Source: Loigolactobacillus jiayinensis
GTDB taxonomy: Bacteria > Bacillota > Bacilli > Lactobacillales > Lactobacillaceae
Direction: 5' to 3'
DNA: 50,075 nucleotides
Assembly: GCF_003946445.1 (NCBI RefSeq)
Contig: NZ_RHOF01000030.1
Location: 1-50,075 of the forward strand
Program-made: the position numbers and the translations under genes
Notes under the pieces: generated by a model
Databases searched by the model: none
What the model was told of the DNA's origin: nothing
The model's input: only the letters and a program-made list of their open reading frames with translations
Part shown: piece after piece, positions 1-50,075 of the stretch
Layout of the letters: each line of letters starts with the position of its first letter
Position numbering within the stretch: the first letter of the stretch is position 1

Positions 1-329
1 TATTTTATCAATTAGCTAAAAGTATTTGGCTAACTTGATTATAAAACGCGCGTAAGAAAATTATAGGGCTATTCGCTAAATTAATCAATCAAATTTATCA
101 TGAATTAGCGTTGGAAGCAATACGGTATAAATCCAGATACTCCAGCAGATTAAGCGTTTGTAGTGCCTAAGTGCTACAGCATTGCGACTCTAAGTGTTTG
201 GTTAGGCATTTTACAGAAAATATTGACATCAATAATTTAAAAAAATTCGCATAAAAAAAGAGGCTACAACATAAGCAAAAGTTATGTTGCAATCTCTTTT
301 TTTATTGCCAAAGTACAGCAAATCTGTTA
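1..329. other. Left-edge intergenic stretch
   Basis: No convincing gene is visible. One open frame on the plus strand (about 49-172) reads like coding sequence and ends in TAA, but it has no start codon with a ribosome site and may be a decayed remnant. Two imperfect hairpins are present: an interrupted repeat near 6-41, and a TGCCTAA/TTAGGCA pair at about 163-169 and 202-208. Confidence 0.4.
257..303 (-). terminator. Bidirectional rho-independent terminator after the cupin gene
   Basis: Arms AGAGGCTACAACATAA and TTATGTTGCAATCTCT pair imperfectly around a short loop. A-runs and T-runs flank both sides, so it can stop transcripts from either direction. It lies just downstream of the minus-strand cupin gene. 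Confidence 0.8.
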
Positions 330-629
330 TTAATCGAAACGGCTTAAAACCATCATTAATTCACTATCTTCTAAAGCTTCCATGCTATGCAATTCGCCAC
401 GTTCCATGACAACAGCACGGCCGGGATAGATTTCTTCACTACCATCAGCGTGGTTGAACTTAATGCGTCCTTTAACGGGGATCACAACACCATGCGCTGG
501 CGCTGGATGTAACTTGCCCTTACCGGTGATTTCACCCTTAGCAAGTGTACGGTGACCAACAATTTGTGACGGTATATTAAAAAGATGCTCATGCACACCA
601 GCACCTGTAGCTCCAGTTAGAAATTCCAC
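330..629 (-). CDS. Small cupin-fold protein
   Basis: A 99-residue single-domain protein matching the small cupin_2 fold. A histidine-bearing segment (PAPAHGVVIPVKG, about residues 43-55) is followed by a glycine turn (YPGRAVV) and a late segment with GELHSME, the pattern of the two cupin motifs. Such proteins bind metals or small ligands or serve as sugar or polyketide cyclase-like enzymes; the sequence does not say which. The start has an AGGAG-like site just upstream (AAAGGAGTG in the minus direction). It lies downstream of the NADH oxidase gene on the same strand, 63 bases away, with a cre-like site between. Function unknown; fold assignment fairly secure. Confidence 0.8.
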   Translation of the reverse strand: MEFLTGATGAGVHEHLFNIPSQIVGHRTLAKGEITGKGKLHPAPAHGVVIPVKGRIKFNHADGSEEIYPGRAVVMERGELHSMEALEDSELMMVLSRFD

Positions 630-665
630 GATTAAACACTCCTTTGATCATAGGTTAACTACTAT

Positions 666-679
666 TAAAAGCGTTTGCT
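666..679. promoter_or_regulatory. Weak cre-like site (CcpA)
   Basis: TAAAAGCGTTTGCT resembles the cre consensus TGWAANCGNTNWCA with about three mismatches. It sits immediately upstream of the cupin gene. Candidate only. Confidence 0.3.
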
Positions 680-692
680 TATGGAAAGTCAA

Positions 693-2042
693 TTAGGGTT
701 TCGCCGTAGTTTCCTGGGCCATTGCCGCTAAACCGAGCTGATTTAAATAATTAAACGGTCGATCATAATAAGGTGAAAAAAGCATATCAACAAACGCTAA
801 TTGCTCGATCGTATTTTTATTTTGAATGCACACTGACAATAAGTTGGCTGATTGAGCAATGTCATAGTCGCTATACAATTGACCGCCGAGAATTTGATGC
901 GTTTTACGGTCATAAACTAGCCGCATGGCGATTGGCGTGGTCGTTGGCATGAACTCCGGCCGATAATTATCGGTTAATTTCGCTACCGCAGCGTCAAAAC
1001 CATGTTGCTGCGCGCGGGCCAGCGTTAAGCCTGTTGAAGCCAGCGTTTTACCATAAAGGTGCAACGCTGAGGTTGCCTGAGTGCCAATATCGGCTAATGT
1101 TTCCTTGAAAATATTCATCCCCACTAACATCCCTTGGCGCACCGCATTGGTGGCTAATGGTGCGTAGGCATCGGTTTGCGTTGGATTATAATGCACCGCC
1201 ACTGCATCGCCGGCTGCGTAAACCGCCGGATCAGAGGTGCGCATGTAGCGGTTAACGCGAATTGAGCCATCCTTATTCAAATCAATTTGTCCAACCACTA
1301 AGTCAGTTTGCGGCCGGAACCCAACACAGATCACCGCCAAATCAGCTTGATGTTCAGCTTTATCAGTTTGAATATACACATGCTCAGCATCGCTATCGAA
1401 TTTCAATGCGGTTTCACTAAGCTTTAATTTAACGCCATGGGCAGTCAAATCAGCAGCAACCTCAGCTGCTAAATCCGTGTCGACATAATGGCTTAGCAGT
1501 GAGTGTACACCATTGATCAGCGTCACCTGATGGGCGGTATTACTGTAGCTTTCAGCTAGTTCAACGCCAATATAGCCACCACCAATAATCGCAATGTGTC
1601 GTTTATTTTTGGCCGTCGCCGCAATCTGCGTCGCGTCAGCATAATCCTTACAAATCAAAATATTCGGCAGACTGACCCCTTGAATCGGAGGAATCACCGG
1701 CACTGAACCAGTAGCAAGAACTAACTTATCATAGTGATCCATGAATTTACGGCCAGTATTTAAATCTTCCACTAAAACCTGCTTATGCGCCATATCAATC
1801 TTGTAGACGTCATGTTGCGTGTGCACCTGCGCTCCTAATTTCGTCAGATCAGCCGGCGTCGCATAAAACATATCCTCCAGCGACTTAACCGTTCCACCAA
1901 GATACAACGAAATACCACAGGAAAGAAAGGATATATTATCGTGACGCTCATAGATCGTGACCTGTGTTTGCGGATGTGTTTGCAGAATTTGCTGGGCTAC
2001 GCTAGTACCGGCGTGGGTACAGCCAATAATAATCACTTTCAT
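693..2042 (-). CDS. nox: NADH oxidase / peroxidase family flavoprotein (copy 1)
   Basis: FAD-dependent pyridine nucleotide-disulfide oxidoreductase of the H2O-forming NADH oxidase/NADH peroxidase/CoA-disulfide reductase group. It would transfer electrons from NADH to O2 or peroxide through one redox-active cysteine in the cytoplasm. An N-terminal FAD-binding stretch carries GCTHAGT with His10. The active Cys42 lies in SFLSCGI, exactly the family position. The NADH-binding Rossmann motif is IIGGGYIGVELAES (about residue 155), and the second FAD motif is YAAGDAVAVHYNP. The start at 2042 aligns with the paralogue at the right edge; an in-frame ATG three codons upstream (2051) is possible. Length 449 aa is normal. 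The sequence cannot separate oxidase from peroxidase activity. Confidence 0.93.
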   Translation of the reverse strand: MKVIIIGCTHAGTSVAQQILQTHPQTQVTIYERHDNISFLSCGISLYLGGTVKSLEDMFYATPADLTKLGAQVHTQHDVYKIDMAHKQVLVEDLNTGRKFMDHYDKLVLATGSVPVIPPIQGVSLPNILICKDYADATQIAATAKNKRHIAIIGGGYIGVELAESYSNTAHQVTLINGVHSLLSHYVDTDLAAEVAADLTAHGVKLKLSETALKFDSDAEHVYIQTDKAEHQADLAVICVGFRPQTDLVVGQIDLNKDGSIRVNRYMRTSDPAVYAAGDAVAVHYNPTQTDAYAPLATNAVRQGMLVGMNIFKETLADIGTQATSALHLYGKTLASTGLTLARAQQHGFDAAVAKLTDNYRPEFMPTTTPIAMRLVYDRKTHQILGGQLYSDYDIAQSANLLSVCIQNKNTIEQLAFVDMLFSPYYDRPFNYLNQLGLAAMAQETTAKP

Positions 2043-2266
2043 TGCTTTCATCCCATTCTTTGTAAGTGCCCTGAGTTTAGCACATTGATAGCGCTAACTC
2101 TAACTAAATTGCTCACTTAATTAACCAGCGGCAACGATCGCTGTAGCAACAATTGCCGGTCAACTGGTCTGTTCACGGCTTGTCAGCTGCACCTTATAAG
2201 TCACTTTTTGAGTCCCTAACTTTAAGATACGTTAAAAATAGGTTAGTTTATTTTTTTAAATCCAAT

Positions 2267-2512
2267 TTAGCGCGTTTTCGCCACTAAATCGAGCGCGTTT
2301 TGCATTTCTGGGGTAATTTCTGTTGCTGGTAAATTCGCCGCCAAATTCGCTGCCAAAATCAAGCCGATCGTTTTGTCGATGGTCGAACGTACCGCCGTTA
2401 GTTGGATCAATACATCAGGCGCCGGCCGCTGTTCGGTCAACATATGCTGAATGCCACGCAGCTGCCCTTCTGCACGTTTTAAGCGATTTAATAGTTGTTC
2501 ATTCGTAGTCAT
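2267..2512 (-). CDS. CsoR/RcnR-fold (DUF156) repressor lacking metal ligands
   Basis: An 81-residue all-helical protein of the metal-sensitive repressor family (CsoR, RcnR, FrmR). The hallmark helix reads LLNRLKRAEGQLRGIQHML. The next helix carries DVLIQLTAVRSTIDKTIGLIL. In copper or formaldehyde sensors a Cys precedes DVL and a His and Cys follow in the second helix; here those positions appear to be Ala, Asn and Asn, and the whole protein contains no Cys. DNA-binding basic residues remain. A strong site (AGGAGGGTG) precedes the ATG. It lies upstream of the NADH oxidase gene on the same strand with a 224-base gap. It probably regulates transcription, but the signal is not a classical metal ion. 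Confidence 0.85.
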   Translation of the reverse strand: MTTNEQLLNRLKRAEGQLRGIQHMLTEQRPAPDVLIQLTAVRSTIDKTIGLILAANLAANLPATEITPEMQNALDLVAKTR

Positions 2513-2603
2513 AAGCGCACCCTCCTAAATCCAATTACTAGTTCAATTTTACCGCAAAAAGTTGCGCTTCGGGCAGGAACTTTTCCAGCTGAAATGAGGC
2601 ACT

Positions 2604-2650
2604 AAAAAACCGACCACCAGCAGCAAAGTCGCCACCGGTAGTCGGTTGTT
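2604..2650 (-). terminator. Terminator of asnB
   Basis: Read on the minus strand, an imperfect hairpin with arms of the type AACCGACTACC/GGTGGTCGGTT is followed by TTTTTT. It lies directly after the asnB stop codon. Confidence 0.7.
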
Positions 2651-2654
2651 ATTT

Positions 2655-4550
2655 CTATTGAAATTGGTCCAAATTGATGAAGTAATCTTGATACCAAACC
2701 AAGAACGTGTAAATGACCCAAACTTGGCGGCGGCCATCATGCTTATCAGCGTGCGTGGCATCCAGCAAGTCAAGAATCTGTTGCTGATCAAAGAATTCCT
2801 TGACGAAGTCTTGACTGAAAACGTCACGAACCTGTTGATAAAACTTATCTTCCAGCAACCATTGATGGATCGGCACTGGGAAACCAAGTTTTGGTCGACT
2901 AGCAAATTCCTTGCCTAAATGCCGTTCGGAAGCACGACGGAAGGCATATTTAGTATCCTTAGTGTTCAATAAATATTTGCTTGGAATACTGTTGGCTAGT
3001 TCAGCGACATCACGATCTAAAAATGGTACTCGTAGTTCCAAGCTGTGCGCCATCGAAATTTTATCAGCTTTTTGTAAAATGTCGTTAGCCATGAAATGGT
3101 GCAAATCAATATATTGCATCTGCTTAACTTCATCGGCATTTTTGACTTTCTTGAAGTCGCGCTGATAATTATCGCTCACGTTCAAGTTATTTTTGTAATC
3201 AGCAGTAACTAAGTTGTTGGCTTCAGTTGCGCTGAAAATGGTTGGGTGCTCAAAAGTATAGATCACCGATTCGCCAACGTAGAATTCGCTGGGTTTAGCC
3301 AAGCGCGTATACAAATGCACCTTGCCGTGGAAGTTACGGCCGTTTTTAATACGTTTGGCTAAATGATAACGCGTGCCCCGTGGTAACTTGCGCAATCCTT
3401 CCGCGAAAACCTTGATCACTTCATTGTGCGAGTGCATGCCGTAGTTAACGTAGCCGGCGAACATTTCATCGGCCCCTTCACCCGACAAGACAACGGTGAC
3501 TTCTTTGGCGGCCATTTCCGATAAGAACCACAATGGAATCAAGCTAGGATTACCGTCTGGTTCGTCCATGTGATACTGCATTAACGGGAATTTGGCGAAG
3601 GCTTCATCACCGTGCACCGTCGCCGTGTGGAATTCTAAGCCAAGATCATCGGCTAATACCTTAGCACGGCCAGCTTCGTTGTAAGTCTCATCAAAGCCAA
3701 CACTGAACACCTTTTCCGGTTTCAGGATGCTGGTCACATAGCTACTATCGACACCTTCAGATAGGAAGCTACCAACCGGCACATCAGCGATATGGTGCAA
3801 CTTAACTGACTCTTCGACTGATTTGTTGATGGCTTCGACGGTTTCATCAAAGCTCATATTATTTTCCGTGTAATCAGCATCCCAATATTGCTCAATATCG
3901 ACATGGCCATCACGCCACATGAAATAATGACCAGCCGGAAACTTGAAAACACCTTTGAAAAACGTCTCATCTAAATCATTATATTGGTTCATTAAATAAG
4001 GCTTCAGTGCATCCTTATTCAGTTGCTGCTTGAATCCAGGATGCTTCATGAACGTTTTCAACTCGCTGGAGAACATAAACGTTCCATCGTCCAAATATGT
4101 GTAATACAACGGCTTGATGCCGAAAAAGTCGCGGGCACCAAACAGTTCTTCTTTAACCGTATCCCAGATGAAAAAGGTAAACATACCGCGAATCCGTTTG
4201 AGTACGTCTTTACCCCAAGCTTCGTAGCCGTGCAATAAGACTTCAGTATCCGTATGTGTCTTGAACACATAACCAAGGTTTTTCTCGAGATCATCGCGCA
4301 CACTCTGGTAATTATAAATTTCGCCGTTAAAAACGATCAGTTTCGTATTGTCAGCATTATAGATTGGTTGCTTACCATTGGTTAGATCGATGATTGAAAG
4401 CCGCCGAAAACCAAGCGCCACATCGTTGTCAACGTATTTGCCTTTGTCATTAGGCCCACGATGTTTAATCACTTCAACTTGTTCATCTAAAACCAAATTT
4501 TTGTCAGCAACCGATAAGTCACCGCCAGCAAAGCCGATAATTCCGCACAT
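2655..4550 (-). CDS. asnB: Asparagine synthase (glutamine-hydrolysing)
   Basis: Converts aspartate to asparagine with ATP and ammonia from glutamine. The chosen start gives MCGIIGFAGG, so after Met removal Cys is the N-terminal nucleophile of the class II glutaminase domain (about residues 1-200, with RRLSIIDL, NGEIYNY and GARDFFGIKPLYY). The synthetase domain follows with the pyrophosphate loop region (DVPVGSFLSEGVDSSYV), VLSGEGADEMFAGY, and LELRVPFLDRD near the C-terminus. The PP-loop reads SEGVDSS where SGGxDSS is more usual. An AAAGGAG site lies about 6 bases from the ATG. Length 631 aa is typical. It is a single transcription unit with its own terminator. A weak cre-like site and a CG-rich hairpin lie in the leader. 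Confidence 0.96.
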   Translation of the reverse strand: MCGIIGFAGGDLSVADKNLVLDEQVEVIKHRGPNDKGKYVDNDVALGFRRLSIIDLTNGKQPIYNADNTKLIVFNGEIYNYQSVRDDLEKNLGYVFKTHTDTEVLLHGYEAWGKDVLKRIRGMFTFFIWDTVKEELFGARDFFGIKPLYYTYLDDGTFMFSSELKTFMKHPGFKQQLNKDALKPYLMNQYNDLDETFFKGVFKFPAGHYFMWRDGHVDIEQYWDADYTENNMSFDETVEAINKSVEESVKLHHIADVPVGSFLSEGVDSSYVTSILKPEKVFSVGFDETYNEAGRAKVLADDLGLEFHTATVHGDEAFAKFPLMQYHMDEPDGNPSLIPLWFLSEMAAKEVTVVLSGEGADEMFAGYVNYGMHSHNEVIKVFAEGLRKLPRGTRYHLAKRIKNGRNFHGKVHLYTRLAKPSEFYVGESVIYTFEHPTIFSATEANNLVTADYKNNLNVSDNYQRDFKKVKNADEVKQMQYIDLHHFMANDILQKADKISMAHSLELRVPFLDRDVAELANSIPSKYLLNTKDTKYAFRRASERHLGKEFASRPKLGFPVPIHQWLLEDKFYQQVRDVFSQDFVKEFFDQQQILDLLDATHADKHDGRRQVWVIYTFLVWYQDYFINLDQFQ

Positions 4551-4613
4551 AAAAACTCCTCTTTCATAATTAAATAAGAATTGCTGCAGCAAAGCCACAA
4601 TGAGCAGCTTAAT

Positions 4614-4627
4614 AAAAAGCGCTTGCT
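4614..4627. promoter_or_regulatory. Weak cre-like site upstream of asnB
   Basis: AAAAAGCGCTTGCT keeps the AAGCGCTT core of cre but misses both outer positions. It lies about 65 bases upstream of the asnB start. Confidence 0.3.
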
Positions 4628-4885
4628 ACAACACACGACAGCATAACAGCCCATGCCTGAACGCACAGTACCATTTTCAAATAAAAATAGCCGCAAAAAA
4701 CGCGGTTACTTTACGTTTACAAGCATAAATTTCATTATAACATTAAGTGCAACCCAGAACAGGGCCGACTAAATAAAATTATGACTTAGTTGTACCGCTT
4801 GATTATTGCAAGCCGCTAAACCGACGAAATAGACGCACACCTGTTTGCTTAGGGCAAATGTCACCAAACTGTAATCTAATCAGCG

Positions 4886-4914
4886 TTGACAGTAGTTTGT
4901 TGAGATGCTAATTT
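4886..4914 (+). promoter_or_regulatory. Probable promoter of the LysM autolysin gene
   Basis: TTGACA and TAATTT are separated by 17 bases. This would give a leader of about 170 nt containing the hairpin at 5006-5031. Confidence 0.5.
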
Positions 4915-5092
4915 AAACATATGTAACAGTAGATATTTAAGAATAACTTAATTAATTTTAAAAAATATGAAACAACACTAATTGTATCCTGAAGTTATTC
5001 TACCGACGTTCAGCTGGTATGCTGTAAACGTCTACAAGGTATGCGCGTTTTTTGACACAGATTGCATCAATATTTGGGAGGATTTTATTATC

Positions 5093-7684
5093 ATGCAAAA
5101 AGCATCCAATGAACAGAAAGTACATTATAAAATGTATAAGGCTGGAAAAAGCTGGGTCTTCACTGGGATCTCAGTTTTAACGTTAGGCCTCGGCTTGTTT
5201 GGCGCACAAAATGCTGCCCATGCCGCAACTAGTAAAACCGCTGCTGACCAGACGACAACTGACGATACCGCTGATTTAGACAGCAACACTGCAACGCTTA
5301 AAACTAGCGCTGCTGCTACCGCTGATAGCACTGCCGCTGAATCAACAGCTACCAGTGAAGCATCTGCTGCCGCAGCGAGCACAGCTAAGTCAGCCGCTGC
5401 CAGTGCCGCAGCCGCTTCAACAGCTGCCAGTGAAGCTGCACAATCAACTGCTAATAGTGTCGCTGCAGCCAGCGCAACCGCTAAATCCGCGGCCGCTAGC
5501 ACAGCTAAGTCAACGGCGGCTAGTGCTGCAGCCAAATCAACAGCAAACAGCGTTGCCGCTAAAAGCGCTACGCTAAGCGGTCAAACTACTTTGGCCACTG
5601 CATTGCAAAACGACAGTAGCACAACGGCAAGCACTGCGAGTGCCACTACTAGTACAGCAACTGCTAGTCAAACTAGTGCAACGGCTGTATCCACGGTAAC
5701 TTCTGCGACAACCAGCGCGGCACAGACTGAAACTAAGGCTGCCAGCACTGCAACTGACGCTAACAGTACAACAGCGGCTGCATCAACCGCAACTTCTGAT
5801 GCAACCAGTAACGCAACAACAGAAACTACAGCAACTAGTACAGCAGCAACTTCTGCAGCTAGCACTGCAACTTCTACTGCAGCTGACGACACTGCTGTTA
5901 GCGACGCTACTGACGCAGAAGCAACAACTGATGACGCCGCTACAGCAACGACCGATAACTCAGTAGCTGAAACAACACCTGACACGACAACAGAACAAGC
6001 TGACGCAACTGCAACGACCAGCAATGCTGCCAGTCAGGCAACCACTAGCACTGCCGCTACGGAAGTTACTGCTAGCCAAGCTGCAACTAGCAATGCTGCC
6101 AGCACCGCTGCAAGTCAAGCAACCAGTCAAGCTGCTATTTATGCATTGGGTGACGCTGACGATTCCGCCGTTGAGGCCGCTAAAGCTGCTGCCTTGGCTG
6201 CTTACCAAGCAACCGGCGAAGCACAGACGATCACGCGTGTTGCTGCTAATTATACGTTATCCGCGGCAAACCAAGCCTTCCTTGACAGTATCAAAGCTGG
6301 CGCGATTACTGGCTGGAATAAATATGGTATTTTGCCATCACTAACTGCTGCCCAAGCAATTTTGGAAAGCGGCTGGGGTAAATCAAGTTTGGCCGCTAAC
6401 TACCATAACTTATTTGGGATCAAGGGGTCATACAATGGTAATTCTGTTTCCTTGCCAACTTCTGAATATTATGGCTACTGGACGACCATTTACGACAGCT
6501 TCCGCGTTTATCCAAATAATTCAGCCAGTGTCGAAGATCATGGCTTATTCTTAACGCAAAATTCACGCTATAGCAACTTGATCGGCGTGACTAACGCTAC
6601 TACAGCAACAACTTTGATTCGCCAAGATGGTTACGCTACTGCACCATCATATAGTAGTCAATTATTGAATATTATTAATACTTATGGTTTAACTTCATGG
6701 GATCAGATCGCCTTTAACGGTGGCTCCGCTTCCTCATCGACTGGCAGTTCAAGTGGCGCAACTAGTTCAAATACTAGTACTAACTCAACCAGTTCAAGTT
6801 ATACCGTTCAAAGTGGCGATACATTAACGGGCATCGCGAACAAGTTCTCAACCACAGCTGCAACTTTGGCTAGCAAGAACAATATTAGCAACCCTAACCT
6901 GATCTATGTCGGCCAAGTATTGAATGTTGCTAAGGCGGCCAGCGCGACAAATACTGGTTCAACTTCTAGCACAACTAGCAATACTGGTTATTACACCGTT
7001 AAAAGCGGTGATACATTGTCAGCCATTGCACGCACTTATAATACGACTGCCGCAACGTTGGCAAGTAAAAATAGCTTGAGCAACGCCAATTTGATCTATG
7101 TTGGCCAAAAACTAGTTGTCAGCGGCACTAGTTCAAGCGCTACGACTAATACGAGCAGCACAACTAGCAGCAGCACATACACCGTTAAAAGCGGCGACAC
7201 GCTATCTAGCATCGCCCGCACTTACGGCACTACTTCATCAGCCTTGGCTAGCAAAAATAGCTTAAGCAACGCTAACTTGATCTATGTTGGTCAACAATTA
7301 GTCGTTGGCGGCACAAGCGCAAGCACCACAACAAGTAACGTTAGTAACACAACTAGCAGCAGCGCGTACTATACAGTTAAAAGCGGTGACACCTTATCCA
7401 GCATCGCTAGAACTTACAACACAACTGCAGCAAGCTTATCTAGCAAAAATAGTTTAAGTAACGCTAACTTGATCTACGTTGGTCAAAAATTAGTGGTCAC
7501 CGGTAGCACCGCAACTAGCGCTACCGTCACTAAATTAAGTAACAGCAGTAACTACACCGTTAAAAGTGGCGACACCCTTTACACGATTGCCGCTGCTCAC
7601 GGCACTACTGTTGCTGCACTAGCAAGTAAAAATGGGATCAGTAATGCTAACTTGATCCACATTGGCCAAACATTAAGCTTCTAA
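5093..7684 (+). CDS. Secreted LysM autolysin with glucosaminidase (GH73) domain
   Basis: Peptidoglycan hydrolase of 863 aa acting at the cell wall. The start at 5093 follows GGGAGG and gives a KxYKxGKxW signal peptide (motif at residues 13-21), a hydrophobic core and a likely cleavage after AHA near residue 45. An Ala/Ser/Thr-rich low-complexity region follows to about residue 375, similar to the glycosylated AST region of lactobacillar autolysins. A GH73 N-acetylglucosaminidase domain lies at about 385-540 ([13 protein letters not shown] carries the catalytic Glu; NLFGIKG). Five LysM repeats ([13 protein letters not shown]..., LIYVGQ) lie at about 570-863 and bind peptidoglycan. The signal type is often linked to accessory Sec export and glycosylation, but no such genes are present here. 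Monocistronic with its own terminator. Confidence 0.95.
6794..7681 (+). repeat. Five LysM-coding tandem repeats
   Basis: Five imperfect repeats encode LysM units separated by Ser/Thr-rich linkers. Repeats 2 to 4 are nearly identical ([16 protein letters not shown]), which suggests recent duplication or gene conversion within the gene. Confidence 0.85.
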
Positions 7685-7693
7685 TCTGAATTC

Positions 7694-7732
7694 AAAAGCA
7701 GCCGGCGAACAAAATCGCTGGCTGCTTTTTTA
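7694..7732 (+). terminator. Terminator of the LysM autolysin gene
   Basis: AAAAGCAGCCGGCGA and TCGCTGGCTGCTTTT pair around a short loop, followed by T6. It lies 10 bases after the stop. Confidence 0.92.
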
Positions 7733-7785
7733 ATTTCTTACGCCATAACTGCATAAATATGCTATACTATTTAGGTAAGTTATTT

Positions 7786-7858
7786 GGGTCCGTAGCTCAG
7801 TTGGGAGAGCGCCTGCTTCGCATGTAGGAGGTCGACGGTTCAAGTCCGTTCGGATCCA
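7786..7858 (+). tRNA. tRNA-Ala (anticodon CGC)
   Basis: A 73-nt cloverleaf. The acceptor stem is GGGTCCG/CGGATCC with the G3-U70 wobble that identifies alanine tRNAs. The D arm contains AGCTCAGTTGGGAGAGC. The anticodon stem-loop is CCTGC-TTCGCAT-GTAGG with CGC at positions 34-36, and the T arm contains GGTTCAAGTCC. The discriminator is A. The 3' CCA is not encoded (TCA follows), so it must be added. A TATACT -10 element lies about 18 bases upstream. It would read GCG alanine codons. Confidence 0.93.
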
Positions 7859-7873
7859 TCAAGTAGTATCAAG

Positions 7874-7920
7874 TCTACCGCTAGTGCTGTTAATTCAGTA
7901 TCTAGCGGTAGATTTTTTTT
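7874..7920 (+). terminator. Terminator after tRNA-Ala
   Basis: Perfect 11-bp arms TCTACCGCTAG and CTAGCGGTAGA are followed by T8. Confidence 0.93.
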
Positions 7921-7980
7921 GTGTTGGCTTAAATTGAACTAATTAGAAAGACGCTGACCGCAATCTACTTAAGTATAGAC

Positions 7981-8020
7981 AAAAAAATAAACCTATCGGC
8001 ATTAAACGGTAGGTTTATTT
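7981..8020 (-). terminator. Terminator of the substrate-binding lipoprotein gene
   Basis: Arms AAATAAACCTA and TAGGTTTATTT flank a short loop; an A-run on the left supplies the T-tract on the minus strand. It lies just downstream of the gene. Confidence 0.8.
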
Positions 8021-8038
8021 CAACTTAGTAGCAACTAC

Positions 8039-9052
8039 TTATTTTGCTGTCATAATATTGGTCAGCATGAAGTCTTTGGCCTTCACTAATTGGCCGTTGT
8101 CCTTTAACGTTCCTAATTCAACGAAGTTATCTTCTTGTTTTTGGTAAATTTTAGCCAATTTACCATTTTTAACCATTTTACGCACTTGTGCTGCGGTGTA
8201 TTGGGTTTGAGTACCAGTTAATTGACTCTTAGCATCTGCTTTACTGATAGCGAGCTGTTTAGCCACTGCTGTGTAAACACTGGCTTTTCCAGCTTTACGA
8301 TCATCCATTGCCTTGTACATAGCTGTGGTGATTTTCTTCAACAAAGCCTTATGATTTTTGGCAAATTTAGCGCTAGTGACCCATGAACTTGGAAATGGCA
8401 TTGACGCTGCATAATCACTATCTGACGCAATAGTAACGGCATCGCTACCTAACTTGCTTTTAATTTTCGTCGTCCCTGGTGCCCATCCTGCTACGGCATC
8501 AACTTTACCGGAGATCATGGCGTTAGCTAAATTATTTGCACTAACGTTGACCAGCGTAACATCATCTTCAGTCATCCCAGCTGACTTCAGTGCTGTATCA
8601 AGGATTTGTTGACTCGTAGTCCCACTAATGACGGCAACTTTTTTACCTTTCAACGATTTAATACTAGTGGTACCAGCTTTTTTACTCCCGATAATCTCAT
8701 CAGACGTGCTTAAACCGTCAAAGAGGAACACTTTTGCCTTACCTTGTGCTACCGCGGTGTGGGCACCAGCACCAATATTCCCAATATCAATACTACCAGA
8801 ATTTAACGCCGAAATAATCGCTGGGCCATCGGTAAAAGCGATCATTTTAACTGTGATTCCCTGCTGCTCATAATAGCCAGCCTGATCCGCGATAGCTGCT
8901 AAAGCAACACTGCTAGCGTTGGCCATATAGCCGATTTTAACCGTTGTTTTGCTACTATTACTGGATGCGCTGTTACTGCAAGCTGCCAATGAACCAACTA
9001 ATAACGGAATCATTAGCAGAAGCATTAATACTTTCAGAAGACGTTTTTTCAT
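8039..9052 (-). CDS. ABC transporter substrate-binding lipoprotein (sulfonate/nitrate type)
   Basis: Extracytoplasmic solute-binding protein of the SsuA/TauA/ThiY-like (NMT1) group. The start at 9052 has a GAAAGGGAC site and gives a lipoprotein signal peptide with lipobox GSLAAC, so it would be membrane-anchored. The mature part begins KTTVKIGYMANASSVAL; GYYEQQGITVK, SGSIDIGNIGAGAHTAVAQGK and DAVAGWAPGTTKI are typical of the fold. Length 337 aa is normal. No ATPase or permease gene is adjacent, so it must work with a transporter encoded elsewhere. The substrate is not evident; a role with the divergent amino-sugar genes is only a positional guess. A 32-bp dyad lies upstream. Confidence 0.88.
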   Translation of the reverse strand: MKKRLLKVLMLLLMIPLLVGSLAACSNSASSNSSKTTVKIGYMANASSVALAAIADQAGYYEQQGITVKMIAFTDGPAIISALNSGSIDIGNIGAGAHTAVAQGKAKVFLFDGLSTSDEIIGSKKAGTTSIKSLKGKKVAVISGTTSQQILDTALKSAGMTEDDVTLVNVSANNLANAMISGKVDAVAGWAPGTTKIKSKLGSDAVTIASDSDYAASMPFPSSWVTSAKFAKNHKALLKKITTAMYKAMDDRKAGKASVYTAVAKQLAISKADAKSQLTGTQTQYTAAQVRKMVKNGKLAKIYQKQEDNFVELGTLKDNGQLVKAKDFMLTNIMTAK

Positions 9053-9102
9053 TTTTAATAGTCCCTTTCCATCACTTAATTCCTTACTACCATAGCGAGG
9101 CA

Positions 9103-9134
9103 ACCTTAAAACCAACTTAAGCTGACTTTAAGGT
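9103..9134. promoter_or_regulatory. Extended dyad, candidate operator
   Basis: ACCTTAAA and TTTAAGGT form 8-bp arms centred exactly on an inner CTTAAG palindrome, giving a 32-bp two-level dyad in the divergent region between the lipoprotein and nagB-like genes. The binding protein is unknown. Confidence 0.5.
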
Positions 9135-9230
9135 GTGCTACCTATACTGCAGTCATAACAGCGTGTGACGGAATTTAACAACCGGTCAGTCATTCGAACG
9201 CTTTTTCGCGCACACTCTTAATTAAGGACA

Positions 9231-10088
9231 GTGAATAAATTGAAAGATTATTATACGTACACAACGACAGCACTCCAAGCACAGGCAAAAATACCGCTAA
9301 ATGTGCTGCCTGACGCCACGGCTGTATTTCACCATTTAGCCACAACAATGGTTGACGTGATCAGCGCCAACAATACTAATAACGCCCCAACAGTAATGGT
9401 CGTCCCTGTAGGCCCAACTGGACAATACCCTGACTTTGTGAATATGGTCAATAAAAAAAGAATCAATTTGGCGAACGTGTGGTTCCTCAACATGGATGAA
9501 TATTTAACCAGTTCAGATCAATGGCTGCCCAGCACCGATCCATTAAGCTTTCGTGGCTTCATGCAACGCGCTGTTTACGCTAAAATCGATCCTGCATTGC
9601 TCATGCCACCAGCACAACGTTTATTTCCTGATCCTGAACAACCAACTTTGTTAGCAGACACTATCGCTAACCTCGGTAAGTTAGATTTAGTGATCGGCGG
9701 TATTGGTATTACTGGTCACATTGCTTTCAATGAACCCGAGCCAACGCTAAGTGAGCAGGCATTCATGGCATTACCCACCCGCCCAGTCACCATCACCGAA
9801 CAAACACGCGCCACTAACGCAATCAACGACCTGCATGGTGCTGTGGAACTAATGCCTCAGCGCGCCATCACCATTGGCATGCAGGAACTACGCCAAGCAA
9901 AGAAAATTCGCTTAGGCTGCTTTCGCGACTGGCACCGTGGTGTTGTCAGCCGCGCAATTTGCGATCAGCCCACTAGTGCGTTTCCGGTTACCTTGCTTCA
10001 GCAACATAATGATATCGAACTGGCTGTCCCCACAGCTATCGCCGAATACCCACTAGCTGGAGGTGACCACAATCGTCACAGTAATTAA
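9231..10088 (+). CDS. nagB: Glucosamine-6-phosphate deaminase-like protein
   Basis: Member of the NagB/6-phosphogluconolactonase-like isomerase family, expected to convert glucosamine-6-phosphate to fructose-6-phosphate and ammonia. Family motifs are VVPVGPTGQYP, FLNMDEYL and GGIGITGHIAFNEP. In characterised NagB proteins the last motif is GxDGHIAFNEP, with Asp as the ring-opening/proton-transfer residue; here that Asp is Thr, while His and Glu are kept. The substrate may therefore differ or activity may be reduced. The start is GTG at 9231 behind AAGGA; a TTG three codons downstream is an alternative. It overlaps nagA by 26 bases, so the two are probably translationally coupled. Length 285 aa is slightly long for the family. 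Confidence 0.82.
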   Translation: MNKLKDYYTYTTTALQAQAKIPLNVLPDATAVFHHLATTMVDVISANNTNNAPTVMVVPVGPTGQYPDFVNMVNKKRINLANVWFLNMDEYLTSSDQWLPSTDPLSFRGFMQRAVYAKIDPALLMPPAQRLFPDPEQPTLLADTIANLGKLDLVIGGIGITGHIAFNEPEPTLSEQAFMALPTRPVTITEQTRATNAINDLHGAVELMPQRAITIGMQELRQAKKIRLGCFRDWHRGVVSRAICDQPTSAFPVTLLQQHNDIELAVPTAIAEYPLAGGDHNRHSN

Positions 10089-11202
10089 ACACGCATGCAT
10101 CTGCACCGGCGAAACAATTATCGCCGATGGCTATATCCGTTTCGCCAAAACAATACTCGCTGTTGGCCCAATGACTGACTTTCAGCCACTAGCTAACGAA
10201 AAAGTAATTTGGGGGCAAGGTAAAATTATTGTCCCCGGCTTTATTGATGTCCACAGCCACGGTGGCTATGGCATTGACGCCATGAACGCAACGCCAAATG
10301 AATTAATAAAAATGGTACAATTAATGGCTAAAAATGAAGGTATCACCAGCTATTTCTGTACGACCATGACCCAATCAGTCGATCAAATTAGCCACGCCAT
10401 GCAGACTATTGCTACCGCAGCGCAGCACACACCGTTGATTCAGGGCATTCACTTAGAGGGGCCTTTTATCGCGCCAAAATTTAAAGGTGCCCAACCAGCG
10501 GCTGCGATCATTGCGCCTGACCCCGCATTAGTTGCTAACTGGCAGAAACAAGCTAACGGCCTCATTAAATTGATCACTTATGCACCAGAGATCACCGGCG
10601 CAACTGCTCTAGAAACCTTTTGCCTACAGCAGGGTATCACACTATCTATCGGTCACAGTGCCGCAACTCGTGCCCAGTTGAAAAATAGTGCCGCGACTCA
10701 TGTGACTCATTTGTATAACGCTCAAAGCTTAGCTGTTCATCGCGAGCCTGGCGTGATGGGTCACGCGTTACTGGAACCTAATTTAACGGTTGAATTAATC
10801 ATGGACGGTTTCCACAACGCACCGGATATGGTTGATCTCGCTTATCGTTTAAAAGGTGCCACGCGAATTGAACTGATCACTGACAGTATGCGCGCCAAGG
10901 GCCTAGGTGACGGCAAAAGTGAACTCGGTGGCCAAGCAGTTACCGTCAGCGACAACGAAGCCCGCCTTGCAGATGGTACAATTGCTGGCTCCGTTTTACG
11001 CTTTGACGACGCCTTCCGCAACAGTATGCGTTTCACCAGTGCTACTTTGCTCGACGCAGTCAAAATGGCTAGTGTCAATCAAGCAACTGAGTTTGGATTA
11101 AGTCAAAAAGGCAGTTTAGCAGCTGGTAAAGACGCTGACTTAAACATTTTATCTGCTGATTATCACTTGCAGGCGACTTACTGTTTGGGCCAAGCAATAT
11201 AG
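10063..11202 (+). CDS. nagA: N-acetylglucosamine-6-phosphate deacetylase
   Basis: Amidohydrolase-fold enzyme that removes the acetyl group from N-acetylglucosamine-6-phosphate (or the galactosamine equivalent), feeding the deaminase encoded just upstream. Motifs: PGFIDVHSHGGYGIDAM (HxH metal site), IQGIHLEGPFI (metal-binding Glu), IGHSAAT, THLYNAQSLAVHREPG, and LITDSM with the catalytic Asp. The start is GTG at 10063 within the end of the nagB-like gene, preceded by GCTGGAG. Length 379 aa is typical. A two-gene amino-sugar catabolic unit; no terminator is obvious before tnpB. Confidence 0.93.
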   Translation: MTTIVTVIKHACICTGETIIADGYIRFAKTILAVGPMTDFQPLANEKVIWGQGKIIVPGFIDVHSHGGYGIDAMNATPNELIKMVQLMAKNEGITSYFCTTMTQSVDQISHAMQTIATAAQHTPLIQGIHLEGPFIAPKFKGAQPAAAIIAPDPALVANWQKQANGLIKLITYAPEITGATALETFCLQQGITLSIGHSAATRAQLKNSAATHVTHLYNAQSLAVHREPGVMGHALLEPNLTVELIMDGFHNAPDMVDLAYRLKGATRIELITDSMRAKGLGDGKSELGGQAVTVSDNEARLADGTIAGSVLRFDDAFRNSMRFTSATLLDAVKMASVNQATEFGLSQKGSLAAGKDADLNILSADYHLQATYCLGQAI

Positions 11203-11326
11203 CGAATACTGCCTAACTTAGCAATCCAAACTTTTTCATAGTTGTCCGCAGTAAAGGAAACTCGGTTTCTTAATATCGAGAGGAACTTACGATTATGTGG
11301 ACACCCTCTTTCCATAATTCGTTGTT

Positions 11327-11364
11327 CTTCACTACAATATATGCAATAATACGAGGTAGTGAAG
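11327..11364 (+). promoter_or_regulatory. Hairpin overlapping the tnpB ribosome site
   Basis: Perfect 9-bp arms CTTCACTAC (11327-11335) and GTAGTGAAG (11356-11364) around a 20-base loop. The right arm runs into the AGAGGTG ribosome-binding sequence of tnpB, so the hairpin could mask it. It may also be the left-end hairpin of the element. Confidence 0.55.
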
Positions 11365-11366
11365 AG

Positions 11367-12599
11367 GTGATAATAATATTATTAAATCAAGTCATTAAAT
11401 TACGTTTGACTAACGTAGCACCACCTGTTACTACAGCATTAATACAAGTTCAAACACAATATATGCAAGCGTGTCAATTTGTTTCTGATTACGTATTTAA
11501 TCACGATTTCGAACTAAATTCTAACAAATTAAGTCATGTTTTGTATCACGATATTCGTCAGCGATTTGCTTTAAAAGCGCAACTAGCAAGCTCGGTATTC
11601 AAAACTGTTACCGCCCGATACAAAACTGTACAATCTCAATTACGCCAAAAACCATACCGCGTTAATGATGGTGAAAAATGGCTTTCAATTCCCAAAGATT
11701 TACCGTGGTTATGGCAGCCAGTTCAGTTTAAAAGGCCACAAGCTGATTTGGTGCGTAATCGTGATTATTCGTTTGTTGCTGATAAGCAACAATTGTCGTT
11801 ACAAACGCTTGGCAAACGAATTAAAACAACTTTTACAGCCAGCGGTTTTAAGCAGTATTTAGACGGTACTTGGAAATTAGGCACAGCTAAATTATTACGT
11901 GCAGACCATAAGTGGTATTTACACATTGCTGTTAGTAAAACAGTCCCAGATGTTGATGCACAAACTCAAAGTACTAATGTTATTGGCATTGATCGCGGAT
12001 TGCGTTTCTTAGCAACTACGTATGATACTCAAGGCAAAACCCGATTTTTTAGCGGTCGACAGATTTTACGAAAACACGCTTATTATCAGAAACGACGAGC
12101 AGCTTTGCAAGCTATTGGAACAAAATCTTCAAAACATAAACTGAAACGCTTGAGTGGTAAAGAGAACCGTTGGCTATCTGATGTGAATCATCAGTTATCT
12201 AAGACACTTATTACAAGGTATGGTGTTAACAGTCTATTTGTGATTGAGGATTTAACAAATGTGACGTTTGATACTGATAATTTGCCAAAATCGTTACGTA
12301 ATAGTAATCGTTCGTGGGCATTTTACCAATTGGAACATTATTTGACGTATAAAGCTCATGCTAACCAAAGTAATGTTTTGAAAGTTAGCGCAGCTTATAC
12401 CAGTCAACGCTGTCCTAAATGTGGTTTGATTCGAAAATCAAATCGCAATCATAATAGTCACGAATACCGTTGCCAAAATTGTGGTTATCGTAGTAATGAC
12501 GATCGACTTGGTGCGATGAATATTCAACAACTTGGTACTCAATTTGTTTCTGGAACGGTGAAACCAAAATTTGTATTTAACACTAATTTGGATGCTTAA
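11367..12599 (+). CDS. tnpB: TnpB, IS200/IS605-family RNA-guided nuclease
   Basis: OrfB/TnpB protein, a compact RNA-guided DNA endonuclease related to the Cas12 ancestor. The RuvC-like core is intact by eye: GIDRGLRFLATT (first Asp), VIEDLTNV (Glu), and a C-terminal Asp in SNDDRLGAMNI. A four-Cys zinc ribbon lies between the last two (CPKCG and CQNCG). The N-terminal helical part begins LLNQVIKLRL, typical of the family. The start is uncertain: GTG at 11367 is in frame near the conserved N-terminus, while an ATG at 11295 with GAGAGGAA upstream is also possible. No tnpA is adjacent, so it cannot move on its own unless TnpA acts in trans. A structured right end follows. Confidence 0.9.
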   Translation: MIIILLNQVIKLRLTNVAPPVTTALIQVQTQYMQACQFVSDYVFNHDFELNSNKLSHVLYHDIRQRFALKAQLASSVFKTVTARYKTVQSQLRQKPYRVNDGEKWLSIPKDLPWLWQPVQFKRPQADLVRNRDYSFVADKQQLSLQTLGKRIKTTFTASGFKQYLDGTWKLGTAKLLRADHKWYLHIAVSKTVPDVDAQTQSTNVIGIDRGLRFLATTYDTQGKTRFFSGRQILRKHAYYQKRRAALQAIGTKSSKHKLKRLSGKENRWLSDVNHQLSKTLITRYGVNSLFVIEDLTNVTFDTDNLPKSLRNSNRSWAFYQLEHYLTYKAHANQSNVLKVSAAYTSQRCPKCGLIRKSNRNHNSHEYRCQNCGYRSNDDRLGAMNIQQLGTQFVSGTVKPKFVFNTNLDA

Positions 12600-12797
12600 A
12601 AGTATCTAAATAGGGCTAATGTCAACTAGCCTATGGTAGTCAATTTGGTAGGAGCATCTCTGATGTGTTTGCACTACTGATCTTATGATCTTGAACTACA
12701 AATTCGGTTATTTATAGCCGAGTAGTTGATACTCCTCCAAGTAATGAAAAACAGTTAGTCGATTCTCCCAAATCGGCTGACAACCCTACTCCTTTCC
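12600..12797 (+). ncRNA. Candidate omega (reRNA) guide scaffold at the tnpB right end
   Basis: The stretch after the tnpB stop is rich in hairpins: ATAGG/CCTAT, GCATC/GATGT, GATC/GATC, AACTAC/GTAGTT enclosing TCGG/CCGA, and an 8-bp stem AGTCGATT/AATCGGCT (12757-12778). Guide RNAs of TnpB proteins come from exactly this position and take their guide from sequence beyond the right end. The element boundary cannot be fixed here. Confidence 0.5.
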
Positions 12798-12828
12798 ATC
12801 GGCTTAATTAAGTCGGTGGTTTTTTTGT
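12798..12828 (+). terminator. Palindromic terminator-like hairpin after tnpB
   Basis: CCATCGGCTTAA and TTAAGTCGGTGG form a nearly perfect palindrome followed by T7. It may end the tnpB/guide transcript. Confidence 0.65.
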
Positions 12829-12849
12829 AGCTACATTTATTCCAGACGT

Positions 12850-12887
12850 CAAAAAGCGACCCAGCAATAAGGCTGAGTCGCTTTTAT
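12850..12887 (-). terminator. Terminator of tyrS
   Basis: AAAAAGCGACCCAGC and GCTGAGTCGCTTTT arms; A-run on the plus strand becomes the T-tract for the minus-strand tyrS transcript. Confidence 0.88.
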
Positions 12888-12907
12888 AAACGTTTGAATA
12901 CGCGCTG

Positions 12908-14161
12908 TTATTTTACTCGAGCTAAGAAATAGCGTTTTTTACCGCGACGCACAATGACGAAGCGGCCATCAAAGGCAGCCTTTGGATCTAACTCGAAGTC
13001 CACTTCACGAATCCGCTGGCCGTTGACCGTGATAGCGCCGTTGGTAACATCTTCGCGTGCTTGGCGCTTAGATGGTTCGATCTTAGTATCAACCAACCAT
13101 TGGACGATGTTAGCCTTGTCGGCAGTCACGTCAACTGATGGCACATCACGGAAACCTTGCTCGATTTCTTCGGCAGTCAAATCAGTGACGTCACCAGAAA
13201 ATAGTGCTTTGGAGATATGTTCAGCCTCAACGACAGCTTGTTCGCCATGGACAAATTTAGTGACTTCTTGCGCCAAACGCCGTTGTGCTTCTCGTTTTTC
13301 TGGTGCTGCGGCGACTTCTTTAGCCAAGTCTTCGATTTCTGCATGACTTAAGAATGTGAAATACTTCAAATAACGCACGACATCGCGGTCATCTTGATTT
13401 AGCCAGAATTGGTAGAACTCATATGGTGTTGTCCGCTCTGGATCCAACCAAACAGCGCCACCAGCAGTTTTACCAAATTTAGTGCCGTCAGCTTTAAGCA
13501 TCAATGGAATGGTTAAGCCGAAGACCTTCGCATCAGCGCCTTCTTGCCGATGAATCAAGTCAGTACCAGCCGTGATATTGCCCCATTGATCAGCACCACC
13601 AACTTGTAATTGCACATCATTATACTTGTACAAATGCAAGAAATCGATCGACTGTAGAATTTGGTAAGTAAATTCAGTGTACGAAATGCCGACTTCCAAA
13701 CGACTAGCAACAATTTCCTTATTTAACATTGTGTTAACGTTAAATAATTTCCCGTAATCGCGTAAGAAATCAAGCAATGAAAGCTTAGATAACCAGTCAT
13801 AATTGTCAACAATAGTGAAATTATCGGTGCCAAATAACTTAACCATTTGAGCGGTCAAATGGTCTTTGTTAGCCTGAACTTGGTCCATTGTTTGTAATTT
13901 ACGTTCGGAATTCTTACCAGAAGGATCACCAATTGCGCCAGTACCGCCACCAATAACGATGACTGGATGATGACCAGCAAGTTGGAATCGTTTCAAGACC
14001 ATAAATGGGATTAAATGACCAATGTGCAAGCTGGATCCAGTTGGATCAACCCCACAGTACAGGCTGATTGCTTTTTCTTGTGTTAACTTCTTCAAACCAT
14101 CTTCGTCGATTACTTGGTTAATTGCGTCGCGCCAAGTAAGTTCTGCCATAATATCTGTCAT
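12908..14161 (-). CDS. tyrS: Tyrosyl-tRNA synthetase
   Basis: Charges tRNA-Tyr. Class I signatures are the HIGH-type motif SSLHIGHLIPF and the KMSKS-like KFGKT in ADGTKFGKTAGG. Other family blocks are VIGGGTGAIGDPSGK, QLQVGGADQWGNI and a C-terminal S4 RNA-binding domain (about residues 350-410, with TNGAITVNGQ). Length 417 aa is standard. AAAGGAG lies 7 bases before the ATG at 14161. The gene has its own promoter, a T-box leader with a tyrosine specifier, and a terminator, so expression should rise when uncharged tRNA-Tyr accumulates. Confidence 0.97.
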   Translation of the reverse strand: MTDIMAELTWRDAINQVIDEDGLKKLTQEKAISLYCGVDPTGSSLHIGHLIPFMVLKRFQLAGHHPVIVIGGGTGAIGDPSGKNSERKLQTMDQVQANKDHLTAQMVKLFGTDNFTIVDNYDWLSKLSLLDFLRDYGKLFNVNTMLNKEIVASRLEVGISYTEFTYQILQSIDFLHLYKYNDVQLQVGGADQWGNITAGTDLIHRQEGADAKVFGLTIPLMLKADGTKFGKTAGGAVWLDPERTTPYEFYQFWLNQDDRDVVRYLKYFTFLSHAEIEDLAKEVAAAPEKREAQRRLAQEVTKFVHGEQAVVEAEHISKALFSGDVTDLTAEEIEQGFRDVPSVDVTADKANIVQWLVDTKIEPSKRQAREDVTNGAITVNGQRIREVDFELDPKAAFDGRFVIVRRGKKRYFLARVK

Positions 14162-14185
14162 GTTTTTCTCCTTTGTCTGTTAAAA

Positions 14186-14407
14186 GTCACAAAAAAAGTC
14201 CCCGATCCATTGATCAGGGACGAAAATTTCCGCGTTACCACCCAAGTTATGACTAGTGCCATCACTCATACATGTAAACGACATGCGCGCTAACACGGCT
14301 TTTATAAGGTGTAATTCATCGCTTAGCGGCTATCAGTTTCCAGCTTGCCTGACTCTCTATAAGTTGCACTAAACAATTACTGACTCTTAACGTGTCTTTA
14401 TTAAATT
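14186..14407 (-). promoter_or_regulatory. T-box leader of tyrS (Tyr specifier TAC)
   Basis: On the minus strand, the conserved antiterminator box GGGTGGTAACGCGG lies at about 14228-14243. The specifier region GATGAATTACACC puts TAC at 14313-14311. The competing terminator has arms GTCCCTGATC/GATCGGGGAC (14198-14221) followed by T7. Uncharged tRNA-Tyr should stabilise read-through. Confidence 0.93.
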
Positions 14408-14413
14408 AGTTTC

Positions 14414-14442
14414 AATATAGCTTAGCTCAGCACACCTGTCAA
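14414..14442 (-). promoter_or_regulatory. tyrS promoter
   Basis: On the minus strand TTGACA and TATATT are separated by 17 bases, placing the transcript start near 14407, just before the T-box. Confidence 0.85.
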
Positions 14443-14448
14443 GGTCAC

Positions 14449-15078
14449 CTAGGCAATATTGGTCAGAAAATGAATATCATTCCAACGCGCCAATTCAAGG
14501 CTATCGGCTGATTTCCCTTGTAAAACACTAATACTGGTGTTGGCTAATTGTGGCTGAGTCATAATTTCACCCACCGTCGCACCTAGTGCCGAGCGCACCA
14601 TTAACGTCAACATTGTGCCGTGGCCAACGATCAATAACCGCTGTTGTGGAAAATCACTGACCAATTGTTGTAACAATAACTGGCCCCGCGCAACCACCGA
14701 CGCGAACGTTTCACCATGGAAACTGCTTGGATCGTAATGTGCTGGATCAACGAAAAAACGGCGCAATGCTGGATCCTGATTACCTTCGTCAATTGAACGA
14801 CCTTCCCAATCACCGAAATCCATTTCGTGTAGCGGCGCCGCAATTTGTAACGCTGGTGCCGCTAGATTGGGTGCTAGCACTAATTTGGCCGTTGCCTGCG
14901 CCCGCTTTTGCGGACTAACAAAGACTTGATCAAACTGAACCTGCTGTAATTCACGGCCAGCAGCTTGCGCACCCGCCACACCAGTTGCCGTTAACGCGGT
15001 ATCAACGTGTGCCCCGTTAATTTTGTGCTCTTGATTAATAATTGTTTGGCCATGGCGAATGAAATAAAGTTCCGTCAT
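14449..15078 (-). CDS. Histidine phosphatase family protein (phosphoglycerate mutase-like)
   Basis: A 209-residue cytoplasmic member of the histidine phosphatase superfamily. The phospho-accepting motif FIRHGQT is at the N-terminus (His near residue 8), a second arginine lies in SPQKRAQATAKLV, the acidic general acid region is MDFGDWEGR, and the second catalytic His is in LIVGHGTMLTL. Members hydrolyse various phosphate esters; it is not the glycolytic mutase by length and context. AAAAGGAG lies before the ATG. The gene is downstream of the GlpT-type transporter on the same strand with a 53-base gap, so co-transcription is possible. Substrate unknown. Confidence 0.9.
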   Translation of the reverse strand: MTELYFIRHGQTIINQEHKINGAHVDTALTATGVAGAQAAGRELQQVQFDQVFVSPQKRAQATAKLVLAPNLAAPALQIAAPLHEMDFGDWEGRSIDEGNQDPALRRFFVDPAHYDPSSFHGETFASVVARGQLLLQQLVSDFPQQRLLIVGHGTMLTLMVRSALGATVGEIMTQPQLANTSISVLQGKSADSLELARWNDIHFLTNIA

Positions 15079-15131
15079 TGATTACGCTCCTTTTTGGAAA
15101 ATATTTACTTCACCATTATAGAATACAACCA

Positions 15132-16478
15132 CTATTTAGTCACCTGCTGACCACGAACTTTCCAGGTGGTCGCGAACAATATTGCCGCAAAAACTGAGGC
15201 AAAGACAATGGTCAAAAAGCCTGTTGCCCAGCCAAAATTGTCGACGATCACACCCATGAACGCATTAGCCATCACTGATCCGAACAGGTAGCCGAATAAC
15301 CCAGTCAAGCCTGCCGCCGTACCAGCCGCCTTTTTAGGGACTAAATCTAGTGCTTGCAAGCCAATCAACATGACAGGACCATAAATCAAGAACCCAATCA
15401 TGACTAAAGCAATGTTGATCCAGAATATCGACGTTGCTTGCCAGTAAACAATTGTAAATGCGGTAACCCCTAGCATGAACACGAAGCCAGCAGGTCCGCG
15501 CCGACCTTTAAACACTTTATCTGACACCCAACCAGCAAAAAGTGTTCCCGGAATACCAGCAATTTCATATAAGAAATAAGACCAACTGGAAGCACCTAAA
15601 CTGATATGACGCGCTTCAGTCAGATAAGCTGGTGCCCAATTTTCCACGCCATAGCGAACAAAATAAACAAAGATATTTGCTACTGCGATCACCCAAACCC
15701 ATTTGTTATTCAACACGTACTTAAACAGAATTTGTTTAGTCGTTAATTCCTTTTCGTAAAGTTCGTGATTCTCGTTAGGATAATCATTACGGTACTCCTC
15801 GATTGGTGGTAACCCAACCGATTCTGGTGTATCACGAATGAGCAAAAAGGCCACAATTGCAACGATTATACCGGCAATTGCTGGAATAATGAACGCGCCG
15901 TGGTAAGAAGCCATGCCGCTCATATAAACTGCCGCAAAAGCGATCCCCCCAGAAGCTAGCGGCGCCATTAAAGCACCCCCAACATTATGCGCAATATTCC
16001 ATAGTGCAGTCCGGCCGCCCCGCTCACTTACCGAATACCAATGAACCAAGATCCGCCCAGATGGTGGCCAACCCATCCCTTCAAACCAACCAACTAAGAA
16101 TAGCAAAATAAACATTGCCGTTACTGATGACGTCAACACGGGAATAAACCCAAAAGCCAAGTTAACTAACGCCGTCAGCAATAAGCCTAATGGTAAAAAA
16201 ATACGTGCGTTACTCTGATCAGATACAATGCCCATTACAAATTTACTGATACCATAAGCAATCGAAACGGCCGAGAAGACAAACCCCAGTTGTGTTTTAG
16301 TAAAACCCTCATCCATCAATTGCGGAATAGCCAATGAAAAATTATTACGTAACAAATAATAGCCTGCATAACCCACAAATATCCCAATAAATACCTGTAA
16401 TCGTAACTTCTTGTACTCTGCATCGACTTTTTTGGCTGGTACTTTTTCCGATGCAATATGCGGTTTCAAAAAGCTCAT
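15132..16478 (-). CDS. glpT: Glycerol-3-phosphate transporter (GlpT-like, MFS)
   Basis: Organophosphate:phosphate antiporter of the MFS OPA family with about 12 membrane segments. Family blocks are GYAGYYLLRNNFSLAIP, FVMGIVSDQSNAR, GWFEGMGWPPSGRILVHW, WNIAHNVGGAL, and a large cytoplasmic loop with RDTPESVGLPPIEEY. It would import glycerol-3-phosphate or a related sugar phosphate. The start at 16478 has GGGAGGTG six bases upstream; a GTG three codons earlier lies within that site and is unlikely. Length 448 aa is typical. A near-perfect cre lies 20 bases upstream of the ATG, so glucose repression through CcpA is likely. Confidence 0.92.
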   Translation of the reverse strand: MSFLKPHIASEKVPAKKVDAEYKKLRLQVFIGIFVGYAGYYLLRNNFSLAIPQLMDEGFTKTQLGFVFSAVSIAYGISKFVMGIVSDQSNARIFLPLGLLLTALVNLAFGFIPVLTSSVTAMFILLFLVGWFEGMGWPPSGRILVHWYSVSERGGRTALWNIAHNVGGALMAPLASGGIAFAAVYMSGMASYHGAFIIPAIAGIIVAIVAFLLIRDTPESVGLPPIEEYRNDYPNENHELYEKELTTKQILFKYVLNNKWVWVIAVANIFVYFVRYGVENWAPAYLTEARHISLGASSWSYFLYEIAGIPGTLFAGWVSDKVFKGRRGPAGFVFMLGVTAFTIVYWQATSIFWINIALVMIGFLIYGPVMLIGLQALDLVPKKAAGTAAGLTGLFGYLFGSVMANAFMGVIVDNFGWATGFLTIVFASVFAAILFATTWKVRGQQVTK

Positions 16479-16497
16479 ACTGAACACCTCCCATTTT

Positions 16498-16511
16498 TTA
16501 AAGCGCTTTCA
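16498..16511. promoter_or_regulatory. cre site (CcpA operator) before glpT
   Basis: TTAAAGCGCTTTCA differs from the ideal cre TGAAAGCGCTTTCA at one position. It lies just upstream of the glpT ribosome site, a common location for catabolite repression. Confidence 0.78.
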
Positions 16512-16622
16512 TTACAGTATCGATAGAATAGCATCAACTAACTAGAAACGCAATTAATTTTGCTTAAATGATAAGATATACCAATATTATTAAAACAGTT
16601 ATTATGGTTGGTTCATAAGTGC

Positions 16623-16669
16623 AAATGAAAATAGACCAAAAATGAGTTTATCACTTTTGATCTATTTCA
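16623..16669 (-). terminator. Terminator after the thioredoxin gene
   Basis: An AT-rich hairpin, AAATAGACCAAAA with TTTTGATCTATTT, lies just downstream of the minus-strand thioredoxin gene. Confidence 0.55.
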
Positions 16670-16692
16670 TATTGGGTCACTTAAAATTGTAA

Positions 16693-17025
16693 TTATCCAG
16701 CAACAACTGGCAATTCGTCGATAAATTGCTCAACTTGTTGTTTCGTTTTACGATCTTTATTAACATAACGGCCAATTTCTTCACCGTCTTGATAAGCGAT
16801 GAAGCTAGGAATACCGAATATGTTTAATTCAGCAGCTAAATCTATATTTTCATCACGATCAACACTTAAGAAAGTGAAGTCCTTATATTCAGATTCAATT
16901 GCTGGCATTGCTGGCTTGATAAAGGTACAATCTGGGCACCAGCCAGCCGTAAAGAACAACATATACTTACCATTCTTAATTTTTTCAAGTAGTTCAGCTT
17001 TCGTTACTTTAGGTAATGTTTCCAT
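16693..17025 (-). CDS. Thioredoxin-family protein (WCPDC active site)
   Basis: A 110-residue single thioredoxin-fold protein. The redox motif is AGWCPDC (about residues 27-33), with CPDC in place of the CGPC of classical thioredoxin. The cis-Pro region is FGIPSFIAYQDGEEIGRYV. No signal peptide, so cytoplasmic. Such CPDC proteins act in disulfide reduction or electron transfer in lactobacilli; the partner is not known. GGAGTAATCG lies before the ATG. Monocistronic. It fits the oxygen-stress theme of the window. Confidence 0.9.
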   Translation of the reverse strand: METLPKVTKAELLEKIKNGKYMLFFTAGWCPDCTFIKPAMPAIESEYKDFTFLSVDRDENIDLAAELNIFGIPSFIAYQDGEEIGRYVNKDRKTKQQVEQFIDELPVVAG

Positions 17026-17161
17026 GATCGATTACTCCTTTGTGGTCAGGTTGACTAACTGTCTATTATTCTACTCATTTTTAGTTAAAAAGCAATTTAC
17101 TGACTTTTAATAAGCAAATTAATTCTGATTAAGCTATGCAAAACTTAGCAAACTAAGTTAA

Positions 17162-17404
17162 TCATTGCAGTATACGAACGTACGTCCCGTTTAAATTAGC
17201 GACTAGATAATCATGAAAAGCTTGATCATCCTGCGCACTAGCAATAATATTACGCTCGATCAATTTGCCATTATGATTCCATAGTACCTTACACATGCTG
17301 ATCGCCCAAATCTCGTGTAACTGATTGACTGTGCGGCTAACCGAATACCGTTTCACCCCGTAGCAAGCTCCCAACTGACCCTGAGTTTGATAACAGATCA
17401 GCAA
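17162..17404 (-). CDS. Small unrecognised open frame, possibly decayed
   Basis: An 80-residue frame from a TTG codon with no ribosome site. The same frame stays open upstream to a TAG at 17483-17485, and that extension also reads like protein (KGLAAYVAINRFIYHSEKV), but it contains no ATG or GTG. The composition (aromatic residues, few low-complexity runs) looks coding. It could be a gene that lost its start, or one using an unusual start such as ATT. No family is recognised. It lies alone between the thioredoxin gene and ackA. Confidence 0.3.
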   Translation of the reverse strand: MLICYQTQGQLGACYGVKRYSVSRTVNQLHEIWAISMCKVLWNHNGKLIERNIIASAQDDQAFHDYLVANLNGTYVRILQ

Positions 17405-17751
17405 TACTTTTTCACTATGATAAATGAAACGGTTAATGGCGACGTAAGCGGCTAAGCCCTTAAAAATAATTCTGCTGCGTCCCTAATTTGGATAACTGAT
17501 TATTGACGCCTTAGTAGTATGTGTCTTAGTGAAAAATGATCACAACACTAATTGATCAAGTTAAAGCTCACAATTAACAGCGAAAATGAGCCAGCTTAAC
17601 GATTAGTGATCGTGTAAATTCAAGCTACAAAAAAAGCCCGCAAATTAGGGCAAATTATAATAGCTTTCAGTTCATTTTCTCATTAATATAGTTTATGATA
17701 ACTATAAGTAAATATTACGATAATAGTTCACTACTCACCCAGGAGGTTACT
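17405..17751. other. Intergenic region upstream of ackA
   Basis: Besides the possible upstream extension of the small open frame (to 17482), it contains a short minus-strand terminator-like hairpin at 17629-17650 (GCCC/GGGC with a T-run) and the AT-rich ackA promoter area. No clear gene. Confidence 0.45.
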
Positions 17752-18948
17752 ATGCAAAAAATTCTAACCATCAACGCCGGTAGTTCATCCCTAAAATGGA
17801 ACTTATTTGCCCTACCAATGGAAACGAGCCTCGCCCACGGCTTAGTTGAACGCTTAAATGAGCCAGTGGCCACCTTTAAACTAGTCACCAGCGGCCAAAA
17901 ATACAGCCAACCAGTCAACACGCTAACCGCCACCACCGCCGTTGATTTGGTGCTGGATAAATTGGAAGAATTGGCAATTATCCACGCGCGCACCGAAATT
18001 AGCGTTGTCGGCCACCGCATTGTCGCTGGGGGTACCGCTTTTAAACACCCAACCTTAGTCACACCAGCCGTGCTAGCACAAATTATTGACCTAAGCGACT
18101 ACGCCCCGTTACACAATCCAGCCGAAGCGCACTACATCAAATTATTTATGGCTGCTTTACCGCATGCTCAACAAATGGCGGTTTTCGACAGTCAATTTTT
18201 CACGCAACTGCCTGAAATCAACGCCATTTACAGCATTCCTTACGACTACACGAAGCAATATAATATTCGGCGTTATGGTGAACACGGCATTAGCCATGAT
18301 TATCTCGCTAAACGTAGTGCTGACTTGTTGCGCAAGCCACTTACGCAACTTAAACTAATCACACTCCATCTGGGCAGTGGTGCATCGATCACCGCCATTA
18401 AAAACGGTCGGCCGTATGATACCTCAATGGGCTTCACACCATTGACGGGCGTCACGATGAGTACCCGTGCCGGCGATGTCGATCCTGCCTTGGTTCCTTT
18501 CCTAGCCAAAAAACTAAACTTACCTGCTGACGAAGTCGTAACTGATATATTAAATCGCCAATCAGGCTTACTCGGTATCTCCGGCCTTTCCATGGATATG
18601 CGTGACCTTATGGCCGCCGAGCAAGAGAATCCACGCGCTAAGTTAGCCATTGATATATTTATTAATCGCATCGTTAAATATATTGGCAGTTATTACGTCG
18701 AACTTGGCGGCCTCGATGCCTTAGTATTTTCAGGTGGTATTGGTGAAAACGACACTGACATTCGTGCACGAATTGCGCATGGCGTTCAAGCACTAGGAAT
18801 CAATCTAGACGCAAAACGTAATCAAGCTAACAACGAAGGACCAATCAGCCCAGAAAATGCAGCTATCACAGCATTGTTAGTACCGACTAATGAAGAATTA
18901 GCCATTGTTCGCCAAGTTGTTCAAGCGCTCAATGTTACACAAAGATGA
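17752..18948 (+). CDS. ackA: Acetate kinase
   Basis: Interconverts acetyl-phosphate + ADP and acetate + ATP, the ATP-yielding end of the acetate branch. The ASKHA-fold signature ILTINAGSSSLKWNLF is at the N-terminus. VVGHRIVAGG, LHLGSGASI, DTSMGFTPLTGVTMSTRAGDVDP (shown here in pieces of the family block) and VFSGGIGEND follow. Length 398 aa is normal. The start at 17752 sits behind CAGGAGG. Monocistronic. A structured intergenic element and a strong terminator follow. Confidence 0.97.
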   Translation: MQKILTINAGSSSLKWNLFALPMETSLAHGLVERLNEPVATFKLVTSGQKYSQPVNTLTATTAVDLVLDKLEELAIIHARTEISVVGHRIVAGGTAFKHPTLVTPAVLAQIIDLSDYAPLHNPAEAHYIKLFMAALPHAQQMAVFDSQFFTQLPEINAIYSIPYDYTKQYNIRRYGEHGISHDYLAKRSADLLRKPLTQLKLITLHLGSGASITAIKNGRPYDTSMGFTPLTGVTMSTRAGDVDPALVPFLAKKLNLPADEVVTDILNRQSGLLGISGLSMDMRDLMAAEQENPRAKLAIDIFINRIVKYIGSYYVELGGLDALVFSGGIGENDTDIRARIAHGVQALGINLDAKRNQANNEGPISPENAAITALLVPTNEELAIVRQVVQALNVTQR

Positions 18949-18958
18949 CATTTTCCAA

Positions 18959-19083
18959 AATAGCTAGTCTTTCAAATTCGGATATGTTACTATGAAATTG
19001 GCAACGAAGCCAGCTTTGAGTGGTCAACTATGACCTAAGTAAACGGTATTATTCAATTGTGACATATCCTTTAATTAGCTATT
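18959..19083 (+). other. Structured intergenic element after ackA
   Basis: Nested complementary segments run through about 125 bases: AATAGCTA (18959-18966) with TAGCTATT (19076-19083); GGATATGT (18980-18987) with ACATATCC (19062-19069); AATTG with CAATT inside; then small hairpins TGGC/GCCA and GGTCA/TGACC. It lies between the ackA stop and a strong terminator. It may be a 3'-UTR structure, a small RNA or a miniature inverted-repeat element. No family recognised. Confidence 0.45.
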
Positions 19084-19093
19084 GTATAAACAT

Positions 19094-19131
19094 AAAAAAA
19101 CGTCAGTCCCCTAGGGGGCTGACGTTTTTTA
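19094..19131. terminator. Bidirectional terminator between ackA and the zinc-ribbon gene
   Basis: AAAAAACGTCAG and CTGACGTTTTTT pair around a CCCCTAGGGGG core, a strong hairpin with A-run and T-run serving the converging genes. Confidence 0.93.
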
Positions 19132-19848
19132 TTTAGGTGGTGGTAATTGGCGTTGGCGCGGCGTAAAAACACGCCGCAATAGTCTGGTTAGCCAACTACG
19201 CTGCCGAGGCCGGGGCGCGATTGCCGCACTGGCCGCCGCAGAAGCCGCACTAGTGGCGACACTATCAGCCAATTGCCGCAACGCCGCTTGATCACTTTGT
19301 AACTGCGCTAACATCTGATTGACCACTGCTTGGTTACTTTGTACTTGAGCAACCAAAACCGCTAAACTGGCAGTGTTAGCCGCAGCGGCGCTACTAGCAC
19401 GCTGATCAACTTGTGCCTGATTAAATGGTGGCGTTGCTTCACTTTCTACCACCACTTCAGCACTTGAGTGGACCACTGGTTGTGTGGCTGCAGCAGCTTG
19501 ACGTACCGCAACTGCTGGCGCTGATGATTGCGGTGCAGCTACCGAGGCGACATCAAATTCAATGACGTCACTGGCCAACAATTGACGCGCTGACTTGGCC
19601 ACAGGAACCGGCTGACTACCAAAATCGATCGTACCAAAATTGGCACTGGCGGCTGCGCTAGGTGCAGCCGAACTAAGTGGCGGTTGCGTGATCCCATTTG
19701 CTTTGCGGTAAGCCACAAGATCATAGCCGCAATTAGGACAAGTCCCTTCCTGTAAGGTAACTGGCAGACCACAACTAGGACAAATAAACTCACCAACACC
19801 GAGACTACCAAAGTCTAACGCCCGCATTTTCTTCGCAATTTTTTTCAC
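19129..19848 (-). CDS. Zinc-ribbon protein with long Ala/Ser/Gln linker
   Basis: A 239-residue protein with an N-terminal zinc ribbon (CPSCG...CPNCG, about residues 23-41), a long low-complexity region rich in Ala, Ser, Gln and Val with a predicted helical stretch (VLVAQVQSNQAVVNQMLAQL), and a basic C-terminal tail (SWLTRLLRRVFTPRQRQ) that could contact membrane or nucleic acid. No signal peptide or clear membrane segment. The start is GTG with GGTGGGG upstream; ATG eight codons in is possible. Only the zinc ribbon is recognisable; function unknown. Confidence 0.75.
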   Translation of the reverse strand: MKKIAKKMRALDFGSLGVGEFICPSCGLPVTLQEGTCPNCGYDLVAYRKANGITQPPLSSAAPSAAASANFGTIDFGSQPVPVAKSARQLLASDVIEFDVASVAAPQSSAPAVAVRQAAAATQPVVHSSAEVVVESEATPPFNQAQVDQRASSAAAANTASLAVLVAQVQSNQAVVNQMLAQLQSDQAALRQLADSVATSAASAAASAAIAPRPRQRSWLTRLLRRVFTPRQRQLPPPK

Positions 19849-19921
19849 CGCATATCCCCACCATAACCAGTTTTATTATTGTTTTAACCATAGCACGAAA
19901 CAGGTGTGGCGACAATCAGGC

Positions 19922-19949
19922 TTGACTTATTTTTATCACACGCTAGAAT
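19922..19949 (+). promoter_or_regulatory. Promoter of the metQ T-box transcript
   Basis: TTGACT and TAGAAT are separated by 16 bases just ahead of the T-box leader. Confidence 0.65.
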
Positions 19950-19955
19950 ATAAGG

Positions 19956-20225
19956 TAATCTTAAAAACGCATTGAAGAGGAAAGTACAAGATGGCGCGTG
20001 TTCAGAGAGCATCGGTTAGCTGTAAAGATGCCGCGACAAAATCAAGGAAAATGGCCTCAGAGCGGGTCGCGCAAACTGAGCGTGACAACGGTTAGCTGCC
20101 TGTTAGCGCAGCGCATTTTTGCAGTGATGCAGAAATGGCTAAGTGGCAATTTCTAGAATTGCAATTAAGGTGGTACCGCGCTCAAGCGTCCTTTTTTCGT
20201 GAACAACGAAGAAGGACGCTTTTTT
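19956..20225 (+). promoter_or_regulatory. T-box leader of metQ (probable Met specifier ATG)
   Basis: The antiterminator box AAGGTGGTACCGCG is at about 20167-20180. Upstream are the GGAAAGTA S-turn-like segment, CAGAGAG, and a stem GCATC/GATGC. The specifier region AAGGAAAATGGCC puts ATG at 20051-20053. The terminator has arms AAGCGTCC/GGACGCTT (20184-20221) and T6. A methionine T-box fits the MetQ/MsrA genes downstream; the specifier is read by eye. Confidence 0.88.
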
Positions 20226-20301
20226 GTTGTTCACAAACCGGGCCAAGATTAACTGTTCAAAAAGGAGCTTGCACAAACACACAACTTGGGGGAATTCAAC
20301 T

Positions 20302-21120
20302 ATGAAAAAATTAAAATATTGGTTACTCGCACTAGCAGCGTTACTATTTTTCAGTGGGATCAGCACCACCACCCACGCCGCAACAACGGTTAAGGTCGGC
20401 GTCACCAGCGCCAAACACGAAGAATGGGACGCCGTCAAAAAGAAGTTAGCGAAAAAAGGCATCAACATCAAGATCATCACTTTTACCGACTACGTTCAAC
20501 CGAACAACGCCTTAGCTGAAGGCTCCTTAGACTTAAACGCTTTTCAAACGAATATTTATTTGAAGGCCTATAATAAGGAGCATCACACTAACTTAGTTCC
20601 GATCGCTAAGACAGTCATCGCCCCACTCGGCCTGTACTCGAATAAAATCACCAAGCTTTCCCAGATCAAAAATGGCGCTACCATTGCGATTCCAAATGAT
20701 CCTTCCAATGACGGCCGCGCATTACTTCTTTTACAAGCTGCCGGCTTAATCAAAGTTGATGCTAAAAAAGGTCAATATCCAACGACCAAAGATATCACCG
20801 CCAACAAGAAGAACTTGAAAATCAAAGAACTCGATGCCAACCAAACTGCACGGGCCTTAAAGGACGTTGATGCTTCAATCATTAATTCCGGTATGGCGGT
20901 TGATGCCGGGCTGAATCCTAAGAAAGACGCTGTTTATTTGGAAAAGGTCAATAAAAAAGCTGAACCTTATATCAACGTTATCGCTGCACAAAAAAAGAAC
21001 CAAAACAAAGCGATCTACAAAAAAGTGATTAAAGCCTTCCAATCTGAAGACATCGCTAAAGTTATCTCTAAGTCATCTAAAGGTGCTTCAATTCCAGTTT
21101 GGAACAAAACACTGAAGTGA
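20302..21120 (+). CDS. metQ: Methionine-type ABC transporter substrate-binding protein (NlpA/MetQ family)
   Basis: Solute-binding protein of the NlpA/MetQ family, expected to capture methionine (or its sulfoxide or derivatives) outside the cell. Blocks: [58 protein letters not shown] and [13 protein letters not shown]. The start at 20302 follows TTGGGGG. The signal peptide ends THA-A and lacks a lipobox Cys, unlike most Gram-positive binding proteins, so it may be released or held non-covalently. No MetN or MetI genes are adjacent. First gene of a T-box-controlled unit with msrA and an M20 peptidase. Length 272 aa is normal. Confidence 0.92.
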
Positions 21121-21152
21121 AATCTAAACTAATAATAGGAGCTGTTGAAAAT

Positions 21153-21704
21153 ATGAGTCAAACTAAAACTGCAATTTTTGCTGGTGGTTGTTTCTGGTGC
21201 ATGGTACGTCCATTTGATGAAACACCGGGTATTGTTAATGTTGTTTCTGGTTATACCGGCGGCCATGTCGCTAATCCAACCTATCAGCAAGTTAAGTCCC
21301 ACACAACTGGCCACACAGAGTCTGTGGCTATCACCTATGATCCAGCAGTGATCACCTATCAACAGCTACTTGATATTTACTGGCAACAAACCGATCCAAC
21401 TGACGCCATGGGTCAATTCCAAGATCGCGGTGATAATTATCGGCCAGTTATCTTCGTCCAAAATGAAACGGAACGTAAATTAGCTGAAGCCTCACGCCAA
21501 CAATTAGCCGCTAGCAACCGTTTTGACGCACCAATCGTGACTAAGATTGAGGATGTACAGCCTTTCTACCCAGCGGAACCAGAACACCAAGACTTTTACA
21601 AGCGCCACCCAGAGCGCTTTGCGGAAGAAATTGCTGGTCGCGAAGAATTTACGGCAAAGTATTGGCAACAAAAGAATCAAGAAGAGGCGAAAGTTCGTGA
21701 ATGA
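21153..21704 (+). CDS. msrA: Peptide methionine sulfoxide reductase A
   Basis: Reduces the S-form of methionine sulfoxide in proteins or free methionine. The catalytic motif GCFWC is at about residues 11-15. [26 protein letters not shown] and the [13 protein letters not shown] tail are conserved. Length 183 aa. The start at 21153 has AATAGGAG about 12 bases upstream. It overlaps the following peptidase start by 8 bases. Its position behind a methionine T-box and metQ supports a shared methionine recovery role. Confidence 0.95.
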
Positions 21705-22836
21705 AGCAACATTAGTTAAATTAACCCAAGATTTGATCCGGCTTGATACTGTTAATGATCACGAAGAAACTGTTAGTGATTATTTAGCCAACTTATTCAG
21801 CGCCAATGGCATCACCGCAAAAAAACTGACCTATACGCCTGGACGGACTAGCTTAATTGCCGAAATTGGCGATCCTACTAGTAAAAACGTCTTGGTTTTC
21901 TCCGGTCATCAAGACACCGTAGCCACCGGTGATACTGCTGATTGGCCGTATGCCGGTCCCTTCTCTGGCGAACTGCATGCTGGCCGCATTTATGGTCGTG
22001 GTGCCGCTGATATGAAAAGTGGCCTCGCCGCGATGGCCGCAACGCTGATTGCTTTGAAGGATGCGCCACTAAAAGGTCGCCTACGCTTTGTGGCCACGGT
22101 TGGTGAAGAATTTGGTGCTCACGGTGCGCGTGAACTGACAGAACAAGGCTATGCTGACGATTTTGGCGGCTTAGTCATCGGTGAACCCACTGGTGAACAG
22201 CTTATTTTTGCTCATAGTGGCTCGATCGATTATACAGTTACTTCAATCGGTAAGGCAGCGCATAGTTCATTACCGGAAACTGGTATCAATGCGATCACTA
22301 ACTTGGTCAAGTTCATTACCGCCGAAGCGCACGCCTTCGATGACGTCGCACCGCATCCGGCACTAGGTGACTTTGTCCATAGCGTCACCGTGATCAAAGG
22401 TGGCACGCAGGTCAACAACATCCCCGGCTACGCTCAATTGGCCGGTAACATGCGCCCAATTCCCAGCTTCAATAATGAACAAGCTATCGGCCGTTTGCAG
22501 GCGATCATCGACAAATTAAATCAGCAACCTGACGTTAATTTACAATTAAAAGTTGATTTCAGCTTTGTACCTGTTTTAACCGCCACAGATGATCCTTTTG
22601 TCGCCGCCTTACAAGCTAGTGCTAAACAAGTAACCGATAAAAACTTACCAGAAACTGTGATCCACGGTGCGACTGATGCCTCTGAATTCACCAAATCTGC
22701 GCACAAATTTCCCGTGATCATTTTCGGCCCTGGCGATTGGTCGGCTGCCCATCAAGCCAACGAATCTGTTAGTGTCGCCAAAATCGTCAGCGCGCAAAAA
22801 ATCTATCAAGCATTAGCGTTGCGCCAATTAAGTTAG
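21697..22836 (+). CDS. M20-family metallopeptidase (ArgE/DapE/ACY1 type)
   Basis: Zinc-dependent deacylase/peptidase of the M20 family. Metal and catalytic regions: [11 protein letters not shown] (metal His, Asp), [14 protein letters not shown] (bridging Asp), [10 protein letters not shown] (catalytic Glu-Glu), GEPTG, and a C-terminal [16 protein letters not shown] metal-ligand region. A dimerisation domain lies in the middle ([16 protein letters not shown]). The GTG start at 21697 lies inside the end of msrA behind AAGAGG, implying coupling. Length 379 aa is standard. Annotated homologues are often called succinyl-diaminopimelate desuccinylase; here the methionine context suggests hydrolysis of an N-acyl-methionine or methionine-containing compound, which is inference. 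Confidence 0.9.
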
Positions 22837-22963
22837 GCACAAGCTCACCATAACATAGTTGCACTAGAAAGAGAACTAATGTTTGCATTTGAAATTGTGT
22901 CACTGATTTACAGAACAAAACGCAAACACGCTTGCGCTATGACTTTTAGCGTCAGCGAATTTA

Positions 22964-22989
22964 GTCGCCAAATTGGCGGCTTTTTTTTT
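22964..22989 (+). terminator. Terminator after the M20 peptidase gene
   Basis: GTCGCCAA and TTGGCGGC pair tightly and are followed by T9, closing the metQ-msrA-peptidase unit. Confidence 0.85.
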
Positions 22990-23052
22990 CGTTTAGTTCA
23001 TGCTAAAATAGGAACAACCGTTCGACTATTTTTTTAACAGCGAGGGATGTCT

Positions 23053-23382
23053 ATGCGGATCACAGATTTTTTAGCCATGATTGCCGACCTAAATCGTAAC
23101 GCATTAGTTTTGTATGAATTCGGTGCTAATCGTCATGGTAAGCGAACTGAAGAAGTCGACCACGTTCAGTACATCAAATTAAGCGGCTTACACACGGTAG
23201 ACGCACCCCAGAAACAGCTGATGCTAGAAACTGCGGCCCAGCGCCAAACTTTGCGTTTGTGGGAACTATCCGCCTTATTGCGCCAGCATCAATTACGCCG
23301 CTATATGTATGTCGAATATCAGGGCCAGAAGCACGCTTTATTTGGCTTTCGCGTTGAAAAAAATTTAGTCCTACTGGGATAA
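23053..23382 (+). CDS. Small protein of unknown function
   Basis: A 109-residue basic, soluble protein starting MRITDFL. GAGGG lies six bases before the chosen ATG at 23053; an ATG two codons earlier falls within the site. The sequence has a helical, Leu/Arg-rich second half (LWELSALLRQHQLRRYMYVEY) and ends in a beta-like LFGFRVEKNLVLLG. No domain is recognised. It is 21 bases upstream of the nuclease gene, so both are probably one unit. Confidence 0.75.
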   Translation: MRITDFLAMIADLNRNALVLYEFGANRHGKRTEEVDHVQYIKLSGLHTVDAPQKQLMLETAAQRQTLRLWELSALLRQHQLRRYMYVEYQGQKHALFGFRVEKNLVLLG

Positions 23383-23403
23383 TGATGCAGGGAGAATTTT
23401 GGC

Positions 23404-24231
23404 ATGAAGAGACGAAAGAGAAGACGCACCAGATCACTGTTAGTTTTAGCAGTGATTTTGATTGGCGGTTGGTTAGGCTTAAAACCTAGTCAATCGCAAA
23501 ATTTGTGGCAAACGGCGCAGAACTTGTTGCCAACAACCACGCAAAGTTCCTCAAGCACCACTAGTAGCGACCAACCTAGCGCCAGCACGACCGAATTGGC
23601 AAATCTCAACTATCAATCTGGTGCCACAGCAGTAGTGGCCGTCAATCATAACAAGTCAACGCTGACACCCAGCAGTTGGAAAACCAATCATGCTGTTTAC
23701 GCCAATTTAGATAAATTAAATCGCACTAGCACGGCTAATACCGCCTATTTGGAGCAGCGTAATGTGGCCGACGATTCACTGCGAGTCAGTCAAACCGTAC
23801 AACCCACCGGCTGGCACCAAAAGTTTTCCAACCGAACTGCGATCCTCAATCGTGGTCATCTAGTCGCCTATTCTATTTCTAAGGGTATCAGCGCTAGCGG
23901 CAATTACGATCCCAGTTTGCAAAGTGGCGATCAAAATAATTTGAAAAATTTATTCACGCAAACAGCGTTTAGCAATCAACGACTACAAACCGTTTACGAA
24001 ACTAAAATTCGCACCGCTTTGCGCGATGGCAAAAAAATCATTTACCAACCCCACGCAATTTTTCGTGGTAACGAATTAATGCCTCGCGGTGTCCAATTGC
24101 AAGCCATCAGTACTGATGGTAGCTTAAATTTTAATGTCTATATTTATAATGTTCAGCCAGGGTTCACTTTTAATTATAGTGACGGCACTAGCCAAACTAG
24201 CAGCATGCAAGTTCCTGATACCACGATTTAA
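23404..24231 (+). CDS. Secreted DNA/RNA non-specific endonuclease (EndA/NucA type)
   Basis: Membrane-anchored or secreted nuclease of the beta-beta-alpha-metal fold. A very basic N-terminus (KRRKRRRTR) is followed by a transmembrane anchor (SLLVLAVILIGGWLGL) and a Ser/Thr linker. The catalytic motif is NRGHLVAYSI with the general-base His, where DRGH is commonest, and the metal-binding Asn region is GDQNNLKNLFTQTAFSN. In streptococci the relative EndA degrades one strand during DNA uptake; that role here is inference. ATG at 23404 with GGGAGAATTTT upstream. Length 275 aa is typical. A terminator follows. Confidence 0.9.
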   Translation: MKRRKRRRTRSLLVLAVILIGGWLGLKPSQSQNLWQTAQNLLPTTTQSSSSTTSSDQPSASTTELANLNYQSGATAVVAVNHNKSTLTPSSWKTNHAVYANLDKLNRTSTANTAYLEQRNVADDSLRVSQTVQPTGWHQKFSNRTAILNRGHLVAYSISKGISASGNYDPSLQSGDQNNLKNLFTQTAFSNQRLQTVYETKIRTALRDGKKIIYQPHAIFRGNELMPRGVQLQAISTDGSLNFNVYIYNVQPGFTFNYSDGTSQTSSMQVPDTTI

Positions 24232-24262
24232 CGTCTGTTAATCCCATAACAGGCGTTTTGTT
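24230..24262 (+). terminator. Terminator after the nuclease gene
   Basis: AACGTCTGTT and AACAGGCGTT arms around a short loop, followed by a short T-rich stretch. Confidence 0.7.
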
Positions 24263-24299
24263 ATCTTTACGTAATGTTAATGTCATACAACTAGCATAT

Positions 24300-24316
24300 T
24301 GTAATATTCCTGTTAC
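24300..24316 (+). promoter_or_regulatory. WalR (YycF)-type box
   Basis: TGTAAT, five bases, TGTTAC fits the consensus TGTWAH-N5-TGTWAH exactly. It lies about 80 bases upstream of the LysM/3D wall-protein gene, the kind of gene WalRK controls. Confidence 0.65.
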
Positions 24317-24394
24317 GTTAGCTACACATTTTCGTGCTAAAGTTAGACTATTAATATAACGAAAACGTTCACTTAATTTTGGGAGGATTTCCGC

Positions 24395-25555
24395 ATGCAA
24401 AAAAAGAACGCACTATTAATTAGTGCTACAACTTTACTTAGCGTTATCGGTGTCACCGCTGTGGCTACTAAAGCCGACGCCGCAACAGTCACCGTTAAAG
24501 CCAACGATACCGTTTGGGACTTTTCCCAACAATACGGGGTCACCGTTGATCAAATTAAAACCGCTAATAAGTTAAGCGGCGATAATCCAATTATTTTGAT
24601 TGGCCAAAAATTAGATATTCCGACAGAAAATACAAACAATACTACTTACAGCGCAGCGGCGCAATCAGTACAACCTGATTGGAATAGCCAATTAACTGCG
24701 CAGTCTGCTGCTACGGCCTCAGCTAACGCAGCTAGCCAAGCAGCTGCTCAAGCCGCAACTGACGCTGCTAATGCAGCCTTAACACAGGCCACTAGCGCAG
24801 CCGCACAATCGGCTGCTACCGCTTCAGCCAATGCAGCTTTGCAGGCAGCCACTGAATCTGCCAACGCGGCCGCAGCACAAGCGGCTAGTGCAACCGCACA
24901 ATCTGCTGCTACTGCTTCAGCTAACGCAGCTTTACAGGCAGCTACTGAATCTGCCAATACGGCTTCAGCACAAGTTGCTAGTGCAACCGCACAATCTGCC
25001 GCTACCGCTTCAGCTAACGCAGCTAGTCAAGCAGCAACACAGGCAGCTAACGAAGCAGCCGCACAGTCCGCAGCAGCAGTTAGTGCCGCAGCGCAATCCG
25101 CTGCCACGGCCTCGGCCAACCAAGCAGCGGCTGAATCCGCAACTGCTGCTAGCCAGGCAGCTTTAATTGCCTCAACACAAGCAGCTAGCCAAGCGGCACA
25201 ATCCGCGGCGATTGCTTCGAATCAAGCTGCTAATCAAGCAACAGCATCAACTGCTGCTGCAACAACACAAGCAACAACGACTAGCAGCAGTACAACTAGT
25301 AGCTCAACGACCAGCGCTGATAGTAACTATACCTTTACTTACTACAACGCAACACCAGAGCAAGGCTGGGGCGACGCTAGCACTACTGCTGACGGCACCA
25401 GCACTGCAACTGGCCGTGACGCTGATGGTTATTTGATTGCTGCTGCAGGTAGCAACATCGCCTTCGGTACACATATCCAAACGCCTTATGGTGAAGCTGT
25501 CGTTCATGATCGTGGCGGCGCCGTTTCTGGCAACCATATTGATGTTTTGCAATAG
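24395..25555 (+). CDS. Secreted LysM and 3D-domain cell-wall protein
   Basis: A 386-residue exported protein. A signal peptide ends near ADA-AT (residue 29). One LysM repeat follows (about residues 30-70: VTVKANDTVWDFSQQYGV, LIGQKLDIP). A long Ala/Ser/Gln-rich helical region (about 85-295) contains three 31-residue repeats. The C-terminal 3D domain (about 315-386) carries the family Asp residues in DRGGAVSGNHIDV, a double-psi beta-barrel-like fold found in YocH and resuscitation-type wall hydrolases. It probably cleaves or remodels peptidoglycan. TTGGGAGG lies before the ATG. A WalR-type box lies upstream, matching wall-homeostasis control. Confidence 0.92.
   Translation: MQKKNALLISATTLLSVIGVTAVATKADAATVTVKANDTVWDFSQQYGVTVDQIKTANKLSGDNPIILIGQKLDIPTENTNNTTYSAAAQSVQPDWNSQLTAQSAATASANAASQAAAQAATDAANAALTQATSAAAQSAATASANAALQAATESANAAAAQAASATAQSAATASANAALQAATESANTASAQVASATAQSAATASANAASQAATQAANEAAAQSAAAVSAAAQSAATASANQAAAESATAASQAALIASTQAASQAAQSAAIASNQAANQATASTAAATTQATTTSSSTTSSSTTSADSNYTFTYYNATPEQGWGDASTTADGTSTATGRDADGYLIAAAGSNIAFGTHIQTPYGEAVVHDRGGAVSGNHIDVLQ
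24803..25081 (+). repeat. Three 93-bp tandem repeats in the Ala-rich region
   Basis: Copies begin at 24803, 24896 and 24989, each encoding a 31-residue unit that starts AQSAATASANAA. The unit length in whole codons keeps the frame, so copy number can change without disrupting the protein. Confidence 0.85.
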
Positions 25556-25561
25556 GATTAC

Positions 25562-25588
25562 AAAAATCGCCTAACCGGTGATTTTTTT
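25562..25588 (+). terminator. Terminator after the LysM/3D gene
   Basis: ATCGCC and GGTGAT pair around a short loop, followed by T8. Confidence 0.7.
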
Positions 25589-25640
25589 TGATAAAATAAT
25601 TATCTAGCTAAGATTTAACTATTATTTAGATAATTTTTTA

Positions 25641-25669
25641 TTGACAGACGAATATAAGGTTGTTATAGT
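25641..25669 (+). promoter_or_regulatory. serS promoter
   Basis: TTGACA and TATAGT with a 17-base spacer, close to the consensus, directly upstream of the T-box leader. Confidence 0.88.
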
Positions 25670-25675
25670 AGGACT

Positions 25676-25911
25676 GTAAACAAAAGAAAACGCAATCATA
25701 GCAACTAGTAACTATCACTAATAATTCAGAGAATTAGCAGTTGGTGCAAGCTAATACATTATTGATAGCGAATCCATTGCTTAGCTTGACCTTTGAAAAG
25801 GTCACGGTGAGACGATAAACTCAGAGTATTGCTGTTTAACAGCATAAATACGGGTGGTACCACGTGATCAACGTCCCATAATCTTCTTTTTGAGGATTAT
25901 GGGATTTTTTT
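25676..25911 (+). promoter_or_regulatory. T-box leader of serS (Ser specifier TCC)
   Basis: The antiterminator box GGGTGGTACCACG is at about 25853-25865. The specifier region GATAGCGAATCCATTGC places TCC at 25773-25775. The terminator has arms CCCATAATC/GATTATGGG (25875-25903) followed by T7. Confidence 0.94.
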
Positions 25912-25943
25912 ATAAATTTATTTTTTAGAAAGAGGTCTTTATT

Positions 25944-27215
25944 ATGTTAAATCCAAAATTAGTTCGCACTCATCCCGCTGAAGTTAAAGCTAAATTAGAA
26001 ACTCGCGGCGTCGACCCTAGCGAAATCGATGAATATATCACACTTGATCAACAAAATCGTGATGCCATTACTAAAGCAGAAAATATAAAAAAAGAAAAAA
26101 ATAAAGTCACAGAAGAAATCAAAGCTGCCGATCCAAAATCTGATGCTGGTCAGGCACTAATTGCGAAAGTTAAACAGTTTAACGACGACATTCGTAGCAT
26201 TGAAGAAAGTCAAAAAGAAGTCGCTGAGCGCTTACACTACATTGCAGTACGTTTGCCTAATTTACCTGCTGATGATATTCCAATTGGCCCCGATGAAGCC
26301 AGTGACGTTGAAGTTCGTAAATGGGGAAAACTTCCCGAATTCGATTTCGAACCTAAAGCCCATTGGGAAATCGGCGAAAATTTAGATATTTTAGATTTTG
26401 ACCGGGCTGCTAAGGTTTCTGGTGCACGTTTTGTTTACTACAAAAATGCTGGTGCGCAACTAGAACGAGCTGTCTATAACTTCATGCTTGATCTACATAC
26501 CCGTGAACAGGGTTACCAAGAAATCATCCCACCTTATCTAGTCACCGGCAAAACAATGTTTGGTACTGGTCAATTTCCTAAGTTTAAGGAAGACGTTTAT
26601 ACAGTCGAATCTACAGGTATGACCTTGATTCCAACTGCTGAAGTTCCCTTAACCAACTACTATGCTAACGAAATCTTAAATGAAGCAGATCTGCCAATTC
26701 ACTTCACTGCCCTTACACCATGTTTTCGTTCTGAAGCTGGTAGTGCCGGTCGTGATACCCGTGGATTAATTCGTATGCATCAATTTCATAAAGTTGAAAT
26801 GGTCAAATTCAGTAAACCAGAAGATTCTTATGCTGAGCTAGAAACCTTAACCCAAAACGCCGCTGAGGTTCTAGAAAAACTTGGCTTAGCTTACCACGTG
26901 ATCACCCTCTCAACTGGTGATACTGGCTTCTCTTCTGCTAAAACTTATGACGTTGAAGTTTGGATGCCCGAGCAAAAAATCTATCGTGAAATCAGTTCAT
27001 GCTCTAATTGTCTTGATTTCCAAGCTCGGCGTGCAATGATTCGTTATCGCAAAGAAGACGGTAGCGTAGAATATGTTCACACATTAAATGGTTCTGGCTT
27101 AGCCGTTGGTCGTACAGTTGCTGCGATTTTGGAAAATTATCAACAAGCCGATGGAAGTGTAAAAGTGCCTGAAGCTTTGCAGCCTTATCTACATGGTCAA
27201 AAGATAATAAAATAA
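25944..27215 (+). CDS. serS: Seryl-tRNA synthetase
   Basis: Charges tRNA-Ser. The N-terminal coiled-coil arm (about residues 30-100, rich in Lys/Glu) binds the long variable arm of tRNA-Ser. Class II motifs follow: motif 2 in [20 protein letters not shown] with HQFHKVEM, and motif 3 in [33 protein letters not shown] is also family-typical. Length 423 aa is normal. AAGAGG lies before the ATG at 25944. Transcribed from its own promoter through a serine T-box, with a terminator before the next gene. Confidence 0.97.
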
Positions 27216-27304
27216 ATTTATCATGAGTAAAATTTATTATTTAGATATTTTTTAATCACTGATGATACTTTTTTGAATCCCTACTTTTAGCAATATATAT
27301 ATGA

Positions 27305-27353
27305 GATGATAGCTGTTTTCTGAATATTCAGGAAATGGCTATCATCTTTTTTT
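27305..27353 (+). terminator. Terminator of serS
   Basis: GATGATAGCT and GGCTATCATC arms with an inner TCTGAATATTCAGG hairpin, followed by T7. Confidence 0.92.
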
Positions 27354-27547
27354 AATTTTAACTGTTTTTTTTCATAATAATATCATTCTATTATCATGAA
27401 TCATTTCTATCTGTGTGATAATCTTTTCTCGTAAGCATGAAAGGGCTACCAAAAGTCTTTTCGTGACTGATTTCACATTGGCCGGCCCTACTGATTTCAG
27501 TCATCATTCTAATTTTACTCACTCATTTATAAATTGGAGGACTTCTC
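27354..27547 (+). promoter_or_regulatory. Structured leader before the serine-catabolism genes
   Basis: Two potential stems: CATGAAAG with CTTTTCGTG (about 27436-27465), and GACTGA with TCAGTC (27465-27470 and 27497-27502) reinforced by inner TCA/TGA. No T-box box is present. It could be an operator or attenuator for the EIIC-sdaAB-sdaAA unit. A GGAGG site ends the region. Confidence 0.4.
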
Positions 27548-28600
27548 ATGGAAATCATTCTAGGCGTGCTGGTGCTACTAGCCGTTATCGCAATTATGAC
27601 CTTATTTACTTTTAAAGCCCCTAATGGTAAGAAAGCTGTTGGCGCTTTGTCTGGCGCTGCCTGCGCGACTTTTTTACCACAAGCATTTCTAAGTTATGCA
27701 ATTGGTGGTGTTTTTCACATTGAATTTATCAAACAAATCGGTGACACTATGGGCTCGCTTGGTGGTTTGGCTGCTGGAGCGCTAGTACCTTTATCTTTTG
27801 GCATCAGTCCAGTATTTGCAATTTTATTGGGTGTCTCCCTACTCAAGGTTAAATTATTACCAGCCTTCATTGCCGCCTACGTTATCTCCTTCTTAATTAA
27901 AGAAATACAAAAACGTGTAACTGATGGCCTTGATTTAATTGTTGTTGTTCTGGCTGGTCCGATTCTCGTTAATTTAATTGCGACAATGATTTCTCCAGTT
28001 GTTCTGATGATTCTTCACCTAATTGGTGACACAATCACTACCGCTACCCAGGGTAATCCATATGTAATGGGTGCAGTACTAGGTGCGATTATTCCTTTGG
28101 TCGGTATGACGCCACTTTCTTCAATGGTTTTGACCAGTTTGATTGGTTTAGTTGGTGTTCCAATGGCAATCGGCGCGCTTGGTTGTACTGGTAATTCATT
28201 CCTTAACTTCAGTTTATTCAGAAAAATGAAATTTGGTAATGATTCTACCACTTTAGCTGTTGCTATTGAACCACTAACGCAGATTGATATCATTGCTGCT
28301 AATCCAGTACCGATATTTGCCACTAACGCAGTTGCTGGCGCCATTAATGGTATCATCGTCACCTCCTTTGGCTTAGTGATCAACGTCACTGGGATGGCAA
28401 CACCTTGGGCAGGTTTAATTGTTGCGCTAGGTATGAATTCTATTGTTAAGACTCTGATTGCAGTTGGTTTGATTTTAGTTAATAGTACAATTTGGGCTTA
28501 CGTCGGCGCTTATGTCTTCAAAAACTTCAAAATTCATACAGTCTCTGAAATTCGGGCTGATGACAATATTGAAGAAGTTCCGGCACACGCAAATGCTTAA
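27548..28600 (+). CDS. EIIC_2-family (PTS IIC-like) membrane protein in the serine operon
   Basis: Integral membrane protein of 350 aa with about 9-10 hydrophobic segments, matching the family annotated as PTS sugar transporter subunit IIC (PTS_EIIC_2). Blocks: TLFTFKAPNGKKAVGALSGAA, GGLAAGALVPLSFGISPVFA, GMTPLSSMVLTSLIGLVGVP and GCTGNSFLNFSL. No IIA or IIB domain is fused or nearby, so phosphorylation-coupled sugar uptake is doubtful. It is followed after 24 bases by sdaAB and sdaAA, which suggests transport of serine or a serine-derived compound; this is inference from context. AATTGGAGG precedes the ATG at 27548. Confidence 0.85.
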   Translation: MEIILGVLVLLAVIAIMTLFTFKAPNGKKAVGALSGAACATFLPQAFLSYAIGGVFHIEFIKQIGDTMGSLGGLAAGALVPLSFGISPVFAILLGVSLLKVKLLPAFIAAYVISFLIKEIQKRVTDGLDLIVVVLAGPILVNLIATMISPVVLMILHLIGDTITTATQGNPYVMGAVLGAIIPLVGMTPLSSMVLTSLIGLVGVPMAIGALGCTGNSFLNFSLFRKMKFGNDSTTLAVAIEPLTQIDIIAANPVPIFATNAVAGAINGIIVTSFGLVINVTGMATPWAGLIVALGMNSIVKTLIAVGLILVNSTIWAYVGAYVFKNFKIHTVSEIRADDNIEEVPAHANA

Positions 28601-28624
28601 TTTATAGAAATGGAGCGGATTAAA

Positions 28625-29278
28625 ATGGCAGTTAATTACAAAAGTGTTTTTGATATCATCGGTCCAGTTATGATTGGTCCTTCAAGTTCACATACAGCTG
28701 GAGCAGTGGCAATTGGTCGAGCAGCAAATCGGATCTTCCACGATAAACCAACTAATGTCATTATCCATTACTATGAATCTTTTGCCGAAACGCACAAGGG
28801 TCACGGCACTGATTATGCGATTATCAGTGGTATTCTCGGCTTTGAACCCGATGATAGCCGAGTTCCCAACGCTATCCCAATTGCAGAAAAGCAAGGCATC
28901 AAGGTTACCTTTATTGAAGAAAGCGAAGACAGTCCAATCGGTCATCCCAACACTGCAATTATTGAATTGAGTAACGAACAACGTAAAGTGATTGTTTCTG
29001 GATGTTCTATTGGTGGTGGTACCATTGAAATTCGTGAAATCAAAATGGATGGTTTTGACATTAAGCCAAAAGGTCCATTACCTATTTTATTGATGCAAGG
29101 TCATGATGATGACCATCGCTCTGTCAGTGCTAAGTTAGCCACGGTTACTAGCGTCAACGACGAAGCAACCTACCACACAGCCGATCGCACACTCTATGAA
29201 TATGATCTAGAGAATCGCTTGAAGAATCATGATTTAGACGATTTAGCTAAGAAACATTCACAACTTGTTTACCTATAG
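28625..29278 (+). CDS. sdaAB: L-serine dehydratase, beta subunit
   Basis: One half of the two-subunit iron-sulfur L-serine deaminase, which converts L-serine to pyruvate and ammonia. The N-terminal signature FDIIGPVMIGPSSSHTAGAV is typical; ETHKGHGTDYAI and VSGCSIGGGTIEI follow, and an ACT-like C-terminal region (GPLPILLMQGHDDDHRSVSA) may sense serine. The start at 28625 has TGGAG eight bases upstream; an earlier ATG at 28610 contains that site. Length 217 aa is normal. Twelve bases separate it from sdaAA. Confidence 0.95.
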   Translation: MAVNYKSVFDIIGPVMIGPSSSHTAGAVAIGRAANRIFHDKPTNVIIHYYESFAETHKGHGTDYAIISGILGFEPDDSRVPNAIPIAEKQGIKVTFIEESEDSPIGHPNTAIIELSNEQRKVIVSGCSIGGGTIEIREIKMDGFDIKPKGPLPILLMQGHDDDHRSVSAKLATVTSVNDEATYHTADRTLYEYDLENRLKNHDLDDLAKKHSQLVYL

Positions 29279-29290
29279 GGAGGTCATCTC

Positions 29291-30184
29291 ATGTATATGA
29301 GTATTAAAGAACTTGTAGCAGCATCAACAACTACTGACACACCAGTTTCTGAACTTATGATTCAGCAAGAAATGTCTAAGACTAGCTCCAGTCGTGAAGA
29401 AGTCTGGTCAGCAATGGAACGTAATTTAGATGTTATGGAAGCAGCAGTTAAACGTGGTGTTGAGGGTGATGGCGTATTTTCAACCACTGGTTTAACTGGT
29501 GGCGAAGCCGTTTTACTTAAAAAATACCGTGAACAAGGTCATACGTTATCTGGCGATATCATGATGGAAGCTGTTCAAAACGCAATTTCAACAAATGAAG
29601 TTAATGCTTCGATGGGCGTTGTCTGTGCAACACCAACTGCTGGCTCTACTGGAACCTTGCCTGGTGTATTGTTCGTTATCAAGGATCGTCTAAACCTCGA
29701 TCATGAACAAATGGTCCGCTTCCTCTTCACAGCTGGTGCCTATGGTATGGTTATTGCCAATAACGCTGGTATTGCTGGTGCTACTGGTGGTTGCCAAGCT
29801 GAAGTTGGCAGTGCCTCTGCCATGGGTGCCGCAGCAGCTGTAGAAGCTGCTGGTGGAACCGCTGAGCAGAGTTCTGAAGCTTTAGCCATGGCCATTAGTA
29901 ACTTACTTGGCTTAGTCTGTGATCCAGTCGCTGGATTAGTTGAATTACCCTGTGTTAAGCGTAACGCAATTGGTGCTGGTAACGCGCTAATATCTGCTGA
30001 TATGGCACTCGCTGGCTTAACCAATAAAATTCCAGCTGACGAAGTCATTGAAGCAATGGATAAAGTTGGTAAAGGGTTACCAAAAGCATTACGTGAAACT
30101 GGTTTAGGTGGTTTAGCAGCAACACCAACTGGTATTCAAATGAAAATGCGTATTTTTGGCAACACTGTTAAAGTCGGTGAATGA
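29291..30184 (+). CDS. sdaAA: L-serine dehydratase, alpha subunit
   Basis: Catalytic [4Fe-4S] subunit of L-serine deaminase. The cluster cysteines are visible in VVCATPTAGSTGTLPGVL, GGCQAEVGSASAMGAAAAVE and LGLVCDPVAGLVELPCVKRN. Length 297 aa is standard. The start at 29291 follows GGGAGG. Last gene of the EIIC-sdaAB-sdaAA unit, which would yield pyruvate from serine. The cluster is oxygen-sensitive, notable beside the many oxygen-defence genes of this window. Confidence 0.96.
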   Translation: MYMSIKELVAASTTTDTPVSELMIQQEMSKTSSSREEVWSAMERNLDVMEAAVKRGVEGDGVFSTTGLTGGEAVLLKKYREQGHTLSGDIMMEAVQNAISTNEVNASMGVVCATPTAGSTGTLPGVLFVIKDRLNLDHEQMVRFLFTAGAYGMVIANNAGIAGATGGCQAEVGSASAMGAAAAVEAAGGTAEQSSEALAMAISNLLGLVCDPVAGLVELPCVKRNAIGAGNALISADMALAGLTNKIPADEVIEAMDKVGKGLPKALRETGLGGLAATPTGIQMKMRIFGNTVKVGE

Positions 30185-30210
30185 TTTACAGGTTTCTACT
30201 GACCTATAGT

Positions 30211-30256
30211 AAAATGACGATCTTATCTTAATAAACAGATAAGACCGCCATTTTAG
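30211..30256. terminator. Bidirectional terminator between sdaAA and its convergent regulator
   Basis: AAAATGACG-CTTATCT and AGATAAG-CGCCATTTT arms fold with two small mismatches; A-run and T-run serve both strands. Confidence 0.8.
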
Positions 30257-30273
30257 AACTAAGATTAGCTGAT

Positions 30274-30966
30274 TTAAACGGCTTCATCTTTTACCATTTG
30301 TAGATACCGGTAAATACTGGGTTCTGATACCTTAATTACCTTAGCGATGCTACTCACAGCATCTTTCAGTAAAAAATAACCTTGTTTTTGAAGTCGTCGA
30401 ATAATTTCTAATTTATCATCCCGCTTTAAGTAATCAACTGAAACACCACGTTCCTTACAAACTTTTTCAGCTTCTGAAGTCGCTAAATCATGGATTGAAC
30501 TCGTTAAATGTTCTGGTTCAATTACGTCATTAACTACAGCCTTTTTAGGTGCATTAGGTTTGAGATGGTTATAGCCATCAATCACTTTAGTAACCGCCTT
30601 TTGTAACTCATCTAGTTGACCATTATCAGTATTGATACAGATCATTGCTACAATTTCGCCCTCATAACGAATGAAATAAGTGGAAGAGCAGAGCTTATGA
30701 TGGTTATGAATAACACCTTCATAATTAGCCAAGAAATCACGCTGTTCAATTTTACCTGCTTGTACCGTGCGTAGCGCTAAATCAGTTGCCGGATCGCCAA
30801 CTTTACGGTGTGAAATATCTGCATTTCGAATCGCAACGACGGAATGATCTAGATCAGTAAGATCGTTTAATAGTACTTCACTGTTTTCACCAAGTATTTC
30901 TGCCAGGAAATCAATCATTGGAACAAACTGTTGAATGTACTCATGAATTAGTTGTTGTTCTACCAT
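30274..30966 (-). CDS. YheO/DauR-type transcriptional regulator
   Basis: A 230-residue regulator with an N-terminal YheO-like PAS domain (about residues 10-120: FLAEILGENSEVLLNDLTDL, VAIRNADISHRKVG, FIRYEGEIVAMICIN) and a C-terminal HTH of the DauR type (about 175-225: KLEIIRRLQKQGYFLLKDAV, VSEPSIYRYLQMV). Members respond to amino acids or related ligands. GAGGGTG precedes the chosen ATG at 30966. It is convergent to the serine dehydratase genes, which makes them its most likely target; this is inference. A weak cre-like sequence lies near 31031-31044. Confidence 0.88.
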   Translation of the reverse strand: MVEQQLIHEYIQQFVPMIDFLAEILGENSEVLLNDLTDLDHSVVAIRNADISHRKVGDPATDLALRTVQAGKIEQRDFLANYEGVIHNHHKLCSSTYFIRYEGEIVAMICINTDNGQLDELQKAVTKVIDGYNHLKPNAPKKAVVNDVIEPEHLTSSIHDLATSEAEKVCKERGVSVDYLKRDDKLEIIRRLQKQGYFLLKDAVSSIAKVIKVSEPSIYRYLQMVKDEAV

Positions 30967-31105
30967 AAATTTAACACCCTCTATTTCATAATTGATAATT
31001 TTACTACATGATAACAAATATACATCTTAATAATAGCGCTTTCTAGACTAATTTGATAATATTTTCACTTTTTAAAATGAAGCTTGTTTTTAATTCCACA
31101 AAAAT

Positions 31106-31137
31106 AAGGCCAATCATTAACGATTGGCCTTATTTGC
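31106..31137. terminator. Bidirectional terminator
   Basis: AATAAGGCCAATC and GATTGGCCTTATT are perfect 13-bp arms around a five-base loop. It overlaps the stop region of the small membrane-protein gene. Confidence 0.85.
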
Positions 31138-31450
31138 TATTCTTTTCTGTTTGTAATGTGTATTTATGTTCAGCTTCTGGAGTTGCTGGTTGTGTGCTGT
31201 GCTGACCAAATTCATAGATAAAATAGAGCCAGTAACCAACTGCCCATTGTGAACCGATAAAGAGAAGCGCCTCTGCCTGCCAACCAGCTACGATAATCGT
31301 CAAGGTAGTGAATAGAATGCTGTAAGCAATCGGTAAAACACAAGCCATTCTGACTGAACTACGTCGCACCCCTAATTGATATTGCAAGAACACGACTAAT
31401 CCAACCACTAAAAGTAACGCGATTACCGGTATATAATCATTAACTGCCAT
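31130..31450 (-). CDS. Small membrane protein of unknown function
   Basis: A 106-residue protein with three likely membrane segments (VIALLLVVGLVVFL; VLPIAYSILFTTLTIIVAG; LLFIGSQWAVGYWLYFIYEF) and a polar C-terminal tail. The ATG at 31450 has AGGAGG seven bases upstream; a GTG three codons earlier lies too close to that site. No family recognised. It stands alone between a regulator gene and an AT-rich region. Confidence 0.75.
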   Translation of the reverse strand: MAVNDYIPVIALLLVVGLVVFLQYQLGVRRSSVRMACVLPIAYSILFTTLTIIVAGWQAEALLFIGSQWAVGYWLYFIYEFGQHSTQPATPEAEHKYTLQTEKNSK

Positions 31451-31800
31451 TCTATCCACCTCCTATATTCTGTTATCCGCATTATAGCATAACTTTACAG
31501 AATATAGAATTTTTTCACATCATTATCTCATTTATAAAAAATTCATGTAAAAGCTATTAAAACAGCACTTAAACGATATATAATAAAAAATTATTTAGAT
31601 AAATAATTATAAAAATGAGCTATATCCCCGCTTAGATTAGAATAGTTGTAATTAAATGATAAATAAATATCTATTTAATAAAATTTTATCTAAAACCCAC
31701 TTCCTATCAGGTATAAAATCATAATTTAAGGTAAGACAAACTAATATTTTCTCACATTCTGTGGTATGATGTGACTAAGCTTATGTTTGGAGGTGTTAAA
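31451..31800. other. AT-rich intergenic region
   Basis: Very AT-rich with several inverted repeats, for example AATTATTTA/TAAATAATT around 31588-31609. A TATGAT -10 element and GGAGGTG ribosome site at the right end serve the following small gene. No other gene is seen. Confidence 0.45.
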
Positions 31801-31992
31801 ATGAATAAGACGGAAGTTCAGAAACGTCTGAATCGTGAACTCTTCACCGTTGCTGGAAAATTTGATATTGCCATTGACGATCGACTGTACACTGAAACCG
31901 AATTTCAAAATTTAAAGCAAACATTATTAACGTTAAATCAAATGGGCATGACTTCTACTCAATTACAACAGATTACCGCGTTGAACGCGTAA
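31801..31992 (+). CDS. Small protein of unknown function
   Basis: A 63-residue soluble, helical protein (MNKTEVQKRLNRELFTVAGKF...). The ATG at 31801 is preceded by GGAGGTG, and TGGTATGAT upstream gives a plausible -10 region. No family recognised. An independent gene followed by a strong terminator. Confidence 0.7.
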   Translation: MNKTEVQKRLNRELFTVAGKFDIAIDDRLYTETEFQNLKQTLLTLNQMGMTSTQLQQITALNA

Positions 31993-32055
31993 ATTAAATA
32001 AGTGTGGTGAATAAAATGCAATCTGACTCCGAATCAGGTTCAGGTCATTCAAAAA

Positions 32056-32100
32056 TCCGCTAGCGGCCGTAAACAAAAACGACTACTAGCGGACTTTTTT
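32056..32100. terminator. Bidirectional terminator between the small gene and the MFS exporter
   Basis: TCCGCTAG and CTAGCGGA arms, A5 before and T6 after. Confidence 0.85.
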
Positions 32101-33484
32101 ATGCTTTTTTCGTATCCTTTAACATAAACGCCAAAACCAAGCCACATAATTCAACGATCAAGAAAGTCAAAAACACAGCACGATACCCACCTAACTGCGC
32201 TTGATTCAGCGTTACGCCGCGCCGTTGCAGTGCTTGGGTGGCGTTAGCTAAAATCAACGTCGCCACAGCCACCCCGGTGGAACCTAAGACTTGGCGCACG
32301 GTGGTGATCACTGCGGTCCCGTGAGCAATCAGGCTATCGGGCAACGCGTTGGCACCTAGGGTCACAGCCGGCATCATAACAAATGCATTGCCGCCTTCGA
32401 TCAGCGCTGCTAGTATCATCATCAAGACTAAATTCATGTGCGCCGCAAATAGCGTCAAAATCAACCAGCCTAAACAAATCAGCAGCATCCCCGCCAGCAT
32501 CACTTTCTTAAAGCCAAAACGATCTGCTAATTTACCGGTCAGTGGGTTCAAAATACTGAGCACCACTGCCCCAGGAACTAGCGCCATACCGGAAATAAAT
32601 GGCGAAACGCCTAGGACTTTTTGATAATACAAGGGAAAAATAATGGTAACAACGATCAAGGCAATATAGGAAATCGCCGTTAATAGAACCGCTAAATCGT
32701 AATTAAATGTTTTCAGCACCCGTAGCTCCAATAACGGTTGACTCAGTTTAAATTGGCGCCGGACAAAAATGTACAGTGCTGCAAGACTGACGAGTAGTAA
32801 CACCCAATTAAAGGCCCAGTTGCCGCTTTGACCAATTTGGTTGACGACGTATAACACGCCAATAATGCCGACAGAACAGACAATTGAAATGAAATCAACG
32901 CTAGATGGCGCTAAGGTCATCACACTCTTAATCGTAAATAAGCTGGCAATTAGCACCAAGGTAATAATAACCAAAAAAACGATGAACAGCCCTTGCCAAG
33001 TGGTGAAGCGCAAAACGATCCCAGAAATAATTGGTCCTACTGCCAACGCAGAACCCATAACTAAGCCAGCCAAGCCCATGGTGCTGCCGCGCTTAGTTTC
33101 TGGCGTGATCGTCAGCATAACCGCCTGATAGGCCGGAAAGAGCACCCCAACGGCCATGGCTTCTAATACACGTCCAGTCAGCATCAAACCAAAGTTAGGA
33201 GCTAACAGGATAATCAAAGTGCCGAGATCAAAAATCACCAATACGCCTAAGAATAAGTGCTTAAAGGGGATGTTCTTTAATAACCAAGGGCTAACCGGCA
33301 TCATGACGCACATCACCAGCATAAAGCCGGTGGTCAGCCACTGGATCGTTGCCGCCGGTAAGTTGAAATACTGCATCAGCGTGGGATACGCCGTTGAAAG
33401 TGACGATTGGCTGATCGACATCGTAAAGGTGCCCGCCAGTAAAATTGCGATAAACCAGAAACGTTGCGTTTGCTTTGTTTGCAC
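32099..33484 (-). CDS. MFS drug exporter, DHA2 (EmrB/QacA) type
   Basis: Proton-driven exporter of 461 aa with about 14 membrane segments. TMS1 is followed by SLSTAYPTLMQYF and WLTTGFMLVMCVMMP, and GRVLEAMAVGVLFPAYQAV matches motif C/A regions of this family; LTGKLADRFGFKKVM is motif A-like in the second half. The likely start is GTG at 33484 with TTGGAGG eight bases upstream; an ATG ten codons earlier lies ahead of that site. Exports drugs or other amphiphiles; substrate unknown. No adjacent regulator. The plus-strand terminator overlaps its stop codon. Confidence 0.9.
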   Translation of the reverse strand: MQTKQTQRFWFIAILLAGTFTMSISQSSLSTAYPTLMQYFNLPAATIQWLTTGFMLVMCVMMPVSPWLLKNIPFKHLFLGVLVIFDLGTLIILLAPNFGLMLTGRVLEAMAVGVLFPAYQAVMLTITPETKRGSTMGLAGLVMGSALAVGPIISGIVLRFTTWQGLFIVFLVIITLVLIASLFTIKSVMTLAPSSVDFISIVCSVGIIGVLYVVNQIGQSGNWAFNWVLLLVSLAALYIFVRRQFKLSQPLLELRVLKTFNYDLAVLLTAISYIALIVVTIIFPLYYQKVLGVSPFISGMALVPGAVVLSILNPLTGKLADRFGFKKVMLAGMLLICLGWLILTLFAAHMNLVLMMILAALIEGGNAFVMMPAVTLGANALPDSLIAHGTAVITTVRQVLGSTGVAVATLILANATQALQRRGVTLNQAQLGGYRAVFLTFLIVELCGLVLAFMLKDTKKA

Positions 33485-33559
33485 GAAAAAAGCCTCCAAG
33501 TATAATTTCACCATATAAAAAGCAGTTGCGCGTGGACGCAGCCGCTCGTTGTCAGATTT

Positions 33560-34264
33560 TTACATCCACTGACCGATGTAATAATGAATAAACATTGTAA
33601 TGATCCCAACTAATATGTTACGCACAATTGCCGTTTTGACAAGACCATCGCCTAATTTAGCACTGAGAAATCCGGTCAGCGCTACCGATAAGGTAACAGC
33701 GGCGATCGTGCTTGGCCAGGCCCACGCACTTGGTGCTAGTGTCATTGCCACTAACGGGAACAGCCCGCCGGAAGCTGCGGCAACAAGTGACGAAAACGCC
33801 GCCTGCCAAGGACTCATATAATGGCCTAATTCTAGATCGTATTTAATACGGATCACGGTTCCCAACGGATCTTTATCCATTAATGCCGCGGCAATCTCAC
33901 TGGCAGTCGCCGCTGTAACGCCACGAGCCTGATAATGCGCGGTCACTGCAGCCAATTCGCTGGCAAAATTTGTCTTTAATAGCTCAGCTTCCTTGGCGAC
34001 CACCGCCTTTTCCGTATCTTTTTGCGAACTGACTGAGGCATATTCGCCAGAAGCCATGGAAAAAGCACAGGCCAGTAAATCAGCTAAACCAGCGATAAAA
34101 ATTGTAAACTCATTGGTGGTAGCGGCAGCGACACTAAACAGCACACCAACCACCGTCAAAATACCGTCATTAGCACCGAGCACACCAGCACGCAAAGTAT
34201 TGGAGCGTTCGGCCATGGTCATTTTACGTTTTGGCGCCGCTGTTGGTTTAATAGCTTTCATCAT
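33560..34264 (-). CDS. VIT1/CCC1-family transporter (second of a pair)
   Basis: Membrane transporter of the VIT1/CCC1 family, which moves Fe2+ or Mn2+ out of the cytoplasm. Signature LRAGVLGANDGILTVVGVLF at TM1, then FSMASGEYASVSSQKDTEKA after TM2, a cytoplasmic helical metal-binding domain (about residues 90-150), and three more membrane segments near the C-terminus. Length 234 aa is standard. AAGGAGG precedes the ATG. It follows the paralogue by 14 bases, so both share the promoter near 35000 with its PerR-like box. Confidence 0.92.
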   Translation of the reverse strand: MMKAIKPTAAPKRKMTMAERSNTLRAGVLGANDGILTVVGVLFSVAAATTNEFTIFIAGLADLLACAFSMASGEYASVSSQKDTEKAVVAKEAELLKTNFASELAAVTAHYQARGVTAATASEIAAALMDKDPLGTVIRIKYDLELGHYMSPWQAAFSSLVAAASGGLFPLVAMTLAPSAWAWPSTIAAVTLSVALTGFLSAKLGDGLVKTAIVRNILVGIITMFIHYYIGQWM

Positions 34265-34278
34265 TATTCAGCGCCTCC

Positions 34279-34968
34279 TTAATGCGCAAACAAACTACCG
34301 ATCACATAAGTAACGACCATCGTCAACAATCCAGAAACTATATTCCGCAAAACGGCGCGGCCGCGGTTGGCATTGCCTAATGCTGCTGCAGTGTAGCCAG
34401 TGACGGTCAACGCTACGATCACTGCCGCCACGGTGGCGACGATTTTGATGGCCGGCGGGAAGAACGTGATCGATACCAGTGGCAAAATTGAACCAGTTGG
34501 AAAAGCAATCATTGAAGCAAACGCAGCGGCGTAAGCACTGGTTTGTTCCCGCGGGTTGAAGCCATAGCGCTCACGAACAGCTGTATACAAGCCATCTTTT
34601 TGTAACATTTCGTGGGTCGCCTTTTTAGCTAGTTCAGCGGGGATCCCAGTTTGCATGTACTTATGTTGGATAAAATCAAATTCATCTTGATAATGATCAT
34701 CCAATGCTGCTGATTCTTTTTCGATAGCACGACGTTCTGAATCACGTTGTGTATTGACCGATACATACTCACCCATCGCCATTGACACTGTCCCAGCCAA
34801 CATACCAGCGATACCAGCCAGAAAAATTGCGTTGCTGTTGCTCGTCGCTCCGGCAACACCGATTACGATACCAGCGATGGACAAAATACCATCGTTAGCA
34901 CCCATGACACTGGCCCGCATGACGTTGATTTTTTCTGCTAATGAGCGTTGTTTCTTAGCCCGTTCCAT
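34279..34968 (-). CDS. VIT1/CCC1-family transporter (first of a pair)
   Basis: Paralogue of the next gene: VMRASVMGANDGILSIAGIV at TM1, VSMAMGEYVSVNTQRDSERR, a cytoplasmic helical domain with acidic residues, and C-terminal membrane segments. It probably exports or stores Fe2+/Mn2+. Length 229 aa. AAGAAGG lies before the ATG. A PerR-like box is centred 41 bases upstream of the start, so derepression under peroxide or altered metal supply is plausible. Tandem copies may differ in metal preference or form a hetero-oligomer. Confidence 0.92.
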   Translation of the reverse strand: MERAKKQRSLAEKINVMRASVMGANDGILSIAGIVIGVAGATSNSNAIFLAGIAGMLAGTVSMAMGEYVSVNTQRDSERRAIEKESAALDDHYQDEFDFIQHKYMQTGIPAELAKKATHEMLQKDGLYTAVRERYGFNPREQTSAYAAAFASMIAFPTGSILPLVSITFFPPAIKIVATVAAVIVALTVTGYTAAALGNANRGRAVLRNIVSGLLTMVVTYVIGSLFAH

Positions 34969-35001
34969 ACTGCAGCCTTCTTCCGCTTAGTCTTTTTTAA
35001 T

Positions 35002-35016
35002 TTAGAATCATTCTTA
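35002..35016 (-). promoter_or_regulatory. PerR-like box before the VIT pair
   Basis: TTAGAATCATTCTTA has the 7-1-7 dyad of the Fur family and matches the PerR consensus TTATAATNATTATAA except at three positions. Confidence 0.7.
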
Positions 35017-35137
35017 TTTATTATCAATTAAATTATAATTTTAATTCTTTTAAAAGTAAAGTGATTTTTACCTTTTTCTCAAAAAGACTGGTATAACGCT
35101 AATTGAAAACTTTTTTCAGTTGGGATAGTGTTTTAGC

Positions 35138-35152
35138 TTGGAATCATTCTAA
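35138..35152 (+). promoter_or_regulatory. PerR-like box before perR
   Basis: TTGGAATCATTCTAA shares the core GAATCATTC with the box on the VIT side. It lies about 85 bases upstream of perR, consistent with autoregulation. Confidence 0.7.
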
Positions 35153-35236
35153 AAAAGTGGTTTACTAAGGGTGTGAAAAATTAAAGTTGTGAAAAATAAT
35201 GAAGTACGCAATTATATTTAGGAAGGATGACCGCTT

Positions 35237-35704
35237 GTGGCTACTGATGTTACGGATCAAACACTGCAGGTATTGAAGGATCATGGTTTGCGGGTCACAC
35301 CACAACGCCATATTATCCTCTCATACCTTGCCAGCCACCATAACCATCCATCAGTCGAAATGATCCGGGTGGCGCTTAGCAAAAAATTACCAAACCTTGG
35401 TGCAGCAACAATTTATAACACATTAAATACTTTTGTCGATCTCGGTATCGTCGTTGAATTGCAAAATGGTGATGGCAGCACGCACTATGATTATTTCGGC
35501 ACGCCCCACTACCACGCAATTTGTACCAATTGCGGCCGCATTACTGACGTTAGTTATCCTAATTTCAATCAGGTTGAACGCCAGTTAGAAGCAAAAACCG
35601 CTGAATTAACCGGCTACTTGATTTCCGGTAATCATATGGAAGTTTACGGCTTATGCCCTGACTGCCAGAAAAAATTACGTGTTAATAAGGAAGCCATTCA
35701 ATAG
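35237..35704 (+). CDS. perR: Fur-family regulator, PerR-like
   Basis: Metal-dependent repressor of 155 aa. The winged-helix region carries LRVTPQRHIILSYL and LGAATIYNTLNTFVDLGIV. The regulatory site region is HYDYFGTPHYHAICTNCG, close to PerR: the Asp in HYDYF corresponds to the Mn/Fe-ligating Asp104 of Bacillus PerR, and HPSVEM carries the equivalent of its oxidisable His37. Structural zinc Cys pairs are CTNC and CPDC. The start is GTG at 35237 behind GGAAGGA. It likely represses the divergent metal transporters and itself through the two boxes in the shared intergenic region. Confidence 0.9.
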   Translation: MATDVTDQTLQVLKDHGLRVTPQRHIILSYLASHHNHPSVEMIRVALSKKLPNLGAATIYNTLNTFVDLGIVVELQNGDGSTHYDYFGTPHYHAICTNCGRITDVSYPNFNQVERQLEAKTAELTGYLISGNHMEVYGLCPDCQKKLRVNKEAIQ

Positions 35705-35715
35705 TATGTTAAAGT

Positions 35716-35751
35716 CGCACAACTCGATTTATTCGGGCTGTGCGTTTTTTT
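35716..35751 (+). terminator. Terminator of perR
   Basis: CGCACAACTCG and CGGGCTGTGCG arms around ATTTATT, followed by T7. Confidence 0.88.
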
Positions 35752-35929
35752 ATGAATTCAATTATTCAGTAAACTAATTTAGCTGCCCACTTAAATTAAT
35801 CTGCCACGCAAAACGTCATCGCCAACCCATAAAAGGCCGACTAGCAGCGACGCTAACGGCAATAAACGCGCGGCTTTTTTTGCCGCTTAAACAACGCAAA
35901 AAAATCGTTCAAAAAAAGGAAGTTATCAC

Positions 35930-35958
35930 TTGCAATCGCTTACAGATGATGCTATATT
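35930..35958 (+). promoter_or_regulatory. Promoter of the large structured RNA
   Basis: TTGCAA and TATATT are separated by exactly 17 bases. The transcript would begin near 35965 and there is no start codon with a ribosome site in a long frame after it. Confidence 0.85.
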
Positions 35959-36006
35959 ATGAGTGTGGAAAGGAATAAGACCTGACCAAGCAGTATAAGG
36001 CTCCTC

Positions 36007-36253
36007 AGTCTTCGGCAGACTGCTAAGACGTGAAATAGCAGTCGGTGGTAACACATGATTTTAAAAGTATTACCAAGAGTCTTCGGCAGACCACCAAGAC
36101 ACGAAATGGCGGTCGTTGGCAACAATATCCAAGTATTACCAAAAGTCTTCGGCAGACTGCTAAGACACGAGATAGCAGTCGTTGGTAACAATTTAAGTAT
36201 CACCAAAGTCTTCGGCAGACCACCAAGACAAGCGATGGCGGTCGTTGGCAACA
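36007..36253 (+). repeat. Four alternating covarying RNA repeats
   Basis: Units at 36007-36053, 36078-36124, 36144-36190 and 36207-36253 share AGTCTTCGGCAGAC and a later CGTTGG-AACA (CGGTGG in unit 1). Units 1 and 3 have the stem GACTGCTA/TAGCAGTC; units 2 and 4 have GACCACCA/TGGCGGTC. Both arms change together. An outer stem TTACCAA/TTGGTAA (or TTGGCAA) encloses units 2 and 3. Confidence 0.9.
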
Positions 36254-36572
36254 CTTGATTGTTCCAAGGTTTCTAAACAAGATCTATGTTGTGAAACGTC
36301 GAATCAACAAATAGGTAACAAATTCTTTATGGAGGTGTATGTCGCATAGCAGGCATAACCACAGCTCCAACGCTTCTGGCACTTCGCTAAAACCTAGTTT
36401 TCGGGTCATGAATCCTATCCACTGATAGGTACGACCATACAGATGATATATTATATGAACAGGTTAGCTAGAAGTAGCCGCACGCGTAAAACTTAATATG
36501 AAGGTGTCTAGATATTCAAAAATTTCTGTACGACCAAAGTAAATTAGGTCAGGCATTTTCCACGAACCGTTA

Positions 36573-36607
36573 GACTTCAAGACTGAGGAGACTTGAAGTC
36601 TTTTTTT
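36573..36607 (+). terminator. Terminator of the large structured RNA
   Basis: GACTTCAAG and CTTGAAGTC are perfect 9-bp arms, followed by T7. The loop GACTGAGGAG is complementary to 36001-36010. Confidence 0.93.
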
Positions 36608-36866
36608 GTGCTTTTTTACGCGTAGCATTTAAATATTTTTTTAGCCTTTGCAGACCTTTTTCGGCCGATTATGTGTATTTCGCCACAATTAAAGATAGCC
36701 AGTTAACCTGATCGATCACTTATCCAACGTTAATTTGCCACAATCATCACAATTGGTATATGTTTATATTAGATAAGTAAGCGCTTTTTATTGTTGATTT
36801 TATACTAATATAGTTATAAACTAGCGATATTTGGTATAGCAACTCAACTTAGAAAGGGTGTAGATC
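36608..36866 (+). promoter_or_regulatory. Upstream region of the 3-hydroxyacyl-CoA dehydrogenase gene with cre-like site
   Basis: AT-rich. A cre-like GTAAGCGCTTTTTA lies at 36777-36790 ahead of TATACT/TATAGT -10 candidates near 36801-36817. AGAAAGGGTG is the ribosome site before 36867. No gene seen. Confidence 0.45.
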
Positions 36867-37859
36867 ATGGAAATTAAAAATGTAGTCGTCGCCGGCAGTG
36901 GCGTTTTGGGTGCACAAATTGCTTTTCAGGTCGCTTTTAAACGTTTTAATGTAACCGTTTATGATATTAATGATGCCGTTTTAGGTCAGGCTAAAGTTAA
37001 AATGGCTGGGCTGGAAACGACTTATCAAGCTGAGATTCATAATGCAAAAGCCCAGTTCACACAGTCAACTGCTAATTTGAATTACAACACCAACCTATTA
37101 CCCGGGCTGAACAATACCGTTACTGCCGCGATTCAACAATCAGAACATGCGGTGGATTCGACTTTAGCGCGGATCACTTATACTTCTGATTTGAAAAAAG
37201 CTGTCAGTGACGCTGATTTAGTGATTGAGGCGATTCCTGAAGTCGTGACGATCAAGCAATCATTTTATCAGCAACTTGCCCCACTGGCTCCGAAAAAAAC
37301 GATTTTCGCTACTAACTCGTCAACCCTAGTTCCTAGTCAGTTTGCGGCTGAAACTGGTCGACCAGAACGCTTTTTAGCACTCCATTTTGCCAACGAAATT
37401 TGGAAAAATAATACCGCTGAAATTATGGGTCACAAAACAACTGACCCACAAGTATTCGCTCAAATTATCGCTTTCGCCAAAGCAATTGGCATGATTCCGA
37501 TTCCCGTGCAAAAGGAACAACCTGGCTACATTCTTAATTCAATTTTAGTGCCGTTCCTCGATGCAGCAGAAATGTTGTACCTTGATGGTATCGGCGACCC
37601 AGAAATTATTGATAAAACTTGGATGCTGGCTACCGGCGCACCGCAAGGTCCATTTGGCATCCTCGACGTTGTCGGTATCGTCACCGCCTACAATATTATT
37701 CAAAACTACGCTGCGACTACCGGTAATCATAAATATGATGAATTGGCGAGCCTGCTCAAAACGAATTTTATTGATAAAGGTAAATTAGGGGTCAGTTCTG
37801 GCGAAGGTTTCTACACCTACCCTAACCCTGTTTACGCACAACCTGGCTTTTTAGAATAA
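36867..37859 (+). CDS. 3-hydroxyacyl-CoA dehydrogenase family protein
   Basis: NAD-dependent dehydrogenase of the 3-hydroxyacyl-CoA/3-hydroxybutyryl-CoA group. The N-terminal Rossmann motif is VVVAGSGVLGAQIAFQVAF with Asp at the end of strand 2 (VYDIND). IPEVVTIKQSFYQQL and FATNSSTLVPSQ are family blocks. The catalytic-His region reads LALHFANEIWKNNTAEIM, less like the canonical HFFNPxPxM, so the substrate may differ. The C-terminal domain has PGYILNSILVPFLDAAEML. Length 330 aa is slightly long. GAAAGGGTG precedes the ATG. A terminator follows, so it is a separate unit from the men genes. Confidence 0.88.
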   Translation: MEIKNVVVAGSGVLGAQIAFQVAFKRFNVTVYDINDAVLGQAKVKMAGLETTYQAEIHNAKAQFTQSTANLNYNTNLLPGLNNTVTAAIQQSEHAVDSTLARITYTSDLKKAVSDADLVIEAIPEVVTIKQSFYQQLAPLAPKKTIFATNSSTLVPSQFAAETGRPERFLALHFANEIWKNNTAEIMGHKTTDPQVFAQIIAFAKAIGMIPIPVQKEQPGYILNSILVPFLDAAEMLYLDGIGDPEIIDKTWMLATGAPQGPFGILDVVGIVTAYNIIQNYAATTGNHKYDELASLLKTNFIDKGKLGVSSGEGFYTYPNPVYAQPGFLE

Positions 37860-37862
37860 TTT

Positions 37863-37896
37863 AAAAAACGTGCGCCTTCACTGACGCACGTTTTTT
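37863..37896. terminator. Bidirectional terminator
   Basis: AAAAAACGTGCG and CGCACGTTTTTT arms around a short loop, serving the dehydrogenase gene and the converging thioesterase gene. Confidence 0.93.
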
Positions 37897-38272
37897 AGTT
37901 AGCGCGCTTCGTGATCATCAACGTTACGGTACTAACACTGGTCAGCCGTTGACTAGCTTGCTCGTGAACCTCAACTTGCCAGGTCTGCAATCGTTTGCCC
38001 GCATGCAATGGTTTAGCATTGGCGCGCAACGTTCCTTGTGCTACAGTATAAAGGTGGTGCGTTTCCACGTTGACGCCCACCGCCACTTGCTGGGTCGTAT
38101 CCAAGCCCGCATTAGCGCCTAGACTAGCGGCAGTTTCCGCTAAAATCGTGTTAATGCCGCCATGGACAATGCCAAATGGTTGCTTTAATTTTGCCGTAAC
38201 TGGTACTTCAATAACGGCTTCAGTGGTGGTGGCGCGCAGTGTTTTAATGCCCAACAATTCAAGTAAATTCAT
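37895..38272 (-). CDS. Hotdog-fold acyl-CoA thioesterase (probable DHNA-CoA thioesterase)
   Basis: A 125-residue PaaI/YdiI-type hotdog thioesterase. The core motif FGIVHGGINTILAETAAS carries the HGG turn and the catalytic acidic residue (Glu in AETAAS). Length and motif fit 1,4-dihydroxy-2-naphthoyl-CoA thioesterase (MenI). It is divergent from menB with 29 bases between starts, and GGAGGTAAATT lies before its ATG. The position beside menB and menE favours hydrolysis of DHNA-CoA, the product of MenB. Other acyl-CoA substrates remain possible. Confidence 0.85.
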   Translation of the reverse strand: MNLLELLGIKTLRATTTEAVIEVPVTAKLKQPFGIVHGGINTILAETAASLGANAGLDTTQQVAVGVNVETHHLYTVAQGTLRANAKPLHAGKRLQTWQVEVHEQASQRLTSVSTVTLMITKRAN

Positions 38273-38301
38273 AATTTACCTCCATATAGAAAGAAGTTGT
38301 A

Positions 38302-39126
38302 ATGATGACTAGTGTAACTTGGCAAAGCGTCAAAGATTACTCAGAAATTATCTTCGAACGTGCGGACAAAATCGCAAAAATTACGATGAATCGGCCGGCA
38401 AAACTCAATGCCTTTACCCCAGTGACAATTCAAGAAATGATCGAGGCTTTTACGATCTGTCGTGATGATGCCAGTATCGGTGTGATCATCTTAACTGGCG
38501 CCGGCGACAAAGCCTTCTCCTCCGGTGGCGATCAAGGAATTCGCGGTAATGGTGGCTACGTTGGCCCCGACAAAATTGCCCGCCTCAACGTGCTAGATCT
38601 GCAACATTTGATTCGCATCATCCCTAAGCCAGTCATTGCCATGGTCAAGGGTTGGTCCGTTGGCGGCGGTAATATTTTACAATTGATCTGTGATCTAACC
38701 ATCGCCGCTGACAACGCTCAATTTGGCCAAACTGGTCCGAAAGTTGGCAGCTTTGACGCTGGCTATGGTTCCGGCTATTTAGCCCGTGTTATCGGCCATA
38801 AGCGCGCCAAGGAAGTTTGGTTCCTCAATCATTTCTACAGCGCCGAGGAAGCTTATCAAATGAATTGGATCAACAAAGTTGCACCATTAGCCGAAGTTGA
38901 ATCGGTAACGCTGGATTGGTGTAATGAAATTTTGACTAAATCACCAACTGCCCTACGTTTCATTAAGGCAGCAATGAACGCTGACACCGATGGTTTAGCT
39001 GGGCTGCAGCAATTAGCTGGCGACGCAACGATGCTCTTTTACACCACCGATGAAGGCAAGGAAGGCCGGGACGCTTTCAACGAAAAACGTAAACCTGATT
39101 TTGATCAGTTCCCGAAGTTTCCATAA
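38302..39126 (+). CDS. menB: 1,4-dihydroxy-2-naphthoyl-CoA synthase
   Basis: Crotonase-fold enzyme of menaquinone synthesis that closes the second ring of DHNA from o-succinylbenzoyl-CoA. The MenB-specific block [75 protein letters not shown] and the C-terminal REA-like [13 protein letters not shown] all match MenB rather than generic enoyl-CoA hydratase. Length 274 aa is normal. Start at 38302 or the next codon. Three bases separate it from menE, so the two form one unit. Confidence 0.95.
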
Positions 39127-39129
39127 ACA

Positions 39130-40545
39130 ATGGAGAATTGGTTAAGCAAACGCGCACGCCTATCACCGGAAAAAATTGCCGTGCGTGCTGGCGAACAAAG
39201 TCTGACCTTTGCTGAGTTACAGCAACAAGTTTTACAGCAAGCTGGCCGCATTCAGCAATTAGCACCTAGCGGCCGCATTGCTGTGCTGACCGATAATTCA
39301 CTGACTGGCTACGTCACGATTTTGGCTGTCCAACAGCTAGATGTCGCGCCAGTGCTATTGAATCAGCGGTTGAGCGTCGACGAATTGACCCAGCAACTAG
39401 CTGATGCCGCCGTCACACTCTGTTTAACCGCTGATAAATTGGTACGGCCGCTGCCAATCAAAGTTGTTAGTTTCAGTCAATTAGCCCAACAAAAGCCGCT
39501 AGTAGTCACACCACCGACTGAGTTCACCGCGACAACCGTTGCCAGCATCATGTTCACCTCTGGGACTTCTGGTCACGCTAAAGGTGTCTTGCAAACATAT
39601 GGCAATCATTTCTACTCCGCCATTGGGTCTGTCCTAAATTTAGGCTTAACGACAGAGGATGCTTGGCTTTGTTGCGTGCCGTTATTTCATATTAGCGGCT
39701 TATCGATCATGTTGCGTGGCCTGATCTACGGTATGACAGTTGTGCTGGTTGATCATTTTGACGCTGAAGAAATCAACCATCTGTTGTGTACACAGCCGAT
39801 TACAACGATTTCAGTAGTGCCCTATATGTTACAGAAATTACTACAGACGCTGCCACAAACACAACATTATCAGGCGGCTTTTCGTTGCATGCTACTGGGC
39901 GGTGGGCCGATCGATCGCGCAACCTTGGCTGAGTGTCAGCAACGCCAAATCCCTGTGATCCAGTCGTATGGTATGACCGAAACGGCCTCGCAGATCGTTG
40001 CTTTAGATTTTGCCAACGCAGCACGTAAATTAGGTTCCGCTGGCCAGCCGTTATTTCCGGTTCAAATTAAAATCGATGCTGCCCAGCATATTTTAGTTAA
40101 AACACCAACCTTGGCTGCCGGCTACCTTGATCAGCCAGAAATCTGGGCCAAGCAGCTCCATGCTGGCTGGTTCGATACAGACGATATCGGCTATCTCGAT
40201 GATGAAGGCTTCCTGTTTGTCCAAGGCCGCAGTGGTGATATGATCAATTCCGGTGGCGAGAATATTTTCCCCGGAGAAATCGAAGCTGTTTATCAGCAAC
40301 ATCCTGCCGTTAAAAGTATTGTGGTCGCCAGTGCTACCGATAAGACTTGGGGCCATGTGCCACTAGCCTATCTTCAACTAAACTCAGCGATAAGTGTTAC
40401 TGAATTACGTGCTTACGGCCGGCAACATTTGGCGCATTACAAGGTGCCCCGTGACTTCTATTTGGTCACCGACTATCCCCGTACTGGTAACGGTAAGTTA
40501 AAACGCCGCGCATTGTCGCCGCAAACAGCTCAGTTATTAAAATAG
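39130..40545 (+). CDS. menE: o-Succinylbenzoate-CoA ligase
   Basis: Acyl-adenylate-forming ligase that makes o-succinylbenzoyl-CoA, the MenB substrate. The AMP-binding P-loop is IMFTSGTSGHAKGV. The core motifs are QSYGMTETASQIV, GWFDTDDIGYLDDEGFLFVQGR and GGENIFPGEIE, and the C-terminal catalytic Lys region is RTGNGKLKRRAL. Length 471 aa fits MenE. It follows menB by three bases. Other men genes (menF, D, H, C, A) are not in this window. Confidence 0.92.
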   Translation: MENWLSKRARLSPEKIAVRAGEQSLTFAELQQQVLQQAGRIQQLAPSGRIAVLTDNSLTGYVTILAVQQLDVAPVLLNQRLSVDELTQQLADAAVTLCLTADKLVRPLPIKVVSFSQLAQQKPLVVTPPTEFTATTVASIMFTSGTSGHAKGVLQTYGNHFYSAIGSVLNLGLTTEDAWLCCVPLFHISGLSIMLRGLIYGMTVVLVDHFDAEEINHLLCTQPITTISVVPYMLQKLLQTLPQTQHYQAAFRCMLLGGGPIDRATLAECQQRQIPVIQSYGMTETASQIVALDFANAARKLGSAGQPLFPVQIKIDAAQHILVKTPTLAAGYLDQPEIWAKQLHAGWFDTDDIGYLDDEGFLFVQGRSGDMINSGGENIFPGEIEAVYQQHPAVKSIVVASATDKTWGHVPLAYLQLNSAISVTELRAYGRQHLAHYKVPRDFYLVTDYPRTGNGKLKRRALSPQTAQLLK

Positions 40546-40575
40546 CGCTAGGCAAATTGCCTAACGCTATTTTAG
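40540..40575. terminator. Bidirectional terminator after menE
   Basis: AAATAGCGCTAGGC and GCCTAACGCTATTT arms around a short loop, between convergent genes. Confidence 0.88.
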
Positions 40576-40914
40576 TGTTAATCGCTGCCGAACTGCTTTA
40601 AGCGCTTGTTGCTGTAACATAACTTGCTTTAACTTATCCGCAGAATCAGGTAAATTAACCAGCGCATCGTCAAGATCGACAAATTCAACTTCAATATATT
40701 CCAGTCCACGCCGCTCAGCTGCAGTTAGTGGCTGGTCTACTGCCGTTACCTTTTTCGTCTCACTGACGATTGCATTAACTTCACGAATCGCTTGATTTTG
40801 CGTCCAGTGCTGACTCATACCACTAGTTTTAGCGCCTAACTTTCGCATATCTGCCGCTAACTTAACTAAGCGCGCCTTAATCTTTTCTAAATCTGCTACC
40901 CGATCTTCTGCCAT
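40567..40914 (-). CDS. Small helical protein of unknown function
   Basis: A 115-residue charged, helical protein with heptad-like stretches (VADLEKIKARLVKLAADMRKL and SADKLKQVMLQQQALKAVRQ), suggesting coiled coils. No signal or membrane segment and no family recognised. AAAGGGATGATT lies before the ATG. It follows the histidine phosphatase gene by 39 bases on the same strand. Confidence 0.72.
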   Translation of the reverse strand: MAEDRVADLEKIKARLVKLAADMRKLGAKTSGMSQHWTQNQAIREVNAIVSETKKVTAVDQPLTAAERRGLEYIEVEFVDLDDALVNLPDSADKLKQVMLQQQALKAVRQRLTLK

Positions 40915-40953
40915 ATAATCATCCCTTTAAGTCGACTATAGCACAAATTAGTC

Positions 40954-41568
40954 CTAGTAACGTCGATTGTAGTAAATCAAATATTGTTGCAGTGTATCTG
41001 GTGCACAAATTATCTTGGTTACACTGGTATTTTCTGGTTCCGGCATACTCATTGGATCTTTTGGTTGTACCGCGTTAATTGCAAAGCTGCGCACAGTAAA
41101 GCCATGAGAAACGATAACGATTTTTTCTTCTGGGTAACGTTGCGTCATGTCCTCGGTGAATTCACGCACGCGCGCTTCAACTGCGGTAAATTCTTCCCCT
41201 TTGGCCGGAATGGCGTAGTCTGGGTACACTTCACCGGTGATTGGATTAAATAATTCAGGATAGGTTTTGCGTAAACTGGCGTTAGTTTGACCATCCCAGC
41301 GGCCATAAGAAATTTCTAACAAGCGCTGATCGTAGCTTAAAGGTAGGTCATAGCCAACATTTAAAATGGCAGCGGTTTGTTTGGTCCGTTCTAATGGACT
41401 AGCAATCATTCGATCAGCAAATTTTAAATCAAAATGATCATGCAGTTTTTGCGCTTGCGCCTTACCAGTATCATTTAAATAAGTTGCTGGCGTATTGATC
41501 GTGCCTTGCTTAATATCTTGTGTATTCGCTTGTGTCTGTCCATGGCGCACAATATAAAATTCGGTCAT
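40954..41568 (-). CDS. Histidine phosphatase family protein (second copy)
   Basis: A 204-residue phosphoglycerate-mutase-like phosphatase. Motifs are FYIVRHGQTQAN (phospho-His), SPLERTKQTAAIL, LEISYGRWDGQ (acidic general acid) and IVIVSHGFTVRS (second His). Related to the gene at 14449 but clearly diverged. Substrate unknown; cytoplasmic. The ribosome site is weak (AGAAAGCAGAC). Confidence 0.9.
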   Translation of the reverse strand: MTEFYIVRHGQTQANTQDIKQGTINTPATYLNDTGKAQAQKLHDHFDLKFADRMIASPLERTKQTAAILNVGYDLPLSYDQRLLEISYGRWDGQTNASLRKTYPELFNPITGEVYPDYAIPAKGEEFTAVEARVREFTEDMTQRYPEEKIVIVSHGFTVRSFAINAVQPKDPMSMPEPENTSVTKIICAPDTLQQYLIYYNRRY

Positions 41569-41835
41569 GCCAAAGTCTGCTTTCTAATAATTCATAAGGT
41601 TACGTTTGAGTATTCATTCTTATGGTGAAAAACCACGCCATAAGCTCTAGCGTTACTAAGTTGCCTTTAATATACCATAATTAGCCTTACTTTTTGTACC
41701 TAATCGTTAAAAACGTGGTGCAACCAGCTATGTTTCATGTGAAACGTAACACCTGATTTTCACGGAACGCCAAAAAGGATTCACTGAGGCAGGAATCCTT
41801 TTTGCAAAAATATTCAGTATAAATATACAGTTACA

Positions 41836-41958
41836 GCTTGATTTAGAGACCATTAATGGTACCATTAATGTGATACCGGTAAGCTCAGATTACGTCCCCC
41901 GTAAACTGTTTTATAACCGGTTCACGAAGCGGACTGACTTTTGTCGGTGCGCTTTTTT
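41836..41958 (+). ncRNA. Possible small RNA with autoregulatory palindrome
   Basis: TTGCAA (41802-41807) and TATACA (41824-41829), 16 bases apart, could start a transcript that ends at the terminator AAGCG-CTGAC/GTCGG-CGCTT plus T6 (41935-41958). The intervening 120 bases hold the 20-bp palindrome and a small hairpin but no open frame of note. Confidence 0.35.
41851..41870. promoter_or_regulatory. Perfect 20-bp palindrome
   Basis: CATTAATGGT followed by its exact reverse complement ACCATTAATG. This looks like an operator for a dimeric repressor; the protein is unknown. Confidence 0.6.
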
Positions 41959-42029
41959 GGTATTTTAAAATGCTCAGTATTTACCCCGTCGCGCTGACCG
42001 TTACTCAAGCGGCTTAAAACCCACTCTTA

Positions 42030-43571
42030 TTAAAGTTGCCAAATAATTGGTGTCTTCAATAATTGCGTCTTGCTGATCAAGTAATGGGCCGTTTGCTCAC
42101 TCTGAAAATAACCACGTAATATATGCTTTAATTGTGGCCGTTGCTTGAGCGTAGCCGTGAAATTCACTTGTTTAGCTGCTGTAGTATCACTAGTAGTTGG
42201 TGCTTGATCATAAGTCGTCAAATGATAAGTAGCAATAATCTGATTTAACTTCAAATTGTAACTCGTATCAGTGGCGTACCGACCAGTAAGTGCCTTGGTA
42301 GCTGCTTGATAATCTTTGGCGTTTTGCTTCCAAGCACCAGCGTAATAATTAGACGCTAAGCCAGGCCCATCATGAAGTAAGGTGGCGTAATCCGTCAATG
42401 AATCTTTATAACCATAATAGCGCTTAAAATTCGATTTAATTGTATAGAGTTGACCAAACCCGTTATCTTCCTGTGTGGCCATCAGCGCACTTTGGCCTTG
42501 ATAGCTACCTTTGACACCAAATAAATTATAGTTTGGTGCTAGTGACAAAGTGCTGGTCCCCCAATTACTCTCCAACGCTGCTTGCGCAATCATGACTGAA
42601 GCATATAAGCCTTGTTTTTGGGCAATTTTTTGGGCATCTTGCGCGAATAGCTTAATGAACTCCGTATGCGAAGCAACCGGCGTGCCGGTTGTATACAACC
42701 AACTATTATCGGCACTAGCAAGGTTATTACCGAACCCATTATTCTCGTTTGGCGCTGTCGGCGTTGCCAAAATTGGTGTTGTCGTGCTACTAGCCGCACT
42801 AGTTGCACCGCTATTAGTTGGCGCAACTGCAGTCGCTGCTGACTTAGCTGGTGTTGCTTGACTTGCAGTTGGCGTAGCTGCCTGACTTTGATTATTAGCG
42901 GGTTTGCTAGTCGCTGCTTGGCTCGTATTAGGCTTTGTTGCCTGGCTAGTCGCAGGTTTAGCAGTCTGACTCGCAGCGTCACTGGCGGCCTGGCTAGCGG
43001 CTGCCGCTTGACTGGCTGCGGTACTGGCTTCAGCGGCTTGTTTGGCTTTACCTTGCGCGTAGCCTGCCGTGTAGCCGGCTTGATAGACTGCGCCCAATGT
43101 GGCATCACTTTGGGCTGGCTTTTGTGCATAGCCAGCTGCCTGCCCTGCTGTCATCCCTGTTTTGAATGCCGTTGTGGCTGCAGTAAATTCAGCCGCATAA
43201 CCATGGGCAAAATAAGCGCTGCTGCTGGCTGGGTTACTGGTGTTTTCCAGCTTTTGACCAGTAACATCAGCATCCGCCGCGGCTTGGCCTTGTTTTAATT
43301 CTTGCTGGCCCAAATTAAATTCCGCCGTGTAATCGGCTTGGTAAGTGGCATCACCGGCAGGATCACTGCTGGTGCCGCTAGCCTTATCAGCCAGCACGTC
43401 TTGTTGCGCCGCTAATTGCGCTGGGTTTTTAGTTGTTGCTTGCTCGGTGCTAGTTGTCGTCGCGGCCTGAACTAGCGGTGGTACCGTTGCCATAAGTGTC
43501 GAGCTAAAAAGAATGCCGGTTAAAGCCACCGTTGTCGCCTGACGTAGGCGATTTACATTTTTCTGAGTCAT
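42030..43571 (-). CDS. Secreted autolysin with GH73 glucosaminidase domain
   Basis: Exported wall hydrolase of 513 aa. The signal peptide ends near VQA-AT (residue 36). The N-terminal third has three degenerate Tyr/Gly/Gln-rich repeats (YQADYTAEFNLGQQ; YFAHGYAAEF; YQAGYTAGYAQGKAKQA), followed by an Ala/Ser/Gln/Pro-rich linker. The GH73 domain (about residues 290-460) has MIAQAALESNWGTSTLS with the catalytic Glu, and NLFGVKGSYQG. A short C-terminal segment (TLKQRPQLKHILRGYF...) is not recognised. GGAGGG precedes the ATG at 43571. No LysM, unlike the gene at 5093, so wall binding must come from the other regions. Confidence 0.92.
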   Translation of the reverse strand: MTQKNVNRLRQATTVALTGILFSSTLMATVPPLVQAATTTSTEQATTKNPAQLAAQQDVLADKASGTSSDPAGDATYQADYTAEFNLGQQELKQGQAAADADVTGQKLENTSNPASSSAYFAHGYAAEFTAATTAFKTGMTAGQAAGYAQKPAQSDATLGAVYQAGYTAGYAQGKAKQAAEASTAASQAAAASQAASDAASQTAKPATSQATKPNTSQAATSKPANNQSQAATPTASQATPAKSAATAVAPTNSGATSAASSTTTPILATPTAPNENNGFGNNLASADNSWLYTTGTPVASHTEFIKLFAQDAQKIAQKQGLYASVMIAQAALESNWGTSTLSLAPNYNLFGVKGSYQGQSALMATQEDNGFGQLYTIKSNFKRYYGYKDSLTDYATLLHDGPGLASNYYAGAWKQNAKDYQAATKALTGRYATDTSYNLKLNQIIATYHLTTYDQAPTTSDTTAAKQVNFTATLKQRPQLKHILRGYFQSEQTAHYLISKTQLLKTPIIWQL

Positions 43572-43707
43572 TTCAGATCCCTCCACAATACTAAAGATTT
43601 AGGTGCTTAATCTTAATATACGCAAATTAATCTACATGTTTTTATTAATCACACCTATATCTAAATATATTGTCGGGGAAATAGCAAGTAATCGCGCTTA
43701 CATTGGC

Positions 43708-44343
43708 TTAAATAAACCAATAAATCGAGCAGAACATCAGCGTCGTGCCTAGCATAACCAGAAAATGCCAAATTAGATGAAGGTATGGTACTTTGGGAAA
43801 ACTGTAAATGACTGCACCAAGTGTAAAGGTCACCCCACCAGCGACTAGTAAAATGAAGCCAGTTGTGCCTAGATGCAGGTATAACGGCCGCATTGCCAGT
43901 AGACACAGCCAGCCCATTACAACATAAATCGTGGTTTCTAGCTTTTGTTGGCGTGCGCCACTGAAAATATGCAACGCGATGCCCGCTACGGCTAGGCCCC
44001 AAATAGCTAAGCACATGCCTAACCCAAAGCCGCCGCGAATCGCTAGTAAACAATATGGTGTGTATGTGCCGGCAATCAGTAAGTAAATATTGCAGTGATC
44101 AAAGATTTGAAATAGCCGTTTGGCCCGTGTTAACGACAAGCAATGATATAAGGTTGACGCTAAGTAAAGTAACATCAGTGTGATACCATAAATCGTTAAG
44201 GCTAATAGCGCTGGTTCCGGCGCCGTTAAACCTCGGCGAACCAGTAAAACAAACATAACAACACTGCCGATAAACCCGATACCATGGGTGATTGCATTCC
44301 AGATTTCTAATACTAATATTTCGTGCTTCATATTCGTTGCCAT
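43708..44343 (-). CDS. trhA: TrhA / hemolysin III-family membrane protein
   Basis: Seven-helix membrane protein of the PAQR/hemolysin III family. Signature blocks: EIWNAITHGIGFIGSV near the N-terminus with the conserved His, YLASTLYHCLSLTRAKRLFQIFDHCNIYLLIAGTYTPY (in parts) with the conserved Ser, His and Asp/His, and a C-terminal HLIWHFLVMLGTTLMF with two His. These residues form a zinc site in the family. Roles in membrane lipid homeostasis have been proposed. Length 211 aa is standard. AGGAGG precedes the ATG. A perfect dyad overlaps its promoter region. Confidence 0.93.
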   Translation of the reverse strand: MATNMKHEILVLEIWNAITHGIGFIGSVVMFVLLVRRGLTAPEPALLALTIYGITLMLLYLASTLYHCLSLTRAKRLFQIFDHCNIYLLIAGTYTPYCLLAIRGGFGLGMCLAIWGLAVAGIALHIFSGARQQKLETTIYVVMGWLCLLAMRPLYLHLGTTGFILLVAGGVTFTLGAVIYSFPKVPYLHLIWHFLVMLGTTLMFCSIYWFI

Positions 44344-44383
44344 AAAATAGCCTCCTTATACATCTCTAGTTATAGTTTACCAC

Positions 44384-44404
44384 ATCTAGATACAAAGTCT
44401 AGAT
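44384..44404 (-). promoter_or_regulatory. Dyad operator candidate before trhA
   Basis: ATCTAGA and TCTAGAT are perfect 7-bp arms around TACAAAG. It overlaps the likely trhA promoter (TTGTAT ... TATAAC on the minus strand) and lies in the divergent region shared with the DUF1836 gene. Confidence 0.55.
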
Positions 44405-44469
44405 AATGCAATTACTTTTTTTATGTGGCATAATAAGAGTAACTTATTTTAGTGTAAGGGGAAATTTTA

Positions 44470-44997
44470 ATGGCAGAAACTGATTTTAATCATTGGTTGC
44501 AACAGCTCGCAACGGTACGCTTACCAACTTGGCAAGCCTTACCCGAATTTGACTTATATATGGATCAAGTGATCACCGAAACGGATCGTTACTTACGGCC
44601 ACTGGGCATTGAACCGCTGACTAAAAGTATGGTTAATAGCTACGTTAAACGTAAAATTATTCATCGCCCTGAAAAAAAACATTATACGCGCACTCATTTA
44701 GCCGAAATTATGATCGTCAGCTTATTCAAGGCTGCATTTCCGTTGGAGGCCATTCATTCTGGTATCCAGCAAGCCATTACCGCCGATACAACGGCACAAC
44801 AAGCTTATGATCAATTCGTTACACGGATCAACGCTGAATTGGCTAGTTTGGATCAAGCAACTGCCACACCGCTATTTAGCGCAAATGACACAGCGTATGA
44901 ACGTACGCAAAAAGCGGCTATCCGTACGATTTTATATCAAATTATTACCCAACAGACCTTGCACGTTGAATCTAAACCAGTCCCAACTGAATCATAA
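44470..44997 (+). CDS. DUF1836 protein, probable DNA-binding regulator
   Basis: A 175-residue soluble protein matching DUF1836. The family core is LRPLGIEPLTKSMVNSYVKRKIIHRPEKKHY (given here as the stretch at about residues 44-74), which resembles a MerR-like winged helix-turn-helix, followed by THLAEIMIVSLFKAAFPLEA. Function is not established; a regulatory role is likely from the fold. The start at 44470 follows AAGGGGAAA. It is divergent from trhA, and the dyad between them is a plausible target. Confidence 0.85.
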   Translation: MAETDFNHWLQQLATVRLPTWQALPEFDLYMDQVITETDRYLRPLGIEPLTKSMVNSYVKRKIIHRPEKKHYTRTHLAEIMIVSLFKAAFPLEAIHSGIQQAITADTTAQQAYDQFVTRINAELASLDQATATPLFSANDTAYERTQKAAIRTILYQIITQQTLHVESKPVPTES

Positions 44998-45111
44998 GAT
45001 TGCGCGGGCTATAGGAAACTTGCCTTTTACAATAGTAGCAGTTTAGAATGAACTGTAATCAGGTGACTAACTAACTTAGCACTTGAATTATTTTTGTACG
45101 GGGGTGTAAAT

Positions 45112-45684
45112 ATGCACGTTGATTTTGGTTTTATTGGCTTAGTGTTTGGTATCAATGTACTCTACTTGACGATCAATACATTAAGATTGATTTTTCAAAA
45201 TAAAGGCTTGATCTGGGTGGCACCGTTCTTTGGTATGGTTGAAATCACGCTATACACCCTAGGGTTAAATTATGTGTTGAATAGCTTAGCCAATCCCCTT
45301 TATTTGGTAGCTTATGCGCTAGGCTTTGGCACCGGGATCGCGTTAGGCATGCTGATCGATCGTTGGCTAGCCATCGGTTACGTGATCGTGCAGATCATTA
45401 TTCCCCGCGATGAGGAAAACCGTGACAAGAAAACGCTCGTTAGTTTATTGCGCGATGCCGGCTATGGCGTTACTGAATTTGATGGTACTGGCCGTGATGG
45501 TGCGCGGATGGTGCTTGAAGTCTTAGTCCCACGCAAAGATGAAAAAACGATTTACGCTATGGTATTGGCCTTCAATGAGCGCGCATTTATGCTGTCGCTG
45601 GAACCCACAACCTTCAATGGCGGCTTTTGGGTCAAGCGGATCAAGCGTCGCCGCCAGTTAATTGCCGAGCGCGCTCGTAAATAA
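45112..45684 (+). CDS. UPF0316 / DUF2179-type membrane protein
   Basis: A 190-residue protein with three N-terminal membrane segments (FIGLVFGINVLYLTINTL; GMVEITLYTLGLNYVLN; LVAYALGFGTGIALGML) and a cytoplasmic C-terminal domain of the DUF2179 kind (LLRDAGYGVTEFDGTGRDGARMVLEVLV in parts). No function established. The start at 45112 has GGGGGTG upstream; an earlier ATG contains that site. Monocistronic. Confidence 0.88.
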   Translation: MHVDFGFIGLVFGINVLYLTINTLRLIFQNKGLIWVAPFFGMVEITLYTLGLNYVLNSLANPLYLVAYALGFGTGIALGMLIDRWLAIGYVIVQIIIPRDEENRDKKTLVSLLRDAGYGVTEFDGTGRDGARMVLEVLVPRKDEKTIYAMVLAFNERAFMLSLEPTTFNGGFWVKRIKRRRQLIAERARK

Positions 45685-45685
45685 A

Positions 45686-45713
45686 AAAGCGTCCCACTAT
45701 TGTGGTCGCGCTA
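45686..45713. terminator. Weak bidirectional terminator
   Basis: AAAAAAGCG and CGCGCT with inner CCAC/GTGG form an imperfect hairpin between two converging genes. Confidence 0.45.
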
Positions 45714-46314
45714 ATTGGTAAGTCGCCCCTAATTCAGCATATTCAGCGCCGGCTAAGCGCGCTACTGGCTGTAAAGCAGCGGGTAAAATATAGCCATGTG
45801 TCGCATCGAATACGTCACTAGCAAAGTAAAAATCGCTGACCCGCAATACGAACAGGTCAGCCATCGGCGTTCCGCTGTGATCTGGCACCAGCAAATGTTG
45901 ATAAACAGTGGTTTCAAAACGAATCTTGGCTGCAGCTAAGCCAGGAACAGCCACTGACTGACTATTGACTAACTTCAAATCGGCAGCACGGACCTCGCTT
46001 TCAGTTGGTGGTAGCGTGGCCGCGGTGGCGTTCATTTGCTCGACTAAATCGGCCGAAACAATATGGACTACCGCCTCACCATTGGCTAGCAAGTTAGCCG
46101 CCGTGTCCTTTGGCTGTTGCGGCGCTTTACGGCCAATTGCCAATGTCATTAATGGCTCACTACCAGGAATACTGGAAAAGAAGCTGAATGGCGCTAGATT
46201 AACGACGTCGCCAGCTAGGGTCGTGACCCAAGCGATTGGCCGCGGAATGATACTCCCACTGATAAATTTATACTGTTGCTGCGCTGACAGGTCTTGGCGG
46301 GTAAAATGATACAT
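45697..46314 (-). CDS. Flavin reductase-like FMN-binding split-barrel protein
   Basis: A 205-residue protein of the flavin reductase-like family (RutF/HpaC-related split barrel). Blocks are KFISGSIIPRPIAWVTTL, NLAPFSFFSSIPGSEPLM and DTAANLLANGEAVVHIVS. It binds FMN and may reduce flavin or act as an oxidoreductase partner. Divergent from the NfsA-type nitroreductase gene, suggesting a common flavin or nitro/quinone-reduction theme. The ATG at 46314 has GAGGAAAAAGCC upstream. Confidence 0.9.
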   Translation of the reverse strand: MYHFTRQDLSAQQQYKFISGSIIPRPIAWVTTLAGDVVNLAPFSFFSSIPGSEPLMTLAIGRKAPQQPKDTAANLLANGEAVVHIVSADLVEQMNATAATLPPTESEVRAADLKLVNSQSVAVPGLAAAKIRFETTVYQHLLVPDHSGTPMADLFVLRVSDFYFASDVFDATHGYILPAALQPVARLAGAEYAELGATYQLARPQ

Positions 46315-46330
46315 GGCTTTTTCCTCATTT

Positions 46331-46348
46331 CTGTTGGTTGTTCACCAA
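46331..46348. promoter_or_regulatory. Short dyad in the flavin reductase/nitroreductase divergent region
   Basis: GTTGGT and ACCAAC flank TGTTC. Candidate operator close to the flavin reductase start. Confidence 0.35.
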
Positions 46349-46379
46349 CCACAAATTAACCCTTACGGCGTGAATTAGC

Positions 46380-46416
46380 AAGCAAGTTGGCCGTTAGTCG
46401 CACTGAAAACTTGCTT
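46380..46416. promoter_or_regulatory. Perfect 9-bp inverted repeat in the same divergent region
   Basis: AAGCAAGTT (46380-46388) and AACTTGCTT (46408-46416) are separated by 19 bases. It may bind a regulator acting on both genes or form a leader hairpin. Confidence 0.45.
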
Positions 46417-46477
46417 AATCGTAATTATAAAACATGATCTAGAAATAATATCGAATTAAAAGGAAAGGTCGTCGCAC

Positions 46478-47224
46478 ATGACAACAATCGACTTACTCAA
46501 TCAGCATCGGTCGCACCGTAATTTCAGTACTAAACCAGTTGACGCTGCTTTAATGACCCAATTGATCACAGCTGCTCAGCACGCCTCTTCTAGTATTTTC
46601 TTACAGGCGTATAGCTTTATCAGCGTTACTGAACCCATGTTGCGGCAACAAATCGCAGCAATCACAACGATGCCGTTTGTACAGCAAAGTGGCCACCTAT
46701 TGATCGTAGTTGCAGACCAACATCGCAACGCCACCTTAGCGCAGCAACAAGGCTTAGCACCTGATCTACTAAGTGGCGCTGATCGCTTCTTAGCCAGTGT
46801 TGAAGATGCGACCTTAGCCACGCAAAATCTGATCACGGCTGCCGAAAGCCTCGGTTTAGGTGCAGTTGTGCTGGGCAGTGTGTTAAACGATGCCGCCAAA
46901 GTAATTGAACTGTTACACTTACCACACTTAACCATGCCACTATTTGGCCTATTGGTCGGTTACCCGAATGATCAAAATGAAATTAAACCGCGCTTGCCAG
47001 AAGCGGCTGTTCACTTCACTAATGGCTATCAAGAACCCACCGCCTATTCGGAAGCGTTGACTGCTTATCAGCAAACGTTACAACAATATTATCAAGCGCG
47101 CAGTAGCAACGCCCGTCAAGCTGACTTTACTCAAGTTATCCGCGGTGCTTTGCTTTCCTCGCACCCGCGGCGTGAGCTATTGACCGTTTTAAAACAGCAG
47201 GGATTTCTTAACGAAAATGATTAA
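46478..47224 (+). CDS. NfsA/FRP-type NADPH nitroreductase
   Basis: FMN-dependent oxygen-insensitive nitroreductase of the NfsA/Frp branch, 248 aa. The N-terminal motif is LNQHRSHRNFSTKPVD (FMN phosphate contact), SSIFLQAYSFISV follows, LITAAESLGLGAVVLGSVLND is the conserved helix, and LFGLLVGYP with PRLPEAAVHF closes the core. It reduces nitro compounds, quinones or flavins with NADPH. AAAGGAAAGGTCG precedes the ATG. Divergent from the flavin reductase-like gene. Confidence 0.92.
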   Translation: MTTIDLLNQHRSHRNFSTKPVDAALMTQLITAAQHASSSIFLQAYSFISVTEPMLRQQIAAITTMPFVQQSGHLLIVVADQHRNATLAQQQGLAPDLLSGADRFLASVEDATLATQNLITAAESLGLGAVVLGSVLNDAAKVIELLHLPHLTMPLFGLLVGYPNDQNEIKPRLPEAAVHFTNGYQEPTAYSEALTAYQQTLQQYYQARSSNARQADFTQVIRGALLSSHPRRELLTVLKQQGFLNEND

Positions 47225-47272
47225 AAAGATGAGGCTGTGACTAATTTCACTATGTCACAGTCTCATTTTTAT
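47223..47272 (+). terminator. Terminator after the nitroreductase gene
   Basis: AAAAAGATGAGGCTGTGAC and GTCACAGTCTCATTTTT arms with one bulge, followed by further T. Confidence 0.88.
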
Positions 47273-47393
47273 TGCCGAATATTAAAACGTGTGCCCTAAG
47301 CTGCTGTCGCCCGTTCTGACCAACACTGGTTAGTAAGAATTGGCTAAGCAGAACGTCTTATGCCACCCGCTTGCTTTTTCAGCGCGCTTGATT

Positions 47394-48551
47394 TTAAGCT
47401 GTTTCGTCTGTGGTCACAAGGTTGCGGCCACGGCCTTTCGACAAATAAAGCATGCGGTCAGCGCGCTCGAATAAATGATCAGCGCTTTGATCGTGCGCCC
47501 GTAGCGTCGCGATACCTACTGAAACCGTTACTTGGATGTGCTCATGATTATAGATCACGTCAAGTTGCGCTAATTCGGCCTGCAACCTATTGGCAAATTG
47601 CGCGGCTGTTGTCACCGCTAAATCAGGTAGTAAAACGTTAAATTCTTCACCACCAGTTCGGTAGCATTCAGCCTGTGCAACTTGCTTAGTCACTCTTTTC
47701 AGAGTGGCCCCCACTTGCCGTAAAACTTCATTGCCGGCTAAATGGCCGTACTGATCGTTTATATTTTTAAAACGATCAATGTCCATTTCCAGCATTGTTA
47801 GGGTTAAATTTTTCTGCCGCGCATCCGCAAATACTTGTGCATATTCCTTATTAAATACGTTGTAGTTTTTCACCTTAGTTAAGTCATCGATGCTGGCCTG
47901 CCGTGTAATCGTCAGCAGTTGCTGATTCTCCTGAAACAATGAGGTCAATCCATAAAAGAGTAACGTTTCCATGATCAAAAAGCTGATGATGTTGTACATC
48001 ATTTCATAGCGGGTCACTAAACCAATACCTTGAATATCGACTAGGTGGATCGTCACCCAAACAATAATTGCAACGCCAGTCGTTGCCGGGATGATCCACG
48101 CCGCTGCTGAATTATTTCGCTGAATCAAGCTAACACCTAAGTAGACGATCAATAAAACAATGAACACGAAAATACTGTGATATAGCGTAACGATCGTGAA
48201 ATGGTAAAAGAATAAGTGTGACAGATCATCGCACAGCATAATAATAAGGCTAGAACGCAACCCGAGAAATACGACAACAAAAACTAAAAGTAACAAGCGA
48301 AAATTAATAAATGCGACATAATGGTGTACATGCGCGCCGCTATACTCGAAGAAAATAGCTAAAGCTGAAAAATACAGCACACTAATAAAGCGTAGCCACC
48401 CCACTGAGAAGTCGATCCAATCAATTTTTTGCCGTTGTTGATTTAAACAGCGTAGTGCTGAACGCACGATCAGCTGAAAAAACATAACGATCCCTAATGT
48501 AAAAAATATCCCTGTAAATAGTGGTCGAACAAGCCACAATTGTTGTGTCAT
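47394..48551 (-). CDS. Membrane-bound GGDEF diguanylate cyclase
   Basis: A 385-residue protein with about six to eight N-terminal membrane segments (residues 1-210; for example LFTGIFFTLGIVMFFQLIV and LLLVFVVVFLGLRSSLIIML), then a GGDEF domain (about 235-380). The active-site signature is RTGGEEFNVLLP, an active variant; the metal-binding part is LEMDIDRFKNINDQYGHLAGNEVL. The RxxD inhibitory site five residues before the signature is absent (AQAE), so product inhibition may be lacking. It would make cyclic di-GMP, which is uncommon in lactobacilli. No EAL or PilZ gene is in the window. Confidence 0.9.
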   Translation of the reverse strand: MTQQLWLVRPLFTGIFFTLGIVMFFQLIVRSALRCLNQQRQKIDWIDFSVGWLRFISVLYFSALAIFFEYSGAHVHHYVAFINFRLLLLVFVVVFLGLRSSLIIMLCDDLSHLFFYHFTIVTLYHSIFVFIVLLIVYLGVSLIQRNNSAAAWIIPATTGVAIIVWVTIHLVDIQGIGLVTRYEMMYNIISFLIMETLLFYGLTSLFQENQQLLTITRQASIDDLTKVKNYNVFNKEYAQVFADARQKNLTLTMLEMDIDRFKNINDQYGHLAGNEVLRQVGATLKRVTKQVAQAECYRTGGEEFNVLLPDLAVTTAAQFANRLQAELAQLDVIYNHEHIQVTVSVGIATLRAHDQSADHLFERADRMLYLSKGRGRNLVTTDETA

Positions 48552-48594
48552 TCATCTCATCCCTTATTTAACGCCAAAATCCGCTACTAAGTCC

Positions 48595-49935
48595 TTAAGC
48601 GCGCCGTTCTTGTGCCACCGCCATTTGTGCAACTAAGTTCAAATAATTGAACGGTTGATCATAATTGGGTTGGAATAACATGTCAACGTAAGCGAGGTCA
48701 TCGATCGTATTCTTATTTTGGATACAAACTGAGATCGTATTAGCTGACTGGGCAACCTCGTGTTTACTGAATAACTGTGCGCCTAAAATACGCCGATTGT
48801 CGCGATTATAAACTAAGTTAATGGTTAACATCGCTGTGGAAGGCATATATTCAGGACGATAATTTTCGTGAAAGGTAACGGAAGCGGCGTTAAATCCAGC
48901 TGTATGTGCGGCATGTAACGTCATTCCTGTTGATGCCAAGGTATGGCCAAAAAGTGCCATCGCTGACGTTGCCTGTGTCCCCATGTACTTTTGTTTATGG
49001 CCGAAAAGATTGGTTGCTGCTAAAATACCTTGGCGCACCGCATTGGACGCCAGTGGAATATACGCCGCCTTATTAGTTGGATTATAATGGACAACACAAG
49101 CATCCCCTGCCGCATAAATATCTGGATCAGACGTTTGCATATAATCATCGATGATAATAGCGCCGCGGCGATCCATTTCAACTTGGCCGCGCAATAATTC
49201 TGTATTGGCAACGAAACCAGTGCAAACGATCGCCAAATCAGCTTCGTGCGTTCCTTGATCAGTTTCAACAACGACTTGTTCGTCACCGTTAAAAGCTTGC
49301 ACCCGCTCATTCAAGAAAACATGGACCCCATGTTCAGTTAGCAGGGTACTAATTTTATCGGCTAAATTTTTATCGACATAATTATTCAATAATTGATCAC
49401 GGCTTTGGATCAGCGTGACTTCGTGATTCGTATCAGCATAGCTTTCAGCTAATTCAACGCCAACGTAGCCGCCACCGACAATAGCGATGTGCCGATGATT
49501 TTGCGCCGTTTTATAGATTTCTTGGGCCTGCGCATAATCTTTACACAGCAACACTTTAGAATTATCAATGCCAAATAACGGTGGCACCACGACGTAAGAG
49601 CCTGTTGCCATAATCAACTTATCATAGTGTTCAGTCGTAAGCTCAGTTGTCACTAAGTCAGTACTAGTAACGGTTTTAGCTTGTGCATCGATTTTGAGTA
49701 CATCATGTTGCATCAGCACCGTTGCGCCTAATTCATGCAGTTGCTCTGGGCTAGAATAGAACATATCCTCTAGCCGTTTCACTTCACCGCCAAGATAAAG
49801 TGAGATGCCACATGATAAAAAGGACACATTATCGTGGCGCTCGTAAACAGTCACTTCAGTTTCTGGGTGTTCCTGTAAAATCTGCGTAACCGCTACAGTA
49901 CCAGCGTGTGTACACCCAACAACAATAACTTTCAT
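48595..49935 (-). CDS. nox: NADH oxidase / peroxidase family flavoprotein (copy 2)
   Basis: Second FAD/NADH flavoprotein, 446 aa, closely related to the gene at 693. It shares GCTHAGT with His10, SFLSCGI with Cys42, the NADH motif IVGGGYVGVELAESY and the FAD motif YAAGDACVVHYNP. AAAGGAGG lies seven bases before the ATG at 49935, the strongest support for the start chosen in copy 1. It probably reduces O2 or H2O2 with NADH. Upstream sequence to the window end holds no gene. The copies lie 47 kb apart in the same orientation. Confidence 0.93.
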   Translation of the reverse strand: MKVIVVGCTHAGTVAVTQILQEHPETEVTVYERHDNVSFLSCGISLYLGGEVKRLEDMFYSSPEQLHELGATVLMQHDVLKIDAQAKTVTSTDLVTTELTTEHYDKLIMATGSYVVVPPLFGIDNSKVLLCKDYAQAQEIYKTAQNHRHIAIVGGGYVGVELAESYADTNHEVTLIQSRDQLLNNYVDKNLADKISTLLTEHGVHVFLNERVQAFNGDEQVVVETDQGTHEADLAIVCTGFVANTELLRGQVEMDRRGAIIIDDYMQTSDPDIYAAGDACVVHYNPTNKAAYIPLASNAVRQGILAATNLFGHKQKYMGTQATSAMALFGHTLASTGMTLHAAHTAGFNAASVTFHENYRPEYMPSTAMLTINLVYNRDNRRILGAQLFSKHEVAQSANTISVCIQNKNTIDDLAYVDMLFQPNYDQPFNYLNLVAQMAVAQERRA

Positions 49936-50075
49936 GATGATCCTCCTTTAATAATTAAAGTTTAGTTTGCGGCATCTAAACGTGGCCGCTGCTTACACAA
50001 AATTGCGGTATAAGCCAAAAAAGAGAGTGTCAAATTTTATGTGTAAATAGAAAAGCCTCTCGTCTTTTTCTTTAA
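49936..50075. other. Right-edge intergenic stretch
   Basis: AT-rich upstream region of the NADH oxidase gene. The last bases (AAAAGCC...TCTTTTTCTTT) may be half of a terminator that continues beyond the window. Confidence 0.3.

Follow-up and report, generated by a model that had tools for sequence, protein, structure and literature searches.

The locus considered here raises the question of what a stretch of some 640 nucleotides, bracketed by its own transcription signals and lying between two protein genes, encodes if not a protein. The window, i.e., the whole stretch of DNA that was analysed, is an entire contig of 50,075 nt from the 3.04-Mb genome of Loigolactobacillus jiayinensis. The candidate RNA gene occupies positions 35963 to 36607 of the + strand, with a start predicted at about 35963–35966 and an end in the T run of a terminator, and both ends are conserved in 51 loci, six from Loigolactobacillus and 45 others. 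Its product would be about 640 nt long in the window and 443–1099 nt across these 51 homologous loci. As placed by the first-pass annotation of this DNA, it lies between perR and a metabolic gene, the latter being 3-hydroxyacyl-CoA dehydrogenase-like (36867–37859; both neighbours named by reading).

The region folds with an energy of −179.5 kcal/mol, compared with −155.2 kcal/mol in 20 dinucleotide shuffles (z −3.69). The only open reading frames of at least 60 aa (67 aa on the + strand and 100 aa on the − strand) both sit inside a repeat array. Not every spacing in this array (71, 66, and 63 nt) is divisible by three, and species differ in the number of copies. The region is therefore without a credible gene, as had been claimed from the first look at it, and a 28-aa frame is kept as a rival and treated below. 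An intrinsic terminator (36572–36607, +), read from the sequence, has a 10-nt loop and seven T residues; its stem is perfect, as annotated, and has a length of 10 bp rather than the 9 bp reported earlier. The scanning tool missed this terminator because its loop limit is 8 nt. Overall, the observation of what appears from sequence to be a stand-alone RNA gene, with its own promoter, a length of about 640 nt, and its own terminator, is confirmed.

The annotated promoter, TTGCAA-17-TATATT, is present at 35930–35958. Its −35 box is contained in a cre-like site, TTGCAATCGCTTACA (35930–35944, +), which is the sole window match to WTGNAANCGNWNNCW, and the −10 box TATATT (35953–35958, +) begins 17 nt after TTGCAA. 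The same spacing occurs in 51/51 homologous loci tabulated, a match that is partly selected since the promoters were located by means of a TTG-type expression, TTG[CT]A[AT]NC[GA], and a −10 search. The scanning tool finds 6 promoter-like sites in 1.6 kb versus 4.4 in shuffles, and the promoter is credible because it is conserved across loci, not from a scan of the window by itself. Similarly, a single WTGNAANCGNWNNCW match in the window, where 1.43 are expected by chance, is not significant by its presence alone. Across the loci, the −35 box lies inside a WTGNAANCGNWNNCW-type site in 46/51, window included (45/50 of the other loci), a count biased by the promoter-locating expression, which favours cre-like matches; the five exceptions include L. 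iwatensis (L017). We take WTGNAANCGNWNNCW to be the cre consensus and the site to be a putative CcpA target. A cre site at the promoter, the mark of the CcpA regulon, is thus predicted here by consensus match, and its position on the −35 box would predict repression on preferred sugars. There is precedent for such control: the 6S RNA of Lactococcus lactis has a cre site in its promoter, and it rises about threefold without CcpA (PMC8414754).

Within Loigolactobacillus, the RNA is present in six of eight genomes, and conservation extends over the promoter, the 5′ segment, the terminator, and a large part of the final 350 nt. This final stretch includes a core, GCGUAAAACUUAAUAUGAAGGUGU (36484–36507, +), seen in alignments A3 and A6. 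The two remaining genomes (G005 and G006) lack the RNA according to model R3 (best E value 1.8) despite perR-like genes with 81–84% identity, and the 1.5 kb after their perR contains neither the core nor the terminator motif. Beyond the genus, model R2, built from the last 135 nt, matched 35/397 Lactobacillaceae genomes at E≤0.01, and reading of the fetched matches revealed the same RNA plan in other genera. A joint 3′-end model from 17 sequences (R3) matched 61/397 at the same threshold. Inspection of 60 of these 61 (G301 being left out) upheld 53 and rejected seven on reading (G098, G195, G084, G141, G119, G016, and G118). The upheld set consists of 46 genomes with 51 loci and seven further genomes, and is distributed over 11 genera (g1, g3, g5, g11, g16, g21, g22, g25, g26, g49, and g55). 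The only R3 match outside the family among 246 genomes drawn from the order (G494) was likewise rejected by reading. R3 was built partly from matched genomes, so that its scores are not independent; independent evidence comes from the promoter and the 5′ strand of the closing helix P1 (below), which lie about 300–970 nt upstream of the modelled stretch. Alignments A4 (cut 5′ ends) and A5 (a misplaced gap) were left out of the counts.

Carrier genomes have one match each, apart from five genomes with two copies (four of g5 and one of g21); these numbers rest on the best 8 candidates per genome, from which weak further copies could escape. The second RNA in the four g5 genomes G200, G268, G104, and G219 (L103, L104, L105, and L106) is a shorter paralogue of 496–502 nt. 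In G268, the neighbours of the shorter paralogue differ from those of the longer copy.

Comparison across lineages shows lineage-specific compensation in a predicted helix, P1, that would join both ends of the RNA. In the window, P1a is formed by 35964–35972 with 36556–36564, and P1b by CCUGACC (35981–35987) with GGUCAGG (36547–36553), all on the + strand and located by cofolding and a swap test. Upstream of the P1b 3′ strand stands UGAAGGUGU or a variant of it (UGAGGUGU, CGAGGUGG). Native 5′/3′ duplexes have lineage means of −21 to −31 kcal/mol, versus −13 to −17 kcal/mol for between-lineage swaps. Among 48 loci, with g5 and its shorter paralogue treated as two lineages, 63 of 1808 swapped partners equalled or exceeded the native strength, 25 of them from g1 and 20 from g55; for the window's own lineage, 25/252 were as strong as native. 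In seven loci read later (from g5, g16, g22, g26, and g49), 0 or 1 of 200 shuffled 5′ strands were as strong; these seven are in none of the swap, loop-run, or pair counts.

Pair counts over P1a (seven pairs), the terminator, and a loop pairing described below gave 140 cells with changes on both sides, compared with 46.7 in shuffles, and a covariation score of 0.417, compared with 0.152 when shuffled and at most 0.108 when slid; P1b is outside this count. The count comprises 35 distinct rows from 45 loci. Three of the 51 loci (L033, L034, and L080) were left out of the loop-run, swap, and pair tests because the script needs a mismatch-free terminator stem, and the pair count was additionally made without two g26 loci (no loop motif) and L038 (anchor not found). 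Homologues across 11 genera, with conserved ends and compensatory changes in shared helices, support the stand-alone structured RNA that had been proposed from the window by itself.

The second long-range contact would involve the terminator itself. Its loop, GACUGAGGAG (36581–36590, +), can pair with a 10-bp complement in the 5′ arm, CUCCUCAGUC (36001–36010, +), and such pairing was found in 8/11 genera. The core is generally CUUCUC/GAGAAG, and CUCCUC/GAGGAG in Loigolactobacillus, with flanks as in GCUUCUCAA/UUGAGAAGC and CUCCUCAGUC/GACUGAGGAG. The pair-count rows were chosen by a CUUCUC/GAGAAG-type core motif, so that its six pairs form by construction, and this choice, together with the exclusion of the g26 loci, flatters the loop pairing. 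The informative evidence is that a core pair has changed from U-A to C-G in the six Loigolactobacillus rows, plus the flanking pairs: five of these have changes on both sides, and every flanking pair fails in 11–24 of the 35 rows. The swap control is weak here because the core is common to the lineages (cross-lineage runs average 5.2–7.9, up to 14). In g3, g21, g22, and g25, the pairing run is 6–7 bp, shuffled 5′ arms reach at least 6 in 4–44% of trials, and the pairing is not clearly beyond chance. No loop motif was seen in g16, g26, or g49, and that of G130 is weak (g16, g49, and G130 judged by eye).

If the same contact formed between molecules, several copies of the RNA could be held together by loop-loop contacts as a ring or cage made of RNA only, similar to ROOL and GOLLD. 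The similar length, the stand-alone transcription, and the conserved long-range loop pairing are consistent with this, and ROOL, GOLLD, and OLE offer a precedent, with intermolecular kissing loops and further conserved contacts between molecules (PMC12286853). However, the estimated length of about 18–20 bp is much the same for P1 as for the terminator stem together with the loop helix, which would make intramolecular pairing easy, and the loop motif is missing in three genera. The RNA also has no model relation to any Rfam family, its genome has no match to the ROOL model, and it has no phage or plasmid link. An assembly of this kind is considered unlikely.

A further conserved element is GGAGGU, located beside a hairpin at 36331–36336 (+), 268 nt before the 3′ end. 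GGAGG occurs 255–326 nt from the 3′ end in 49/51 loci (the exceptions being L017 and L102), often as GGAGGUG, and presumably matches the 16S rRNA tail. The RNA might be a base-pairing regulator that uses GGAGG or its C/U-rich 5′ arm, which contains CUUCUC in most loci; its targets would be mRNA regions close to Shine-Dalgarno sites, or the tail of 16S rRNA. Nevertheless, CUUCUC can pair with the RNA's own terminator loop and may be occupied, and typical small RNAs are much smaller than 443–1099 nt. This proposal would thus seem to have a small chance of being correct.

The GGAGG could alternatively serve translation, if the RNA had a dual function and the 28-aa frame behind it (at 36339, MSHSRH...) were translated. 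An AUG-started frame exists in 5/6 Loigolactobacillus members (28–29 aa in four, 40 aa in L016), and most g55 loci, as well as g25, have an AUG at the corresponding position. However, the gap between GGAGG and AUG is only 3 nt, L. iwatensis is without such a frame, and elsewhere this position is taken by GUG or CUG or lacks a start codon. Additionally, between the window and L013, changed codons in the frame outnumber silent ones (counted by eye). Translation of this frame is consequently regarded as very improbable.

Between these conserved parts lies a variable middle that in the window contains four tandem 45-nt units on the + strand, at 36008–36053, 36079–36124, 36145–36190, and 36208–36253 (72.5, 75, 74.2, and 72.4 bits with model R1, respectively), with an array period of about 66 nt according to Tandem Repeats Finder. 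The number of units per genome is one in L. rennini (G001), two in L. binensis (G002) and in G004, four in the window's genome (G000) and in L. iwatensis (G007), and six in L. zhaoyuanensis (G003), i.e., 19 units in six Loigolactobacillus genomes, with spacers of 18–68 nt. Each unit can form an 8-bp hairpin, for which the 16 distinct units of the 19 contain 15 compensatory cells, compared with 7.1 in shuffles; one of the eight pairs is unpaired in 8/16 rows. RNAalifold favours other pairs outside this hairpin. A 4-bp pairing between the unit loop and an upstream GUCU is possible in every row, and three of its four pairs are invariant. Because it is nearly invariant, this pseudoknot is neither supported nor refuted by covariation; an alternative is a hairpin of GUCU with a nearer AGAC.

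Long arrays were found by Tandem Repeats Finder in only 4/51 RNAs, namely three from Loigolactobacillus and one from g55 (four copies of a 174-nt unit), which means that multivalency may be limited to a few RNAs of the class. The 45-nt unit pattern was found in four Loigolactobacillus records among genome contigs, and no match was found in viral contigs. Outside the genus, model R1 gave seven matches (E about 5e-4 to 7e-4), of which six are one near-identical unrelated element, and these matches were rejected.

The genomic neighbourhood bears on whether the RNA belongs to an adjacent gene or to a mobile element. The RNA comes next after perR in the window, G002, G003, and G004 and is separated from it by one 275-aa ORF in G001, and the 6.7-kb contig that carries the RNA in G007 has no perR. 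In 12 distant loci from eight genera, the nearest ORFs differ between lineages and recur within some (names by eye), for instance a DUF4870-like ORF in two g5 loci and an HMG-CoA-synthase-like ORF in two g26 loci; no family-wide neighbour gene was found among the loci compared. When three class members were searched with blastn, neither the plasmid set (72,556 records) nor the phage set (50,697 records) gave a match. An 18-letter core pattern occurred in 68 viral contigs, with a best model score of 26.4 bits (E 0.025) that was taken as chance. The sole tRNA of the window is distant, at 7786–7858, and together with the absence of a phage or plasmid match this is in keeping with the earlier remark that neither prophage nor tRNA genes visibly adjoin the RNA.

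Several other observations were made around these loci. The window contains a T-box leader at 19963–20196 (+, 113.7 bits), and at 33560–34968 (−) two ORFs of 234 and 229 aa that are about 38% alike, resemble a tandem duplication, and are both present in four other genomes of the genus. Within 12 kb around the RNA in G002 (L015), the 3-hydroxyacyl-CoA dehydrogenase-like gene has no tblastn match, and the other neighbours remain next to the RNA. In G004 (L014), the 12 kb around the RNA contain no match to the genes that lie downstream of it in the window, and an ORF that looks transposase-like by eye is found on its downstream side at 6951–7691. A near-identical stretch found at L048, L049, L050, L051, L053, and L054, in six genomes of g16, g25, and g55, suggests the recent spread of a mobile element.

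The repeats, and the transposase-like ORF downstream in one genome (G004), could indicate that the RNA region is itself a decayed mobile element, or else it might be the untranslated leader of a neighbouring gene. Such origins are disfavoured and hardly to be expected for a sequence with its own terminator, neighbours that change between lineages, one match per genome in most carriers, and conserved ends with compensatory changes. Lineage-specific nearest ORFs and the absence of plasmid or phage matches fit instead a trans-acting chromosomal RNA.

Taken together, the best reading, to which we assign a probability of roughly 0.6, is a new class of large, structured, noncoding RNAs spread through the Lactobacillaceae, each encoded in the chromosome as a transcription unit of its own, that would act in trans as CcpA-repressed scaffolds or sponges. 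That the class is real appears nearly certain from the comparison, and the RNA in the window carries its defining features: a cre-type promoter, the P1 closing helix, and a 3′ tail with the terminator. The tandem array, the end-joining helix, the terminator-loop pairing, and the cre-like site were absent from the first-pass annotation. By comparison, the frame of the RNA comprises the end-closing helix, the pairing of 5′ arm and terminator loop (in 8/11 genera), GGAGG at a near-fixed place, and the conserved 3′ core, arranged around a fast-changing middle. Under the proposed mechanism, CcpA would repress the promoter on preferred sugars, such that the RNA builds up when those run short; the closed frame would confer stability, and the middle would offer binding sites, several where units repeat, for a protein or RNA partner in trans. 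The arguments for a scaffold or sponge working in trans are that the RNA forms a stand-alone transcription unit, that its neighbours change, and that it combines a closed frame with a middle that varies; this step by itself remains tentative, with odds somewhat below even. A more specific version holds that the RNA is starvation-linked and catabolite-derepressed and docks through GGAGG on the ribosome or another core machine, with the variable domain as a tunable and, in places, multivalent scaffold. It is a long shot, and if true, this would be an RNA machine of lactobacilli without known counterpart.

Known classes of very large structured bacterial RNA are few (ROOL, GOLLD, and OLE), and their functions are poorly understood. 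The class described here is chromosomal in 11 Lactobacillaceae genera, mostly single copy, and apparently tied to sugar control. Because the frame is well defined, repeat number varies naturally, and a single genus contains genomes with and without the RNA, its function can be tested directly. The class is apparently uncatalogued: a literature search by title and abstract start found no description of it, and the word Lactobacill is absent from the main text of PMC11109978 and PMC8632094.

Comparison with known RNAs gave the following picture. Among the 4227 families of Rfam 15, ROOL included, none reaches its gathering score on the RNA in the window, positions 35800–36750 gave no match within the RNA at E≤5, and 11 distant relatives gave no family match at E≤1 (12 members from four genera, window included). 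These loose searches each returned one chance-level microRNA match outside the RNA (window 35873–35906; L039 735–812). Of the two options raised by the first-pass annotation, a member of the ROOL or GOLLD type or a new class, the second therefore stands and the first does not. GOLLD, which we take to be among the 4227 families, shares with the window RNA its length range and, by name, a Lactobacillales derivation; it gave no Rfam 15 match in the window RNA or the 11 relatives. ROOL, which includes an abundant lncRNA of Ligilactobacillus salivarius, shares length, stand-alone transcription, elaborate structure, unknown function, and the same bacterial family. ROOL (RF03087) occurs full-length in 2/101 family genomes, both g23 (L117 and L118), and is absent from the window's genome (G000) and every class carrier among the 101 genomes searched; G118 is a ROOL carrier and one of the rejected R3 matches. 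In contrast to the window RNA, neither ROOL locus has a GGAGG or an upstream cre-like site (one cre-like string lies inside L117). The settings differ as well. ROOL and GOLLD have been described from phages and prophages, in many cases close to tRNA islands (PMC12286853), and ROOL is also known from a megaplasmid (PMC5643018), whereas three members of the new class gave no match in phage or plasmid records and the window RNA lies away from tRNAs.

Other systems resemble the class in single respects. Sponge RNAs of the CsrB type have repeated hairpins that present several binding sites, as the repeated hairpins of the window RNA would; no Rfam relation was found between the two. The 6S RNA of lactic acid bacteria is likewise noncoding, and about one in three of these species has a cre site at the 6S promoter (PMC8414754); this RNA differs in its length of about 200 nt and in its structure, with no Rfam 6S match in the window RNA. 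The nearest earlier report met is that of the L. plantarum supermotifs (LPSM; Wels et al. 2009), which are likewise large transcribed intergenic RNAs of a lactobacillus, with lengths of 800–1000 nt. According to PMC5643018, LPSM are multicopy and specific to L. plantarum. In contrast, the new class has one match per genome, or two in five genomes, among the best 8 candidates in each, rather than many copies, and it extends over 11 genera; the two are thus told apart by description, not by sequence.
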